A stretch of 58,836 nucleotides of DNA from Halapricum sp. CBA1109 (GTDB lineage Archaea; Halobacteriota; Halobacteria; Halobacteriales; Haloarculaceae): NCBI RefSeq assembly GCF_009741825.1, contig NZ_WPCA01000003.1:1-58836 (forward strand), given 5' to 3'. A model generated the notes under the pieces. That model searched no databases and was not told the origin of the DNA. It saw only the letters and a program-made list of their open reading frames with translations. How positions within the stretch are numbered: position 1 is the first letter of the stretch; each line of letters opens with the position of its first letter. Of this stretch, positions 1-58,836 are shown in pieces. Made by a program: the position numbers and the translations under genes.

Positions 1-1
1 C

Positions 2-247
2 GACGCCCGTCTCGACGCCGCCGCCGACCGCCTCCGGGCGGCCGGGGTCGACGTGTCGACGAAGACGGCGACGGGGCCGCCGTTCGAGTCGCTACTGGCC
101 GCGGCGGTCGACCACGACGCTATCGTGATGGGCGAACGCGCGCCCTCCCTCCGGTCGCTGGTCTTCGGCGACGAGGCCGACCGCGTGGCCGAGGCGTCGG
201 TCGGGCCGGTACTCGTCCTCCGCGCGCCGTCCGACGTGCAACCATAA
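2..247 (+). CDS. Universal stress protein (UspA) family, C-terminal part
   Basis: The reading frame is open from the first bases of the window and ends at the stop at 245-247, so the N-terminal half lies outside. What remains is the end of a UspA fold: a GPPFESLLAAA helix, the beta strand HDAIVMGERA, and the closing segment ending in VGPVLVLRAP. The last strand (PVLVLR) is the usual end of Usp domains. The residue stretch that normally carries the nucleotide-binding G-x(9)-G-S/T is present only in a weak form. These are cytosolic stress-response proteins, often ATP-binding. The partner and trigger cannot be told from this fragment. Confidence 0.8.
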   Translation, partial: DARLDAAADRLRAAGVDVSTKTATGPPFESLLAAAVDHDAIVMGERAPSLRSLVFGDEADRVAEASVGPVLVLRAPSDVQP

Positions 248-273
248 AGTGGCAGTGCGCCCCACGTCCGGGT

Positions 274-756
274 ATGAGTGACCGCGAGGTCGACGCCGTC
301 GACAGAGCCATCCTGTACGCCCTCCAGGAGGACGCGCGAAATATGTCCTCGGGCGACATCGCCGAGCGGACGGGCACCTCAGACAGCACCGTCCGCAAGC
401 GGATTCAGGGGCTGGAATCGGCGGACGTGATCAAAGGCTACAGCGCCGAGGTGGACTATCAGGCCGCCGGGTTCCCGCTCCGGATGTTGCTGTTCTGTTC
501 GGCCTCGATCCACGAGCGAGGGGACCTCATCCCCGAGATACTGTCCATCGACGGCGTCGTCTCCGTCCAGGAGTTGGTCACCGGCGAGCAGAATCTTCTC
601 GTGACGGCCGTCGGCGAGTCCGACGACGACATCACGCCCGTCGCCCAGCGACTCATCGATATGGGTCTGACCGTCGCCGACGAGGTGCTCGTCAGGAGCC
701 ACGAGACGACGCCCTTCGGTGAGTTCGGCCCCGACGGGGACCCCACCGAGGAGTGA
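274..756 (+). CDS. Lrp/AsnC family transcriptional regulator
   Basis: A 160-residue protein with the Lrp/AsnC layout. Residues 5-60 form the N-terminal helix-turn-helix (VDRAILYALQEDARN, then SDSTVRKRIQGLESADVIKG, the recognition helix and wing). Residues 65-145 resemble the alpha-beta RAM-like sensing domain (LRMLLFCSAS, VSVQELVTGEQNLLVTAVG). The C-terminal tail is short and acidic. The family binds DNA as dimers or octamers and responds to amino acids or other small ligands. The ligand here is unknown. The gene is convergent with the amidohydrolase gene, with only 24 bases between the stops. The ATG at 274 fits the family start. Confidence 0.88.
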   Translation: MSDREVDAVDRAILYALQEDARNMSSGDIAERTGTSDSTVRKRIQGLESADVIKGYSAEVDYQAAGFPLRMLLFCSASIHERGDLIPEILSIDGVVSVQELVTGEQNLLVTAVGESDDDITPVAQRLIDMGLTVADEVLVRSHETTPFGEFGPDGDPTEE

Positions 757-780
757 CCTTCGCGGCGGACTCGACGCCGG

Positions 781-1797
781 TCACAGGCGGACGCGTTCGA
801 CGTCCCCACCGGTCGCCCGACGGACGACTGCCGACACCGGGTCGACCGTCCCGGTCAGGTTGTGCGAGTCGCCGTCGAGGACGAGGAGTTTCGCGGGGCG
901 TCCGGGCGCGAGGACGCCACACTCCCGACCGGCTATCTCCGCACCGGCCGCCGTGGCCATCTCCAGTACCTCGCGGTCGGTCACGTCGAAGTGCTTCGCG
1001 GTGTACGCCATCTCCCGGAACATCGACGGCTGGTTCAACATCACGTTGTCCGTCCCCAGAGCGACCGTCGTGTGGTCGAGCAACTCCCGAACCGGCGCCG
1101 TCCCGACGTCCAACACCGTGTTCGCCCGGGGACAGACGGCGATAGGGACCGACTGCTCGGCGACCCGTTCGAGGTGTTCGGCCTCCGCGTGGACCATATG
1201 GACGAGCAGGTCCGGTTCCAGATCCAGTGCCGGGTGGATGTCCGTCGGGTCCGGTTCGCCAGCGTGGATGGCGAACGGGCGGTCGGCCGCACGTGCCGCG
1301 GCGCGTTCGGCGGTGAAATCGTCGTCGTTCGCCCCACTGGCGCCGTAGCCGTCGGCCACTTCCAGCACGGATTCGTCACCGCTGCCGAAGACGAACGGAT
1401 CGATCGGCGCTTGGCGACCAGCATCACGGAGCGCTCGTGCGCCCTCGACGCCGAACTCCCGGAAATCGAGACACGTTACGGTCCCGGTCTGGGCCATATA
1501 CTCGAGGGTCCGTGCCATCGCTGCGACCAGTTCCGACCGGTCGGCCTCGGCCAACCGACGGTGTTTGCGACTGTCGGGCGGCACGACGGCCGCCGCCAGC
1601 GAGAGGCCCACTGCGGCCTCCTTGGCGACGGAGTCGCCGATGTGCGTGTGCGCGTTCACGAACGCCGGCACGACGATGTCGGTCGAGTCGGTCCCGGTCT
1701 CGGTTATCTCGGTGATACGGCCGTCTTCGACGACGAGGCGACCGGCCACTGGCTCGTAGGACTCCCCGACGAGGATGGTTCCCTCGAACTCCTCCAT
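781..1797 (-). CDS. Amidohydrolase-superfamily protein (cyclic deaminase/atrazine-chlorohydrolase-like)
   Basis: About 338 residues from the ATG at 1797; an upstream start at 1821 is possible but adds a non-conserved stretch. Metal-site motifs of the TIM-barrel amidohydrolases are visible: NAHTHIGDS (the paired HxH), a third histidine in FAIHAGEPD, a further His-rich strand LLVHMVHAEAEH, and the late aspartate in VALGTDNVMLNQPSMF. The N-terminal beta-sandwich strand and the C-terminal LAPGRPAKLLVLD strand are typical of the family. It probably hydrolyses a C-N bond in a cyclic or aromatic amine such as a purine or pyrimidine derivative. The substrate cannot be told. It lies convergent to the Lrp-type regulator. 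Confidence 0.8.
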   Translation of the reverse strand: MEEFEGTILVGESYEPVAGRLVVEDGRITEITETGTDSTDIVVPAFVNAHTHIGDSVAKEAAVGLSLAAAVVPPDSRKHRRLAEADRSELVAAMARTLEYMAQTGTVTCLDFREFGVEGARALRDAGRQAPIDPFVFGSGDESVLEVADGYGASGANDDDFTAERAAARAADRPFAIHAGEPDPTDIHPALDLEPDLLVHMVHAEAEHLERVAEQSVPIAVCPRANTVLDVGTAPVRELLDHTTVALGTDNVMLNQPSMFREMAYTAKHFDVTDREVLEMATAAGAEIAGRECGVLAPGRPAKLLVLDGDSHNLTGTVDPVSAVVRRATGGDVERVRL

Positions 1798-2075
1798 ACT
1801 CCGTCTCGGGTGTGCGTTCACAATACGTCTTCGAGACGGAGTTTCACGAACGCACTGTTCGCACGCGCTCGACCAGTGAACGCTCCCGGACTGTCACTGG
1901 GTTGCGGCGGCTCTCGGAACGGCCCGTCTCGGGGGCGATATCGCCGCTGTCGCGGCCGCTCACACGACGTCTGCCGCTCGAGTGTGGCCACTGTCGCGGA
2001 CGCCGCGGTCCAGCGTCCCGGAGAACATCACGTTCTATAATTCGCGTTTTGGAGAACGATTTGGTAATATAGACA

Positions 2076-2086
2076 GATTTAATAAC
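2076..2086 (+). promoter_or_regulatory. Probable TATA element upstream of dabB
   Basis: The A/T-rich stretch GATTTAATAAC sits in an otherwise GC-rich 384-base gap between the divergent amidohydrolase and dabB genes. It lies about 95 bases before the chosen dabB ATG, so a leader of roughly 70 bases is implied unless dabB starts earlier. The short inverted arms ACAGA and TCTGT flank it (2072-2093). The rest of the gap shows no convincing gene. Confidence 0.45.
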
Positions 2087-2181
2087 CAGTCTGTTCGTTC
2101 ATTGGATAGAAACGACCGGTGACGGGGTTCGAGCGCCGGCCGGACCAGCCCCGTCGTGCCGGGCCGTGGACGGAGCAAACG

Positions 2182-3666
2182 ATGACCGGAGACACGCAGG
2201 CGACGACGGTGGGAGAGCTTCCGACGCCGGACAACGACCGCTCGCGCGTTCCGACGGCGCTGACACGGGCCGTCTGGCTCCTGTGGGCCGCGAGCCTCGG
2301 CGTGCTGGCGGCGTACGCCCTCGGCGACGGTCGGTGGGCCGTCCCGGGACTGTTGGCCGTCGACGGCCTGACCGTCGTGTTGTGGGTGACGGTCACCTTC
2401 TTCTCGGCTATCGTTCACAGCTACTCGCGGCGGTACATGGCCGGCACCCGGACGGCGGACGCCTTCTTCGGCAAAGTGTTCGCGTTCACGCTTGTCGTGT
2501 CGGTGCTGGTCGCAGCCGATAGCGTCGTCCTGTTCGCCGCGTCGTGGCTGGCGATGGGACTACTGATGGCCGAACTGATCGGTCACGCCGAGGGCTGGCC
2601 ACAGGCCCAAGCCGCGGGCGCGACGGCGCGCAAGCACTTCCTCGCCAGCAGCGCGCTGGTCGGCGTCGCGGTGGCGGCGCTGTGGGCCGAGACGGGCGCG
2701 AGCACCGTCTCGGGCATCGCCGACGGCCTCGCGGGGAGTTCGACGCTCGTCCTCCTCGCCGCGGGCGCGCTGTTGCTCGCGGCGATGGTCCAGTCCGCAC
2801 TGTTGCCCTTCCACACGTGGCTGCTCTCCTCGATGACCGCGCCCACGCCCGCGTCGGCACTGATGCACGCCGGGTTCGTCAACGCCGGCGGCGTCCTGCT
2901 GGTCCGGTTCGCTCCCGTCGTCACCGTCGAGGCGTGGGTGATGCTGGTGGTCGTCGTCGTCGGCGCGGTCAGCGCCCTCGGCGGCAAACTCCTCAAGACC
3001 GTCCGCCCGGACGTCAAGTCCAAACTCGGCTGCTCGACGGTGGGCCAGATGGGCTTCATGATCGTGCAGGCCGGCCTCGGCTTCTTCGGGGCCGCCATCA
3101 CGCACCTCATCCTCCACGGTTTCTACAAGGCCTACCAGTTTCTGGCCGCCGGCGAACAGGTCGACCACGAGAGCCCCGCGAAGTCGACGGCCGACCGCTC
3201 GCGCGGCCCCCTCGGCGCGGCCGTCGTCGCCCTGACGGCCATCGCCGGCGGTCTCCTCTTCGCTGTGCTGACCGGCAAGGGAACCGAACTCGGCACCGGC
3301 CTCCTGCTGGTCGGCATCGTCGTCCTGACGGTGCTGACCGCCGCCGGAGAGGTCGTCACGCGCGCCTCGCTCCCGGCGGCGGTCCGTTACGGCGCGGTCC
3401 CGCTGGTCGCCCTCCCGGCGATAGCGGTCTACGGACTGGCCTACAACGCCGTTTCGGGCCTGCTTGCCGGGCTTCCGGCGGTCGGGCACGCCGCCGAACT
3501 GACGCCCGTCCACGGCCTCGTCGGCGTCGCCTTCCTCGGGATATACCTCGCCATCGAGACCGGGCTCTACCGCCGGAGCGAGCGCCTCTACGTGGCGCTG
3601 TACAACGCCGGCCAACCCGCGAGCGAGACGCTACTGACTGCCACGGAGGACTACAATGAGTACTGA
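2182..3666 (+). CDS. dabB: DabB: proton-conducting membrane subunit of the DAB inorganic-carbon pump
   Basis: About 494 residues, almost all membrane helices, related to NuoL/MrpA-type antiporter subunits. The core includes the SYSRRYMAG motif after an early helix, the conserved lysine-bearing helix after GHAEGWPQAQAAGATARKHF, and the FHTWLLSSMTAPTPASALMH segment typical of proton-conducting complex I subunits. The ATG at 2182 is preferred over the GTG at 2119 because the extra residues are charged and not conserved, and GGAG lies 8 bases upstream. The last 11 bases overlap the start of dabA, which is strong coupling. In the known DAB systems this subunit lets cations flow inward to drive CO2 hydration by DabA. 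It could be mistaken for a NADH dehydrogenase subunit, but no other nuo genes are nearby. Confidence 0.88.
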   Translation: MTGDTQATTVGELPTPDNDRSRVPTALTRAVWLLWAASLGVLAAYALGDGRWAVPGLLAVDGLTVVLWVTVTFFSAIVHSYSRRYMAGTRTADAFFGKVFAFTLVVSVLVAADSVVLFAASWLAMGLLMAELIGHAEGWPQAQAAGATARKHFLASSALVGVAVAALWAETGASTVSGIADGLAGSSTLVLLAAGALLLAAMVQSALLPFHTWLLSSMTAPTPASALMHAGFVNAGGVLLVRFAPVVTVEAWVMLVVVVVGAVSALGGKLLKTVRPDVKSKLGCSTVGQMGFMIVQAGLGFFGAAITHLILHGFYKAYQFLAAGEQVDHESPAKSTADRSRGPLGAAVVALTAIAGGLLFAVLTGKGTELGTGLLLVGIVVLTVLTAAGEVVTRASLPAAVRYGAVPLVALPAIAVYGLAYNAVSGLLAGLPAVGHAAELTPVHGLVGVAFLGIYLAIETGLYRRSERLYVALYNAGQPASETLLTATEDYNEY

Positions 3667-6067
3667 CGACGACATCCACGACAGCATCGACGCGGCGGCC
3701 GACGCGGTCGGTTCGGTCTGGCCGCTGCACTCGTTCGTGACCGCCAACCCCCTCGCCGGCTTCGAGGACCGACCGTTCCACGAGGCCGTCGAGACGGCCG
3801 GGGACCTGCTGGGTGCCGACGGCTTCCCCGACGCCGATGTGTTCCGACAGGCGTGGGTCGACGGCCGCATCAACCCCGAGCGCCTCCGTCTCGAACTCGA
3901 CGACCACGGCTACGACCCGGACCCGGAGGCCTCGCTCGAACGGATGGCCGAGGCGACCGACCCCGGAGCGGCCGAGGACGGGACGACCCCGACCGACCGC
4001 GTCGACACCGTCCTGACGAAGTGGCTCGCGGCCTTCCTCGACCAGGGGACGGCCGCGTGGTCGATGCCCCACCGCGAGGACGGCTTCTACGCGGCCTTCC
4101 GGTCGGTCGCGTCCCACGACGGGGACGTTCCCGACGGCGAGGCGATGCCCGCGAACCCGGTCGACGCTATCCGGTCGGTCCTCGCTGACTACCCCGACGC
4201 CGACCGCTCGGCCGTCTTCGAGTACCACCTCGCGGCCCTGCCGGGGTGGACGGGCTATCTCAAACAGCGTGCCGAGGACGGCGGCGACTGGGAGGCCAAC
4301 TACCCTATCTCGTTGACCGAGTATCTCGGGGCGCGACTGGTACTGGTCGACCGCTTTTCCGCCCCGGTCGAACCGCCCGCCGACGACCCGGCGACGACCG
4401 TCTCCGGCGACGGCGACGTTCCCCTTCCCGAAGTCTGGCTCCGCGCGTGGGAGGCCACCTACCGCGGCGAGTTGGTCGACTCGCTGACCGACGCCAGCGA
4501 GTCCGTCTCCGCGGCCGAGGGCGGCGGCCGCCCGGACGCCCAACTCGTCTTCTGTATCGACACGCGCTCTGAGATACTCCGTCGCCACCTCGAGGCGGCC
4601 GGCGACTACGAGACCCACGGTTACGCCGGCTTCTTCGGCGTCCCGATGCGCTACGACGACTACGACTCCGAGACGACCGTCGACGCCTGCCCGCCCATCC
4701 TCGACGCACAACATCGCATCGCCGACCGCCCCGCCCACGACCACGAGCAGGACTCCCACGACGCGTTCTCCTCGAAACTCGCCGCCGGAAGCGCCGCCAT
4801 CAAGCGCCTGAAAAAGAACGCGACGACGGCGTTCAGTTTCGTCGAGTCGACCGGCGCCGGGTACGGGGCCGCGCTGGCCGCCCGGACGCTCGTCCCCGGC
4901 CGTGTCCACGACCTGCTGGACTCGGCCGAGGACCGCGCCCCCGACGCCCACGAGTTCTGCGAGCCAAGCGTCGACTACAACCCCGACTCGGTCCACGAAC
5001 TCCGTGAGGGGCTCACCCTCGAGGAGAAGGTCGAGTACGCCGCGACGGCGTTCGAACTGATGGGCTGGGAGCGCTTCGCCCGCCTCGTCGTCTTCACGGG
5101 CCACGCCAGCGAGACGGCGAACAACCCCTACGACGCCAGCCTCGACTGCGGGGCCTGCGCCGGCAACCCCGGCGGCCCGAACGCCCGTGTCCTCGCGGCC
5201 ATCTGCAACGACGAATCCGTCCGGGAGCGCCTCCGCGAGCGCGGCATCGACGTCCCTGCCGACACCTACTTCCTCGCCGCTGAGCACAACACGACGACCG
5301 ACGAGGTCGAACTGTTCGACGCGGGCGTCCCCGACTCCCACGCCGCGGACCTCGAGCAGTTGCGCGCGGACCTACAGCAGGCCCGCGAGGGCGCGGCCGC
5401 CGAACGCCTCGACGATATGGGTGCCGAGGCCGACGCGGCCGTCCGCGAGACCGAGCGCCGCGCGGCAGACTGGGCCCAGACCCGTCCCGAGTGGGGGCTG
5501 GCCGGAAACGCCGGCTTCGTGATTGGTCCGCGGGCACTCACCGACGACCTGGACCTTGACGGCCGGTCGTTCCTCCACTCCTACGACTGGACGACCGACG
5601 ACGAGGGCGACGCGCTAGAGGCCATCGTCACCGGGCCGATGGTCGTCACCCAGTGGATCAACGCCCAGTACTACTTCGCCACGGTCGACACCGCCGTCTT
5701 CGGGAGCGGATCGAAGGTGACACAGAACCCCGTGGGGAACGTCGGCGTCTATCAGGGCAACGGCGGCGACCTGATGACGGGCCTGCCGCTCCAGTCGCTG
5801 AAAGCCACCGACGACGACCCCTACCACCAGCCGATGCGCCTCTCGACGGTGATCCACGCGCCACTGGACCGCGTCACCGACGTCCTCGCCGAGAACCCCG
5901 CGGTCGCGGAACTGCTGGACAACGACTGGCTGTCGCTGACCGTCGTCGACCCCACGCAGGACCACCGTGCGTTCGAGTACGACGCCGACCTGTCGTGGAC
6001 CCCGGTCGAGGAGCACTCCGTCGCGCCGCCACAGCCGCAGGCCGAGGCCGCCGTCGCCGACGACTGA
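3656..6067 (+). CDS. dabA: DabA: zinc-dependent DUF2309 subunit of the DAB inorganic-carbon pump
   Basis: An 803-residue DUF2309/UPF0753 protein. The beta-carbonic-anhydrase-like zinc site is intact: Cys300 and Asp302 in LVFCIDTRSE, and His483 and Cys498 in VVFTGHASE and SLDCGACAGN. The His-Cys spacing of 15 matches the Halothiobacillus DabA site. The N-terminal motif WPLHSFVTANPLAGFEDRPF is the usual opening of the family. DabA is thought to hydrate CO2 to bicarbonate at the membrane, made one-way by coupling to ion flow through DabB. The gene begins inside the end of dabB and no other gene follows in the unit. Function is assigned from family and pairing, and the coupling ion in this organism is inferred. 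Confidence 0.92.
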   Translation: MSTDDDIHDSIDAAADAVGSVWPLHSFVTANPLAGFEDRPFHEAVETAGDLLGADGFPDADVFRQAWVDGRINPERLRLELDDHGYDPDPEASLERMAEATDPGAAEDGTTPTDRVDTVLTKWLAAFLDQGTAAWSMPHREDGFYAAFRSVASHDGDVPDGEAMPANPVDAIRSVLADYPDADRSAVFEYHLAALPGWTGYLKQRAEDGGDWEANYPISLTEYLGARLVLVDRFSAPVEPPADDPATTVSGDGDVPLPEVWLRAWEATYRGELVDSLTDASESVSAAEGGGRPDAQLVFCIDTRSEILRRHLEAAGDYETHGYAGFFGVPMRYDDYDSETTVDACPPILDAQHRIADRPAHDHEQDSHDAFSSKLAAGSAAIKRLKKNATTAFSFVESTGAGYGAALAARTLVPGRVHDLLDSAEDRAPDAHEFCEPSVDYNPDSVHELREGLTLEEKVEYAATAFELMGWERFARLVVFTGHASETANNPYDASLDCGACAGNPGGPNARVLAAICNDESVRERLRERGIDVPADTYFLAAEHNTTTDEVELFDAGVPDSHAADLEQLRADLQQAREGAAAERLDDMGAEADAAVRETERRAADWAQTRPEWGLAGNAGFVIGPRALTDDLDLDGRSFLHSYDWTTDDEGDALEAIVTGPMVVTQWINAQYYFATVDTAVFGSGSKVTQNPVGNVGVYQGNGGDLMTGLPLQSLKATDDDPYHQPMRLSTVIHAPLDRVTDVLAENPAVAELLDNDWLSLTVVDPTQDHRAFEYDADLSWTPVEEHSVAPPQPQAEAAVADD

Positions 6068-6180
6068 GTGCTCGTCGCTGCCACGGCGTTCCGGGCCCGA
6101 TCCGTATTTTTCTGTGAAATACCACCGACACGGTGTGCGTCACCGTGAGCGCGGTGAACGGGCGGCTGCCCGTCGGCACC

Positions 6181-6276
6181 CGGATATCCGGGACAACGAC
6201 CGTTCGTGCGGACGAACGGACGTTCGTGGCGGTAACGAACCCTCACGAACAATTGTAGCTGCACGTACACTTATGT
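6181..6276 (+). promoter_or_regulatory. Palindrome-rich promoter region of the sugar nucleotidyltransferase gene
   Basis: The gap before the gene at 6299 holds a perfect 10-base palindrome CGGATATCCG (6181-6190), an inverted repeat with 8-base arms CCGTTCGT and ACGAACGG around GCGG (6200-6219), a further CGTTCGT copy at about 6221, and the palindrome ACAATTGT (6249-6256). A weak TATA-like ACTTATGT lies at about 6269-6276, some 25-30 bases before the ATG, which is the spacing of leaderless haloarchaeal transcripts. The repeats may be operator sites. No bound regulator is known. Confidence 0.4.
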
Positions 6277-6298
6277 GGCGAGGTTCCGAACTCCGACT

Positions 6299-7306
6299 AT
6301 GGACGCAATCGTCCTCGCAGGTGGGTACGCCACGCGGCTGTGGCCGATAACTCGCGACAGGCCGAAGATGTTCCTTCCGGTGGGGGAGTCGACTGTCATC
6401 GACCGGACGCTGGAGGACCTCGAGAGCGACAGCGCTATCGAGGACGTGTACATCTCCACGAACCGGAAGTTCGAGGGCGACTTCCGGTCGTTCCTCGACG
6501 AGAGAGAGTACGAGAAACCGGTCCTCTCCATCGAGTCGACGACGGGCGAAGACGAGAAGTTCGGTGTCGTGAGTGCTATCGCGGAGTTGATCGACCGGGA
6601 GGGACTGGACGACGACACGCTCGTCGTCGCCGGCGACAACCTCATCAGTTTCTCGCTGTCGGAGTTCGTCGACGAGTTCCGCGCGAACGACGCCACGACT
6701 GTCGCGGCCTACGACGTGGGCGACCTCGACCGGGCGACGCAGTACGGCGTCATCGATATCGACGGGGACCAGGTGATGGAGTTTCAGGAGAAACCAGAGG
6801 AGCCACCGAGTACCCTCGTCTCGATAGCCTGTTATGCGTTCCCAGCGGGAGTGATCGACGAGTTCGAGACGTATCTCGCCGAAGGCAACAATCCCGACGA
6901 ACCCGGTTGGTTCGTCCAGTGGCTCGTCGACCGGGAGGACGTGTACGCCTACCCGTTCGACGACGCGTGGTACGACATCGGGACCCCCGAGTCGTATCTC
7001 GACGCCGCCGCTTGGCAGTTGGACGGCGGAACTATCGTCGCGCCCAGCGCGACGGTCGAGAATTCGGATATCGGCGAGAACGTCCACATTATGGAGGGAG
7101 CGACGGTCAAAGACACGTCGCTCGAACGCTGTGTCATCTTCCCGGACGTGACGCTCGACAGCTGTCAGATCCGCTCGACTATCGTGGACCAAGAGACCCA
7201 TCTCGACGGTATCAGCCTCTCGAACGCCCAGATCGGCGCGTTTACCGCGCTCGAACAGGGGCCGCCGACGGCTTGGAAGTGGCAACAGTACCGCGACTCG
7301 CAGTGA
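6299..7306 (+). CDS. NDP-sugar synthase (nucleotidyltransferase with left-handed beta-helix tail)
   Basis: About 335 residues from the ATG at 6299, which places the signature directly at the N-terminus: MDAIVLAGGYATRLWPIT followed by the lysine-bearing DRPKMFLPVG. Later family elements are VVAGDNLIS (metal-binding Asp), QYGVIDID, the FQEKPEEP strand and YDIGTPESYLDA. The C-terminal third has hexapeptide-like turns (IVAPSATVENSDIGENVHIM). The enzyme joins a sugar-1-phosphate to a nucleotide, giving an activated sugar for the glycan genes downstream. Family members make dTDP-glucose, UDP-glucose or UDP-GlcNAc; which applies here is not visible. The gene is convergent with the epimerase gene. 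Confidence 0.9.
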   Translation: MDAIVLAGGYATRLWPITRDRPKMFLPVGESTVIDRTLEDLESDSAIEDVYISTNRKFEGDFRSFLDEREYEKPVLSIESTTGEDEKFGVVSAIAELIDREGLDDDTLVVAGDNLISFSLSEFVDEFRANDATTVAAYDVGDLDRATQYGVIDIDGDQVMEFQEKPEEPPSTLVSIACYAFPAGVIDEFETYLAEGNNPDEPGWFVQWLVDREDVYAYPFDDAWYDIGTPESYLDAAAWQLDGGTIVAPSATVENSDIGENVHIMEGATVKDTSLERCVIFPDVTLDSCQIRSTIVDQETHLDGISLSNAQIGAFTALEQGPPTAWKWQQYRDSQ

Positions 7307-7338
7307 CCACGTGACGGGCCACAGAGCGGTCCCGATTT

Positions 7339-8721
7339 CTAGAGGTACGTGAACGCGTGTTCGCTCTCGTCGGTGACTCCCAGTCGTTCGTGTGACCACT
7401 CGAAGGGAACCTCGTCGCGGTGGTCGAGAAGAAAGTCGACGATTCGCTCGCCGACGTTCTCCCCGTACAGGTCCGGGCCGGAACTGAGTCGGTCCCGGAC
7501 AGCCTCGTCCTCCGCGACGTGCGTCACCGTCTCGCGGACGACATCGGCGGAGGCGGGCGGCACGAGGAGGTTCGTGTTGGCCTCGAACACCGTCTCCGGC
7601 CGGTCGGTGTTGAACCGGGCGGTGAGACAGACAGTCTCGTCGATGTGGTTGAGTTCCTCCTGCATACTCCCCGAATCGGTCAGTTCGGCGAAACACTGGC
7701 CGGACTGGAGGAACTCGTAGACGTGGGCGTGTTTTTTCCACAGCCCCGTAAACAGGAAGTTCTCCCGCTCCTCGGACAGTCGCTCGAGGCGCTCCCGGTA
7801 GCCGTAGTTCTCCAAGGCCTGTCGGGTCGCGTGTAGTTCGACGAAGTTGACGTTGTACCCGTCTTCGACGAGCCCGATGACACCCTCGACGATAGCCGAG
7901 AACCGATCCGGGAGCAGGTTCGCCCGCCGGTGGATGTCGACGCGGATCCACCCGTCACGCTCCTCGAGGACGGGATAGATGTCGAAGATACTCTCCTCGA
8001 GATCTGCGTCCGTCTTCATCTCGATGGCGTCGACGACGGAGTTTCCGACCACCGGAATCCGCTCGTCCCCGTCGACGTAGCCCGGATACCCCTCGCGGCG
8101 GAGGTGGTCCCTGTTCAGTTCCACCGGCGCGAACTGGTATATCGCGGCCGCCGACCCGACGAAGGTGTCGTACTGCTCGGGGAACGGTTCCGAGCGCTCG
8201 ACGTTCCACTCCCCGTCCCACTGGTCGTCGATCAGCGACTCGGGGTCGTCGATCCGACCGTACTGCGGTGCCATCCCGCGCAGTCCCGCCTCGTTGTGCG
8301 CGACCATCTGGTTGGTCGCGAACATCCACGCCTGCGGGAATATCCCGGCGGCGTGCGTGTCGCCGTGTACGAGCGGTAGCACCGTCGTCTCGTAGTTGTC
8401 GAGTACGCCGGCGAGTTCGTCGACGGCCGTGTGCATCTGTGCCGTCTTCTGATTGAGGCCGCCCCTGACACCCAAGTCGGCGACGACGTGTTCTTCGAGG
8501 CCGTACTCCGCCAGTCCGTGGCCCAGTACGTCGTCGTAGTGTTGGCCCGTGTGGATCACGAAGCACGGGATGTCACGTTCTTTCGCGGCCGCGACGACCG
8601 GCGCTTGCTTGTAGAAGTCCGGTTTCGTCGCCGTCACGACCGCCACGGCGAACGACTCCCCCTCACACTGTCTCTGTAATCTGTCCGTGTAGATTTCGCA
8701 GTCGCCACCCATGGAAGACAT
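7339..8721 (-). CDS. UDP-N-acetylglucosamine 2-epimerase-like protein
   Basis: About 460 residues from the ATG at 8721 (a second ATG at 8712 is possible). The WecB-type motifs are in order: VIHTGQHYDD, LPLVHGDTHAAG, MVAHNEAGLRG, RVDIHRRANL and AELTDSGSMQEE. The family interconverts UDP-GlcNAc and UDP-ManNAc in the cytosol by anti-elimination and re-addition of UDP. The protein is longer than the usual 370 residues, with an extra stretch near residues 110-160 (EPFPEQYDTFVGSAAAIYQF). It could be a hydrolysing form. It lies just downstream of the two-HTH regulator gene on the same strand and would feed amino-sugar precursors to the nearby transferases. Confidence 0.85.
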   Translation of the reverse strand: MSSMGGDCEIYTDRLQRQCEGESFAVAVVTATKPDFYKQAPVVAAAKERDIPCFVIHTGQHYDDVLGHGLAEYGLEEHVVADLGVRGGLNQKTAQMHTAVDELAGVLDNYETTVLPLVHGDTHAAGIFPQAWMFATNQMVAHNEAGLRGMAPQYGRIDDPESLIDDQWDGEWNVERSEPFPEQYDTFVGSAAAIYQFAPVELNRDHLRREGYPGYVDGDERIPVVGNSVVDAIEMKTDADLEESIFDIYPVLEERDGWIRVDIHRRANLLPDRFSAIVEGVIGLVEDGYNVNFVELHATRQALENYGYRERLERLSEERENFLFTGLWKKHAHVYEFLQSGQCFAELTDSGSMQEELNHIDETVCLTARFNTDRPETVFEANTNLLVPPASADVVRETVTHVAEDEAVRDRLSSGPDLYGENVGERIVDFLLDHRDEVPFEWSHERLGVTDESEHAFTYL

Positions 8722-8834
8722 ATCGTGAGTTCGTTTGAAGAGAATTCGGGTTCGGACAAGAGCGAACGCCATTCTCTCTCGCCGAACGGGGACAGGGGGC
8801 CACCAGCCGCTGTCGTGCTCTCCCGGGATATCGA

Positions 8835-9683
8835 TCAGACGAGGTGCTCGAGTAGTTCGAGTTCCTCGTCTTCGGAGACGCATTCGGCCTCCATACAGGC
8901 GTGGACGACTTTGTGTGCGAGGTCGGCCGGCAGCGTGTGTTGACTGGTCGACCGGTTCGCGTCGGCGAGCCGCGATTCGATGGCGGAGAGTCGCCCCTCC
9001 AGTTCATCCAGCGTCTCCCGCTGGACCGGTTGCTCGGAATCGTCCGCCTCCGAACCGTCGAACAGTTGTTCGACGAACGCCCGTCGGTCGGCCCAGTCGA
9101 AGCCCGCGATATCGTTCACCCGTTTGGATATCGTCGCCCGGGTCACGTCTAGCTGGTCGGCGACTTCCGCCTGTGTCGCTGTCGGGTCCCGCCGGATCAC
9201 CCGTAGCGTCGCCCGCTGGCGCTCGTTGAGTTCCTCCGCGTCGGTCACCGGTTGTTCGTCGGGTACATCCACGGACCCACCGTTCCCAGTCCCGTCGCTG
9301 GGAGGCTGGTCCCGGCGAGTCTCCGGGTCGTCGACGCCCGATTGTTCGGCCGGGGGGTCCGACGTTTCTATCGTCGGTCCCTCGGTCGAGTGCTCCGATC
9401 CGTCCGGAACAATCGGCTCCGCCCCGTCGTTCAGGACAGTCTTGTCCGCGTCGTCGGTCGCCGGTTGTTGCTGGCGTGAAGGGTCGTTCGCGGGGTCTCC
9501 GTACTCCTCGAAGACCTGTTCGACGAACGTTCCCGACACCGCACCCACTTCGCCGGCAATCTCTTCCGCGGATGCCGATGGTCGTGACTCCGCAATATCT
9601 AGTATTCGTTTGTGAATCATCGCGCGTGGTTGTCTCCCCGGTACGGTATTGCTACTATCAGTTGCCCGTTCCGTCTTGTCCAT
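8835..9683 (-). CDS. Putative DNA-binding regulator with two winged-helix-like regions
   Basis: About 282 residues from the ATG at 9683, chosen because upstream codons fall in the AT-rich promoter. Residues about 23-65 form a first helical DNA-binding-like unit (ILDIAESRPSASAEEIAGEV). A long acidic, Pro/Ser/Thr-rich linker follows. Residues about 165-220 form a clear HTH (LRVIRRDPTATQAEVADQLD, then TRATISKRVNDI). A short coiled coil (LDELEGRLSAIESRLADAN) precedes the C-terminus. The central HTH resembles MarR/ArsR-like repressors of haloarchaea. It is divergent from the GT2 gene at 10102 and upstream of the epimerase gene, so it may regulate this glycan locus. No ligand domain is seen. Confidence 0.7.
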   Translation of the reverse strand: MDKTERATDSSNTVPGRQPRAMIHKRILDIAESRPSASAEEIAGEVGAVSGTFVEQVFEEYGDPANDPSRQQQPATDDADKTVLNDGAEPIVPDGSEHSTEGPTIETSDPPAEQSGVDDPETRRDQPPSDGTGNGGSVDVPDEQPVTDAEELNERQRATLRVIRRDPTATQAEVADQLDVTRATISKRVNDIAGFDWADRRAFVEQLFDGSEADDSEQPVQRETLDELEGRLSAIESRLADANRSTSQHTLPADLAHKVVHACMEAECVSEDEELELLEHLV

Positions 9684-10101
9684 TTCTGCCGCCCACCCAT
9701 TCACAGATGTTAACGTCGGATGTAAATACTTTTTTATTTTACATACTCTGATCACTAGGCCACTATATAGAGTTCTAGGCTGTTGATAACCCGACGACGA
9801 CACTGAGGAACGGCTTTTGACGGCACCCGCGTTCGTGCGTGCGTTCGACCGTATGAGCGCAAGTTTCCTGACGTTCAGTATTCGCTGACATAGGAACTTT
9901 AAGGAACACTAATCACGCCCGAGGAAAGTATTATATACAACACAGGCAATCGGAAAATTGCAAAACGAGATCGGGCTTCCGTGGCCGAAACGGAGACACA
10001 GGCTGATGGGGTGTTGGTGGGTAGGGACCGCTACGCCAGTCGAATACCATTCGCTCCAAGCCAACAGCGCAGCGGCGAGTGGTCGCGACAGACACGAGAA
10101 T
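9684..10101. promoter_or_regulatory. Divergent promoter region with strong TATA-like elements
   Basis: This 418-base gap is much more A/T-rich than its surroundings. On the plus strand TATTATATAC (9929-9938) is a good TATA element for the GT2 gene, implying either a leader of about 140 bases or translation from an upstream TTG near 9958. On the minus strand an A/T-rich tract at about 9723-9745 could serve the regulator gene. No protein gene is supported in the gap. Confidence 0.5.
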
Positions 10102-11373
10102 ATGGTAACGAATCCAAACGTCAACGAGAGCAGCCCAGAGGTGGCGGGGGAGTACAGGAGTACGATAGATCTGCCGGAGCAGGAGGTCGGCCGAGGTGAC
10201 GTCTCCGCTGACCGTCTCCTCGTCCAGCAGGACAGCGACCAGGAGCCGAGCCTGACAGTCGTGATGCCGACACTCAACGAGGAGGCAGGTGTCGAGGAGT
10301 GCATCGACCGGATCAAGACGGCTATCGCAGAGATGGGTGTCGTCACTGAAATCATCGTGAGTGACAGCTCGACCGACAGAACGCCCGAGATAGCCCGTGA
10401 GAACGGGGCTGTCGTGGTTGAACCGAACGAGGGCGGTTACGGCAACGCCTACAAGTACGCGTTCGACCACGCGCGAGGGGAGTACGTGGCAATCGGCGAC
10501 GCCGACACCACCTACGACTTCGAGGAACTCCCACAACTACTCGAGTTGGCGAATCGGGACGACGTCGATATGGCGATGGGAAGCCGGTTGAACGGTGAGA
10601 TCAAGTCCGGTGCGATGCCTGCGTTACACCAGTACGTGGGGAATCCGCTATTGACTCGCTTTCTGAACACCTTCTACGACGCGGGTGTCAGTGACGCCCA
10701 CAGCGGGTTCCGGGTGATCGACCGCGATGCCTTGGAGGAACTGGAACTCCGGACCGGCGGGATGGAGTTCGCCAGCGAGATGATTATGGACGCGGCCGCG
10801 AAGGATATGACTATCGAGGAGATGCCGATCACCTACTACGAACGGGAGGGGGAAGCGACGCTCGACAGTTTCCAAGACGGGTGGCGTCACGTCAAGTTTA
10901 TGCTGATGAACGCCCCGGGATACCTGTTTTCGGCACCCGCCGCGGTGTTCACCGCACTCGGTGCCGTCGTGATGGCGCTGTCGCTGTTCGGGGCGCAACT
11001 GGGCAGTGTTTCGTTCGGTCTCCCGACGATGATCGGAGGGAGCCTGTTCACCATCGTCGGCTACCAGATATGGACGCTCACGATGTTCAGTTCCGCTGCG
11101 ACCAACCCGATCCGCGAACCGGAGGATCCGGTCACCGGTGTGGTCCGTGATCGGTTCTCCCTCGAACAGGGTGCCTCGCTGGGTATCCTGACGTTTCTGG
11201 GCGGTGCGGGCGTTCTCAGTTACGCCATCGTCGCGTGGACGATCACTGGCTGGGCTCCGGTACCGTCGATGACTGCCAGTCTGTTCGCCTCGACGGTGAC
11301 AGTCGTAGGGATCCAGACGGTGTTCTGTTCGTTCTTCCTCAGTATGCTGGAGAGCGAAAAGCGCGCGGTCTGA
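10102..11373 (+). CDS. GT2 glycosyltransferase, dolichol-phosphate sugar synthase type, with membrane tail
   Basis: About 423 residues from the ATG at 10102. The GT-A catalytic domain covers residues about 50-270: SLTVVMPTLNEEAGVEECID, the nucleotide-binding IIVSDSSTDRTPEI, the GGYGNAYKYAFDHARGEY turn, and the metal-binding GDADTTYDF. Residues about 275-420 hold four likely membrane helices. The layout is that of haloarchaeal AglJ- and DPM1-like enzymes, which charge dolichol phosphate with a sugar at the cytoplasmic face for N-glycosylation or glycolipid synthesis. The sugar is not known. It lies in the glycan region and is divergent from the two-HTH regulator. Confidence 0.88.
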   Translation: MVTNPNVNESSPEVAGEYRSTIDLPEQEVGRGDVSADRLLVQQDSDQEPSLTVVMPTLNEEAGVEECIDRIKTAIAEMGVVTEIIVSDSSTDRTPEIARENGAVVVEPNEGGYGNAYKYAFDHARGEYVAIGDADTTYDFEELPQLLELANRDDVDMAMGSRLNGEIKSGAMPALHQYVGNPLLTRFLNTFYDAGVSDAHSGFRVIDRDALEELELRTGGMEFASEMIMDAAAKDMTIEEMPITYYEREGEATLDSFQDGWRHVKFMLMNAPGYLFSAPAAVFTALGAVVMALSLFGAQLGSVSFGLPTMIGGSLFTIVGYQIWTLTMFSSAATNPIREPEDPVTGVVRDRFSLEQGASLGILTFLGGAGVLSYAIVAWTITGWAPVPSMTASLFASTVTVVGIQTVFCSFFLSMLESEKRAV

Positions 11374-11384
11374 CCGAATCGCCG

Positions 11385-11672
11385 CTAGGCGACGCCGCCG
11401 TAGCCGTACTCTCCGTACCCCTGATACTCTGTGGAGCGGTCGTCGTCGGAACTGGTGTCGACCGTCTCGCTCGACTCTACGGGGACGCCGCCGTAGCCGT
11501 AGACGACAGGGCCGCCGTCGTCTGTCTGTGCGTGACCGCTTGTCGCGGCACCCAGCACTGCGGTGATACCGATCGACTGGAGGAAGCGCCGCCGGGTAGC
11601 TGGATTTTGCCGTCTCCCGCGGTGCTTTCTCCCGGTCATCTTGTCGCTCCAGTCTGTGTTCTCGGAATCCAT
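11385..11672 (-). CDS. Small Tat-exported protein with YGYGG motifs
   Basis: About 95 residues from the ATG at 11672; a start at 11639 would also keep the signal. Residues about 24-50 are a twin-arginine signal (RRRFLQSIGITAVLGAAT) ending in an Ala-rich cleavage region (SGHAQ). No lipobox cysteine follows. The mature part is tiny, acidic and Ser/Thr-rich, with two Gly/Tyr motifs, VVYGYGGVPV and, at the very C-terminus, YGEYGYGGVA. I do not recognise a characterised family. Export by Tat implies a folded or cell-surface role, and the glycan-gene context suggests a small surface protein. It is convergent with the GT2 gene, 11 bases apart. Confidence 0.6.
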   Translation of the reverse strand: MDSENTDWSDKMTGRKHRGRRQNPATRRRFLQSIGITAVLGAATSGHAQTDDGGPVVYGYGGVPVESSETVDTSSDDDRSTEYQGYGEYGYGGVA

Positions 11673-12216
11673 ACAGTCTCCGCTGTCCACACTGGGGAGC
11701 CATCTGGCGCGGCAGTGGACCACTCTAGCGACTGTGGTTTGGAGTTGTCCGTGGCTATTGTGGCGTTCATCCGAACGGAGAGTTCGTGTGGACGGTCAAA
11801 ACCTCGCGGCCCGAATTATTTAAATTGATATTCGGACGGGGGAAACCGCCCGCTTTATATAAAAACTGCGGAACGACGGTTGTCGATAGTTGCAGTAGCA
11901 TGCGGTGGCCGTGGAGCGACTATCGTAATACGGCGGATACAGCGTGAGGTTCCACCAATCGCCGGCACAATCAACTGCCGTACGGTGTCGTCCCGTACGG
12001 GGCCACTCCGTATCCTCTAGGAGCGCTACCCCCACTTCGCAACCGCAACTGCGCCCACACGAAAACGAGGACACTCACGAACGCCCGCCTTCTCATACTC
12101 TTGTTTTCTCCAGTTGCCCACTTTATCGTTGTCCCACCAACCGGTTCCGTAACTTCATTTTCACATATGATAATCGGAACGTAGATTTCATATACGACTG
12201 TTACATATATTCGCGT
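11673..12216. other. Gene-poor interval of about 540 bases
   Basis: Open frames exist here (for example 11820-12074 on the minus strand), but none has a family-like sequence or a sensible start. The interval is mixed in composition, with an A/T-rich patch around 11811-11835 (ATTATTTAAATTGATATT) and several TATA-like words near 12160-12210 that could drive the small gene that follows. It reads as an intergenic region and nothing more specific is supported. Confidence 0.5.
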
Positions 12217-12411
12217 ATGACTGGAGTCCGTTCGGCCACTCTCCGGGCCTACAACGTCCTCTCCGTCGTGTTGCTCGGTATCCTGTACGTCTGTTTATTA
12301 GCAGTTGGCACAGTCGCCAAGCGAGTACAGTCTATCGTCACGACCAGTACTTCTACTGTGGTACACGCTCTCCACCCGACGACGACCAAAGAGACGTCTA
12401 CGGGTCGGTGA
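12217..12411 (+). CDS. Small single-pass membrane protein, hypothetical
   Basis: 64 residues from the ATG at 12217. One clear membrane helix, VLSVVLLGILYVCLLAVG, is preceded by basic residues (Arg, Lys) and followed by a basic/Thr-rich tail. There is no recognisable family. The longer open frame extending upstream to 11944 has low-complexity content and is not supported. The A/T-rich stretch before the ATG is compatible with a promoter. This could also be a chance ORF. Confidence 0.35.
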   Translation: MTGVRSATLRAYNVLSVVLLGILYVCLLAVGTVAKRVQSIVTTSTSTVVHALHPTTTKETSTGR

Positions 12412-12431
12412 CACGCCGGTCTCCGTCGGGG

Positions 12432-13637
12432 TCATCCCCGGTTCAACGACTCTCGGTACCGGTATAGCAGTCTGACCGGTCGGACTATCCTGTACAGCGG
12501 TGAGACGATATCGGGTAGCGAGACGAACTCACGGTCGGCTTCCTGCGGTTTCGTGACTGTGTCGAGGAAAAAACGGACTTTCGTCCGCACCGACGGGCAC
12601 AACCGCAGTTGGGCACGCAATCCTTCGAGATGTGACCGATCATCAGTGACCCACTCCGGCCTCGTGATCCACTGCGTGAACTGTGCTGCCGTCGCCGTCG
12701 CCGATTCCCACTCGCTCGATTCGCGCTCCACTACGTCGTACATCGATTCGGGGTAGTCCGCTCCGAACAACCGATGCGTGATGATGAGCGCACAGAGCGC
12801 CATCCGCTCACATCCGTTGGCACGGAGATGCCCGAACAGCGCCCCCAAATCCTTACTCTGCCGAATCAGTGCCGTCACCGCGAGTAGCCACTCCCCACGG
12901 TACCAGCAGTGTTTGCTGCCGTGGACAGCGTGCACCATCACGGCGTCCTCGAGCGAGAGTGCTGGTACCGCCTGCCCGCCGATATCGACTCTCGTCCGCC
13001 GTTCGTACAACTCCCCGAACGGCAGCGAGACCGGTATGTCGTCCGGGACAGCGTCGGTGTGGAGGTCGATTACCGTCCCCGTCTCTGGGTGTTCGAGGAC
13101 GACTTCCGAGAGGTGTTTGTACCGCTTTCGCCGTTCGTAGCCCGCCGCTTCCAGCGTCTCGATCGCTTGTCGTCGGTCCGCAGGAGCGACGAGGACGTCG
13201 AGGTCGACGAACCTGCGGAGGGAGATGTCCCCGTACGCTCTGCTCGCGACGACCGGCCCCTTGTACGTGATGACTGGGATGTCGTTATCTCGGAGTACGT
13301 CGACGATATCGATCAGCGCCGCGGCCATTTGGAGGTTCTGTCGCTTCGTATTCGTCTCCATCCGCTCGACCGCTTCCCGGACCGAGGCCGGGCCTATCGT
13401 GTCACGGTCTATCGACGCGAACAGGAGCATATCGATGCGATGGCGTCGGGCGAAGTTGATGGCACGCTCCCAGTCCTCGCCCGGTGGCGTCGGGGGGACC
13501 GCCGTTCCGTTCACGTCGCTCGTATCGCCCCGACACCGATGGAGGACCCACTGTTGACACTCGTCGACGGCGCCACCGTCGTCGAGACCTGAAGGGTCCT
13601 CGCTCGTACTGCTGGTCGTCTCTCTCTCGGCACCCAC
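12432..13637 (-). CDS. Uncharacterised nucleotidyltransferase (NTP_transf_5, PF14907 type)
   Basis: About 400 residues; the start may be the GTG at 13637 or a TTG at 13670. The nucleotidyltransferase-fold core is visible near residues 130-165: IPVITYKGPVVASRAYGDIS, then RRFVDLDVLVAP, which gives the metal-binding D-x-D pair, and a third acidic strand in TVIDLHTDAV. The C-terminal half is helical with Trp- and His-rich segments (HGSKHCWYRGEW). The family transfers NMP to unknown acceptors and often sits in polysaccharide and lasso-peptide clusters; in the Bacillus pseudomycoidin system a homologue acts on the phosphorylated lasso peptide. Here it is isolated, about 22 kb from the lasso genes, so that link is only suggestive. 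Confidence 0.78.
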   Translation of the reverse strand: MGAERETTSSTSEDPSGLDDGGAVDECQQWVLHRCRGDTSDVNGTAVPPTPPGEDWERAINFARRHRIDMLLFASIDRDTIGPASVREAVERMETNTKRQNLQMAAALIDIVDVLRDNDIPVITYKGPVVASRAYGDISLRRFVDLDVLVAPADRRQAIETLEAAGYERRKRYKHLSEVVLEHPETGTVIDLHTDAVPDDIPVSLPFGELYERRTRVDIGGQAVPALSLEDAVMVHAVHGSKHCWYRGEWLLAVTALIRQSKDLGALFGHLRANGCERMALCALIITHRLFGADYPESMYDVVERESSEWESATATAAQFTQWITRPEWVTDDRSHLEGLRAQLRLCPSVRTKVRFFLDTVTKPQEADREFVSLPDIVSPLYRIVRPVRLLYRYRESLNRG

Positions 13638-13795
13638 CCTTGTCTCCCCCCGTCGTTGGAAGGGATTCAACTGCCTATGTAGTAAGTCTTCTTGGTGTGT
13701 AATCGTTCGTCCAACCCGGTTTACGCTGCCGCTTGCCGTGTCCGGACGGCCTCGGGCGACATCTATTTGTATCCGGTCGGGGGATATCCGAACAG

Positions 13796-14047
13796 ATGGG
13801 AGTGACCGTGCTCAGTGTAGCCGACGGCGTTATATCGTTTTTCCTCACCGGCGTTGGCGGACTGTTCGTCACCGCTACTCTCGTCGTGGCGCTGGGTGTG
13901 TTTTTTCTGTTCGATGCCGACACTGTCACACCGGAGACTCAGGTCGTCAGTGACCGAGCGTTCCGACTGACGCTTCTCGTCTCGTCGGCAGTCTGCGGTG
14001 TCGTGTTCGCGAGCATCGTTGTCGTTCGTTCGCTTGCGGCTATCTGA
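13796..14047 (+). CDS. Small two-helix membrane protein, hypothetical
   Basis: 83 residues from the ATG at 13796. Two membrane helices are clear: residues about 11-41 (ISFFLTGVGGLFVTATLVVA and onwards to FFLFD) and about 56-82 (LLVSSAVCGVVFASIVVVRS). The short loop between them is polar (DTVTPETQVVSDRAF). I recognise no family. It follows the nucleotidyltransferase gene on the opposite strand and precedes the DUF1616-like gene, about 125 bases away. Confidence 0.55.
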   Translation: MGVTVLSVADGVISFFLTGVGGLFVTATLVVALGVFFLFDADTVTPETQVVSDRAFRLTLLVSSAVCGVVFASIVVVRSLAAI

Positions 14048-14171
14048 TCGAGTCGCCTATTTACGTCGCGTCGGACTGCGTTCACGACACCGCCTATCGG
14101 ACGTTTCGTGGGCCGAACTTCCCGTGCCACCGGAAGATGTTTGACCTATCGTAGAAACTTTTGACTATCGA

Positions 14172-14630
14172 ATGGTGGATACGGAGACGTTCAGGCGGGT
14201 GACCACCGCGGCGCTGTTCGGGCTCCTCCTCGTGTCTCTGGCCGGGGTGGTGTACGTCGCTGTCGACCCACCGCCGGCCGAACGACCCCACACCGAGGCG
14301 TATCTCCTCGACCCGGAGGGCAACGCGTCCGAGTACCCGACGAACCTGACCGTCGGTGAGAACGCGTCGATTACGGCCGGTATCGTCAATCACGAACACG
14401 AACCCGTGACGTACACGGTGGATTTCCGTCTCGACAACCGGACCGTCACCGAACGGGAGGTCGATATCCCAGACGGACAGCGCTGGGAACGTTCACTCTC
14501 GTTCACACCGCGTGAACCCGGCCGTCAGCGGGTCGAACTCGCTGTGTATCACGAGGGGAAAAGCGACCCCTATCGGACAGTCTGGTTGTGGATCGACGTC
14601 ACCGCTCCTGACCGATCATCATCCACGTAG
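14172..14630 (+). CDS. DUF1616-like ectodomain protein
   Basis: 152 residues. Residues about 10-32 form an N-terminal membrane anchor (AALFGLLLVSLAGVVYVAV). The rest is an Ig-like beta-sandwich: EAYLLDPEGN, NLTVGENASITAGIVNHEHE, a YTVDFRLDN strand and a C-terminal VWLWIDVT strand. The pattern matches the C-terminal outer domain of the full DUF1616 protein at 47075-47986 (for example LTNHERAETTYTV there), but the four-helix N-terminal part is missing. The family is found next to surface-glycan genes. Its biochemical role is not known. Confidence 0.65.
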   Translation: MVDTETFRRVTTAALFGLLLVSLAGVVYVAVDPPPAERPHTEAYLLDPEGNASEYPTNLTVGENASITAGIVNHEHEPVTYTVDFRLDNRTVTEREVDIPDGQRWERSLSFTPREPGRQRVELAVYHEGKSDPYRTVWLWIDVTAPDRSSST

Positions 14631-14947
14631 AGACGGTATCGTCGGTGTTTCGGACCATCAAACGTGTTTCGCGATTCCAGTGAGTTTACCGAGTGCGTGT
14701 CGAGTAACCACGAGCAGCGGTAGACATTTACACACTGCGAGAGAGTCATACGGTACAGAGCAGTGACCGATACACGACCAGTCGCCACGGACAGACGCAC
14801 TCGCTCAGATGGGGTTTCCCTTGCTCGTCGTCGAGTGGGATCTGTGACCGGCACTGCCGACTGGTCATCGCTCGTCACTGGCGTCTCCACGTCTCAGGTA
14901 CGCGCGTGGCGGCTGAGAGGCACCGGAGACAGTTAGGACGGATACGT
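14631..14947. other. Gene-poor interval of about 317 bases
   Basis: A short open frame of under 60 codons (about 14763-14938) starts with GTG but has no family-like features. There is no strong repeat. The stretch probably carries the promoter of the beta-helix gene that starts at 14948, but no convincing TATA element stands out. Confidence 0.4.
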
Positions 14948-16767
14948 ATGACTGAAACACCGAACCACAAGTACAACATTCCGGCACTTGGCGAGGAGAA
15001 CTGGGATCAACTGCTCAACGAGAACTTCGAACAGATCGACAGCGAGGTCGAAATCCGCGACCGGGAAGCCAACAAAGGCCAGTACGATCCCAAGGCGGGG
15101 GCGAAGTACGAGGCGACCGATTCCGGCGCAGTGTACCTCGGAAACGGTGATACGTGGGTCCTTTCGGATCGTGAGGTGGGTTCGCTCCAGACGGACGAGA
15201 CCCGAGTCGAGGGGGCGATGTTCTCCAACAGCGATCAGCGCACCGGCGCACTGCTGATCGACCGGAACGACGACTACCGGGCAGTCTCGTTCGTGACAGA
15301 CGAGTACTGGGTCGACGAGTCCGACGCAGGCGTCGTGCTCCAGTCGTTGGTCGACTCGATTCGGGAGGCAGAGGGCGATATGCATATCGGCGAAATCTGT
15401 GTCGGCCGTGGATACTTCTCGTTCGACACCCCCGTCGTTCTCGATCAACACCGGGGCACGACGCTCGCCGGTCAGTCGTTCAGACAGGGGAACGCACAGT
15501 CCGGGACCAGATTCGGTCCCGGTAACCTCCCCGCCGGCCGTGGGATCATCGAGACCGGTGAGATCGGCAACCGGGACAATCCGGGGGACGGTGAAGCGAC
15601 ACACATCCGGAACATCTATATCGACCTCCACGGGCAGAACGTCGCTGGAATCTACAACTGGGCGCAGGACCGCGTCCGCACGAGCGACGTGAAGATCGAA
15701 AACCCCGGCCCGGGCGGCAACGGCATCGTGTATATCGGCTCGTTCAACACGAACATCGTGGATAGTTACTTCGATCAGGCGGCGTTCCTGAAGAACAACC
15801 CCCGGTCGAAGGACACGAACTCGCTCAGGTTCCACAACGTCACGTTCAACACCAACAATTCGTCGAACCCTCCAGTCGTTCTGTTTACACAAGGGTGTCG
15901 GATCACGAACGCCATATTCAACGGCGTCGATGGCCCGGGAATGGATGACGGACTCGCCATCGTCTCCGACGACACCTCTCTAGTGGGTATCCAGTATTCC
16001 GACTCGCGCATCGACGCGACGATCTGAAGGGACAGCTCAGTCGGATCCAGTTTGCCGCCTGTGCGTTCGTGACCGGCGGCAACGACGTGCGAGTGTTCAA
16101 CGGCATCGAACGCGGCGAGTTTACGTCGTGTCGGTTCAGTAGCTCCGGCCGCGCGATAAACGGCTTCACCCGGAGTGCATTCTCGGCCTGTCGGTTCACT
16201 GGAATCGGGAAAGAAGCCCTGTACCGATCCGGGAACGGTGGTGGAGCAACCTCCTCGATCACTGGCTGTACCTTCAAGAACTTCGGTCAGGACGATGGGG
16301 AACCGGCGATACGGTTCGGCGGGTCACAGAATCACCGCGTCTCCGTGACCGGCAACAGCCTCCGATCGACGAACGGTGCTGATAACGATATCGTTCTGGA
16401 GAACAACGCGAACTGTATTCTCGTCTCTGGAAATTGGTGTGACGACGGTATCTCAGCCACTGTGGGCGGCGCGCGAATCGGAAGCCCGCGGAACGTCGTC
16501 TCGAAAGTCGTCGGCAACTCCTCGAATCCTGTTGGCTTTGACAGATCAGCGCCGTCTGTTCCAGACGGCCTCGGATCGGACAACTCTCGAGCGAACCTCA
16601 ACGCACAGGGGGCGTGGGTCCACCACGACGGGAGTGGAGTCAGTATCAACGCGTTCGGGTCGAGGCACTCGCTGTCGGTCGACGCCAGTCCGGTCTTTGT
16701 GCCGCGCGCCGGCGAGATCTATTTCGAGGAGGAACCGCCGTCGTCGTGGGACTGGTGGTGGGTCTGA
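14948..16767 (+). pseudogene. Parallel beta-helix (pectate-lyase-like) protein, frameshifted
   Basis: Two adjoining frames together encode one protein of about 605 residues. Frame one runs from the ATG at 14948 to a stop at 16025; the next frame continues without a gap from about 16024 to 16767. A one-base loss near 16024 (ATC-CTG reduced to ATCTG) explains it. The N-terminal region (NKYNIPALG-like opening, ENWDQLLNENFEQIDSEVEI) resembles phage-tail or capsule-hydrolase N-termini; the rest has repeated short turns of Asn, Thr and Gly (VTFNTNNSSNPPVV, FTSCRFSSSGRAI, ITGCTFKNFGQDD) typical of a right-handed beta-helix. Such proteins bind or cleave polysaccharides. No signal peptide is seen. Confidence 0.7.
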
Positions 16768-16773
16768 TGTTCA

Positions 16774-17760
16774 TTATGTCCCGTCACTCCCCGTGACTCG
16801 ACTGTAGACCCGTTCAGTTTCCTCGGCAGACTGTTCCCACCGGAATTCGGAAGCACGGTCCCTGGCGTCCGCTGCCAGCTCTCTTCGTCGATCGCTCCCG
16901 AACAACTGTTCGATAGCCTCGACGTGTGCGTCGACGTCCGTGGGATCACAGCGTACTGCGGCGTCTCCCGCAACTTCCGGGACGGAGTAGACATCCGAGG
17001 TGACGACGGCACAGCCTGCGGCCATCGCCTCGAGGACTGGCAGCCCGAATCCCTCGTGCAGTGTCGGAAAGTAAAAAATGGCCGCCCGTTTGTAGAGGTC
17101 GACGAGTTCCTCTTCGGGGACGTAGCCCGCTATCTCGACGTTCTCCGTGGCCGGCGTCGACGGGACGTGCTCGTCCCAGCCACTCCCGGCGATCACGAAT
17201 CGGTGGTCGACACGCTGGGCCACTTCGGCTATCGCGGCCGGGTTCTTTCGTTTCGCCGCGAGACTGACGTGGAGCATAAACGGGGTCTCCTCACCGCTGT
17301 CGTCACCATCGTCCCGATACCGGTCGTCGACGCCGTGGTGGATCACACTGATCTTCTCGGCAGGGAACTCCGCTCTCAACGCGTCCGCGACACTCCCGGA
17401 GATAGCGATGATGTGATCACACTGGTCAAACAGCCACCGCTGGGTGTAGTTGTTGACCGGGTACAGCCGCGGCCGGGCGGTGAGTTCCGGCCTGTCGAGA
17501 AAGAACAGGTCGTCCGTCGAGACGACGACCGGCACGTCCGAGCGGAGTATCCGGAGGAGTTTCGGGTACTCGAACTCCGAAAGTGCCGCCCGCGAGTAGA
17601 AGTTGACCTCGAAAAGGTGGACGATGTCGGCCTCCCGCCAGTCGTCGACCGGTGTCACTCCCCGTTCGACGAGTGCGTCCCTGAGCGATGACATATACAT
17701 ATGCTCGGACGCCGTCGTGTCGGTGAGGGTGAAGAAGTACACCGAGAGGGGCCCGCTCAT
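16774..17760 (-). CDS. GT4-family glycosyltransferase
   Basis: About 328 residues from the ATG at 17760; the frame is open further upstream but that part is not conserved. The GT-B fold C-terminal motifs are clear: HVSLAAKRKNP, FVIAGSGWDEH, EIAGYVPEEELVDLYKRA, and the donor-binding E-x7-E as HEGFGLPVLEAMAAGCAVV. The N-terminal half has the acceptor-side DIVHLFEVNFYSR strand and DHIIAISGSVADAL. It should add a nucleotide-activated sugar, with retention, to a membrane glycan. It is convergent with the beta-helix gene and divergent from another GT4 gene at 18044. Confidence 0.88.
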   Translation of the reverse strand: MSGPLSVYFFTLTDTTASEHMYMSSLRDALVERGVTPVDDWREADIVHLFEVNFYSRAALSEFEYPKLLRILRSDVPVVVSTDDLFFLDRPELTARPRLYPVNNYTQRWLFDQCDHIIAISGSVADALRAEFPAEKISVIHHGVDDRYRDDGDDSGEETPFMLHVSLAAKRKNPAAIAEVAQRVDHRFVIAGSGWDEHVPSTPATENVEIAGYVPEEELVDLYKRAAIFYFPTLHEGFGLPVLEAMAAGCAVVTSDVYSVPEVAGDAAVRCDPTDVDAHVEAIEQLFGSDRRRELAADARDRASEFRWEQSAEETERVYSRVTGSDGT

Positions 17761-18043
17761 TGTCTGGACTCCCGCAGCGGCGGTGAAATCTGTTGTGCTT
17801 GTGTGTTCCCCGTCACTCCGAACGAACACCGCACTAGCGCTTTCGACTGCCGGAACGGTCGTCGTCCGTATCGAGACTCCTGACGGAGTCGGCGCTGTTT
17901 CCCGGTCACGAGACGGGTCGTCGATTCGCTGTGGGGACGTAATTAGGTGCAGATACGCGAAACAACTGACTTGAAAGAAAGGTACTTTTGGTAGTTGCTA
18001 CATCGTAGATACGTATCCGGCGTCGCCGGGAACACGAGTTGGT

Positions 18044-19135
18044 ATGTACACAGACACAGATGTCGGCTGGGTGTATCCAGCCGTGGGCCACTCGGCGAAC
18101 GACTCCGATGCCAACTACGGACATCCAGCGCACCGGGGCTTCCAGGAACGGATCGACGCTGATCCGATCTGTTTCCCGGACGTTCCAGTGGGGCCGCTCA
18201 CTCACACGCTGTTGAAACCGGCCATCGAGGCGACGCGACTCGACGTGCCCGAGTACGACATCTACGTCTTCGAGAACGCGGAATCCGTCTACGCCGCGAC
18301 GCGGATCAAGCGACAGTATCCCGATTCTACCGTGATTCTGCTCGCTGCACACCGGGTGTTCGGGCTCGAGAGCTACGACTTCGCCAGCGACCAGTTCCCG
18401 AAGTCGCTCGTCCGCCGCGCCGACCGGTACTCCGATCAGGCCCTGATTCGTCGGTTCGTCCGCGAACACGTCGACGGTGTACTCGCTGTCTCGAAACACG
18501 TCGAACGGACGGTCCGGTCGTTCGCACCGGAGACGCCGACGGAGGTTGTCCACCCGTACGTGCAACCGGCGTTCGCCGCTGAACTCGACGGGATGACGCC
18601 GTCGCTCGAGTCGAACCACGCCATCACGGTGTGTGAAGGACGTGATCACAAGGGCGTAGATATGCTCGTGGACGCCTGGGAAGGAGTTCGTGAGTACGTC
18701 CCCGACGCGACGCTGTCCATCGTCGGCCGGAACCATCCCGAGGAGTACGAGTCTGTCTCCGGTGTTACCGTCAGCGGGTACGTCGAGAACTTGGCCGAAG
18801 AGTACTCCCGGGCGTCACTGTACGTCCACCCTGCCCGCGCCGACGCCTTCGGCGTGACTGTGCTGGAAGCGATGCGCACCGGGGTCGTTCCGATGGTGAC
18901 CGAGGCAACTGGGTCGTATCCGTTCGTCGCCGACGTGGACGACGACCTGGTGGTCGATCCGACGACGGAGTCGATAGCCCGCGGGGTCGTCCAGTACTTC
19001 CAGTTACCCGACGACGAACGACAGGCTCGTTCCGAACGGTCGAAGGCTGTGACCGCGCCGTTCGTCGAAGATGTGAAGACACGTGAATTCGAGTCGCGGT
19101 TTCGTTCACTACTCGCACGTCTCTCTACGATATGA
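18044..19135 (+). CDS. GT4-family glycosyltransferase
   Basis: 363 residues from the ATG at 18044. Family motifs are VDGVLAVSKHVERTV, the EGRDHKGVDMLVDAW strand, TLSIVGRNHPEE, VSGYVENLAEEYSRASLYVH, and the donor-site RADAFGVTVLEAMRTGVVP (E-x-x-x-F replaced by D-A-F, a small deviation). The N-terminal Rossmann half is less conserved (VGWVYPAVGHSAND). A role in building the local surface glycan is inferred from context. The upstream gap (17761-18043) separates it from the divergent GT4 gene and probably holds both promoters. Confidence 0.85.
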   Translation: MYTDTDVGWVYPAVGHSANDSDANYGHPAHRGFQERIDADPICFPDVPVGPLTHTLLKPAIEATRLDVPEYDIYVFENAESVYAATRIKRQYPDSTVILLAAHRVFGLESYDFASDQFPKSLVRRADRYSDQALIRRFVREHVDGVLAVSKHVERTVRSFAPETPTEVVHPYVQPAFAAELDGMTPSLESNHAITVCEGRDHKGVDMLVDAWEGVREYVPDATLSIVGRNHPEEYESVSGVTVSGYVENLAEEYSRASLYVHPARADAFGVTVLEAMRTGVVPMVTEATGSYPFVADVDDDLVVDPTTESIARGVVQYFQLPDDERQARSERSKAVTAPFVEDVKTREFESRFRSLLARLSTI

Positions 19136-19288
19136 ACGGGGCCGCCGAGAGTCAAGTACCAGACCAACCCATCGTGTGGTGTTTTCGTGGTGTTCGTAGA
19201 TCTCTCGTCGATATCCGCTGGTGAGGCGGACGGCTAATATCGACAGGACAGCCATCCTTAATAAACCCCGGGAGAAATCGGCCCGATA

Positions 19289-20188
19289 ATGGTAGGGAGT
19301 GGAAGTGTGTCCTACGTGCGGGAACAACTGGACGAGTGGGGGTGGCGGGCAGTACCGAAGATCGGTTCTGAGTACATTCACAAGTTCCCCAACCCGGACA
19401 CGCAGAGCGTCTGGGAGTTCGAGTGGGACCTGCTGATCGTCCTCGATTCCTGTCGGGTCGACTGGATGCAGGAAGTCGCGTCGGAGTACGATTTCATCGG
19501 GGCCGTCGACGAGATATGGTCTGTGGGGGGGCACTCCGAGGAGTGGCTCGAGGAGACCTTCACTAACGGTCCGGACGAGAGAGTCACGGAGACGGCCTAC
19601 GTCTCCGGGAACCCGTTCGTCGAGAACGTCGCGGACGAACCGTTCGCCGTCCTTGACGATCTCAATGCGCTAGACTACGATGTCGAGTCGCCAGTCGCTC
19701 CGGCTCACGTGACTACTGACAGGGCAATCGATGTCGGGCGCTCTGCGTCCGTCGACCGGCAGATCGTCCACTATATGCAACCACATAAACCGTTCATCGA
19801 ACACGGGGAGGAGAGAGGTGACGTCTCAGTCGCGGACTGGTCGAAAGGGACCGACCTCTATCACGCGTACTTCGATGGTAAAAAGTCGAAAGCGGAGCTG
19901 CGGGAGGGATACATCGACAACCTGCGGTACGTCCTCGACGACGTCCGTGCACTGCTTGAGAACATCGAGGCAGACGACGTCGTGATTACGGCCGACCACG
20001 GCCACGCTATCGGTGAACGGTTCCTCTGGGACCACCGACAGGGGGTCCAGCACCCCGTTATGCGACGTGTTCCGTGGGTCGAGACCACAGCCGTCGACTG
20101 GGGGACCATCGAACCGGCCGAGTACGAGACTATCGACCGTTCAGACGACGAAGTGAACGACCGACTCGAAGCGCTCGGGTACAAATAG
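19289..20188 (+). CDS. Alkaline-phosphatase-superfamily protein, sulfatase-like but degenerate
   Basis: 299 residues from the ATG at 19289. The metal site of the superfamily is partly visible: LLIVLDSCRVDWM (N-terminal Asp), and VVITADHGHAIGE (C-terminal Asp-His pair). The nucleophile region differs from its neighbours, reading SVGGHSEEWLEETF, so Ser or another residue must serve, or the enzyme is inactive. The C-terminus ends VNDRLEALGYK, a tail also seen on the small regulator at 32285. Probably modifies a glycan by transfer or removal of a phosphoryl or sulfuryl group. It precedes another family member by 27 bases and probably forms an operon with it. Confidence 0.7.
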   Translation: MVGSGSVSYVREQLDEWGWRAVPKIGSEYIHKFPNPDTQSVWEFEWDLLIVLDSCRVDWMQEVASEYDFIGAVDEIWSVGGHSEEWLEETFTNGPDERVTETAYVSGNPFVENVADEPFAVLDDLNALDYDVESPVAPAHVTTDRAIDVGRSASVDRQIVHYMQPHKPFIEHGEERGDVSVADWSKGTDLYHAYFDGKKSKAELREGYIDNLRYVLDDVRALLENIEADDVVITADHGHAIGERFLWDHRQGVQHPVMRRVPWVETTAVDWGTIEPAEYETIDRSDDEVNDRLEALGYK

Positions 20189-20215
20189 CGAGGTAGTCAG
20201 CGTGGGATCCAATCT

Positions 20216-21481
20216 ATGACTGTACCGGACATCGTTCTGGTCACTATTGACAGTCTCCGGGCCGACAAATGTGGGTACACCGGCGGAAAGGAACTCACAC
20301 CGACACTCGACGCGATGGCAGAAGACGGCGTGTCCTTTACGAACGCTATCGCTCCGGGAAACAAGACGTATGAGAGTATGCCGGCAATCTGGACGGGGGA
20401 GTTGATGCATCCCAAGCCTGACTCGCTGGAGGGGGATGATATGCCCGGGCAGAAGGAGGTGAATATGCGCACGGAGACGATTCCAGAGATGCTGTCCCGT
20501 CGTGGATACACGTGCAAGGCGTTCACCAGTAACCCACACACTAACCGCTCGTCGCTGTTCAGCCGTGGATTCGACGAGTACGAGGATTTCCTCTCCGAAT
20601 CGAATGGCTCGCTCGCCGAGGCGTTCACCAACCACCCGGCACTGCACAAACTCGTCCATATTTATCGGACTCTCACGGCGAAACGGGTCGCTCGACCGGT
20701 TGAATCGTTCTACGACGAGGCGATGGCGTGGTTCGAGAGCGCGCCTTCTCCGACCTTTCTCTGGTTGTTCGTACTCGAACCGCACACTCCGTATCTCCCG
20801 TCCAAGCAGTACCGTTCCGGGTCGACGCCGTCGATGGTGTTCGAGAACGCGAGGTTGACGCTGAAGGACTCTCCTATCGTCAGTCCGAACGCTGACCGTC
20901 TCGACGCGTGGTACGAGGATACGATCCGCGAGACTGACGACTTCCTCGCGTCACTCCGTGCGGACACGTCGGACGAGACGACGATACTCGTCCACTCGGA
21001 CCACGGTGAAGCGTTCGGACCGCGTGATCACGGCGAATTCGGGCACGAGAGTCATCTCTTCGAGGAGAACATACACGTTCCGCTCGTCGTCGATACCCCG
21101 GACCACTCTGTGACGGTCGACGATCCTGTTTCGCTCACCGAGATTCCGGAGATGCTTCGGTCGATTGCCGACGGCACGTTCGAGATCCCGGAATCAGATA
21201 TCGCGCTGTCGCGGTTGTTCGACCCCGACAGGCTTGCTGGACGTACGGCTGATCACAAGTATATCGTACAGATAGACGAGGATCACAGTATCGGTGGTCT
21301 CGAAGTGTACGATTTGGAAACTGACCCAGAGGAGTCTGAACTATGTCCCGGCGCGGAGGTAAACTTTACAGAACTAAAACCGCTGTTGTGTCACGTGTCT
21401 CACGAGCGCGAAGTGATACGTCTCCAGGAAGCGGTCTACGGACACATTGTTTGCGAAGACTTAGAAGGACATAAGGTTTGA
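20216..21481 (+). CDS. Sulfatase-fold enzyme with Thr in the nucleophile position
   Basis: 421 residues from the ATG at 20216. Alkaline-phosphatase-superfamily landmarks are IVLVTIDSLRADKCGYTG (metal Asp), NKTYESMPAIWTGE (active-site strand), FTSNPHTNRSSLFSRGFDEY, VLEPHTPYLPS, and ILVHSDHGEAFGPRDHGEFG (metal Asp-His and His). The formylglycine motif C-x-P-S-R is replaced by T-x-x-S-M, so it is not a classical sulfatase. Thr nucleophiles occur in phosphoglycerol and phosphoethanolamine transferases of this fold. No membrane helices are present. Probably decorates the glycan. Its last codons enter the AT-rich patch. Confidence 0.8.
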   Translation: MTVPDIVLVTIDSLRADKCGYTGGKELTPTLDAMAEDGVSFTNAIAPGNKTYESMPAIWTGELMHPKPDSLEGDDMPGQKEVNMRTETIPEMLSRRGYTCKAFTSNPHTNRSSLFSRGFDEYEDFLSESNGSLAEAFTNHPALHKLVHIYRTLTAKRVARPVESFYDEAMAWFESAPSPTFLWLFVLEPHTPYLPSKQYRSGSTPSMVFENARLTLKDSPIVSPNADRLDAWYEDTIRETDDFLASLRADTSDETTILVHSDHGEAFGPRDHGEFGHESHLFEENIHVPLVVDTPDHSVTVDDPVSLTEIPEMLRSIADGTFEIPESDIALSRLFDPDRLAGRTADHKYIVQIDEDHSIGGLEVYDLETDPEESELCPGAEVNFTELKPLLCHVSHEREVIRLQEAVYGHIVCEDLEGHKV

Positions 21482-21566
21482 ATATAAGAAAAATATAATA
21501 ATAATATTAACAAAATTATATGTACAAGTCAAAAATACTTTTTGTCTTACAACCGTGTGATGCCAT

Positions 21567-22331
21567 ATGACAACCCCTTCAGTGAGTTCAATCACAATTA
21601 CGCTGAACGAGGAATCAAACATTGGTGAATGTATAGATTCCGTAGATTGGTGTGATGAGCACATAGTTGTAGATGAATATTCGGATGACAACACCATAGA
21701 AGAAGCTAAATCGCACGGTGCAAATGTATTTACTGCCGAGACTCCTGATGACGCGAACTCCTTTGATATTCTTCGGTCTAAGGCTATAGACTATGCATCA
21801 CACGACTGGATTCTACGTATTGATGCTGATGAGCGAAGTACTCCGAGTCTCAACCGACGACTCCAGCAACTGGTTGGACAGGACGGAGTCGATTTGGTCC
21901 GTGTTCCACGCCAGACGTATATCGGTCAAAAGTGGATTACAAGCGGGGATCGCTGGTGGCCAGATAGGTGCCCTATGCTTTTTCGAGCTGAATCAATTGA
22001 AATCTCCGATCAGATTCATCAGTACATCGTTCCTAAGTCCGATGCTGACATCATTGAGCTACCGGCCACTGAAGAAACGTCATTAAATCACTATTCATAT
22101 AGTTCACTTCCAGATCTGGCTCGCCGCCGATGGCGATATGCAGAAAGTGATGGTCAGAGTCGAAATATTGGATTAAGTTATGTGATTTTAGCTACCGCAC
22201 AAGATTTTTTTACAGGTATTATTAAAGATGAAGGGTTCCGTAATGGCATCGTTGGAATAGCTGTGCCGATAATTGATTCTTTGTATAATATCGCTGTTGC
22301 GTACTATAGTATCAGGGAAAATAATATATAG
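21567..22331 (+). CDS. GT2 glycosyltransferase, WaaE/KdtX-like, AT-rich and probably transferred
   Basis: 254 residues from the ATG at 21567. GT-A motifs are VSSITITLNEESNIGECIDS, then IVVDEYSDDNTIEEA, and the metal-binding ILRIDADERSTP. WPDRCPMLFR and the two-helix tail (IVGIAVPIIDSLYNIAVAYY) fit the WaaE-like group that acts on lipid-linked glycans. The expected Ser/Thr after VVD is Glu here. Codon use is strikingly A/T-rich with many TTA, ATA, AAT and GAT codons, unlike the flanking genes. The A/T-rich zone covers roughly 21480-22500, including both flanking gaps and the start of the flippase gene. Recent transfer from a lower-GC donor is likely. Confidence 0.85.
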   Translation: MTTPSVSSITITLNEESNIGECIDSVDWCDEHIVVDEYSDDNTIEEAKSHGANVFTAETPDDANSFDILRSKAIDYASHDWILRIDADERSTPSLNRRLQQLVGQDGVDLVRVPRQTYIGQKWITSGDRWWPDRCPMLFRAESIEISDQIHQYIVPKSDADIIELPATEETSLNHYSYSSLPDLARRRWRYAESDGQSRNIGLSYVILATAQDFFTGIIKDEGFRNGIVGIAVPIIDSLYNIAVAYYSIRENNI

Positions 22332-22471
22332 CCCAAAATTAAAACTGGTGCGATTATATGTACATAAATTCAAGGTGTAAATAATATGGCCGTATCGATA
22401 TCTAAGTTCATATCGGTGTTATGTCGGCCGCAAAGCTATACAGAATAATAAGAATAATTTATTTATTAATA

Positions 22472-24003
22472 ATGAATAGTAATAAAAATAATAATTCGTC
22501 GACTAGTTCCGTAGTAGAGGTCCTTTCAGGAGGGACACTCGTCTCAGTAGCGAAGGTCCTATCGCTTGGCATCGGCTTTCTGACTCAGATAGCACTGGCA
22601 CGCCTTCTCACCGAATCGGGGTATGGGAGCGTCGTCCTTGCGCTGTCGGTGATGAACGTCGCTGCGCTGGTCGCGAAACTCGGTCTTGACGACGGCGTTA
22701 CGAGGGAACTCCCACACCATGAGGACAACCCGAAAAAAGCGGCTGGCGTAATCAGAGCAGGGTGGGTCATAGCCGCCGTTTCTGGACTGGTCGTCGCAGT
22801 CTCCTGTTCGTGAGCGCACCCCTCGTCGGACGTGAACTGTTCGGCAAGCCGGCAGTCGTCCCGTTACTCCGTATCGCCGCCGTCGGGGTCCCGTTCGTCA
22901 CGGTCGGTCAAGTGGCCGTCGCCATCGCTCGCGGAAACTTGGACGCGGGCGTGCAGGCGTACGTCTCGCAGTTGTTCCAGCCGGCGATGCGCTTGCTGTT
23001 GGTCGTTGCTCTCCTGATTGCCGGGTTCGGTGTTATTGGGGCCGTCAGCGGACAGGTAGCTGCAATCGGGCTGGCAGCGCTCGCAGCCATCTACCTCACC
23101 CGCCGATCACTCCCAGCGTACGACGTGACACCAGAATCGATGTACCGCTCCGTTCTCGTGTTTTCGCTCCCGTTGATTGCCGTCCAGGGTATGGGGTTCC
23201 TGAACAGCAACGTCGACGTCTATATGGTCGGGTATTTCCTCGCGTCCAGCGAGCTGGGCATCTACAACATCGCACTCCAGTTGGGGAATATAGTTACCGC
23301 TATCCTGGGCACCGCAGGCTTCCTCCTGCCGCCGATGCTCACTCGACTCCACGAACAGGGTAAGACCGTCGAGATGCGCCGTACGTACCAAGTTCTGACG
23401 AAGTGGATGGTCGTGTTGATTATGCCTATCTTCGTCGTGCTCTTTTTTTCGCCACGCCTGATCATCGGGACGTTTTTCGGCACCGACTACATCCCAGGAG
23501 TCCTGGCGCTGCGGATCCTCCTGGCTGGGAAGTTCTTCGCTATCATTATGGGGCTCAACGCGCAGGCGCTCATCGCACTCGGCGACAACAAGGTCGTCTC
23601 GTATATTGCCCTGGGTGAAACAGCAGTGAACGTCGCTCTCAACGTCGCGTTGATTCCGGTCGTTGGCATCGAAGGCGCGGCCATCGGTATGGCTGTCAGC
23701 ACCGTCGTTGGTGACCTCCTCGGCGTCGCAATCCTGTACCGGCGGTTCGGCCTGCATCCCTTCACGAGCAGTGTCCTCTCGCCGGTCGCGGCGTTGACCG
23801 TCGTCGCCAGCGCCTCGTACGGACTGCTCTGGATACTCGGACTGCCGGGATTCCTCACCGTCGCCGTCGTCGGTATCCTCTACCTTCCGGTCGTCGCCGT
23901 GTTCGGTCTCGACCCGGAGGATCAGGAGCTTCTCGCCACCGTCGAAGACCGCACCGGGTACGACCTCGATCTCGTGCGCCGAACGGTCTTTGCACTCCGT
24001 TGA
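22472..24003 (+). pseudogene. Wzx-type polysaccharide flippase, frameshifted
   Basis: The two frames 22472-22813 and about 22799-24003 encode one polysaccharide transporter of about 510 residues (MATE/MOP superfamily). N-terminal landmark: VLSGGTLVSVAKVLSLGIGFLT. The C-terminal part has the usual 12-helix pattern with GFLNSNVDVYMVGYFLASSE, LGIYNIALQLG and NVALNVALIPVVGIEGAAIG. A one-base loss near 22800 (GTC-CTC-CTG reduced to GTCTCCTG) breaks the frame. ATG 22472 is preferred over 22421. Such flippases move lipid-linked oligosaccharide across the membrane, as AglR is thought to do in Haloferax. The first codons are A/T-rich and then become GC-rich, so a recombination joint may lie near 22500. 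Confidence 0.85.
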
Positions 24004-24007
24004 GGAG

Positions 24008-26309
24008 TCAGCCACCGAGCGTCTCGTTCCCCGTGAACGGCGGCACCTCGTCCTCGCGGTTCTCGTAGTACACTGCGCTGTACCCGCTCGAGTAGAGGCG
24101 ACTCCCGTCGGTGAACGCGCTCATATTCTTCTCGAAGAAGAAGAACTTGTAGCCGATGGCGAACCCGTCGAGGTCGTCGCTGTACTGTTGGCTGTGCAGA
24201 TACGTGCCGTTCGGCAGGTCGGTCTGGTTCAACTGGATCGGCTTGTACCGCAGTCCGAGTGCGCCCTCGCTCGCGAGCGTCCCCCGGTAGTAGTCGCGTT
24301 GGTTGTCGATACGGACGTCACCGTAGATAGTGTCGTTCGCGCCGAGGTTTCCGGCGACCCAGGCGTGCGTCTGGACGTTACACTGGGTGCAGGCCGCCGC
24401 CCGCAGTCGGAGGTTCGGGTCCTCACTATCCAGCAGCCGTTCTTGACTGACTCGGTTACTCGGAGCGACGTCGCCGGTAACCGTCTCGGAGACGACGCCG
24501 ACGTCAACAAAGAAAGAGTGCGACACCGACCGAGAGTAGCGTCAGACTCACGCTACGGTCCGGGAGCACGGACGCGTCACCGCTGAGTCGGCCGACGATA
24601 CGCGCCGGTATCGCACCCAGTTCCCGCGCGCCGACGACGGCGAACGGGACGGCGAACGTGAAGATTATCATCATCACCCGGGCGACAGCGAACCCGCTAC
24701 CCGAGGGGAGTATCGACCCGACGAACATACTGAAAAACCCGATGGCGACGGCGAGATAGCCGAGTTCGACGGACTCGTCGTGGAACACGACGAGCCGTAG
24801 GGCCGCGGCGCCGATTCCAATCGTCATCAGCAACCCGAGAAGGACGTAGAAGTACTTTCCGACAGTAATCGTCGTCGCGGCGTAGTTTTGCGTGTACGAG
24901 GTGGCCGTACTTCCCGTCGCTTCCACGTAGAGTACGCCCTCGATGGCGGCGATGATCTTGCGCGGCAGGATGACGAACTTCTCGCTGTTTGCAGTGTAGA
25001 TGTACCAACCGAGCGTGAAGACGCTGTAGAAGGCCAGATAGGCGGGCGAGAGGACTGCAGGGATACCGGCGAGCAGGCCGGCTGACTCGCCCCCGTCGCT
25101 TCGGGCCGCGCTGTACCGGTCCGGGAGCATCGACGGGATGTCGGCCCGTACCAGCACCGAGAGGCCGACGAAGGAGACGAACCCGACCAACAGCGAGAAC
25201 AGCACTACGTAGGCGGTGCCGTAGTGTGAGACGACGATACCAGCACCGAACACTAGCATCAGTGCCCGCCGGGCCACTGGCGGGAGGTCGCTGTCGCTGT
25301 ACGCGAGGCCCACCAAGGCGATGAACACGACCGGCGTCGCGGCACGGCCGGCACCGGGATAGAGCACGTAGAAGGGATAGGAAAAGACGAACAGACAGAC
25401 GGCGACCAGCGCCTCGGTCGGCCGGACGAATCGACGGAACACCTCGTAGAGCGTCACGGGCAACAGCGAGACCAGCAAGGGGTTGACGAGGTTCCACTCG
25501 ACACCGATGGGGAGGTCGGTGACGATAGCGTACGTCGGGAACAACACGCCGTTGGCCAGCAGTGACCCGAACGACCCGGCGTTGGGGATCCAGCGCAGTT
25601 GTGCGAGGGTCAGTTCGGGGAGCGGCTGCGTGACCGTGTACACTCCCGGGACGCGCCCGTGGTACAGCAGTGCCAGTGACAGACACCAGATCGCCAGTGG
25701 GTAGTACCACGACTCGTTGCCGAGAGCAGCGGCGAGGATCGGTATCGCAGCTATCCCCAACAAGAGGCCGATCAGGACGATATTGTTCCCCGAGGTGTGA
25801 TAGAACACTGATCCGAGGATGCTGAGTGGGACGAGAAACAGGAGTAACGGCACTATCGGCCGCGTGAGCCACCCACTATCGACGGTGATGGCAAACGACT
25901 GCTTTCGGGCGGTCCAGGTAGCCACCCCACTCACGAGCAGCCACGTCACGAGTATCGCGTTCAGCGAGAGCGGGCTATCGAACCCGACGAGCGGGGACAG
26001 GACGCTCACCACGCCACCGACGGCCATCACGGCGGAGATACTCAGCCCGAACGCGTAACAGACAGTCGAGGTGAGTGACCCGTCGTACCCGAACTGCAAC
26101 AACAGTAGCGTCCCGGGGACGAACGTGAGGAAGACGACACCGACGACTTCACGGACGAGCGGCGGCGCCAGACCAACACCCTCGAGAGCGTCGAGGGCAC
26201 CGATCAGGACGAGCGCTGTCACCGCCAGTGCCAGTACTCGGACGCTCGTCACTCGTATCGAAACGGTGCCGTCGCCTGGCCCGCGGTTCCACTGTAGGGG
26301 GTCGGTCAT
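24008..26309 (-). pseudogene. DUF2206-like multi-pass membrane protein, frameshifted
   Basis: Two minus-strand frames (26309-24504 and 24526-24008) together encode about 765 residues. The first 590 residues hold some 14-16 membrane helices (for example FLTFVPGTLLLLQFGYDGSL, WSLALLYHGRV-like loop, YEVFRRFVRPTEALVAVCLF, AGIVVSHYGTAYVVLFSLLV). The C-terminal soluble part has CTQCNVQTHAWVAGNLGAND and ends VPPFTGNETLGG. The break near 24510 looks like one extra T (CTCTTTCTTTG). The arrangement resembles archaeal DUF2206 and membrane GT-C glycosyltransferase-like proteins. It is the last gene of a six-gene minus-strand operon and is convergent with the flippase gene. Function is not known; glycan polymerisation or transfer is a guess. 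Confidence 0.7.
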
Positions 26310-26313
26310 ACTA

Positions 26314-27339
26314 TCACCCAGCCACCACCTGTTCGTACACCGCTATCGTCGACGCCGCCGTCCGGTCCCACGTGAACGACTCGGCGCGCGCTCTCGCATT
26401 CCCGGCCCGTTCACGCCGGTACTGCTCGTCATCGAGGAGGCGTTCTATCGCTGCGATATGCTCGTCGGTATCGTCGGGGTCCACCAGGTCGATACAGCCA
26501 CTTCCGATGTCGGGACCGGCCGAGTTGATCGACGCGACGACCGGCGTCTCGCTGGCCATCGCCTCCAGAATCGGTAGGCCGAACGGCTCGTAGATCGATG
26601 GGAGATACAGCACGCTCGCAGACCTGTACAGCGTCAGCAACCGGTCCCGATCGACGTAGCCCAGTACCTCGACACCGTCTATGGCCGTGAGCTCCTCACC
26701 GTACTTCTGTTGCCAGTCCCAGCCGACGACTTTGAGGGTCGTATCCAACCGTCGGGCGGTCTCGAGTAGTGCGGCCGGGTTCTTGTGCGGCGAACACTTG
26801 CTCACGTGTAACACGAAGTCGGTGTCCGTCATTGTCGCCCTCGATAGGAATCGCTCGTGGACACCGTGTGGTATCAGGTGCACTGTGTCGCCGGGGAATC
26901 CGGCGTTCACGAGAAACCGCTTGTCAATAGAGCTGATGGCGATGATAGCGTCGACCCGGCGTCCGACCGCTGAAGAGCCCAGCCGTTTGGCCGCATCGGC
27001 GACGGTCTGTAACGCTGGATGTGCGTCGACGTACATCGACTTCCCCACGTCCGAGAACTCCTCGACGCCGTGTTCTGTCACGACAACCGGCGTCTCTGAG
27101 TCCAAGAACACGCGACCGACATCGCGGACGTGGCGTCTTCGACTCCGTTTTCCCCACACGACCCGTCCCGTCGGATTCAGGAAGTTGAGGTGTACCACGT
27201 CGGCGTCGACGACGCCTTCGACGACACGGACCCGTCTATCGGACGCCATCTGATCCCGGAGTTGGTCCATATAGTACCGCTGGGAGGTCCAGACGGCGTC
27301 GTTTCGGTCGAGATATACGTTGATGGGATACTCAGCCAT
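26314..27339 (-). CDS. GT4-family glycosyltransferase
   Basis: 341 residues from the ATG at 27339. GT-B motifs are VDAIIAISSIDKRFLVN, LIPHGVHERFL, FVLHVSKCSPHKNPAALLET, LKVVGWDWQQKYG, VLGYVDRDRLLTLYRSASVL and the donor site YEPFGLPILEAMASETPVV (E-P-F-G-L-P with the second Glu). A tail of 28 residues follows. It sits 4 bases before the DUF2206-like gene and 3 bases after the preceding transferase gene, so they are surely co-transcribed. It should add one sugar of the local glycan, with retention. Confidence 0.9.
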   Translation of the reverse strand: MAEYPINVYLDRNDAVWTSQRYYMDQLRDQMASDRRVRVVEGVVDADVVHLNFLNPTGRVVWGKRSRRRHVRDVGRVFLDSETPVVVTEHGVEEFSDVGKSMYVDAHPALQTVADAAKRLGSSAVGRRVDAIIAISSIDKRFLVNAGFPGDTVHLIPHGVHERFLSRATMTDTDFVLHVSKCSPHKNPAALLETARRLDTTLKVVGWDWQQKYGEELTAIDGVEVLGYVDRDRLLTLYRSASVLYLPSIYEPFGLPILEAMASETPVVASINSAGPDIGSGCIDLVDPDDTDEHIAAIERLLDDEQYRRERAGNARARAESFTWDRTAASTIAVYEQVVAG

Positions 27340-27342
27340 TGG

Positions 27343-28440
27343 TCAGTACAATGCCCTCAGGTCGGCGACGCGGCTCTCCCAGGACAGCTGTTCGGCCTCG
27401 GTACTCGCCGCCGCCGCCATCGACGCCCGTCGGTCGTCGTCCCGTAGCAAGCACTGGACGGCGTTCGGGAACGATTTGTCGTCGTCGACGACGACCGCCG
27501 CGCCGCTCTCCTGGAGTTCCTCGGCGACGGCGGGCCCAGTAGAGAGGACCATCGCCGAACCCAGCGCGGCGTAGTAGTAGATCTTGACCGGCGAGGACGC
27601 ACGCTGGAGGTCCGACTGATGCTGTGGGTTGATAGCGACTGCCGCGCTCGCGACCAGTTCGAACGCCTCCTCGTCCGGAAGCCGTCCGGTGACACGGAGG
27701 GTCTGATCGTCGGCCGCCACCTCGGCCAGTCGCTCCCTGTTCGCGCCGTCACCGACGACGACCACCTCCTCGACTTCGGGTAGGTCGGCGATGCCGACGA
27801 TGGCCTCGACGTCCAGTTTCGGATGGAGCGTCCCGAGAAACGCGACGCGGCCGGGAACGGTATCGACGTCGGCGTAGGGGTCGACCTTCTCGCTGAAGTA
27901 ACCGTTTGGGACGACCGTAATCTCCGTCGCCGCGACGTCGAAGGCGTCGGCGACGAGACGGCGCATGTTCTCGGAGACGACGACGACGTCGTCGGCCGAC
28001 TGGACCGCACGCGATTCGATGGTCCGGATCACTCGCTGGACGGCTTTCCCGAACGGCAGACCACCGTACAGTGGTGATTCGAACGCCAAGTCGTGCATAT
28101 CGAGGACGTATCCCTCCGCGCCGGCCAGTTCGCCGATGCCGCCGAGCGTCGAGTGTTCGAACTGGAGTCGCGCGTCGAGCCTGTCGGCTATCTGTCGCGC
28201 CCGCCAGGTGATCGCTGCCGCCCGCACTGGCTGGTCGGCTACACTCGTGTTGGGCACGTCGACGGGGTAGACTTCGACATCGGCTAGACGGTCCGGCAGT
28301 TCGTCCTCCGGTGTCGGGACGACGAGGACCACAGTCCGGCCGTCTCCTGCGAGTCCGGCCGCGAACGCTGTCACCCGGTTGGTACCGCCGCTCGGTTGAC
28401 TCACGTCGCCCCCGTGGGCGATGACTACCGACTCGCTCAT
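27343..28440 (-). CDS. GT4-like glycosyltransferase
   Basis: About 365 residues from the ATG at 28440, which overlaps the stop of the upstream sulfatase-like gene by 4 bases (ATGA). N-terminal glycine-rich loop HGGDVSQPSGGTNRVTAFAA, then DDVVVVSENMRRLVADAF, TVVPNGYFSEKVDPYA, VAFLGTLHPKLDVEAI, VVGDGANRERL and RLPDEEAFELVASAAVAINP. The usual E-G-F-G motif is replaced by a SSPVKIYYYAALGSAMVLST segment, as in transferases related to the mannosyl-transferase-like GT4 subset. Donor and acceptor are not known. Confidence 0.85.
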   Translation of the reverse strand: MSESVVIAHGGDVSQPSGGTNRVTAFAAGLAGDGRTVVLVVPTPEDELPDRLADVEVYPVDVPNTSVADQPVRAAAITWRARQIADRLDARLQFEHSTLGGIGELAGAEGYVLDMHDLAFESPLYGGLPFGKAVQRVIRTIESRAVQSADDVVVVSENMRRLVADAFDVAATEITVVPNGYFSEKVDPYADVDTVPGRVAFLGTLHPKLDVEAIVGIADLPEVEEVVVVGDGANRERLAEVAADDQTLRVTGRLPDEEAFELVASAAVAINPQHQSDLQRASSPVKIYYYAALGSAMVLSTGPAVAEELQESGAAVVVDDDKSFPNAVQCLLRDDDRRASMAAAASTEAEQLSWESRVADLRALY

Positions 28441-29678
28441 ATCTGCTCGGCCCCCGTGACGCCGTCGATACACGTAGCGAGTGCCGACCGCTCGTCGACG
28501 TCCGTCAGAAACCGCCCGGCAGTTCGCACGCTCTCGCCCGGTGGCGACTCCCCGACGGGCGTCCAGTGTCCGTCCTCGTCGGTGGTGAACTGGACCGGGC
28601 CGGACGGCGTGCCGACCGCGACCGCGGTCCCGTCACGGGTGTACGCGACAGGCGGTTCGGTCGGACTCGTCGCGTCGTCTTCCCCGTTCGCGATGCCCGT
28701 CAGAATACCCGGCAGTTCACGCAACGACGTCGGTTCCGCGATGGTGTCCGACTCCAGCCCTTCGACGACGAACGGCACGTGAACGTTCTCGGCGTGGAGG
28801 TACGGCTCGTGACCGTACGTCCCGTGCTCGCCGAAGGCCTCGCCGTGGTCGCCGTGCACTGCCACGACGGGGTCGTCCTCGGACAAGTCTCGCCGAAGCC
28901 GTCCGAGGAAGGCGTCCGAGTACCGGATCGAGTCGTCGTAGGCCCGGACGAGCCGCTCCTCCATCGTCTCCGAGAACGGCGTCTCGTGGCTCTGTCGCCA
29001 GAACTCGACGTTCGCCCGGAACTCCCTGAGCTTCGACTGGGTCCGGTACTCCGCACTCGACATATAGGGGTTGTGGGCGTCCATCAGGAACACCCACAAG
29101 AAGTACGGCTCCTCTGCCTGCCGAGTCCACTCGATCACCTCGTCGTAGTAGGACTCCCACGGCTTGAACACCTCCTCGCCCTGCCAGAAGTTCAGAAACA
29201 CGCGAGCGAGCGAGGACACCGAACTCTCCTCGAGAAACCCTTGGAAGACCGACTTGTACAGCCGTCCGCGGTTCTGCTCGTCCATGAAGTCCTGGAAGTG
29301 GTCGAACCCACCGTCGAACCCGAAGTGCCGGGACGTGAACGGGTTGGGGGTAAACGCCGCCGTCTCGTATCCGCGGTCCTGCATCCGCTCGGGCAGGGTC
29401 GTCCGGGCTTCCATATGGGCACTGATGCGCTCGCGACGCCGTTCGAGCTCCGTCCCGTCGCCGCCGCGGTCGACGGGCCACTCGCCGGTGAAGACGACCG
29501 GCATCGACTCCGGCGTGGCAGGCCCGGGCGATATCGCCGCCTCGTAGTCGACGCCCGCCTCGGCCATCGCGTCTAGCGTCGGCGTCGTCGCCTGCTCGTA
29601 GCCGTAGTGTCCGCAGTGGTCGGCCCTGAGACTGTCTATCGTCACGAGCACGACGTTCGGTCGGTCGCTGTCGCTCAC
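28437..29678 (-). CDS. Sulfatase-fold enzyme with Thr in the nucleophile position
   Basis: 413 residues from a GTG at 29678 that overlaps the stop of the upstream gene (GTGA). Landmarks: NVVLVTIDSLRADHCGHYGY (metal Asp), PATPESMPVVFTGE (nucleophile strand), FTPNPFTSRHFGFDGGFDHF, FLWVFLMDAHNPYM, and VVAVHGDHGEAFGEHGTYGH (metal Asp-His, His). Cys/Ser and Arg of the sulfatase signature are Thr and Met. The soluble, acidic protein lacks a signal peptide, so it probably works in the cytosol, possibly adding rather than removing a group. It is in the minus-strand glycan operon. Confidence 0.8.
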   Translation of the reverse strand: MSDSDRPNVVLVTIDSLRADHCGHYGYEQATTPTLDAMAEAGVDYEAAISPGPATPESMPVVFTGEWPVDRGGDGTELERRRERISAHMEARTTLPERMQDRGYETAAFTPNPFTSRHFGFDGGFDHFQDFMDEQNRGRLYKSVFQGFLEESSVSSLARVFLNFWQGEEVFKPWESYYDEVIEWTRQAEEPYFLWVFLMDAHNPYMSSAEYRTQSKLREFRANVEFWRQSHETPFSETMEERLVRAYDDSIRYSDAFLGRLRRDLSEDDPVVAVHGDHGEAFGEHGTYGHEPYLHAENVHVPFVVEGLESDTIAEPTSLRELPGILTGIANGEDDATSPTEPPVAYTRDGTAVAVGTPSGPVQFTTDEDGHWTPVGESPPGESVRTAGRFLTDVDERSALATCIDGVTGAEQI

Positions 29679-30988
29679 AGTCTCCCCCCCTCTAGTACGT
29701 CGTCGCTCGCGGCGTCGATGGCACGCCGCTCGCGTTCCGCGTCCACGTGGGACTGACGGGCGTCGGCGAAGGCGCTCGCCGCGTCGTCGTTCCGCCAGTA
29801 GCGGTTCTCCTGCTCGTCGCCGCCGACCGACAGGTCGTACAGTTCCTGTGTCGTCGGATCCTCGATGTACTTCGCCGAGGCGGTGCGGATGGCGACCCGT
29901 CGGTCGCCTTCCGCGAACACCTTCGACGTGGCCCACGGCCGGGCATCCCCGTCTTCGAGGAGACCGGGTACCGGGAACGGATCGCGGGCATCGCCGAACG
30001 ACGCGAGGGTCGGGGCGAGTTGCCGCAGTTCGACGGGGCGCTCTACCCGGTCGTCTCGCCCGGCGTTCCACAGGACCAGCGGGACGTGCGTCAGGTCCTC
30101 GTAGAGGAACGGCTGGTGGCCGAAGCGGCCGTGCTTGCCGAACTCCTCGCCGTGGTCCGCGTGGACGGCGATCACCGGGTCGTCGTCGCCGAGGTCGGAC
30201 CGCAACCGGGAGAGGAACTCGTCGCCGTACCGGGTCGCGTCGTCGTAGAGGTCGATCAGCCGCTGTCGTTCCGCCGGGGCGAACTCCGGCGTCCACCCGT
30301 TGTTGAACATCTCGAAGTACTGCCTGAACGCGCGGTACTTGTCCCCCCGAGAGCTCCACTGCTGGTAGTCGGTCGGCGGCATCCACGGGTGGTGTGGCTC
30401 AAGCAGCAACACCCACAGGAAGTACGGCTCCTCTGCCTGTTCCCGCCAGGCGAGTATGTCCTCGTAGAAGTCCTCCCACGGACGCAGAATCTCGTTTTTC
30501 GTGAGGACGTTCCGCGCGAGACGGAGGTACGTCGACGCGCCGCCGCCCTCCATAGAGTCCCGGAATACGCGGTTCCAGGCCCGTTCGATCAGTCCGTCGT
30601 CCTCGTCGAGGTAGTCCTCGAACCAGTCGAAGCCCTCGTCGAACCCGAAGTAACTGGACGCCGGCGGGTTCGGCGAGAGCGCACCCGTATCGTAGCCGGC
30701 GTCCGAGAGCACTTCCGCGATAGTCGGGTTCGTGGTCACCTGTTCGCGTTGCTCGGTGTTGAATCCGATCTCCGGGCTGGCGAGGGAGTGTCGCCCCGTC
30801 ATAACGCTCGTCATAGACGCGATGGTCGGAACGCCCGACGCGACTGCGTTCTCGAAGACGACCCCCGAATCGGCCATCTCGTCGAGCGTCGGCGTCGTCT
30901 CCCGGTCGTAGCCCATAAACCCACAGTGGTCGGCTCTGAGGCTGTCGTAGGTTACGAGCACGACGTTTCGTTGCGCTGATCCCGTCAC
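29675..30988 (-). CDS. Sulfatase-fold enzyme with Thr in the nucleophile position
   Basis: About 437 residues from a GTG at 30988, again overlapping the upstream stop (GTGA). Landmarks: NVVLVTYDSLRADHCGFMGY, SGVPTIASMTSVMTGR (nucleophile strand, Thr and Met in place of Cys and Arg), LSPNPPASSYFGFDEGFDWF, YFLWVLLLEPHHPWMPP and VIAVHADHGEEFGKHGRFGH. It is a close relative of the gene that follows it (28437-29678), so the pair arose by tandem duplication. They may act on different positions of the same glycan. A sulfotransferase, phosphotransferase or phosphodiesterase role is open. Confidence 0.8.
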   Translation of the reverse strand: MTGSAQRNVVLVTYDSLRADHCGFMGYDRETTPTLDEMADSGVVFENAVASGVPTIASMTSVMTGRHSLASPEIGFNTEQREQVTTNPTIAEVLSDAGYDTGALSPNPPASSYFGFDEGFDWFEDYLDEDDGLIERAWNRVFRDSMEGGGASTYLRLARNVLTKNEILRPWEDFYEDILAWREQAEEPYFLWVLLLEPHHPWMPPTDYQQWSSRGDKYRAFRQYFEMFNNGWTPEFAPAERQRLIDLYDDATRYGDEFLSRLRSDLGDDDPVIAVHADHGEEFGKHGRFGHQPFLYEDLTHVPLVLWNAGRDDRVERPVELRQLAPTLASFGDARDPFPVPGLLEDGDARPWATSKVFAEGDRRVAIRTASAKYIEDPTTQELYDLSVGGDEQENRYWRNDDAASAFADARQSHVDAERERRAIDAASDDVLEGGRL

Positions 30989-32232
30989 GGTGCCACCTCG
31001 TCGTATATACTCGTGAACTCCTCGGCCACGGACGGCCAAGAGTACTCGTTCGCTCGCGTCCGGACGGCACTGTCGGGGCTGTCGACGCCAGTGAGCGCAT
31101 CGTCGATGGCGTCCGCCAGTCCGGCGACGTCGCCGGGGTCGGCGAGCGTCCCTGTCCGTCCGCTCTCGATGATGTCCGGGAGTGCGCCGACGCGGGTCCC
31201 GACGACCGGTGTCCCGGCGGCCATCGCCTCGATAGCGGTCATCCCGAACCCCTCCTCAAGCGACGGGACGACGAACAGGTCGGCGGCGTGGTACAGCGCC
31301 GGGAGGTCCGCCGCCGGGACGAACCCCGGCATCGACACCGCCGATCCGAGCGCGGCCTCCTCGACGAGTGACTCGACCGTCTCGACGTATCCGGTGTCCA
31401 GTTCCGGTTCGCCGGCCAGGATCACTTCCACGTCCCGACCGTAGTCGTTGACGACGGTGTCGAGCGCTCTGACGAACTCGGTGACGCCCTTCCGTGGCAT
31501 CAGCGTCCCGACGAACAGCAGCGTCGGTTTCTCACCGAGGTCGTACGTCGACCGTACCCGTTCGAGCGCCGCCGGGTCGACGTCGCCGAACCGCTCCGTG
31601 TCGACACCGTTGGGGACCGTCCGTACCGATTCCGCCGGGACGCCACGGTCGACGAGGACGTCCGCGATCGCGGAGTTGAGTACGGTTGTCCGCGACGCCC
31701 GCTTGGCCAGATACACGTCCGGGGAGAACGCCTTGACTATCGACGGCACGTCGGGGCCCTCCCCGCCGTCGCCCCGTTGGTCCCCTTCGAGGATGTCGAG
31801 TCTGAGCTCTCCTAGGTGGGCCGTGAACACCATCCGGTCACGGAACCCCGGCGCGACCGAGACGACGACGTTCGCCGCGAACGGGAGGTGGACGTGCAGG
31901 ACGTCGACGTCCATATATTCCAGCAGGCTCAGCGCCCGTCGGGCGAAGTTGATCCTGTCGCCGACGAGTCGCGTGAACTGTAGCGGGTCGGTCGCCACCT
32001 CGTAGGGGACCCGCGTCCAGGGTTCGTCCGCCCCGGTCCGCAGATTCAGGCGGACGAACTCGACGCCCTCGTGCTCGGCCGTCGGTGGGAGTTCGTCCCA
32101 CTGTCGTTCGACGACGGTCACCCGGTGACCCTTCCGGACGGTCTCACGGGCGATGTTCCACACGACACCCGGGACGGAACCACGACCGGCGTGGACCTTC
32201 TCGTGACCGTCGTAGAGGTGTACTACGTGCAT
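30985..32232 (-). CDS. GT4-family glycosyltransferase, first gene of the minus-strand glycan operon
   Basis: 415 residues from the ATG at 32232. Landmarks: VHLYDGHEKVHAGRGSVPGV (sugar-acceptor loop), VDVLHVHLPFAANVVVS, TVPNGVDTERFG, PTLLFVGTLMPRKGVTEFVR, VILAGEPELDTGYVETVES, SMPGFVPAADLPALYHAADL, and the donor-site EEGFGMTAIEAMAAGTPVVG. It belongs to the large GT4 group that uses UDP- or GDP-sugars. It is followed within a GTGA overlap by the two sulfatase-like genes. The gene that precedes it, the small ribbon-helix-helix gene at 32285-32515, is on the same strand with a 52-base gap and may be the operon leader. Confidence 0.9.
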   Translation of the reverse strand: MHVVHLYDGHEKVHAGRGSVPGVVWNIARETVRKGHRVTVVERQWDELPPTAEHEGVEFVRLNLRTGADEPWTRVPYEVATDPLQFTRLVGDRINFARRALSLLEYMDVDVLHVHLPFAANVVVSVAPGFRDRMVFTAHLGELRLDILEGDQRGDGGEGPDVPSIVKAFSPDVYLAKRASRTTVLNSAIADVLVDRGVPAESVRTVPNGVDTERFGDVDPAALERVRSTYDLGEKPTLLFVGTLMPRKGVTEFVRALDTVVNDYGRDVEVILAGEPELDTGYVETVESLVEEAALGSAVSMPGFVPAADLPALYHAADLFVVPSLEEGFGMTAIEAMAAGTPVVGTRVGALPDIIESGRTGTLADPGDVAGLADAIDDALTGVDSPDSAVRTRANEYSWPSVAEEFTSIYDEVAP

Positions 32233-32284
32233 ATGCCAGCCCCGTTCTCAGCGTCGGTGGCTGTACCCCCCAGTACACCCATCC

Positions 32285-32515
32285 TCATTCGTTCAGGTAG
32301 CCCAGCGATTTGAGTCGGTCCTCGACCTCTTGTTCGTCGACACCTTCGAACTCCTCGTCGTCTGTCTCCTGTTCCACTCGATAGAGAACTTCCTCCATAA
32401 CGTAGGTGATGTACTCCTCCGGTTCGTCCCATTCCGTCCGCGGGAGCCGGTCTTCCACCCGTGCTATCACGTGCTCGGGCAGACGGACCGAGCGTGATTG
32501 TCCCTCAGCGGCCAT
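32285..32515 (-). CDS. Small ribbon-helix-helix (CopG/Arc-like) regulator
   Basis: 76 residues from the ATG at 32515. The N-terminal strand RSVRLPEHVIARVEDRL followed by an acidic loop and a second helix (EPEEYITYVMEEVLYRV) fits a ribbon-helix-helix dimer, which binds DNA with its beta ribbon. The rest is acidic and ends VEDRLKSLGYLNE, closely like the tail of the sulfatase-like protein at 19289 (VNDRLEALGYK). It lies just upstream of the six-gene glycan operon on the same strand. A symmetric operator-like element (32673-32708) lies between it and the divergent GT4 gene, suggesting self-regulation and control of both directions. Confidence 0.65.
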   Translation of the reverse strand: MAAEGQSRSVRLPEHVIARVEDRLPRTEWDEPEEYITYVMEEVLYRVEQETDDEEFEGVDEQEVEDRLKSLGYLNE

Positions 32516-32540
32516 ACTAATTAGACTGGTAAGTAGAGCG

Positions 32541-32550
32541 ATGTATATTT
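32541..32550 (-). promoter_or_regulatory. TATA element for the ribbon-helix-helix gene and glycan operon
   Basis: On the minus strand the sequence AAATATACAT lies 26-35 bases upstream of the ATG at 32515. This is the spacing of a leaderless haloarchaeal promoter, where the transcript begins at or just before the start codon. It would drive the regulator gene and perhaps the glycan operon that follows. Confidence 0.55.
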
Positions 32551-32672
32551 CTTTCCAAAAGGGTAGAATCTACGTCGATTATCGTCCCCTAGCGACCGGT
32601 TTTCGGCCCGAAAACCCATCTTTCCGGGGTCTTCGCACTTCCCGACGGCTCTCGAACAGGTGCAACGCTGTT

Positions 32673-32708
32673 TTCACACAGTGTGAACGACACCACTCAC
32701 CGTGTGAA
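32673..32708. promoter_or_regulatory. Operator-like palindrome with a third half-site
   Basis: TTCACAC-A-GTGTGAA (32673-32687) is a palindrome with 7-base arms, and another GTGTGAA copy lies at 32702-32708, exactly 21 bases after the second arm, so all lie on the same face of the helix. The longer word GTGTGAACGA(C/T)ACC is repeated at that 21-base spacing. The element lies between two divergent genes, 85 bases from the GT4 start at 32794, and is a good candidate for binding by the nearby ribbon-helix-helix protein. Confidence 0.5.
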
Positions 32709-32793
32709 CGATACCGAGTACCGAACCGGGATTGTGGCTCTCGACAGGGGTGGACCGTAAAGTAGTCCCCAGTGGTGACTGTAGACGGTCACG

Positions 32794-33945
32794 ATGGATA
32801 TCGCGTTCGTGTCGAACGTCGTCTATCCGTACGTCACGGGGGGTGCCGAAAAGCGGATCCACGAGATAGGCTCCCGCCTCGCGGCCGACGGCCACGACGT
32901 GACGGTCTACGGCCGCCACTTCTGGGACGGGCCGGAACTGATCGAGGACGACGGAATGGTCCTCCGGGCAGTCGCGCCGGGCACGGACCTGTACGTCGAC
33001 GACCGGCGGTCGATATCCGAGGCAATCGACTTCGGGGTTCGGCTGGCGTATCCACTGGCCAGACAGCTCCGGGACGGTGACCACGATGTCGTCGTCGCGA
33101 GCGTCTTCCCGTACTTTCCGGTTCTCTCGGCTGCTCTCGCCCGCGTCGGCACCGGAACGCCGCTCGTCACGACGTGGCACGAGGTGTGGCGTGACCACTG
33201 GGACGACTATCTCGACACCCTCGCACCCTGCGGGAAACTCGTCGAGCGTCTCACAGCGGCCGTCCCACAACATCCGGTCGCGGTGTCCGGGGTGACCGCC
33301 GACCGGTTGTCGACACTCGGCCCGGACAGATCGACAGTCGATGTCGTACCGAACGGCATCGATATGGGGGCGATTCGGTCGGCACCCCTCCCCGTCGACC
33401 GGGGAGAAACGGCCTACGATGTCCTGTTCGCGGGACGCCACATCCCCGAGAAGAACGTCAACACGCTGCTGGCCGCCTTTGACAGGGTCGCCGGTCAGTA
33501 CGACGTGACCCTCGGAATAATCGGTGAGGGGCCCCGCACGGACACGTTGCGGACCCGGGCCGAAGCACTCGACAACGCAGACGCAGTTTCGTTTCTGGGC
33601 TTTCTCGACGAGTACGAGGCAGTGCTCGGGCATATGCGCTCGGCGACGGTGTTCGCGTCACCGTCGACACGCGAGGGGTTCGGTATCGCCTACGCGGAGG
33701 CGATGGCTGCGGACTGTACAGTTATCGCCGCGGACCACCCCGAGTCTGCCGCCGGGGAACTCGTCGGCGACGCGGGGTTCGTCGTGGACCCGTCCGTCGA
33801 TGCCGTCACGGCTGCGCTCGAGCGAGCACTCGACGGCGAACGGCCGCCGACGGAACCGACGGCCCGGGCCAGCGAGTACGACTGGGACACCATCGCGCAC
33901 GATGCCCTCTCGACGTACGAACGCGCCGTGAACGGCGAGTGGTGA
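32794..33945 (+). CDS. GT4-family glycosyltransferase
   Basis: 383 residues from the ATG at 32794. Landmarks: IAFVSNVVYPYVTGGAEKRI (N-terminal glycine loop typical of the group), DVVVASVFPYFPVL, VVPNGIDMGAIRS, DVLFAGRHIPEKNVNTLLAA, LGIIGEGPRTDTL, SFLGFLDEYEAVLGHMRSAT and the donor-site REGFGIAYAEAMAADCTVIA. It precedes the lasso-peptide genes by 85 bases on the same strand, but a separate TATA-like element (33991-34000) lies in between, so it is probably not part of that unit. It more likely belongs to the glycan genes to its left. Confidence 0.9.
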   Translation: MDIAFVSNVVYPYVTGGAEKRIHEIGSRLAADGHDVTVYGRHFWDGPELIEDDGMVLRAVAPGTDLYVDDRRSISEAIDFGVRLAYPLARQLRDGDHDVVVASVFPYFPVLSAALARVGTGTPLVTTWHEVWRDHWDDYLDTLAPCGKLVERLTAAVPQHPVAVSGVTADRLSTLGPDRSTVDVVPNGIDMGAIRSAPLPVDRGETAYDVLFAGRHIPEKNVNTLLAAFDRVAGQYDVTLGIIGEGPRTDTLRTRAEALDNADAVSFLGFLDEYEAVLGHMRSATVFASPSTREGFGIAYAEAMAADCTVIAADHPESAAGELVGDAGFVVDPSVDAVTAALERALDGERPPTEPTARASEYDWDTIAHDALSTYERAVNGEW

Positions 33946-33990
33946 ATACTGGTTCCGACACACCGAACCCGAAATTTCTGCGTCGCACGC

Positions 33991-34000
33991 GTATTTTAAT
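33991..34000 (+). promoter_or_regulatory. TATA-like element upstream of the membrane hydrolase and lasso cyclase genes
   Basis: GTATTTTAAT is a clear A/T-rich word in GC-rich surroundings, 31-40 bases before the ATG at 34031. It would give a short leader and could drive the hydrolase-like gene and the cyclase gene 30 bases downstream. Confidence 0.5.
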
Positions 34001-34030
34001 TTGTCCGTCCCCGAACAGTCGCACACCTCG

Positions 34031-34582
34031 ATGCACTCGCTTGCACATATCCTCTGGGGCACCTGCAAACACCTCTCTGCCGGCTACCTCGTCTTCTCGG
34101 TGCTCAGACGCATCAGCGGGGATCCGCCGACGGCCACGGCGACTGCGGCAGTGCTGTTCGGGAGTCTCGCGCCCGACCTGCTGGACAAGCCGCTGGTCGC
34201 TCTCGGCGTTCTCTCGTACGGACGCAGTATGTTTCACTCCCTGCTCGCGATGGGAGCAGTTGTCGGTCTCGTCGCGGTGGTGGGCCGGACACGGGGACGC
34301 ACAGCAGTTCTCTACCCGTTCGCGCTCGGGTACGGATCGCACCTCGCCGTCGACTACGCCGACGAAGTACTCGGTGCATACTGGGGAGCCGACACGGCGT
34401 TTCTCCTCTGGCCGGTGCTGGTGGACTATCCGCTCCCGGTGGCAGTCCCGCTTTTGCCGGTCGACGACGGCACGCTCTTCGGAGCGGGTATGCTGGTGGC
34501 GCTGGCCCTCTGGGTGTCGGACGGACTCGTCGGCCTGACCGACGCGGTCCGCTATCTCCGGAACCGCTATGATATCGGGTGA
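34031..34582 (+). CDS. YdjM-like membrane-bound metal-dependent hydrolase, paralogue of the gene at 54346
   Basis: About 183 residues from the ATG at 34031. Four to five membrane helices carry conserved polar residues: HLSAGYLVFSVL (His), APDLLDKPL (Asp pair), SMFHSLLAMG (His), and YGSHLAVDYADE (His and Asp). This His/Asp pattern matches the YdjM family (PF04307), thought to be integral-membrane metal-dependent hydrolases. The protein at 54346 shares the same order (GYLLYSLGCRALG, LPDLIDKPL, VGHSLVLA, YWSHLLGDV). Here it sits 30 bases before the lasso cyclase gene, so it could serve the lasso cluster, although the paralogue in a glycan cluster suggests a general lipid or glycan role. Confidence 0.7.
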   Translation: MHSLAHILWGTCKHLSAGYLVFSVLRRISGDPPTATATAAVLFGSLAPDLLDKPLVALGVLSYGRSMFHSLLAMGAVVGLVAVVGRTRGRTAVLYPFALGYGSHLAVDYADEVLGAYWGADTAFLLWPVLVDYPLPVAVPLLPVDDGTLFGAGMLVALALWVSDGLVGLTDAVRYLRNRYDIG

Positions 34583-34612
34583 TCGATCCACTGCCGTAGA
34601 CGACGATCAGTT

Positions 34613-36490
34613 ATGAGTGGGATCGTGGCGCTGTTCGACCGCGAGGGAGCGGGGCTGGACTCCGCCGTCTTCGCGGCGATGCACGACCGTCTGGATCACC
34701 GTGGAGCGGACGGCAGCGACCAGTGGACCGACGATCGTATCGCTATCGGCCATCAGCATCTTGATATCACCCCGCAAGCGGCGTACGATGATCAGCCCTG
34801 CGTGACGGACGAACTAGTCGTCGCCGGTGATGTCCGAATCGACAACCGGCCGGAACTGTTCGACGCACTCCCGGCCCTCAACGACAGCGCCCGTACGCCG
34901 GACAGTCAAGTCGTCACTGCGGCTTACCGCGAGTGGGGGACTGACTGTGTCGACCATCTCGTCGGCGCGTACGCGTTCGTCGTGTGGGATCGGACCGAGA
35001 GGACGTTGTTCTGTGCCCGCGACCCTCTCGGCGTTCGGCCTCTGTATTACTATCAGTCGCCGGGTCTCGTCGCCGTCGCGTCCGAAAAGAAAGCACTGCT
35101 GGCTCTACCGTCCGTCCCGCAGACCGTCGACGACCGCCGTGTCGGGAGCTTTCTGGTCGACAGCTACGAGAACCGCTCGCGTTCGTTCTTCGAGGCGATA
35201 CGCCGTCTCCCGCCGGCACACACGATGACTGTCGAGGAGGGCAGCGTCGACCGCCGCCGGTACTGGGACCTCGACCCGAACAGGACCGTCTCCCTCGCCT
35301 CGGATGCGGCGTACGAACGCCGGTTCCGAGCACTGTTCGAACGGGCGGTGAGCAGCCGGCTCCGGGCCGACGAGCCCGTCGGCGCTGATCTCAGTGGCGG
35401 CATCGACTCCTCGTCGATCACGGTGATGGCCCGTGACTGCCTCGAGGACAGCCAGCCCTTGCACACGTTTTCGCATCTCTTCGACGATGCGCCGTCGAGT
35501 GACGAGCGGGAGTTCATCGAGGCCGTCACCGATATCGACGGCATCGAACCCCACTACCTCCATCACGGGGACGCCGGGATATTCGGGGACGAGGACCGAC
35601 TCCGGACGGTGTTCGACCAACCCCCGCACAACACGATGCACTTCGCCGAGTGTGCCCGCGCCCGGCGGGCCCGCGAGGAGGGTGTCGGCGTCGTGTTGAG
35701 CGGTGCTCTCGGCGATAGCACTATCGGGTACGGACTCGGCCTCCTCCCGGAGTTACTCTGGACTGGCCGTTGGCGACACCTCTACGGCGAACTGCAGGCG
35801 ATGGGGGAGGTTCTCGACGCCTCCCCGAACTACCTGTTCGTCCAGTATGTCCTCTCGGAACTGGTGCCGCCACGGCTGTCGCGGTGGCGGCGACGATTCG
35901 ACGGCGATCCGATCGGACCGATGGCTGCGAACCCCACGCTGTCGCCGTCGTTCGTCGACCGTATCGCTCTGGCTGACCGCTATACGGATCCCGACGCACG
36001 GGGTGCGACGTTCACGCCACGGTCCCGACGCCGCCAGCGACGGTCGATAATAACCGGCAAAAACGCCGTGAACTTCGAGGCACTCGACCTGACGTTCGCC
36101 GGGACTGGTGTCACACCTCGATACCCGTTCGCGGACACGCGACTGATCGAGTTCTCGCTGGCGATACCTCCCACCCAGCAGTTACGCGACGGGTGGACTC
36201 GGTCCATCGGTCGCCGGGCGCTGTCCGATCTCCTCCCCGAGGAGGTACAGCGGCGGCCGTGGAAGACGTTCCAGAGCGAGGCGTTCTGGAACGCGCTGGC
36301 CCGGTCCGACGACTGTCTAGATTCCTTGGCCGCCGACCTAGGGTCGGTCGGTCGATACCTCGACGCCGACGCCGTCGGGGCGGCCTACGAGCGATTTCGG
36401 GAGACACCGAGCCCCCGGGACGCCCGTGCGCTGTGGCGGGCGCTGTCGCTCTCCGTCTGGCTAGAAACGACCGGGCGTAACCGCCCGTGA
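34613..36490 (+). CDS. Lasso-peptide cyclase (asparagine-synthetase-like, C-type protein)
   Basis: 625 residues from the ATG at 34613. The N-terminal domain has the class II glutaminase fold (LDHRGADGSDQW, VVAGDVRIDNRPELF) but residue 2 is Ser, not the Cys that cleaves glutamine, as in lasso cyclases. The ATP-pyrophosphatase domain has an intact PP-loop, SGGIDSSS (residues 261-268), and a second loop SGALGDSTIGYG (363-374), which replaces the G-x-G-G-D-E motif of asparagine synthetase and resembles the lasso-cyclase group. In lasso systems this enzyme adenylates the ring Asp/Glu side chain and joins it to the new N-terminus. A precursor gene follows 154 bases downstream. A role as an ordinary asparagine synthetase is unlikely given Ser2. 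Confidence 0.85.
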   Translation: MSGIVALFDREGAGLDSAVFAAMHDRLDHRGADGSDQWTDDRIAIGHQHLDITPQAAYDDQPCVTDELVVAGDVRIDNRPELFDALPALNDSARTPDSQVVTAAYREWGTDCVDHLVGAYAFVVWDRTERTLFCARDPLGVRPLYYYQSPGLVAVASEKKALLALPSVPQTVDDRRVGSFLVDSYENRSRSFFEAIRRLPPAHTMTVEEGSVDRRRYWDLDPNRTVSLASDAAYERRFRALFERAVSSRLRADEPVGADLSGGIDSSSITVMARDCLEDSQPLHTFSHLFDDAPSSDEREFIEAVTDIDGIEPHYLHHGDAGIFGDEDRLRTVFDQPPHNTMHFAECARARRAREEGVGVVLSGALGDSTIGYGLGLLPELLWTGRWRHLYGELQAMGEVLDASPNYLFVQYVLSELVPPRLSRWRRRFDGDPIGPMAANPTLSPSFVDRIALADRYTDPDARGATFTPRSRRRQRRSIITGKNAVNFEALDLTFAGTGVTPRYPFADTRLIEFSLAIPPTQQLRDGWTRSIGRRALSDLLPEEVQRRPWKTFQSEAFWNALARSDDCLDSLAADLGSVGRYLDADAVGAAYERFRETPSPRDARALWRALSLSVWLETTGRNRP

Positions 36491-36644
36491 TCGACCGTTC
36501 CCGTGGGGCACGAAGTGTGAGCAAAAGTGACCGAACCGGGCGTCATCACCGGATACCGCCGTCACTTCGACGGATTCCTGCCGCGAATATTCGGTTGAGT
36601 GACTACTTTTTTGTACCTAGCCCAACTTCTATTCAGTGGCAACT

Positions 36645-36788
36645 ATGCCATCCAAAACGTACGACACGCCGGAAGTAACCGAGTACGGGTCCGTCGAGAC
36701 GCTCACTCTCGAGGACAAGATCGGGAGCGCGACCGACGTCTACTCCGAGGGGACCCCACTCGACGGATCGATCGTTCCCGATTCCTGA
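36645..36788 (+). CDS. Lasso-peptide precursor
   Basis: 47 residues, too short for usual gene finders. The leader has the lasso recognition pattern Y-x-x-P-x-(V/L)-x-x-x-G-x4-L-T: Tyr6, Pro9, Val11, Gly15, Leu20 and Thr21 all match (YDTPEVTEYGSVETLT). The C-terminal core is less clear. If cut before Gly27, the ring would join Gly27 to Glu35 (position 9) and the tail would have 12 residues. If cut two residues after Thr21, as in the standard Thr(-2) rule, the core starts at Glu23 and the ring acceptor would be Asp31, again position 9. The last two residues are Asp-Ser, as in the kinase-modified lasso peptide paeninodin. No Cys is present. The gene lies between the cyclase gene and the convergent kinase gene. 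Confidence 0.8.
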   Translation: MPSKTYDTPEVTEYGSVETLTLEDKIGSATDVYSEGTPLDGSIVPDS

Positions 36789-36870
36789 CAGCGGTGGGGA
36801 ATACACCGGTGGGGACGGAAACGAGGGCTGGTTGCGGTCGGCTTCGGTCGCCGACCGCCGCCGGCACGGT

Positions 36871-37817
36871 TTATGATCGTTGATCCCCCTCGAAGCGGCT
36901 GCTGTCGACGACAGCAGCGACGAGCGACGGGAGGACGTCGTGGTCGCTCGGACGCTGGAGGACGCCGAACGACGTTCGCTCGACGACGGCCGCACACTGT
37001 CTGAAGTGGTCGCCGGAGGCGTCGGTGTCCGAGAGCATTCCCTGCGTGTACGTTTGATCGACCAACTGGAACAGCCGCTCTTTCTCCGGGAGGTCCTCGA
37101 TAACGAGACGTTCCCCCTGCCGGAGGACGTAGCAGCCCCCTATTGGAACAGGATCCGGCTGTTCATCGAACACGAGATACCGTTTGTCGGAGCCGCCGTC
37201 GTCCTCGCACTGGTGGGTCCTCTCGATACCGAGCGCCTCGACGGCGTCGGGTCTGAGACGCATCTCCGGGACGCCCGGGTCGACCACGGGCGTCTCGTCC
37301 TCGAACCGGATGCTGACGATATCGTCCTCGAGGATCGGATACCCGCGGGTACGGAAGGCGGCCGCTGTCGTCGACTTCCCGACGCCCCGCGGACCGAGAA
37401 ACACCACGGCTTCCCCGTCGACCACGACGGCGCTGGCGTGTAAAACGAGGCGGCCACGCTGGTGGAGCACGACCCCCAGCATCTCGTTTTCGAACAGTCG
37501 CCGGACCAGCTTCGTCCCGACGACGTCCGTCGATACCGGGTCGAAGACGATACGATCCCCACCCGTTACCAGAAAGGAGCCGATGGTGTCGTAACTGAGC
37601 CGAACGTGCCCGGGCGTCGCCTGTACACGACGGATCCCGTGGCTCTCGACGGACTCGGGCACCGGTTCGACTGTCCCGCGTTCGATGACGACGTCCGCTT
37701 CGCCGGCGTCTCCCGCGATCGGAAGTTCCGGGAGTTCGAACGCCGACTGCACTGTCAGTCCGTAGGTTCGGTAGGTCTGTGAGCAGGTACGGCCGTCAGT
37801 CGAGTCGATGGGAGTCG

Positions 37818-37821
<4 letters not shown>
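36871..37821 (-). CDS. HPr-kinase-like protein, predicted lasso-peptide Ser kinase
   Basis: 316 residues from the ATG at 37821, overlapping the stop of the ABC gene by 4 bases. The HprK-type core is intact: LVLHASAVVVDGEAVVFLGP, the Walker A loop GPRGVGKST (143-151), YPILEDDIVS (164-171, the paired Asp), and an RYLVFDEQPDPVPIG strand. The N-terminal 110 residues form a separate domain (YGLTVQSAFELPELP). In lasso clusters such kinases phosphorylate the side chain of the C-terminal Ser of the precursor; the precursor here ends in Ser. It is convergent with the precursor gene, 83 bases apart. Archaea lack the sugar phosphotransferase HPr/HprK control, so that role is unlikely. Confidence 0.8.
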
Positions 37822-39640
<1,819 letters not shown>

Positions 39641-39644
<4 letters not shown>

Positions 39645-40090
39645 CTGTCGGCCACGGTGTCTAACGGCGGCAGGGGTTCGTACTGGTCGAGGTCGTCTAG
39701 GTAGCCGAGGACGACGTCACCGTCGGCCTCGATCCAGCTATGTGCTCGGACCCCTTCCCCACGCTCTTTTCGGACACCGATACGATGTTCGGTGTCGTAC
39801 CCGTAGGCCGTAAACAGCGTCTCCGCCGCCAGCGACCGGACGAGACAGGTGCGCTCGCCCGGAACGTGACGGTCAGCCGTATCGACAGCCCACGCTATTT
39901 GTGCCGCCGGGGGCCGGGCCGAGAGCACCCGACGTGCCGAGGTGCCAGTGCGAACGAGTACTGACCTGGACCGGTCGAACGATATCGCGAACACTCCCAC
40001 CCACGCGACCAGCAGTGCTGTCGAGGCGAGGAGGAGGCGGGCCTGCTGGCCACGCGAACACGACCTGAAGGCACTGAGCTTCCCCATCAC
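39641..40090 (-). CDS. Lasso-peptide leader peptidase (B2, transglutaminase-like, PF13471)
   Basis: 149 residues from the ATG at 40090. After a membrane-like helix (residues 17-37), the catalytic region has Cys82 in ERTCLVRSLAAETLFTAYGY and His117 in GVRAHSWIEADG, with Asp124 or a neighbouring acid (DDLDQYEP) as the third residue. The C-x-x-R-S-L-A pattern is the hallmark of lasso B2 proteins. The enzyme cuts the leader from the precursor once the recognition element has bound it. Both ends overlap the neighbouring genes by 4 bases (40087-40090 and 39641-39644), so it is translationally coupled to the PqqD-type gene and the exporter gene. Very short for the family, as is normal for split B proteins. 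Confidence 0.88.
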
Positions 40091-40395
40091 TCACCCTGTT
40101 CGTCGACGACTTCGGCGAGTCCGTTCTCGAGCAACTCCGAGAGCAACGACTCGACGTCCCCACGACACTCCGCTCGGCTAACGTCGTACTCGTCGCTGAT
40201 CCGGTCGGCGATGGTGCTAACCGACGACGGCGACTGGATGCACTCCCAGATGTCCGTCCCAACCTCGTTGAACCCGAAGTACGTCCCCGACCCGGTGTGG
40301 AGGACCACCGACTCGCCGTCGAGCGTCGTTGACAACGCCTGCTCGTCGGCGACCACCCTATCTGTGTCGCTGAGCCCCTGCATTTGTCGTTCCAT
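40087..40395 (-). CDS. PqqD-type RiPP recognition element (lasso B1)
   Basis: About 102 residues from the ATG at 40395; the ATG at 40383 (MQGLSDTDR) sits at a better distance from the TATA element and may be the true start. The PqqD fold is clear: ALSTTLDGESVVLHTGSGTY, FGFNEVGTDIWECI, then helices SVSTIADRISDEYDVSRAEC and VESLLSELLENGLAEVV. Such RREs bind the leader at the Y-x-x-P stretch and hand the precursor to the B2 peptidase. It is the first gene of the B1-B2-exporter-kinase operon. It could serve another RiPP pathway, but a lasso assignment follows from the neighbours. Confidence 0.88.
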   Translation of the reverse strand: MERQMQGLSDTDRVVADEQALSTTLDGESVVLHTGSGTYFGFNEVGTDIWECIQSPSSVSTIADRISDEYDVSRAECRGDVESLLSELLENGLAEVVDEQGE

Positions 40396-40407
40396 CACTC
40401 TAGACGA

Positions 40408-40484
40408 GAATATAAGTGCTGATGTTCACGCAGCAATTCGTGTCGCTCGTGAACGGCACCGCCGATTCAGTCGGGACGTTCACG
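40408..40484 (-). promoter_or_regulatory. Promoter and repeated half-sites upstream of the lasso B1-B2-exporter-kinase operon
   Basis: On the minus strand the TATA-like word CACTTATATT covers about 40409-40418, 28-33 bases before the ATG at 40383. Upstream of it lie three copies of the word GTTCACG, in alternating orientation: 40424-40430, reversed at 40448-40454, and 40478-40484. Spacings of 24 and 30 bases are near whole helical turns only for the second. The core TTCAC is shared with the operator-like element at 32673. They could bind a regulator of lasso production. Confidence 0.45.
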
Positions 40485-40651
40485 ATGAACGAACGAAACG
40501 TTCCACAGCGTGAGCAGCGTGTCGTGTGGACTCCGGAGGGCGGACGCCGTCCCGACGATTGATGAGGCGATACACGCACCCTCGGGGCCATTTCTACAGC
40601 TACTTAACCGCCCTCACGCCCGGTTAAGTCACTCCGGGCACAATATTGAGT

Positions 40652-42462
40652 ATGAGTTCACTTCCCCCTGAGAGTGGCGCGTCCCCCCTCGACCCGGACG
40701 ACTACGAGACCCTCTCGCCGCGGGTACTGGTCGTCGGGGCCGGGGCCGCGGGCGCACGGGCCGCCATCGAACTGGCCGAACAGGGCGTCGACCCCTCGGA
40801 GCTGTTGGTCATCGGCAAACGCGGACACGGTGACGCCCACACGACGTGGGCGCGGGGCGGCATCAACGGCGCACTGGGCACCCACGACCCGGAGGACGAC
40901 TGGACGGTCCACGCGGCGGACACGCTCAACGAGGGGCATCACATCAACGACCCCGACCTCGTCGAGACGGTGACCAAGCAGATGCCCGACCGACTCCGGG
41001 AACTCGACGAGTGGGGGATGCCGTACAGTCGGACCGAAGACGGCGACATCGACCAGCGGTACTTCGGCGCCCAGTCGTTTCGTCGGACCGCCTTCGCGGG
41101 CGACCACACGGGCGAGTCGCTTTTGGACACGCTCGTCGACCGCGCCCAGTCGCTGTCGATTCCGTACCGCGAGAACCTCTACGTGACCCGCCTTCTCACC
41201 GAGGACGGGCGCGTCCACGGGGCCGTCGGCGTCGACCTCGACACCGGCGAGCCGGTACGCGTCGCCGCCGACGTGGTCGTGTTGGCCGCCGGCGGCTACA
41301 CGAGCCTCTACGAACGGCACTCCTCCCGGGACGACGAGAACACCGCCGACGGTCCCGGGCTAGCCTATCAGGCCGGCGCACGGCTGATGGACGTCGAGTT
41401 CGTCCAGTTCCACCCGACCGGGATGGTCGGCGACCGCTACGGCGAGGAGTGGGACGGTCGCCTCGTCACCGAGGCCGTCCGCGGCGAGGGCGCCGGCTCT
41501 ACACCGCCGGCGAGGACGGCGAACTCGGCGAGCGGTTCATGGAGCGGTACTCGCCCGATCAGATGGAACTGGACGCCCGCGACGTGGTCGCACGCGCTAT
41601 CGCGCGAGAGGTTTCGGAGGGCCGCGGGACCGAGAACGGCGGCGTCTACCTCGACATCTCTCATCGGGACCGGTCGTTCCTCGAAGAGCGCCTCCCGCGG
41701 ATGGTCGAGCGGTTCGACGAGTTGGGCGTCGACATGGCCGAGCAACCGGTCGAAGTCGCCCCGACCGCCCACTACGGGATGGGCGGCGTCGTGGTCGACG
41801 AACACGGCGAGACGGACGTGCGGAACCTCTACGCCATCGGCGAGACGATGGCCGGGGTCCACGGCGCGAACCGTCTCGGGGGCAACTCCCTCGCCGAGAC
41901 TGTCGCCTTCGGTAAGGTGACGGGTGCGGCTGTCGCGGACCGCCTCGCGGACGGTCCGGGCGCCGACGCCGACACCGTCGACCGCCTCGCCGGCCAGTCC
42001 CTCGCTGACACGATGGCCGTGGCGAACAGCGACGGCACGCACGACCCCGTCGCGTTGTTCGCGGAACTCAGAGCCGTGCTGTGGGACCACGCCGGGCTGC
42101 TCCGGGAGGAGTCCTCGCTGCAAACGGGTCTGGAACGGGTCGCGTCGATACGGGACCGGGCGGCCGACGTCGCCGTCGGTGGCCCCACTAGCGAGTCCTT
42201 CGAGTTCGCGATGAACCTCGGGTTCGCCCTCGACGTGGCCGAAGCGATACTCCGCGGCGCCCGAAAACGGACCGAGTCCCGCGGCGCACACGCCAGAACG
42301 GACGCCACGGAGACGGACCCGTCGTGGCGGCGGAACATCGTCGTCGAGCGGGACAGCGTCGGCGGGATGGCGCTCTCGACGCGGCCCGTCGACGACCCGA
42401 GCTCCGAGGTCCAACAGGCGCTCGACGCCGGCTACGAACTCGACTACCATCAGCTAGAGTAA
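40652..42462 (+). pseudogene. FAD-dependent dehydrogenase of the aspartate oxidase/fumarate reductase family, frameshifted
   Basis: Two frames (40652 to about 41495, then about 41495 to 42462) encode one protein of about 604 residues. Landmarks: dinucleotide loop VLVVGAGAAGARAAIELAEQ, ARGGINGALGTHDPEDDW, FRRTAFAGDHTGESLLDTL, FHPTGMVGDRYG, then in the second frame RERMAR-like catalytic region ERFMERYSPDQMELDARDVV, HYGMGGVVVD, and VHGANRLGGNSLAETVAFG (FAD). A single base lost near 41495 joins them. Family members oxidise aspartate, succinate or reduce fumarate; NadB and SdhA are the nearest. No NadA, NadC or Sdh partner is nearby. Confidence 0.85.
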
Positions 42463-42494
42463 CGACGGTGACCGTCGTCCCGCCACGACTGACC

Positions 42495-42620
42495 TCAGAG
42501 CCGCTCGCCACAGGACGGACACGTCGGCCCGTCTTCGCCCGTCTCGGGGACGACGCTGATTCCGCAGTTCTCACACCACCGTCGGGACGCCGCGTCCGCT
42601 TCCGGCGTGTCGTGTGTCAT
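42495..42620 (-). CDS. Very small zinc-finger protein (two CxxC)
   Basis: 41 residues from the ATG at 42620. Two CxxC pairs, RRWCENCGISVV and GPTCPSCGERL, form one zinc ribbon. Many haloarchaeal small proteins share this plan and bind zinc; a few affect motility or biofilm formation. The longer upstream extension to 42797 is not supported, since it overlaps the promoter of the HalOD1 gene on the other strand. It is convergent with the flavoprotein gene, 32 bases apart. Confidence 0.65.
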   Translation of the reverse strand: MTHDTPEADAASRRWCENCGISVVPETGEDGPTCPSCGERL

Positions 42621-42760
42621 TGTACCACAGTGTTCTATCGCGCCGGTGAAGAATGTCCGGGACGGCACGGTATGTATCAAGTAGTTACCGGGTTCGTACC
42701 GTTTGTCCACGTTCTGAATAGAATCACGGCGCTTTTGAGGGTCTAGCCATTTCTGAGCGT

Positions 42761-43018
42761 ATGTCCGAACACGCGGAAGAATCGCTACTTGTGACATACT
42801 CGGTGGAGGGGTCCGAGCCGATTAGCGAGGCTATCGTCGACGCGTTTCTCGCCGCGCAGATCGACGTGTTCGAGCGGGAACAGCGGCTACAAGAGCAGAT
42901 ATCGACCGACGCGATCGAGGGGTTCGACTGGGGGTCGAACCGGTCGCTGCAGCTCCGCTGTGAACTGTGGGGCCACCGTGTCGTCGTGACGCCGGACGCG
43001 ATAGCCATCTACGACTAG
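42761..43018 (+). CDS. HalOD1-type output-domain protein
   Basis: 85 residues from the ATG at 42761. The pattern of a helix (EPISEAIVDAFLAAQIDVF), an acidic linker, and a two-strand end with an aromatic/glycine turn (LQLRCELWGHRVVVTPDAIA) fits the HalOD1 domain (PF18545), which is found on haloarchaeal sensor and regulator proteins as an output unit. The role of the stand-alone form is not known. It is the first of three small plus-strand genes (42761, 43073, 43334), each with its own short gap. Confidence 0.65.
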   Translation: MSEHAEESLLVTYSVEGSEPISEAIVDAFLAAQIDVFEREQRLQEQISTDAIEGFDWGSNRSLQLRCELWGHRVVVTPDAIAIYD

Positions 43019-43072
43019 CCGGACACCGTAGCCGCGTTATAACAATGTCACACACAGCGGTAGCAGTACCGG

Positions 43073-43249
43073 ATGTACGTCGAACCAGCATACGAGGGAC
43101 TGCGGAACGTCGACGCTGCGGTCGTCGAGTACGAGGACGCCCCCGACGAGTGTACCATCTACGCCACCGACGCCGACGCTGACTGCCGGACGACGACGTG
43201 GCTCTCGGCACAGGAGGGCTCGTACTGCGCGGCGCGGGCGATGCGGTGA
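43073..43249 (+). CDS. Small conserved haloarchaeal protein (DUF7511-like)
   Basis: 58 residues from the ATG at 43073. The sequence DAPDECTIYATDADADCRTT followed by TWLSAQEGSYC resembles a group of short haloarchaeal proteins that I know as DUF7511; the family name is from memory and only moderately certain. Four Cys residues are present but not in CxxC pairs. The small size and acidity suggest a regulatory or binding role. It follows the HalOD1 gene by 54 bases. Confidence 0.5.
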   Translation: MYVEPAYEGLRNVDAAVVEYEDAPDECTIYATDADADCRTTTWLSAQEGSYCAARAMR

Positions 43250-43333
43250 CCGGTAGCGTGTGGCGCCGTCAGCGACCGATAGCCCCGCTGTAAGGTGTGA
43301 TTACTTTAGCGTATGGTAGCCTTCTGCCTGTGT

Positions 43334-43441
43334 ATGGACGGAACCCTGTCCGAAAGTGAGAAGCAACGCATGGCCGAGTTCGCGGCGACACCCACCTACG
43401 AGCGTGACCCGGAGATGCTGTTGCCCGACGCCGACGACTGA
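43334..43441 (+). CDS. Tiny conserved haloarchaeal protein, hypothetical
   Basis: 35 residues from the ATG at 43334. It is a helix (SESEKQRMAEFAA) followed by the compact motif TPTYERDPEMLLPD and an acidic end. I recall similar very short acidic proteins ending in RDPEML-P-D from haloarchaea; this is a recollection, not a search. An A/T-rich word (TTACTTTAGC, around 43301) about 30 bases upstream could be the promoter. No function is known. Confidence 0.5.
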   Translation: MDGTLSESEKQRMAEFAATPTYERDPEMLLPDADD

Positions 43442-43483
43442 TTCCGGACGAACACCGACAGCAGACGCGACGCCGTTCCCCGA

Positions 43484-43759
43484 TCAGACGAGGTTCTCGG
43501 ACTCGATGGTCTCCCAGACCGTTCGGCCCTCCTCGGTGATGCCGTAGATGCGCCCTTTCTTGCGCTCCTCCGGGACGAGCAGGTCGACGAGCCCGCGCTC
43601 CCGGAGTTCCTGTAGCGCCCGGGAGATGTGTGAGACGGTGCAGTCGGTGTCGCCGGCGATGGTCGATGGCGGCGCGGCCGACTCGTCGAGCCGCTGTAAC
43701 ACCAGTACGCGGTACTTCGAACTGACGACGTAGCCGACGATACCCCAGTCGGAGCTCAT
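43484..43759 (-). CDS. Winged-helix transcriptional regulator
   Basis: 91 residues from the ATG at 43759; the frame is open to 43816 but the extra part is unlike the family. The wHTH is SSKYRVLVLQRLDES (helix 1), PSTIAGDTDCTVSHISRALQ (helices 2-3) and RGLVDLLVPEERKKGRIYGI (wing), then EEGRTVWETI. It resembles haloarchaeal MarR/PadR-like single-domain repressors. The gene is on the strand opposite the small genes before it. Targets are unknown. Confidence 0.75.
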   Translation of the reverse strand: MSSDWGIVGYVVSSKYRVLVLQRLDESAAPPSTIAGDTDCTVSHISRALQELRERGLVDLLVPEERKKGRIYGITEEGRTVWETIESENLV

Positions 43760-44234
43760 CGGGACCTCGCGTGGGCGAGCGCCGGGGCTATCGCCGGTCC
43801 CCGTGTCGCTTCGCATATGCTGTTGTGTATCATAGGGTCTGCTCCGGTCGGGTCCACGGACGGAACAGGACCGGTCGTTGTCACCGCTTGGTAACCGGGA
43901 TACTCAGGTATACGGCACTTACCCCTCGAAGGGTGTCTCGGCGGGTCGTTCGGCCGGGTACTGGTGGCACCGACCCGACACAGTCGCCGACGACAGCGTG
44001 GAAGGCGGACCATACTGCCGGTAGCGGGTTACTTCGGTACTCCGTGACACGGTATGATATGACACGTAACAACGTGGTAGAGAACGGGACACGAACCGGC
44101 AAGAAGTGTTAATAATCGTAGCAATAGCCTACTACTATGGACCAGTGGTCAGGACGGGCTGTGAGCGAACGACGGGATCAGCGTGCGTATCGGGACGGAC
44201 AATCCGGTGTAGCCCCTTCCCCGGGGTGGCACCG
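43760..44234. other. Gene-poor interval of about 475 bases
   Basis: There are several open frames, none with a family-like sequence. The right-hand end is A/T-rich (GTTAATAATCGTAGCAATAG, about 44108-44127) and may hold the promoter of the gene at 44235, implying a leader of about 100 bases. No long repeat was seen. Confidence 0.4.
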
Positions 44235-44450
44235 ATGAGCCAATCGCTCCGGGAGACGTGGGAGGCCGTCCCGAACGATCCGGACCCGGAGGCGGACCTC
44301 GGGTACGAGTCCGTCCCGCTCACGCTGATCGACGTCCAGGAGGGCGAGGAGAAGTACGTCCTCCTCCCGCGGGAGGAAGACCACCTGACCGACTCGGAGT
44401 TCATCATCGCGGACACCGACAGCGTCCAGTCGCTGTCCGACCGGCGCTGA
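44235..44450 (+). CDS. Small acidic haloarchaeal protein, hypothetical
   Basis: 71 residues from the ATG at 44235. Very acidic, with the segments ETWEAVPNDPDPEADLGYES, VPLTLIDVQEGEEKYVLLP and EFIIADTDSVQSLSDRR. The mix of short beta-strand-like parts (TLIDVQ, KYVLLP, EFIIAD) suggests a small beta fold. I cannot name the family with confidence. The neighbouring minus-strand gene at 44454-45005 is convergent, 3 bases apart. Confidence 0.6.
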   Translation: MSQSLRETWEAVPNDPDPEADLGYESVPLTLIDVQEGEEKYVLLPREEDHLTDSEFIIADTDSVQSLSDRR

Positions 44451-44453
44451 GCC

Positions 44454-45005
44454 TCATCGGTCGTACTGGCTCAGTTCGAAGGGGACCGAATCGTCCTGTC
44501 GGCGCAAGAAGAGTTGTACCGTGGCCGAGACGGCGAACATCGCGAGCGTCCCGATGCCGAGCCACAGCAGCGACGCCGACTCGAGCACCGGCGCTCCGGC
44601 CGCCGAGAGCGAGAGCAACACCCCACCGACGATAGTGAGGGCGAGATAGTGAAACCGCCACGGATAGGTGACCTGCTCGCCGCTGGTGAGGTACCGGTCG
44701 ATGTTGTTCGTCCGGTCGGTGAGTCTGACGGTCCCGGCGTCTTTGTCGTACTCGATGGCGTTCATCTGTGCCATCTTCGGGAGATGTGTCTGATAGAGCG
44801 AGACGTACACCCGCTTGCGTTGCTGGCTCGTCAGGTCCTCGACGGGCACGCCGTTCTCCATAGACGCTATCTCCCCGGCGAGCTCCGTCACGTCGGCGGT
44901 GCCACCGGTCCGCCTGAGGTAGTACAACACCATCCGACGGCGGTGGTTGCTGAGTATCTCGAAGATGTCGTCGGGCGTCAGCTCTTCCGAATCTGGGGCG
45001 CTCAT
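44454..45005 (-). CDS. Winged-helix protein with two membrane helices (DUF7344-like)
   Basis: About 183 residues from the ATG at 45005. N-terminal wHTH: LTPDDIFEILSNHRRRMVLY (helix 1), DVTELAGEIASMENGVPVED (helix 2), QRKRVYVSLYQTHLPKMAQM (recognition helix), AIEYDKDAGTVRL (wing). Two C-terminal helices, FHYLALTIVGGVLLSLSA and SLLWLGIGTLAMFAVSATVQ, would place it in the membrane, unusual for a regulator and typical of a haloarchaeal group (DUF7344). It is a tandem paralogue of the gene at 45140-45772. It may sense a membrane state and bind DNA. Its target is not known. Confidence 0.75.
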   Translation of the reverse strand: MSAPDSEELTPDDIFEILSNHRRRMVLYYLRRTGGTADVTELAGEIASMENGVPVEDLTSQQRKRVYVSLYQTHLPKMAQMNAIEYDKDAGTVRLTDRTNNIDRYLTSGEQVTYPWRFHYLALTIVGGVLLSLSAAGAPVLESASLLWLGIGTLAMFAVSATVQLFLRRQDDSVPFELSQYDR

Positions 45006-45139
45006 CGTCACAAGGGTACGTCCCGTAGCCGGGCCCGTTCGGTCGATTGCATACCCGTACAGAACGCTGAACGATGTATTGTTATGGCCGGTGTTACCGA
45101 CTAGTAGCACCGGCATACCGGAACTTGCCCCGCGAGTGT

Positions 45140-45772
45140 TCACGAACGAACCGACTCGACCACTGGCAGGAGCGGCAAGCCCGACAGGACGCCGAGCACG
45201 GCGGCCGTCCCGACGACGGCCGGTGGCGTCGACCCCACTGCCGCGAGGAGTGCGAGCGACCCGATTGCTAACACCGAGAGGACGCTGATGTACGTGTGGT
45301 ACTGTGACCAGCGCGCTTCGCTCTCCGCGTCGTCGTCCGGCAGGTAGTGTTCGAACGTCTCGCTGTTGTCGCCCGGTGCGATCTTGCCGCGGGGTTTGTT
45401 GTACGCTATCGCGTCTACGTCGTCCATCTTCGGGAGGTGACACTGGTAGAGGCCGACGTACACCCGCTTTCGCTCGCTGGAGGTGATCTCGCTGACCTCC
45501 TTGTCACACTCCCAAGCGGCGATCTGTTCGGCGAGTTCCCCCAACCGAACCTCCTCTCCTGCGGTCTGCATGTACCGCAGGACCGACCGCCGCCGCTGGT
45601 TCTTCAGAATCTCGAATATCTGGTCGATACTGATCGAGTGCGCCCCGACAGCCGATTCGTCGACTCCCCGATGGCCGTCACTACTGCCGTCGGTAGTCGC
45701 TGATTCCCCCGTACTCCCGGTGGAACCCGTCTCTACAGTACTACCCGCGTCACTGGTGCGTCCGTTTATCAT
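45140..45772 (-). CDS. Winged-helix protein with two membrane helices (DUF7344-like), tandem paralogue
   Basis: 210 residues from the ATG at 45772. A Ser/Thr/Gly-rich acidic N-terminal tail of about 45 residues is absent from the paralogue. The wHTH follows: ISIDQIFEILKNQRRRSVLR, VRLGELAEQIAAWECDKEVS, RKRVYVGLYQCHLPKMDDVD, AIAYNKPRGKI. Then two membrane helices, YISVLSVLAIGSLALLAAV and VVGTAAVLGVLSGLPLLPVV. It lies 134 bases upstream of its paralogue on the same strand, so duplication is likely. Members of the group are membrane-bound DNA-binding regulators by inference. Confidence 0.75.
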   Translation of the reverse strand: MINGRTSDAGSTVETGSTGSTGESATTDGSSDGHRGVDESAVGAHSISIDQIFEILKNQRRRSVLRYMQTAGEEVRLGELAEQIAAWECDKEVSEITSSERKRVYVGLYQCHLPKMDDVDAIAYNKPRGKIAPGDNSETFEHYLPDDDAESEARWSQYHTYISVLSVLAIGSLALLAAVGSTPPAVVGTAAVLGVLSGLPLLPVVESVRS

Positions 45773-46151
45773 ATTCTCTCTCCCCAGTCTGATACGAGGT
45801 CCCTACGCTCAGTAGGAACCATACGCTACCACGAACCAGTGCCTACTACGTAAATGTACACTATTTTAACATCTCTGTCTGTTTTGAGTAACTGGGTCAC
45901 ACATAAAAACTCTGCCGCGGGATTTTCCGACCGCACTGCACTTATTCTCCCGTATCACGCCGAAAAACGGCTACCACTGCCAAACGTGATCGCTGTCGAG
46001 CGGTCACGATGGCTCAAAAAGGGGGTGGGGTCAGGTAGAGGGACCGGACGGTGGTGGGTGTGGGCAGCGTCCGCGCCCCCGTTTCCCTATCGGGGCGACA
46101 GCGGCATTGTTATGGGGCGGTTTCGTCGGTTTCGAGGCAGTGTGTCCGCCC
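45773..46151. other. Gene-poor interval of about 380 bases
   Basis: The left part is A/T-rich (TGTACACTATTTTAACATCT near 45855-45874), a likely promoter for the minus-strand membrane regulator gene that starts at 45772. The right part is GC-rich with a run of eleven consecutive A/G bases ending in GGGGTGGGG near 46018-46028. No gene is supported. Confidence 0.4.
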
Positions 46152-47078
46152 TCACAACCCCGGGACCGTCGGGAGGCCGTCGCCGAGGGCCACGGTCGCC
46201 TCGAAGCCGAGACGCTCGCGTGCGGCAGTCGTGTCGGCTCGGCTGTGCCGGATGTCGCCGGGCCGGCCATCGACGTTGCGTATCGGCGAGTCCGAGTCCG
46301 CGGCCGTCCGGATTAACTCGGCCAGTTCGTCGATGCGGACGGTGTCGCCGGTACCGACGTTGTAGGCTTCCCCGACGGCGTCGGTGGTCGCCGCGCGGAG
46401 GTTCGCCCGCACGATGTCCTCGACGTGGACGAAATCCCGTGTCTGGCCCCCGTCGCCGTTGACGGTGATGGGGTCGCCCGCGAGCGCTTGCTCGACGAAC
46501 GTGCTGATGACGGCGCTGTAGTCGCCGCCGGCCTGTCGCGGCCCGTAGGCGTTGAAATACCGGAGCGCGACCGTCGGGAGGTCGTACAACTCGGCGTACA
46601 GGCGGACGTACTGGTCGGCGGTGAGCTTGCTGATCCCGTACGGCGAGGTGGGCTCCGTCGGGTGGTCCTCCGGTATCGGGACGTACTCCGGGTGGCCGTA
46701 GACGGCGGCGCTGGAAGCGATCACCACGCGCGCGTCCTCGCGGCGCGCGTCCTCGAGGAGGGCGAGCGTCGCGTCGGCGTTCGTCCGGTTGGTCTCGACG
46801 GGCGCGTCGACGGAGTGGGAGACGCTGACGACGGCCGCCTCGTGGAAGACCACGTCGGCGTCTGCCATCGCGCTCGCCCGGTCGGCGTCGTCGGTCACGT
46901 CGCCGACTCGCAGCGTCGCGCCCTCGGGGACGTTCGCCCGGTCGCCCGACGAGAGGTCGTCGAGGACGGTGACGTCGTTGTCCGCGACCAGCGCATCGGC
47001 GATGTGGCTCCCGATGAACCCCGCGCCGCCGGTGACGAGGACGTTCTGCCCGGCGATGTCGTGGTCGATGTCGTTCAT
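46152..47078 (-). CDS. NAD-dependent sugar epimerase/dehydratase (GalE-like SDR)
   Basis: 308 residues from the ATG at 47078, overlapping the upstream stop by 4 bases. SDR landmarks: NVLVTGGAGFIGSHIADAL (NAD loop), LDDLSSGDRANV, ADVVFHEAAVVSVSHSVD, the catalytic VVIASSAAVYG and SPYGISKLTADQYVRLYAEL (Y-x3-K), LRYFNAYGPRQ, DGGQTRDFVHVEDIVRANL and the end GDGLPTVPGL. It probably interconverts UDP-glucose and galactose type sugars or their N-acetyl forms in the cytosol. It is the third gene of an overlapping minus-strand set (47983, 47075, 46152). The C-terminus lacks the usual G-L-x-x-T-V-x-W/Y-x tail, so a late frame change is possible. Confidence 0.88.
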   Translation of the reverse strand: MNDIDHDIAGQNVLVTGGAGFIGSHIADALVADNDVTVLDDLSSGDRANVPEGATLRVGDVTDDADRASAMADADVVFHEAAVVSVSHSVDAPVETNRTNADATLALLEDARREDARVVIASSAAVYGHPEYVPIPEDHPTEPTSPYGISKLTADQYVRLYAELYDLPTVALRYFNAYGPRQAGGDYSAVISTFVEQALAGDPITVNGDGGQTRDFVHVEDIVRANLRAATTDAVGEAYNVGTGDTVRIDELAELIRTAADSDSPIRNVDGRPGDIRHSRADTTAARERLGFEATVALGDGLPTVPGL

Positions 47079-47986
47079 GCTCCGCCCTCCGTCCCGACCC
47101 ACTGGCGGAGCGTCAGGTCGGCGCTGTGGGGCCCCGGACGGTCGGGCGGGCGCTCGGTGTAGACGAGATACCGCAGGCGGAGCCGTTCCCCGTCCATCTC
47201 GGGGTCGACGTCGGTGGCGAGGACGGTCGTCCGGCCGTCGCCGACGGTCACCTGCTCCTCGGTGACCGTTCGCGTCTCGGTGACGGTGCCGTTCTCGACG
47301 CGCTGTATCTGCCCGAGTACCGTGTAGGTCGTCTCCGCCCGTTCGTGGTTGGTGAGGCGGATATGCACCGTACTCGCCGTCCCGTTGTCGAGGGCGATTG
47401 GCCCGTCCACCCGCTTGTCGCCGTCGGGCCCGTCGACGAGCGTCGCCTCGGAGAACGACGCCCGGTCGCCCGTCGTCGGACCGGTGGCGGCCACCGCTCC
47501 GACCAGCGCGAGGGCGGCGAGGACGAGCGCGACGCTCTGGACGCCAGAGAGTCCGAGCCGTTCGGGGAGCGCGCGTACCGTCAGCGCCCGTGTCGGGTCC
47601 GCCCGGCGGTCGACTGGAAGCCGACGCCGGCGGTGGACCGCGACGCCGACACCGAGTACCGTCACCGTGCCGAGGGCGAGGACGACCGGGACGAGCGAGA
47701 GCACACCGAGTGCCGCGAGGGGCGTCCCGACGGCCCCGGCCACGAGGACGCTCCCAATCAGCGTCAGTGCCGCCCGGACGATCCACCCGGGCGCGTCGGG
47801 GTCGACGGCGGGCGTCGCGGGGAACAGCGCCGCGACGACGGCGTACCCGGGTGCGACGAGGACGAAGGGCACGCCGAGTGCCCACCCGACCCGCGCCGGC
47901 GAGGTCACGAGCAACACCGCGGCCCCGACGACGGCGAACGCGGCCACCGCGAGGAGGTCCCGGTCGAACAGTTCGGCGTCGGTCAC
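47075..47986 (-). CDS. DUF1616 membrane protein
   Basis: 303 residues from the ATG at 47986, overlapping neighbours at both ends by 4 bases. Residues about 10-115 have four membrane helices including PFVLVAPGYAVVAALFP (the P-G-Y-x signature of the family), and residues about 145-165 form a fifth. The C-terminal 130 residues are an outer beta-sandwich domain (FSEATLVDGP, HIRLTNHERAETTYTV, LRLRYLVYTERPPD). The same domain without the first four helices is found at 14172-14630. DUF1616 proteins lie near glycan and glycosylation genes in haloarchaea. Biochemical role is unknown. Confidence 0.8.
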   Translation of the reverse strand: MTDAELFDRDLLAVAAFAVVGAAVLLVTSPARVGWALGVPFVLVAPGYAVVAALFPATPAVDPDAPGWIVRAALTLIGSVLVAGAVGTPLAALGVLSLVPVVLALGTVTVLGVGVAVHRRRRLPVDRRADPTRALTVRALPERLGLSGVQSVALVLAALALVGAVAATGPTTGDRASFSEATLVDGPDGDKRVDGPIALDNGTASTVHIRLTNHERAETTYTVLGQIQRVENGTVTETRTVTEEQVTVGDGRTTVLATDVDPEMDGERLRLRYLVYTERPPDRPGPHSADLTLRQWVGTEGGA

Positions 47987-49956
47987 GCGTCACCTCCCGC
48001 CGCCGGCGGCGTACAGACCACCACGTCGTCGTTGGCGTAGACGCTGTTGTACGAGGACGGACAGACGCTCGCGGCAACCGGTGGCGTCAGTTCGGTCAGC
48101 GGCGACTCCGACGCCCGGTGGAAGCTTATCGGGCCGGTCGACTGATACTGCCGATAGACGGCGGCGTCGGTCTCGGTGGGTCCGTCGGTCCCCAGACGGA
48201 GTATCGAGGCGTCGTAGCCGTATCCGCCGGCCCGCCTGAACAGGCTCACGTAGGGGTGGTCGGTACCGAGTTGTTCGTCCGCGGGCGCAGTCGCGCTGAC
48301 GGTTTCGACGGCGGCTATCTCGGACTCGGTGAAGGAGAAGCGCTTGTGCTGGTCGTCGAAGGCCGGCGCGTCGAGCGTCGCCTTCTCCGCGACGACCATC
48401 GTCGTCGGGTAGCCGACGGCGACGAGGACGAACACCGCGAGCGTCAGCCGCGGCGGGAGCGTCCGGGCGAGGTGGAACAGACCGATGGCCCCGAGCAGCG
48501 CCAGCGAGACGTGGAGAAACGCGATCCAGCGGCCCGGCAACAGCGCCCGGACGCCGAACAGCGAGAGCCCGAACACGAGGACGAAAAGCGCCGCCGCGGC
48601 GACCAGATGCGTCGTCGACAGCGCCGAGGCCCCCTCGCTCCGGAGCATATAGATGCCGCCGACGACGGCGGCCCCCAGCAGTAGCGCGAACCCGACCAGT
48701 TCGACGTAGGGCAACACCGCCGGCACTAACCCCTCCGTGACGGGGCCGCCGATGCTCTCGGCGGCCTCCGGGCTCTCGCTGGCGAGGTTCAGGAACCCGG
48801 CGTTCTCGGCGACGACTTCCCGTAGCACCGCCAGTTCGCTCCAGAGGAATCGCCCGCCGGCGAACGGTGTCTGGGACCACGAGAGCAGCGTCGCCCCGAG
48901 GGTCACGACGAACACGCCGGTCACCGACAGCGTCGCCCGCGTGCCGACGCCCGTCCCGAAGCGGGTCCCGGTCGTCACCACGCCGGCCGCCGCGGCGATG
49001 GCGAGGACGACGAGCGTGATAACCGTCGACACTTGGTGAGTGAACACCACTGCGAGGCTGGCCACGCCGAGAAGGCCGACGACCCAGCGGTCGGCCCCGC
49101 CGGCGAACAGCCGCGTCAGCGCGTACAGCACCGCGAGGAAGAAGACGAGGCCGAGACTGGTCGGGATAAGGTGCATCCCCCAGCGGATGACCTGATCGGA
49201 GAACGCGACGAAGGCACTCGCAAGCAGCGCCCACCGCGCCGGCAGTAGGATTCGGCCCGTCGCGTAGACGAACAGTACCGACAGCGGGACCACCAGCCCG
49301 ATGGTCAGGTAGATGCCGTCGCGGACGCCGCCGACGAGGAGCGTCCCGACGGCCCCGACGACGTGGTACAGCGGCGCGAGCAGGTACTTATCGCCCTCAA
49401 GCGGCACGAACGACCCCGAGGCGACGATGCCGTCGACGTAGACTGTCGCGTGGCTCCAGATGTCGATGCCGACGAACCCCGGCGTCGCGTACAGCGCCGA
49501 CAGGCGGATGACGACGGCGGCGACGAGTATCTGCGCGAGGACGAGACCGGGTGCGATGCGCCGGTCGTCGACAAACAGTATCTGTGCCAGTATGGCGACG
49601 CCGATACTCCCGACGAGGAGGTATATCGGCCCGGTCCGGGTGCCGACGGCGTTCGTCGCGAGGACGAGGCCGGCCAGTCCCGCGAGCGTCACCGCCGGGA
49701 GGAAGCCGGCGACCATCCCCGGCAGCGACAGCGGCGTCCGGGTCGGTGTCGCCCCGCGCCAGGAGTCGGCATCGGGCGCGCGCCCGCGCTGTGTCAGCAG
49801 GTAGAGGCCGCCGCCGGCACCCACCGCGAGGGGGATGACGAGCAGAAACACCTGCGTCGCCAGCAGGCGGAGCCCGAGCGCGAGCACCGAGCCGACGACC
49901 AAAAGCGTCGCCAGCGAGACGTCGATGCGGTCGAGCGAGAGGCCGCTGTGGCTCAT
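47983..49956 (-). CDS. Large multi-pass membrane protein, glycosyltransferase-like (GT-C type)
   Basis: About 657 residues from the ATG at 49956; an open upstream extension is not supported. Some 14 membrane helices fill residues about 10-530 (LATLLVVGSVLALGLRLLAT, VFLLVIPLAVGAGGGLYLLT, GIYLTIGLVVPLSVLFVYAT). The first outer loop has an Asp-bearing segment (FVGIDIWSHATVYVDGIVAS) and the DKYLLAPLYHVV motif, typical of GT-C-like enzymes. The C-terminal part has DDQHKRFSFTESEIAAVETV and ends VVVCTPPAAGGDA. It may transfer a sugar from a dolichol donor. Function is inferred only. It precedes the DUF1616 gene in the overlapping set. Confidence 0.7.
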   Translation of the reverse strand: MSHSGLSLDRIDVSLATLLVVGSVLALGLRLLATQVFLLVIPLAVGAGGGLYLLTQRGRAPDADSWRGATPTRTPLSLPGMVAGFLPAVTLAGLAGLVLATNAVGTRTGPIYLLVGSIGVAILAQILFVDDRRIAPGLVLAQILVAAVVIRLSALYATPGFVGIDIWSHATVYVDGIVASGSFVPLEGDKYLLAPLYHVVGAVGTLLVGGVRDGIYLTIGLVVPLSVLFVYATGRILLPARWALLASAFVAFSDQVIRWGMHLIPTSLGLVFFLAVLYALTRLFAGGADRWVVGLLGVASLAVVFTHQVSTVITLVVLAIAAAAGVVTTGTRFGTGVGTRATLSVTGVFVVTLGATLLSWSQTPFAGGRFLWSELAVLREVVAENAGFLNLASESPEAAESIGGPVTEGLVPAVLPYVELVGFALLLGAAVVGGIYMLRSEGASALSTTHLVAAAALFVLVFGLSLFGVRALLPGRWIAFLHVSLALLGAIGLFHLARTLPPRLTLAVFVLVAVGYPTTMVVAEKATLDAPAFDDQHKRFSFTESEIAAVETVSATAPADEQLGTDHPYVSLFRRAGGYGYDASILRLGTDGPTETDAAVYRQYQSTGPISFHRASESPLTELTPPVAASVCPSSYNSVYANDDVVVCTPPAAGGDA

Positions 49957-50086
49957 CGTTGCCAGTGGCGCCACTCGGTCGTCTGTCGGGCCGTAAGGGA
50001 GGATTTCGGGCCATAGCGGTCGGCTGTGAGCGTTGTGAGAGACACTGACCGGTGATACGGGCAAAACAGGGATTGTTATGTTCGGC

Positions 50087-51021
50087 CTACCGCCCGACGG
50101 ACTCGTAGACGCCGGCGAGTCGCTCGCTCGTCCGGGAAAGCGAGAGCGACCGGACGTGGTCGCGGCCGTCGGAAGGTTCGCCGCGCCCTAAAACCGCCAG
50201 CAGGCCCTCGACCAGTTCGGCGTCGGTCCGACCGACCCGCGTTTGGGTGACGCCGTCGAGTCGCTCGGCCACGTCGCCCACGTCGGTACTGACGACGGGG
50301 CGGTTGCAGGCCAGCGCCTCCTTGACGGTGTTGGGCGACCCCTCGTGGCTCGACGTGATCAGCAGCGAGTCGGCGGCGTTCAGATACACCGGCATCATCT
50401 CGTGGGGGACGGCAGAGAGCGTCTGGAGGCGGACCGGCGTGTCCAGCCGCGACCGGACCGCCTCGACGACGGCCGCGGCGCGGGGGTAGTCTTTGACCGG
50501 CCGTTGTTTCGCGTACGGAAAGAGGACGTGCAGGGCGTCGTGGTCCCAGCCGACCCGCGCTCTGGAGTCGGCCGCCGGGAGCGGGCGAAACAGCGAGAGG
50601 TCGATACCGTGGGGGATGACGTGGGCGTCGACCGGTCCCAGCGCGTCGGCCATCTCCTCGGTCATCACGACGACGGCGTCGGCCCGGCGGGCACACCAGC
50701 GACTCACCGGTCCGTAGCGCCCGAAGAGGTCTGACCCCCACAACGAGAGGACGACCGGGCGGGTCGGTTGCGCGAGCGCGGCCGGGGCGGTCAGCCCGTA
50801 GTTCGCGTGGACGATGTCGTGGTCACCCAGACTGGCGCGCAGGACGCGCGGGTAGAATCGGAGGTAGTCCAGTACCGACCGGGAACTGCTCTCGTCGTCG
50901 GTCGTGGTGCGGTCGCGGGGACCGCGACCGTCTCCGTGGCGATTCCCCGGCGACCCAGCGCGGCGAGTTGCTGCTGGAAGAACTGCGCGTCCGGGTTCGT
51001 GACGAGGTTGAGTACCTGCAT
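50087..51021 (-). pseudogene. GT4-family glycosyltransferase, frameshifted
   Basis: Two minus-strand frames join: 51021 to about 50920 (MQVLNLVTNPDAQFFQQQLA) and about 50920 to 50087. The second holds GDHDIVHANYGLTAPAALA, VVLSLWGSDLFGRYG, ADAVVVMTEEMADAL, VIPHGIDLSLF, HVLFPYAKQRPVKDYPRAAA, MMPVYLNAADSLLITSSHEG and SPNTVKEALACNRPVVSTDV (the donor-site E-G-x-x-N-x-x-x-E variant). A single lost base near 50920 (CCCCGGCGA reduced to CCCCGCGA) explains the break. The whole protein is about 311 residues, short but normal for the group. Confidence 0.8.
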
Positions 51022-51169
51022 CGACTGACGACCCGACCGACGCCGCCGCGGCGGTTTGTAATGGTACTCCTACTCCACCGGTGGGCTCCGACTCGTTGCC
51101 TGTCACCGGGCCCGTTCACCCGTCGGATGGGACTCTCTAACAAAGACAGTCCGTAGCGTTGGCGACTGT

Positions 51170-52497
51170 ATGCGCAGACACTCCCCCACACCCCGCCGTA
51201 CGGACGACGGCGGCCAGCGAAACATCGTTCTCGTCTCTATCGACAGTCTCCGGGCCGACCACTGCGGGTACCTCGGCGACGACCGCGGACTCACTCCGGC
51301 GCTGGACCGGCTCGCGGCCGACGCGTCGGGTTCGAGTCGGCCGTCGCCCCCGGCCCGCAGACGTTCTCCTCGATGCCGGCCGCCTTCACCGGCCGCCATC
51401 GACCGACCGGTGACCTCGACGACTTCCCCGGGGAGAGCCACTGGCAGCGACGCCTCGCGGCCATCGACGACCATATGGACCGACACACGTCGCTGCCCGA
51501 ACGCCTCGGCGACCGCGGCTACGCGACGGCCGGGTTCAGCCCCAACCCCTGGACCTCCACGGCGTCGGGGTTCGACCGCGGGTTCGACCACTTTCTCGAC
51601 CTGAACGGCGGCGCGGACTCGGGGTGGCTACGCGCCGCCGCCGACCGCGTTCCCGGCATCGACGACTCGAGCAAACCGGTCCAACTGGTCCTGGATATGC
51701 TCACCGGCCGGTCGTTTTTCACCTCGTGGGAGGGGTACTACGACCGCATCCGGGCCGTCCGCGAACAGCTATCGGAGCCGTACTTCCTGTGGGTGTTCCT
51801 GCTCGACACCCACTACCCGTTCCTGCCGGGTCGGGCCCATCGGACCGAGCAGTCCCTGCGCGGGATGCTCACGAGCACTATCCGATCCGAGCGGGCGATG
51901 CGCGGGAACGCGGAGACGATGCCCGAGAGCGCCCGTGAGTCGATGGAGCGGAGCTACCGCGACTGCGTCCGGTCGGTCGACACCTTCCTCGACCGTCTGC
52001 GGTCCGATCTGGCCGGCGACGACCCCGCGTTCATCGTCCACTCCGATCACGGCGAGTCCTTCGGTGACCACGGCAACTACGGCCACCACCACCGGGAGCT
52101 GTACCGCGAGAACGTCCACGTCCCCTACGTCGTCGACGACGGGCGACGGAGCGCGGACGTCTCCGATCCGGTCTCGCTGGCCTCGATACCCGACGTGGCG
52201 CTCTCTATCGCCCGGGAGGGAACGTTCGACCCATCGGCGGTGACCACCGACGCCGCCGTCGCCACCAGCGAGTGTGGGACCAACCGCGCCATCAGGGACC
52301 GCTGGTTCAGCTACGTCGAACACGGGGACGAGCGGGCGCTGTACGCGCTCCCGGACGAGGAGACCAGCCGCCACCGCGACTACCCCGAGCGGTGTGCACA
52401 GAGCAGGGCACGGCTCGACCGCTTCGAGCGCCACCGCACGGAGACCGAACGTATCAAGCGGGCCACCACGGCGCTCGCTCGCCGCGGCGTCGTCTAA
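51170..52497 (+). pseudogene. Sulfatase-fold enzyme with Thr nucleophile, frameshifted
   Basis: Two frames join near 51330 (one G lost from GGGG). The full protein has about 442 residues: NIVLVSIDSLRADHCGYLGD (metal Asp), then APGPQTFSSMPAAFTGRH (nucleophile strand, Thr and Met in place of Cys and Arg), FSPNPWTSTASGFDRGFDHF, FLWVFLLDTHYPFLPG, and AFIVHSDHGESFGDHGNYGH. It is the fourth enzyme of this kind in the window. The soluble acidic protein lacks a signal peptide. It lies in the second glycan cluster. Confidence 0.8.
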
Positions 52498-52617
52498 GGC
52501 GCTACATAACAATGTCCGCGAGCGGACTACTGGCGGGTGACACCGGCCGATAGCACGCGCCGGGAACGATACTATGACAGCACGATCACGACACCACTGC
52601 CAGCGGAGCCGAAACCG

Positions 52618-53202
52618 ATGACCCGCGCCGCACTCGCCGACTCGGTCGACGTCGACCCGGGCGCGACCGTCGGCTACGAGTACGACCCCGACGCGAGCCC
52701 GACAATCGTCGGTCCCGACTCGCGCATCCGTCGCGGGACGACCGTCTACTGCGACGTGGAGTTGGGGGCCCGAACCGTGACCGGACACGACGCGCTCGTC
52801 CGCGAACACACGACCGTCGGCGACGACGCGGTCATCGGGACCAAGACGGTGCTCGACGGCCACGTGACGGTCGGCTCGGACGCGAGCATCCAGACCGGCG
52901 TCTACGTCCCGCCGGGGTCGGTCCTGGGCGACCGCGTCTTCCTCGGCCCGAACGCCGTCCTGACCAACGACGCCTATCCGCTCCGGATCGACAACGGACT
53001 GGAGGGGGCGAAACTGGCCGACGACGTCTCTATCGGCGCGAACGCGACCGTCCTGCCCGGCGTCGCCGTCGGCGAGGGGTCGTTCGTCGCCGCCGGGGCC
53101 GTCGTCACCGAGGACGTCCCGCCGAAGCATCTCGCCGTCGGCGTCCCGGCCGAGACCAGACCGCTGCCGGACCACCTCCGGGAGGGGAACGTCCTCGCAT
53201 GA
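52618..53202 (+). CDS. Left-handed beta-helix acyltransferase (WbpD/PglD-like)
   Basis: About 194 residues from the ATG at 52618; a GTG at 52537 would add a non-conserved stretch. The hexapeptide coils cover most of the protein: TVGYEYDPDASPTIVGPDSR, TVTGHDALVREHTTVGDDAV, HVTVGSDASIQTGVYVPPGS, VFLGPNAVLTNDAYPLRID, SIGANATVLPGVAVGEGSFV and AAGAVVTEDVPPKHLAVGVP. The acceptor-site His is likely His in GHDALVREHTTV. It should acetylate an amino sugar made by the adjacent DegT aminotransferase, whose ATG overlaps its stop (ATGA). Confidence 0.88.
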   Translation: MTRAALADSVDVDPGATVGYEYDPDASPTIVGPDSRIRRGTTVYCDVELGARTVTGHDALVREHTTVGDDAVIGTKTVLDGHVTVGSDASIQTGVYVPPGSVLGDRVFLGPNAVLTNDAYPLRIDNGLEGAKLADDVSIGANATVLPGVAVGEGSFVAAGAVVTEDVPPKHLAVGVPAETRPLPDHLREGNVLA

Positions 53203-54289
53203 TCGACATCGCTGACCCGCGCTTTGGCGAGGCCGAACAGGCGGCAGTGGCCGACGTACTGGAGAGCGGGATGGTCGCCGACGGCCCGGTCGTCCGGCAG
53301 TTCGAGTCCGAGTTCGCCGACTACTGTGAGGCCGACCACGCCGTGGCGACGGCCAACGGCACGGCGGCCCTCGTCACCGCCCTCGACGCCGTCGGCATCG
53401 GCGACGGCGACACGGTGGTCACGACGCCGTTCTCGTTCGTCGCCAGCGCCAACGCCATCCGGCTCGTCGGTGCCGAACCAGTCTTCGCCGACATCGACCC
53501 CGAGACGTACAACCTCGACCCCGACTTGGCGCGGGCGGCGGTCCGGGACCACGACGCCGACGCGATACTCGCGGTCCACCTCTACGGCCTCCCGGCCGAT
53601 ATGAGTGAACTCGCTGCCGTCGCCGACGAGGAGGGCGTCCGACTCGTCGAGGACGCCGCCCAAGCCCACGGCGCTCACTACGACGTACGCCCGTGGGTGC
53701 CATCGGCGACGCCGGGGCCTTCTCGTTTTACCCGACGAAGAACATGACCACCGGCGAGGGCGGGATGGTCGTCACCGACGACGAGACTGTCGCCGACCGG
53801 GCGGCGAGTTTCGTCAACCACGGGCGCACCGAGAGCGGGTCCTACGCCCACGAACGGGTCGGACACAACTTCCGGATGACCAGCATCGCGGCCGCCATCG
53901 GCCGCGTCCAGTTGCGGACGCTTCCGGAGTGGGTCGACGACCGACAGTACCACGCGGCGCTTTTGTCCTCAGCACTGGAGGACGTCCCCAGCGTCGAAGC
54001 GCCCACCGTCCCTGACGACCGCGAACACGCCTACCACCAGTTCACGGTCCGGTGTGAGGACCGGGCGGCCCTCCGGGACCAACTCGAGGCTGCGGGCATC
54101 GGGTCGTCGGTGTACTATCCGACGCCCATCCACCGCCTCGAAGCCTACGAGGGGTACGAGGCCCACGCGCCGGTCGCCGAGGCGGCCGCCGAATCTGTCC
54201 TCTCGCTGCCGGTCCACCCCGGGTTGCTCGCCGAGGAGGTGGACCACATCGCGGCGACCGTCCGAGCGGCCACCCCACAGATCCAGTGA
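53199..54289 (+). pseudogene. DegT/DnrJ/EryC1 aminotransferase, frameshifted
   Basis: Two frames join near 53686 (one G lost: GACGGTACG reduced to GACGTACG), giving about 363 residues. Landmarks: EADHAVATANGTAALVTALD, TTPFSFVASANAIRLVGAEP, VHLYGLPADMSELAAVADEE, LVEDAAQAHGAHYD (PLP-binding Asp), AFSFYPTKNMTTGEGG (catalytic Lys), GHNFRMTSIAAAIGRVQL and VYYPTPIHRLEAY. The family transfers an amino group from glutamate to a keto sugar. With the overlapping beta-helix acyltransferase it forms the usual pair that makes an N-acetylated amino sugar. Confidence 0.88.
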
Positions 54290-54345
54290 TCACCTCGAAA
54301 TCCCGGTCGGGCGAGCGGCGAGTCCCGACCGCCGCGGTGCCGTAG

Positions 54346-54930
54346 ATGTGGCCGTGGGAGCATCTGGGGGTCGGCTACCTCCTCTACTCGCTGGGGTGTC
54401 GGGCGCTCGGGCGCGACCCGCCGAGCGACGCCGAGGCGACGGTCCTCGCCTGCTCGGTCCTCCTGCCCGACCTGATAGACAAGCCGCTGTCGTGGGGGCT
54501 GGGCTGGGTCACCGGCGGCTACACCGTCGGCCACTCGCTGGTACTCGCCGTCCCCGCCGGCCTCGGCGCCCTGACCGTGGCCCGCCGCCGCGGGGCCCCC
54601 CGCCTCGGTGTCGCGGCCGTCGTCGGCTACTGGTCACACCTCCTCGGTGACGTCGTGAGCCCGCTCCGATCCGGGGGGCAGCTGGGGTTCCGGCGCGTCG
54701 GGTGGCCGTTCGTCGAGCGTATCCCCTACACGTCCGACCGGGGGCTAGAGCGCGGTGTCGAGTACCTCCGGGCGTTCCTGTCCGAGATTCCGTCGACTGA
54801 TCCGTTGTCGTTCGTCCTCCTCTACCTGCTCGCCCCGGGTGTCGTGGTCGCCGTCTGGGTCGCCGACGGCGCGCCGGGGGTGGCGGTGCCCGGACGACTA
54901 CTCGCGGTGCTCCAGAAGCGCCGGGCGTGA
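54346..54930 (+). CDS. YdjM-like membrane-bound metal-dependent hydrolase, paralogue of the gene at 34031
   Basis: 194 residues. Conserved polar residues in membrane helices: WEHLGVGYLLYSLGCRALG (His), LLPDLIDKPL (Asp pair), GYTVGHSLVLA (His) and VGYWSHLLGDVVSPL (His-Asp). The C-terminal helix (FVLLYLLAPGVVVAVWVADG) is extra. The same order is present in the protein at 34031. PF04307-type proteins are thought to be membrane metal-dependent hydrolases. Here it lies between the aminotransferase and deacetylase-like genes of the glycan cluster, hinting at a role in lipid-linked glycan metabolism. Confidence 0.7.
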   Translation: MWPWEHLGVGYLLYSLGCRALGRDPPSDAEATVLACSVLLPDLIDKPLSWGLGWVTGGYTVGHSLVLAVPAGLGALTVARRRGAPRLGVAAVVGYWSHLLGDVVSPLRSGGQLGFRRVGWPFVERIPYTSDRGLERGVEYLRAFLSEIPSTDPLSFVLLYLLAPGVVVAVWVADGAPGVAVPGRLLAVLQKRRA

Positions 54931-54997
54931 CAGGCGGCTCCTACCGCCTGGGTAGGCGCACGATTACTAACGGTTTCGTGGCCGCTGTCTCGACCGT

Positions 54998-55726
54998 ATG
55001 GACGAACGACCGATCCAGACCCCCTCAAGCGTCGCGTTCACGTACGACTGGTACCGTTCGTGGCTCGACCGCATCGAGGCGGCCGGCTACGAGTTCCAGA
55101 CGTTTCCGAACGGCGCCGACGACGGGGAGGTACTGCTCAGACACGACGTCGACCTCTCGCTTGCGTCGGCGCTGACGATGGCTCGCATCGAGGCCGAGCG
55201 CGGCGTCGAGGCGACCTACTGCATCCTGCTCACGTCGCCGCTGTACAACCCCTTAGAGCGGGCCCACCGCGACAAGATTCGGGCGATATCGTCGATGGGC
55301 CACGACATCGCACTGCACTTCAGCACCCACGAGTACTGGGACGCCAGCGAGAACGCCGCGCGGTCGTCGGTCGCTGACCGCGTCGCCGCCGAACGGGACG
55401 TCCTCGGGACTATCCTGCCGGACCCGCCCGAAACCGTCTCCTTTCACATCCCGCCGTCGTGGGTCCTCGGCCGCACGTTCGAGGAGTTCGAGAGCACCTA
55501 CCGGGCGGCACACTTTTCGGACATCGAGTACGTCGCCGATTCCGGCCAGCGCTGGCGCGAGGAACCGCCGTCGCTACCATCCGACGTCGGCCCGATACAG
55601 ATTCTCACCCACCCCGGACTGTGGGGCGAGGACGACACCGACTTCGGGACCTGCGTCGACGAGAGCGTCTCCGGGGCCTGCCAGCACGCCAGCGAGAAGG
55701 CGACACGGGAGTTCCTCGATGTATAG
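54998..55726 (+). CDS. Polysaccharide deacetylase-like protein
   Basis: 242 residues from the ATG at 54998. The NodB-like core is visible: EVLLRHDVDLSLASALTMAR (HD metal pair), GVEATYCILLTSPLYNP, GHDIALHFSTHEYW (His-x-x-x-His type), TVSFHIPPSWVLG and GPIQILTHPGLWGED. It may remove acetyl groups from an amino sugar of the surface glycan. The stop overlaps the start of the GT2 gene by 8 bases. No signal peptide is seen, so it probably acts in the cytosol on a nucleotide- or lipid-linked sugar. Confidence 0.75.
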   Translation: MDERPIQTPSSVAFTYDWYRSWLDRIEAAGYEFQTFPNGADDGEVLLRHDVDLSLASALTMARIEAERGVEATYCILLTSPLYNPLERAHRDKIRAISSMGHDIALHFSTHEYWDASENAARSSVADRVAAERDVLGTILPDPPETVSFHIPPSWVLGRTFEEFESTYRAAHFSDIEYVADSGQRWREEPPSLPSDVGPIQILTHPGLWGEDDTDFGTCVDESVSGACQHASEKATREFLDV

Positions 55727-56846
55727 AGACCACACCGTCGCGGCCGTCGTCCCCGCGTACAACGAGTCGGGGTTCGTCGGATCGGTCGTCGAAGGCCTGC
55801 CCGACTTCCTCGACCGGGCGTACGTCGTCGACGACGGCAGCACGGACGACACGTGGGAAGAGATCACACGACACGCCGCCGAGCGCAACGACTCTCACGA
55901 CGGCACCTTCGAGGAACTGGTCGTCCCGATACGCCACGACCACAACCGCGGGGTCGGCGGCGCAATCAAGACGGGCTACCAGCGCGCCCGCGAGGAGGCC
56001 ATCGACGTGACCGTCGTCCTCGGCGGCGACGACCAGATGGACCCCCGACAGCTCACCCGGTACATCGACCCCATCGTCGACGGCGAGGCCGGATACGCCA
56101 AGGGCAACCGCTTCGCCCGCCCCGAGGACCGGGCGGCGATGCCCCGGTTTCGCCTGTTCGGCAACGTCGTCCTCTCGTATCTGACGAAGGTCGCCAGCGG
56201 CTACTGGGGGTCGATGGACTCCCAGAACGGCTACACGGCCATCTCACTTGACGCCCTAGAGCGGACCGATATCGAGGGGATGTACGAGTACTACGGCTAC
56301 TGTAACGACCTGCTCGTGCGACTCAACGTCGCGTCGGTCACCGTCGCCGACGTGCCCCGGTCCTCGGAGTACGCCTACAGCGAGGGCTGGAAGAGCCACA
56401 TCGACTACCGGGAGTACGTTCCTCGGGTGTCGCTGATGCTGGCCCGGAGCTTCCGCTGGCGGCTGACCGAGAAGTACGTCTTGGAGGAGTACAATCCGAT
56501 AGCGACGCTCTACGGGGTCGGAACCGGCGTCGCCGCCGCCGGCACTGCGGGGCTGGTCCGCTCGTTGCGCCGCCGCGAGACCGACACCGGATCGTGGTTC
56601 CTTTCGGTCGTTCTCGGCTTGCTCGTCCTCCTCTACGCCACCGTACTGGACCGCGAGGACAACGACCACCTCGACGTCGACGTCGACGCCGAGACCGAGG
56701 CTGCGGCCGAGGCGCCCGAGGCGGAACAGCAACAGCAGGTCCCGGCGGGCCCGCCCCGCTGGACCAACGGCCGGGAGATAGAGGCCGACGGCGGGCCCGT
56801 GTCGCCTGACGGCAAGTGGACCGCTGAGGGAGGCACCGATGAGTGA
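55719..56846 (+). CDS. GT2 glycosyltransferase with membrane tail, DPM1-like
   Basis: 375 residues from the ATG at 55719. GT-A landmarks: VAAVVPAYNESGFVGSVVEG, AYVVDDGSTDDTWEEI, NRGVGGAIKTGYQRAREEA, VTVVLGGDDQMDPRQL (metal Asp), FRLFGNVVLSYLTKVASGYW and DSQNGYTAISLDALERTDIE. A helix pair near residues 270-320 and a long acidic, Glu/Ala/Pro-rich C-terminal tail follow. The tail is unusual (Gln run after EAEQQQQV). It should charge a lipid phosphate with a sugar. It starts inside the deacetylase-like gene and ends inside the ATP-grasp gene, so it is tightly coupled. Confidence 0.88.
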   Translation: MYRDHTVAAVVPAYNESGFVGSVVEGLPDFLDRAYVVDDGSTDDTWEEITRHAAERNDSHDGTFEELVVPIRHDHNRGVGGAIKTGYQRAREEAIDVTVVLGGDDQMDPRQLTRYIDPIVDGEAGYAKGNRFARPEDRAAMPRFRLFGNVVLSYLTKVASGYWGSMDSQNGYTAISLDALERTDIEGMYEYYGYCNDLLVRLNVASVTVADVPRSSEYAYSEGWKSHIDYREYVPRVSLMLARSFRWRLTEKYVLEEYNPIATLYGVGTGVAAAGTAGLVRSLRRRETDTGSWFLSVVLGLLVLLYATVLDREDNDHLDVDVDAETEAAAEAPEAEQQQQVPAGPPRWTNGREIEADGGPVSPDGKWTAEGGTDE

Positions 56847-57959
56847 TGTCCAGTCCGGGTTCGGCGGCGACGAACTGACCGTGTTGATGACCGGTGCCGG
56901 CGCTCCCGGCGCGTGGGGCATCGTTCGGAGCCTTCGGGCGATGGATGGCCCCGAGATCCACATCGTCGGCGTCGATATGGACCCCGACGCTTACGGGTTC
57001 GCCCTCGTCGACGAGGGGTACCGGGTGCCGGCGGGCACGGACGAGGGGTTCGTCTCCGGCATCGCCGACATCGTCACCGGGACCGGCACCGACGTTGTCC
57101 TCCCGTTGACGACCGACGAACTCCAGCCGCTGGCCGAGAACCGGGGGGAGATACCCGCGACGGTGATGGTCTCGCCGGCGGACGCGCTGTCGGTCGCAAA
57201 CGACAAGGCCGCGCTGTACGGCTTCCTCGAGGAGAACGGTTTCGACGCCGCGCCGGCGTTCCGCCGCGTCGACACGATGGCCGCTTTCGAGTCGGCCGTC
57301 GAGGACCTCGGCTACCCGGAGACGCCGGTCTGTTTCAAGCCGACGGTCGGGAGTGGCGGCCGCGGCTTCCGCGTGCTCGACGCCGACGCCGACAGGCTGA
57401 CAGGGTTGCTGGAGGAGAAACCGGGCGACCCGGTCACGACGCTCGCGGACGTCCGGCCGGTACTGTCCGGGGCCGACTCGTTCCCGGAACTGGTCGTCAT
57501 GGAGTATCTCCCCGGCGAGGAGTACAGCGTCGACGTGGTCGCGACGGGCGAGACGACCGGCCCAGTCGTCCCCCGGACGCGGTCACAGACGCGCGCCGGC
57601 ATCACCTTCCGGGGCGTCGTCGAACGAAACGAGGAACTCATCGAGGCCGCGGCCGACATCTGTACGGGGCTGGGGCTCGAGTACAACATCAACCTCCAGT
57701 CAGGTACGGCGCCGACGGGACGCCGAAACTCATCGAGATCAACCCCCGGGTGTCCGGCACTATCGTCATGTGCGTCGGCGCCGGTGCGAATATGCCGGCG
57801 CTCGGGCTTCGACACGCGTTGGACCAGCCACTTCCCGACGTCGACGTCCAGTGGGGGTCGACGATGGCGCGCTACTGGAACGAGGTGTTCCGGACGCCGA
57901 ACGGCGAGACGTTCCACGTCACCGGCGAGCGGACCGTTCCGTCGGAACTACAGCGATGA
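56839..57959 (+). pseudogene. ATP-grasp ligase, frameshifted
   Basis: Two frames join near 57700 (one T lost: CAGTTCAGG reduced to CAGTCAGG), giving about 373 residues. Landmarks: N-terminal VLMTGAGAPGAWGIVRSLRA, VLPLTTDELQPLAENRGEIP, SVANDKAALYGFLEENGFDA, PVCFKPTVGSGGRGFRVL (ATP-grasp loop with Lys), LVVMEYLPGEEYSVDVVATG, YNINLQ then RYGADGTPKLIEINPRVSGT (metal Glu/Asn). It joins a carboxylate to an amine or thiol with ATP. In glycan clusters such enzymes add an amino acid to a sugar. It overlaps the HAD gene by 4 bases. Confidence 0.85.
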
Positions 57960-58626
57960 GCGACGGGGGTGTCGCGGCGGTCTGTTTCGACCTCGACGAC
58001 ACGCTGTACCCCTACCGGGCCTACGCCGCGAGCGGCCTCCTCGCTGCGGCCGACCGCCTCGAGGCCGAGACCGGACAGTCCCACCACGAGCGGTTGCTGG
58101 CGCTGTACTTCGAGGAGGGCGTCACCGACGGAACCTTCGACACACTGCTCGCCAGGGCCGACCTCCCGGCCGAACTGGCTCCCGAACTGGTCGAGGCCTT
58201 CCACGCTGCGACGACCGCGCTGTCGCCGTATCCGGACGCAGTCGCGGTGTTGTCGACGCTGTCGTCGTCCCGGCCGCTGGGGCTGATCACCGACGGGCGC
58301 GGCGGCCACGCGAAACTCGACCGACTCGACATCCGACACTTCTTCGACGCCGTCCTCGTCACGCCCCGGATAGACGCCTCCAAGCGTGACCCCGCCGTGT
58401 TCGAGACGGTGGGCGAGCGGCTCTCGGTCCCGCTCTCGGCGACGGCCTACGTCGGCGACGACCCGCGGTTCGACAGCCCCGTCCCCAACGCCCTCGGGAT
58501 GACGACGGTCCGGGTGCGTCGGGGCCGATACACCGACCGCGAACCCGCTTCCGACGCCGCCGGCCCGACTACGAGATCGAGTCCCTCGACGAACTGCCGG
58601 CGGTGCTCGGACTCGCCGGGGACTGA
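57956..58626 (+). pseudogene. HAD-superfamily hydrolase, frameshifted near the C-terminus
   Basis: Starts at the ATG at 57956, inside the stop of the ATP-grasp gene. Motif I is CFDLDDTLYP (nucleophile Asp), motif II LGLITDGRGG, motif III RIDASKRDPAVF (Lys), and motif IV VAYVGDDPRFDSPVPNALG as TAYVGDDPRFDSPVPNALG (Asp pair). The frame reads on without a stop through the window end, but moving one frame near 58560 restores a normal ending (YEIESLDELPAVLGLAGD, stop 58624-58626), so a one-base loss is inferred. Total about 223 residues. It may be a phosphatase of a phospho-sugar intermediate, coupled with the ATP-grasp ligase. Confidence 0.8.
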
Positions 58627-58665
58627 CGAGAAAATAGAGGGCAGCGAAGCGCGCTACGGCGAGGA

Positions 58666-58836
58666 TCAAGAGCCGTGGCCGACCCACGGGAGGCCGAGGC
58701 GGTCGAGCAGCGCCAGCGCGGACGCCACGCCCGCGTCGGTCGCTCGCAGGGTCACGCGCGCTGCTATCGCCGCGCCGATGCGGTCGCCGGGCCTGTCGGC
58801 GCCGGCGTCGACCCACGTCGCGTCGACGCTGTCGGC
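58666..58836 (-). CDS. C-terminal part of an unidentified protein
   Basis: A minus-strand frame is open from the window edge to the stop at 58666-58668, 56 codons. The sequence has an acidic loop (VDAGADRPGDRIGAAIAA) and a hydrophobic/aliphatic helix (VASALALLDRLGLPWVGHGS) at the C-terminus. Codon use is like that of the neighbours and third positions are G/C-rich, so it looks coding. I do not recognise a family from this fragment. It is convergent with the HAD gene, 39 bases apart. Confidence 0.45.
   Translation of the reverse strand, partial: ADSVDATWVDAGADRPGDRIGAAIAARVTLRATDAGVASALALLDRLGLPWVGHGS

Follow-up and report, generated by a model that had tools for sequence, protein, structure and literature searches.

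The 58,836-nt stretch of Halapricum sp. CBA1109 DNA analyzed here (the window) contains a complete haloarchaeal lasso-type gene set, comprising a cyclase (C), an HprK-like kinase, an ABC exporter, a B2 protease, and a B1/RRE protein, with a 47-residue precursor gene lying between the cyclase and the kinase (Table 1). The combination of a precursor, B1, B2, and an Asn-synthetase-like cyclase that marks lasso clusters is thus present, with the cyclase and B2 over the cut-offs of their families and B1 belonging to the PqqD type. The cyclase contains an SGGIDSS loop and has Ser rather than Cys as residue 2. The kinase, whose presence is characteristic of paeninodin-type clusters, resembles HprK distantly, with family matches below curated cut-offs and a match to a solved HprK structure at E 4e-4; its homologues are present in nearly all related clusters. 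No ATP-grasp family match, as would be expected for a graspetide cluster, was obtained among the cluster proteins scanned. A YdjM-family hydrolase also adjoins several of the related clusters, which may reflect immunity, trimming, or chance coincidence. Elsewhere in the window, at 40646-42462 (+), a gene for a flavoprotein resembling a succinate dehydrogenase/L-aspartate oxidase subunit is split over two frames near 41490, by either a frameshift or an assembly error.

Table 1. Positions of the precursor, its segments, and the neighboring genes in the window
Feature	Position	Strand	Basis or remark
YdjM-family membrane metal-dependent hydrolase	34001-34582	+	PF04307; homologues at L053, L055, L057
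Lasso-type macrolactam cyclase C, Asn-synthetase fold	34613-36490	+	NF033535, 536 bits (cut-off 525)
Possible TATA-like box 5' of the precursor	36607-36619	+	Reading of the sequence only; weak
Precursor gene (47 aa and stop)	36645-36788	+	Homology, NF033521, leader pattern
Leader, Met1-Leu22	36645-36710	+	Y6, P9, V11, G15; Thr21 at -2
Spacer, Glu23-Asp24	36711-36716	+	Length varies among relatives
Proposed ring segment, Lys25-Ile-Gly-Ser-Ala-Thr-Asp31 (K-x-G-x-x-x-D)	36717-36737	+	Lys and Asp invariant; +6 spacing fixed and enriched
C-terminal tail, with conserved G-S-[IV] (Ser42, 36768-36770) and C-terminal Ser47	36738-36785	+	G-S in 31 of 35 anchored relatives
HprK-like kinase, P-loop GPRGVGKS	36871-37821	-	Hpr_kinase_C and TIGR04352 both matched weakly, under cut-off
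MsbA-like ABC exporter	37818-39644	-	Family matches
B2 leader peptidase, Cys82 and His117	39641-40090	-	NF033537, 87.5 bits (cut-off 33)
B1 leader-binding protein (PqqD/RRE)	40087-40398	-	PF05402; resembles solved TbiB1 (5v1u, 9x90)

The 47-residue ORF, which translates to MPSKTYDTPEVTEYGSVETLTLEDKIGSATDVYSEGTPLDGSIVPDS, is a real gene and encodes a lasso-type precursor; an alternative GTG start 9 bases upstream would give 50 residues. A preliminary description of this DNA had claimed a leader match, and three observations bear it out: the ORF scores 19.9 bits against a cut-off of 19 for NF033521, the NCBIfam lasso-leader domain; homologous precursors of 37-66% identity adjoin homologous cyclases in other haloarchaea; and the ORF contains the rare leader pattern Y-x2-P-x-[LIVM]-x3-G-x5-T. 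This pattern has two matches in the whole window, compared with 0.2 expected by chance in first-order random sequence, the second match being a 107-residue reading frame without an adjoining cyclase. The statement that the ORF falls below common gene-finder limits was too strong, as its 47 codons exceed the lower limit of Prodigal, which is about 30 codons. The orthologous precursor of Halopiger xanaduensis pHALXA01 (L365, about 25641-25799) has no CDS entry in the PLSDB table, a listing with known gaps, and the neighboring kinase region appears there as two hypothetical proteins.

Lasso leaders typically display YxxPx[LIV] at positions -17 to -12 and Thr, or rarely Ile, at -2, and these elements are found in the Halapricum leader as Y6, P9, V11, and T21. 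The spacing between Tyr and Thr is identical across the whole precursor family and is the same as in BsfA, in which the leader Tyr is at -17 (PMC10368454). Because of this equality in spacing, a cut after Leu22, which places Thr21 at -2, is well supported, and we consider it probable.

To place the core, the precursor was compared with its haloarchaeal relatives. B2 is over cut-off in 31 of 392 Halobacteria genomes, and a precursor profile recovers largely the same genomes. Around most of the B2-bearing loci and three further cyclase loci, 20 kb were read; 22 related precursors entered a first alignment, and family-level searches raised the number of distinct haloarchaeal members to 33. An anchored alignment has 35 rows, two of them from other clusters. 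Across the family, Y6, P9, G15, T21, K25, and D31 vary hardly or not at all. The residues at position 1, counted from Thr(-2), are Gln, Asn, Thr, Glu, Ser, Lys, Arg, Gly, or Ala.

The preliminary description regarded the register of the core as ambiguous, an assessment that we share, and its placement of the two candidate acids is correct: counted from Gly27, Glu35 falls at position 9, as does Asp31 when counted from Glu23. It also proposed an alignment of orthologues as the means to decide between them, and in that alignment the Gly27 register fails, Asp31 is kept as the acceptor, and the distance from Thr to Asp is not fixed. A core that begins at Gly27 and closes on Glu35 would have the usual first residue of a lasso peptide, and 32 of the 35 anchored rows keep Gly27. 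The position of Glu35, however, is acidic in only 20 of the 35 rows and is Ser, Gly, Lys, or Asn in others; moreover, Thr21 would fall at -6, and the invariant Asp31 would be left at position 5 without a role. This register was rejected as highly improbable. Asp31 is very likely the acceptor.

With Asp31 as the acceptor, the reading that follows ordinary lasso chemistry is a cut after Leu22 and closure of a nine-residue ring from the Glu23 α-amine to Asp31. For the Halapricum precursor, this ring would obey all known rules, with Thr at -2, Tyr at -17, and an acid at position 9 within the range of 7-9. Nor is a Glu start as odd as the preliminary description, which called it new to the class, supposed: the relatives start with nine different residues, and the ring amine of metanodin is supplied by Asn at position 1, as supported by mass spectrometry (PMC12670498). 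The Thr(-2) register thus retains its acceptor, but not its ring size. In Thr(-2) numbering, Asp is at position 9 in only about 14 of the 33 members, including the Halapricum precursor, and at 10, 11, 12, or 13 in the remaining ~19; in G079 and Halosimplex salinum, for example, it is at 12 or 13, which leaves no room for a 7-9 ring from Thr(-2). Ordinary chemistry would demand rings of 10-13 residues in the relatives, and of 14 in L247, whereas reported lasso rings have 7-9 residues (PMC9266682) and a change of one residue in the ring is poorly tolerated, strongly lowering yield (PMC13352647). It would further require single cyclases to make two ring sizes, as in G116, G297, and G493 a single family cyclase is accompanied by two precursors, one with Asp at 10 and the other with Asp at 11; G116 and G297 were checked and have a single B2 each. 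Finally, it gives no reason for an invariant Lys. We regard ordinary closure from Glu23, with larger rings in the relatives, as rather unlikely.

The sole feature of the core that never moves was overlooked in the preliminary description: Lys25 lies six residues before Asp31. Each of the 33 haloarchaeal members has a Lys at precisely Asp-6; they are related by descent, so that counts among them are not independent. The spacer between Thr and Lys varies in length, such that Lys occupies core position 3, 4, 5, 6, or 7.

A constant Lys-Asp distance could also arise if the cut floats, or if an aminopeptidase trims the core, such that Asp24 (eight-residue ring) or Lys25 (seven-residue ring) becomes residue 1 and its α-amine closes the ring. 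The ring would then be constant and of allowed size; the residue preceding Lys is nearly fixed as Asn, Asp, or Glu in the haloarchaeal members, and some members with long spacers have T-N-K, which places Thr at -2 from Lys. Against a moving cut, the Tyr-Thr spacing is fixed and Glu or Gln is retained at -1 as in canonical relatives, and the bacterial precursors with the same Lys-Asp spacing (see below) show no conservation at the position preceding Lys, with Thr absent from -2 relative to Lys in most. In addition, G140 and G365 each have one B2, yet contain both Lys-Asp family precursors and precursors with Gly1 and Asp8; one cut rule must therefore serve both types. Trimming would need a protease, and none is evident in the cluster, the YdjM-like hydrolase left aside. 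We consider a floating or trimmed N terminus unlikely.

The reading that we prefer, with a probability that we put at about even, is a cut after Thr-Leu followed by formation of an isopeptide bond between the Lys25 side chain and Asp31. The chance that Lys25 is the amine donor is likewise judged to be about equal to the chance that it is not. The sequences themselves display the gene set, the leader, a Lys25 and an Asp31 that never change, and a spacer of varying length; the chemistry is our reading of them. A Lys-closed ring accounts for the identity of the Lys, the fixed Lys-Asp distance, and the variable spacer, as well as for one B2 serving both precursor types in G140 and G365. The Lys25-Asp31 ring would have 26 atoms (Lys contributing 7, five residues 15, and Asp 4), the same number as a Gly1-Glu8 ring, compared with 25 or 28 atoms for α-amine rings to Asp of eight or nine residues, respectively. 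Against it, Asp is also at position 9 in the Halapricum precursor and about 13 relatives, so ordinary chemistry fits these members, and the near-fixed Asn, Asp, or Glu before Lys in haloarchaea is left unexplained. We know of no lasso cyclase that uses a side-chain amine.

In the pathway that we propose, B1 would bind the YxxPxV leader, the HprK-like kinase would probably phosphorylate Ser42 or Ser47 near the C terminus, and B2 would cleave the Leu22-Glu23 bond, Thr21 being the residue at -2. Asp31 would be activated by the cyclase as an AMP ester, which the Lys25 side-chain amine would attack, yielding an isopeptide ring with a free N-terminal tail, Glu23-Asp24, and the ABC protein would export the product. 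In paeninodin-type lasso peptides the C-terminal Ser is the one phosphorylated; Ser47 ends the Halapricum precursor, but the conserved Ser of most relatives is that of the internal G-S. The G-S-[IV] conserved close to the C terminus suggests Ser42 as the kinase target, if the enzyme acts like PadeK and BsfK.

The Lys-Asp spacing also occurs beyond haloarchaea. Cyclases from cyanobacteria, Acidobacteria, Chloroflexi, and Rokubacteria that form a clade of their own are accompanied by precursors in which Lys again lies six residues before Asp. Their motif is KxxGxxD rather than the archaeal KxGxxxD, and counting from Thr places their Asp at 9-14. Among 121 cyclase-linked precursors, selected by leader and cyclase only, the K-to-D +6 spacing is found in 48, compared with 7.3 in shuffles, and in bacteria alone it is found in 14 as opposed to 3.0. 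When the set is reduced and precursors without an acid at 7-9 are considered, 22 of 29 have Lys at Asp-6 (1.3 expected). The trait tracks cyclase clades, being found in 16 of 16 members of the haloarchaeal clade and 10 of 11 of the bacterial clade; L088 is inside the latter but without the motif. Position 1 differs as well: Gly or Ala is found there in 33 of 54 canonical relatives (acid at 7-9), and Gly, Ala, Ser, or Cys in 35 of these 54; in the Lys group, which favors Gln, only 4 of 34 precursors have one of these four residues there. A comparison of the cyclases, in which L053_15526 and L059_4280 were treated as canonical type-2 enzymes, revealed no convincing residue that marks both Lys clades.

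For a held-out test, the prediction was fixed beforehand, and 37 precursors were then obtained at further cyclase loci in Chloroflexi, Acidobacteria, and the phylum to which G523 belongs; with the spurious frame L353 excluded, six lack an acid at 7-9. Lys is at Asp-6 in three of these six, compared with about 0.25 expected. Two others, L336 and L349, turn ordinary when -2 is assigned to a second Thr, and neither reading fits L307 (RGAGRTPGAGD), which has Arg at Asp-6. The result supports the rule of Lys at Asp-6, though not cleanly. Also observed was a K-[GA]-G-x-x-x-D motif in bacterial precursors at L307, L312, L316, L347, L350, L351, and L354, five of them with Asp at 8 and two with Asp at 10, Lys again lying six residues before; the KGGxxxD form with Asp at 8 or 10 occurs among the held-out precursors. 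That the haloarchaeal cyclase branch and, separately, that of the cyanobacteria, Acidobacteria, Chloroflexi, and Rokubacteria form the ring through a Lys side chain at Asp-6, leaving a free N-terminal tail, is a tentative generalization to which we assign slightly less than an even chance.

Among known systems, the Halapricum cluster is similar to the paeninodin type (PadeA/PadeK and BsfA/BsfK), which shares split B1 and B2 proteins, the cyclase, an HprK-like kinase, an ABC exporter, and a YxxPxL leader with Tyr at -17. In paeninodin-type precursors, residue 1 (Ala or Gly) closes an eight- or nine-residue ring, whereas the Halapricum family has a variable spacer and a fixed Lys-Asp pair; BsfA also has Ile rather than Thr at -2, and the kinase match to HprK is, as noted, distant. 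Type-2 haloarchaeal precursors at L059:6412 (+), L053:15338 (-), and L075:9238 (-) have the same leader, and type-2 precursors share a single B2 with the Lys-Asp family in G140 and G365. They differ in having Gly after Thr-x, an acid at 8 (GNHFSAVD, GRHFSRVD, and GTGGGDFD), no Lys at Asp-6, and cyclases outside the Lys clade, and they are apparently canonical archaeal lasso peptides. Like the Halapricum precursor, metanodin keeps Thr(-2) with a residue 1 outside Gly, Ala, Ser, and Cys, but its ring amine is that of the N-terminal Asn (PMC12670498). Linear polyphosphorylated peptide (LPP) clusters share the RRE, the HprK-like kinase, and the MsbA-like exporter; they have a signal-peptidase-like protease and no macrolactam cyclase, whereas the Halapricum cluster has both C, at 34613-36490, and B2 (PMC13381572). 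Haloarchaeal clusters that combine B1, B2, and an HprK-like kinase, and in most cases an ABC exporter, but have no cyclase within 20 kb were also encountered (L060, L062, L063, L064, L051, and L054); their precursors are very short, for example MKEYETPSVETYGTVEEKTNWWDHDDGYGKWS, with six in tandem in L051, and they may encode linear kinase-modified RiPPs similar to LPPs but with B2. In L190 and L196 (G425), a lasso-type leader precedes extended stretches of Gly (RGGGGG...GPIGYGQ) and similar cores rich in Gly, Lys, and Arg, with no cyclase within the stretch examined. Graspetides contain Lys-Asp/Glu omega-amides, the same type of bond as the proposed Lys-to-Asp amide, formed there by ATP-grasp ligases rather than by an Asn-synthetase-like lasso cyclase.

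Genome-mining studies have already catalogued lasso-type clusters in archaea, haloarchaea included (PMC12144867, PMC10093198). A search of papers largely outside the subscription journals returned neither a characterized archaeal lasso product nor a report of a lysine-closed lasso ring. The Halapricum gene cluster itself is a further example of a known cluster type, and its novelty rests on the lysine ring, if this is right. Rules for lasso genome mining assume that residue 1 follows Thr(-2) and that an acid is found at 7-9. A ring set by lysine would, if true, break the rule that the lasso ring begins at residue 1, explain precursors that mining rules are unable to place, and represent a second kind of substrate for the lasso cyclase. 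It would also make possible engineered lassos with a free N-terminal arm.
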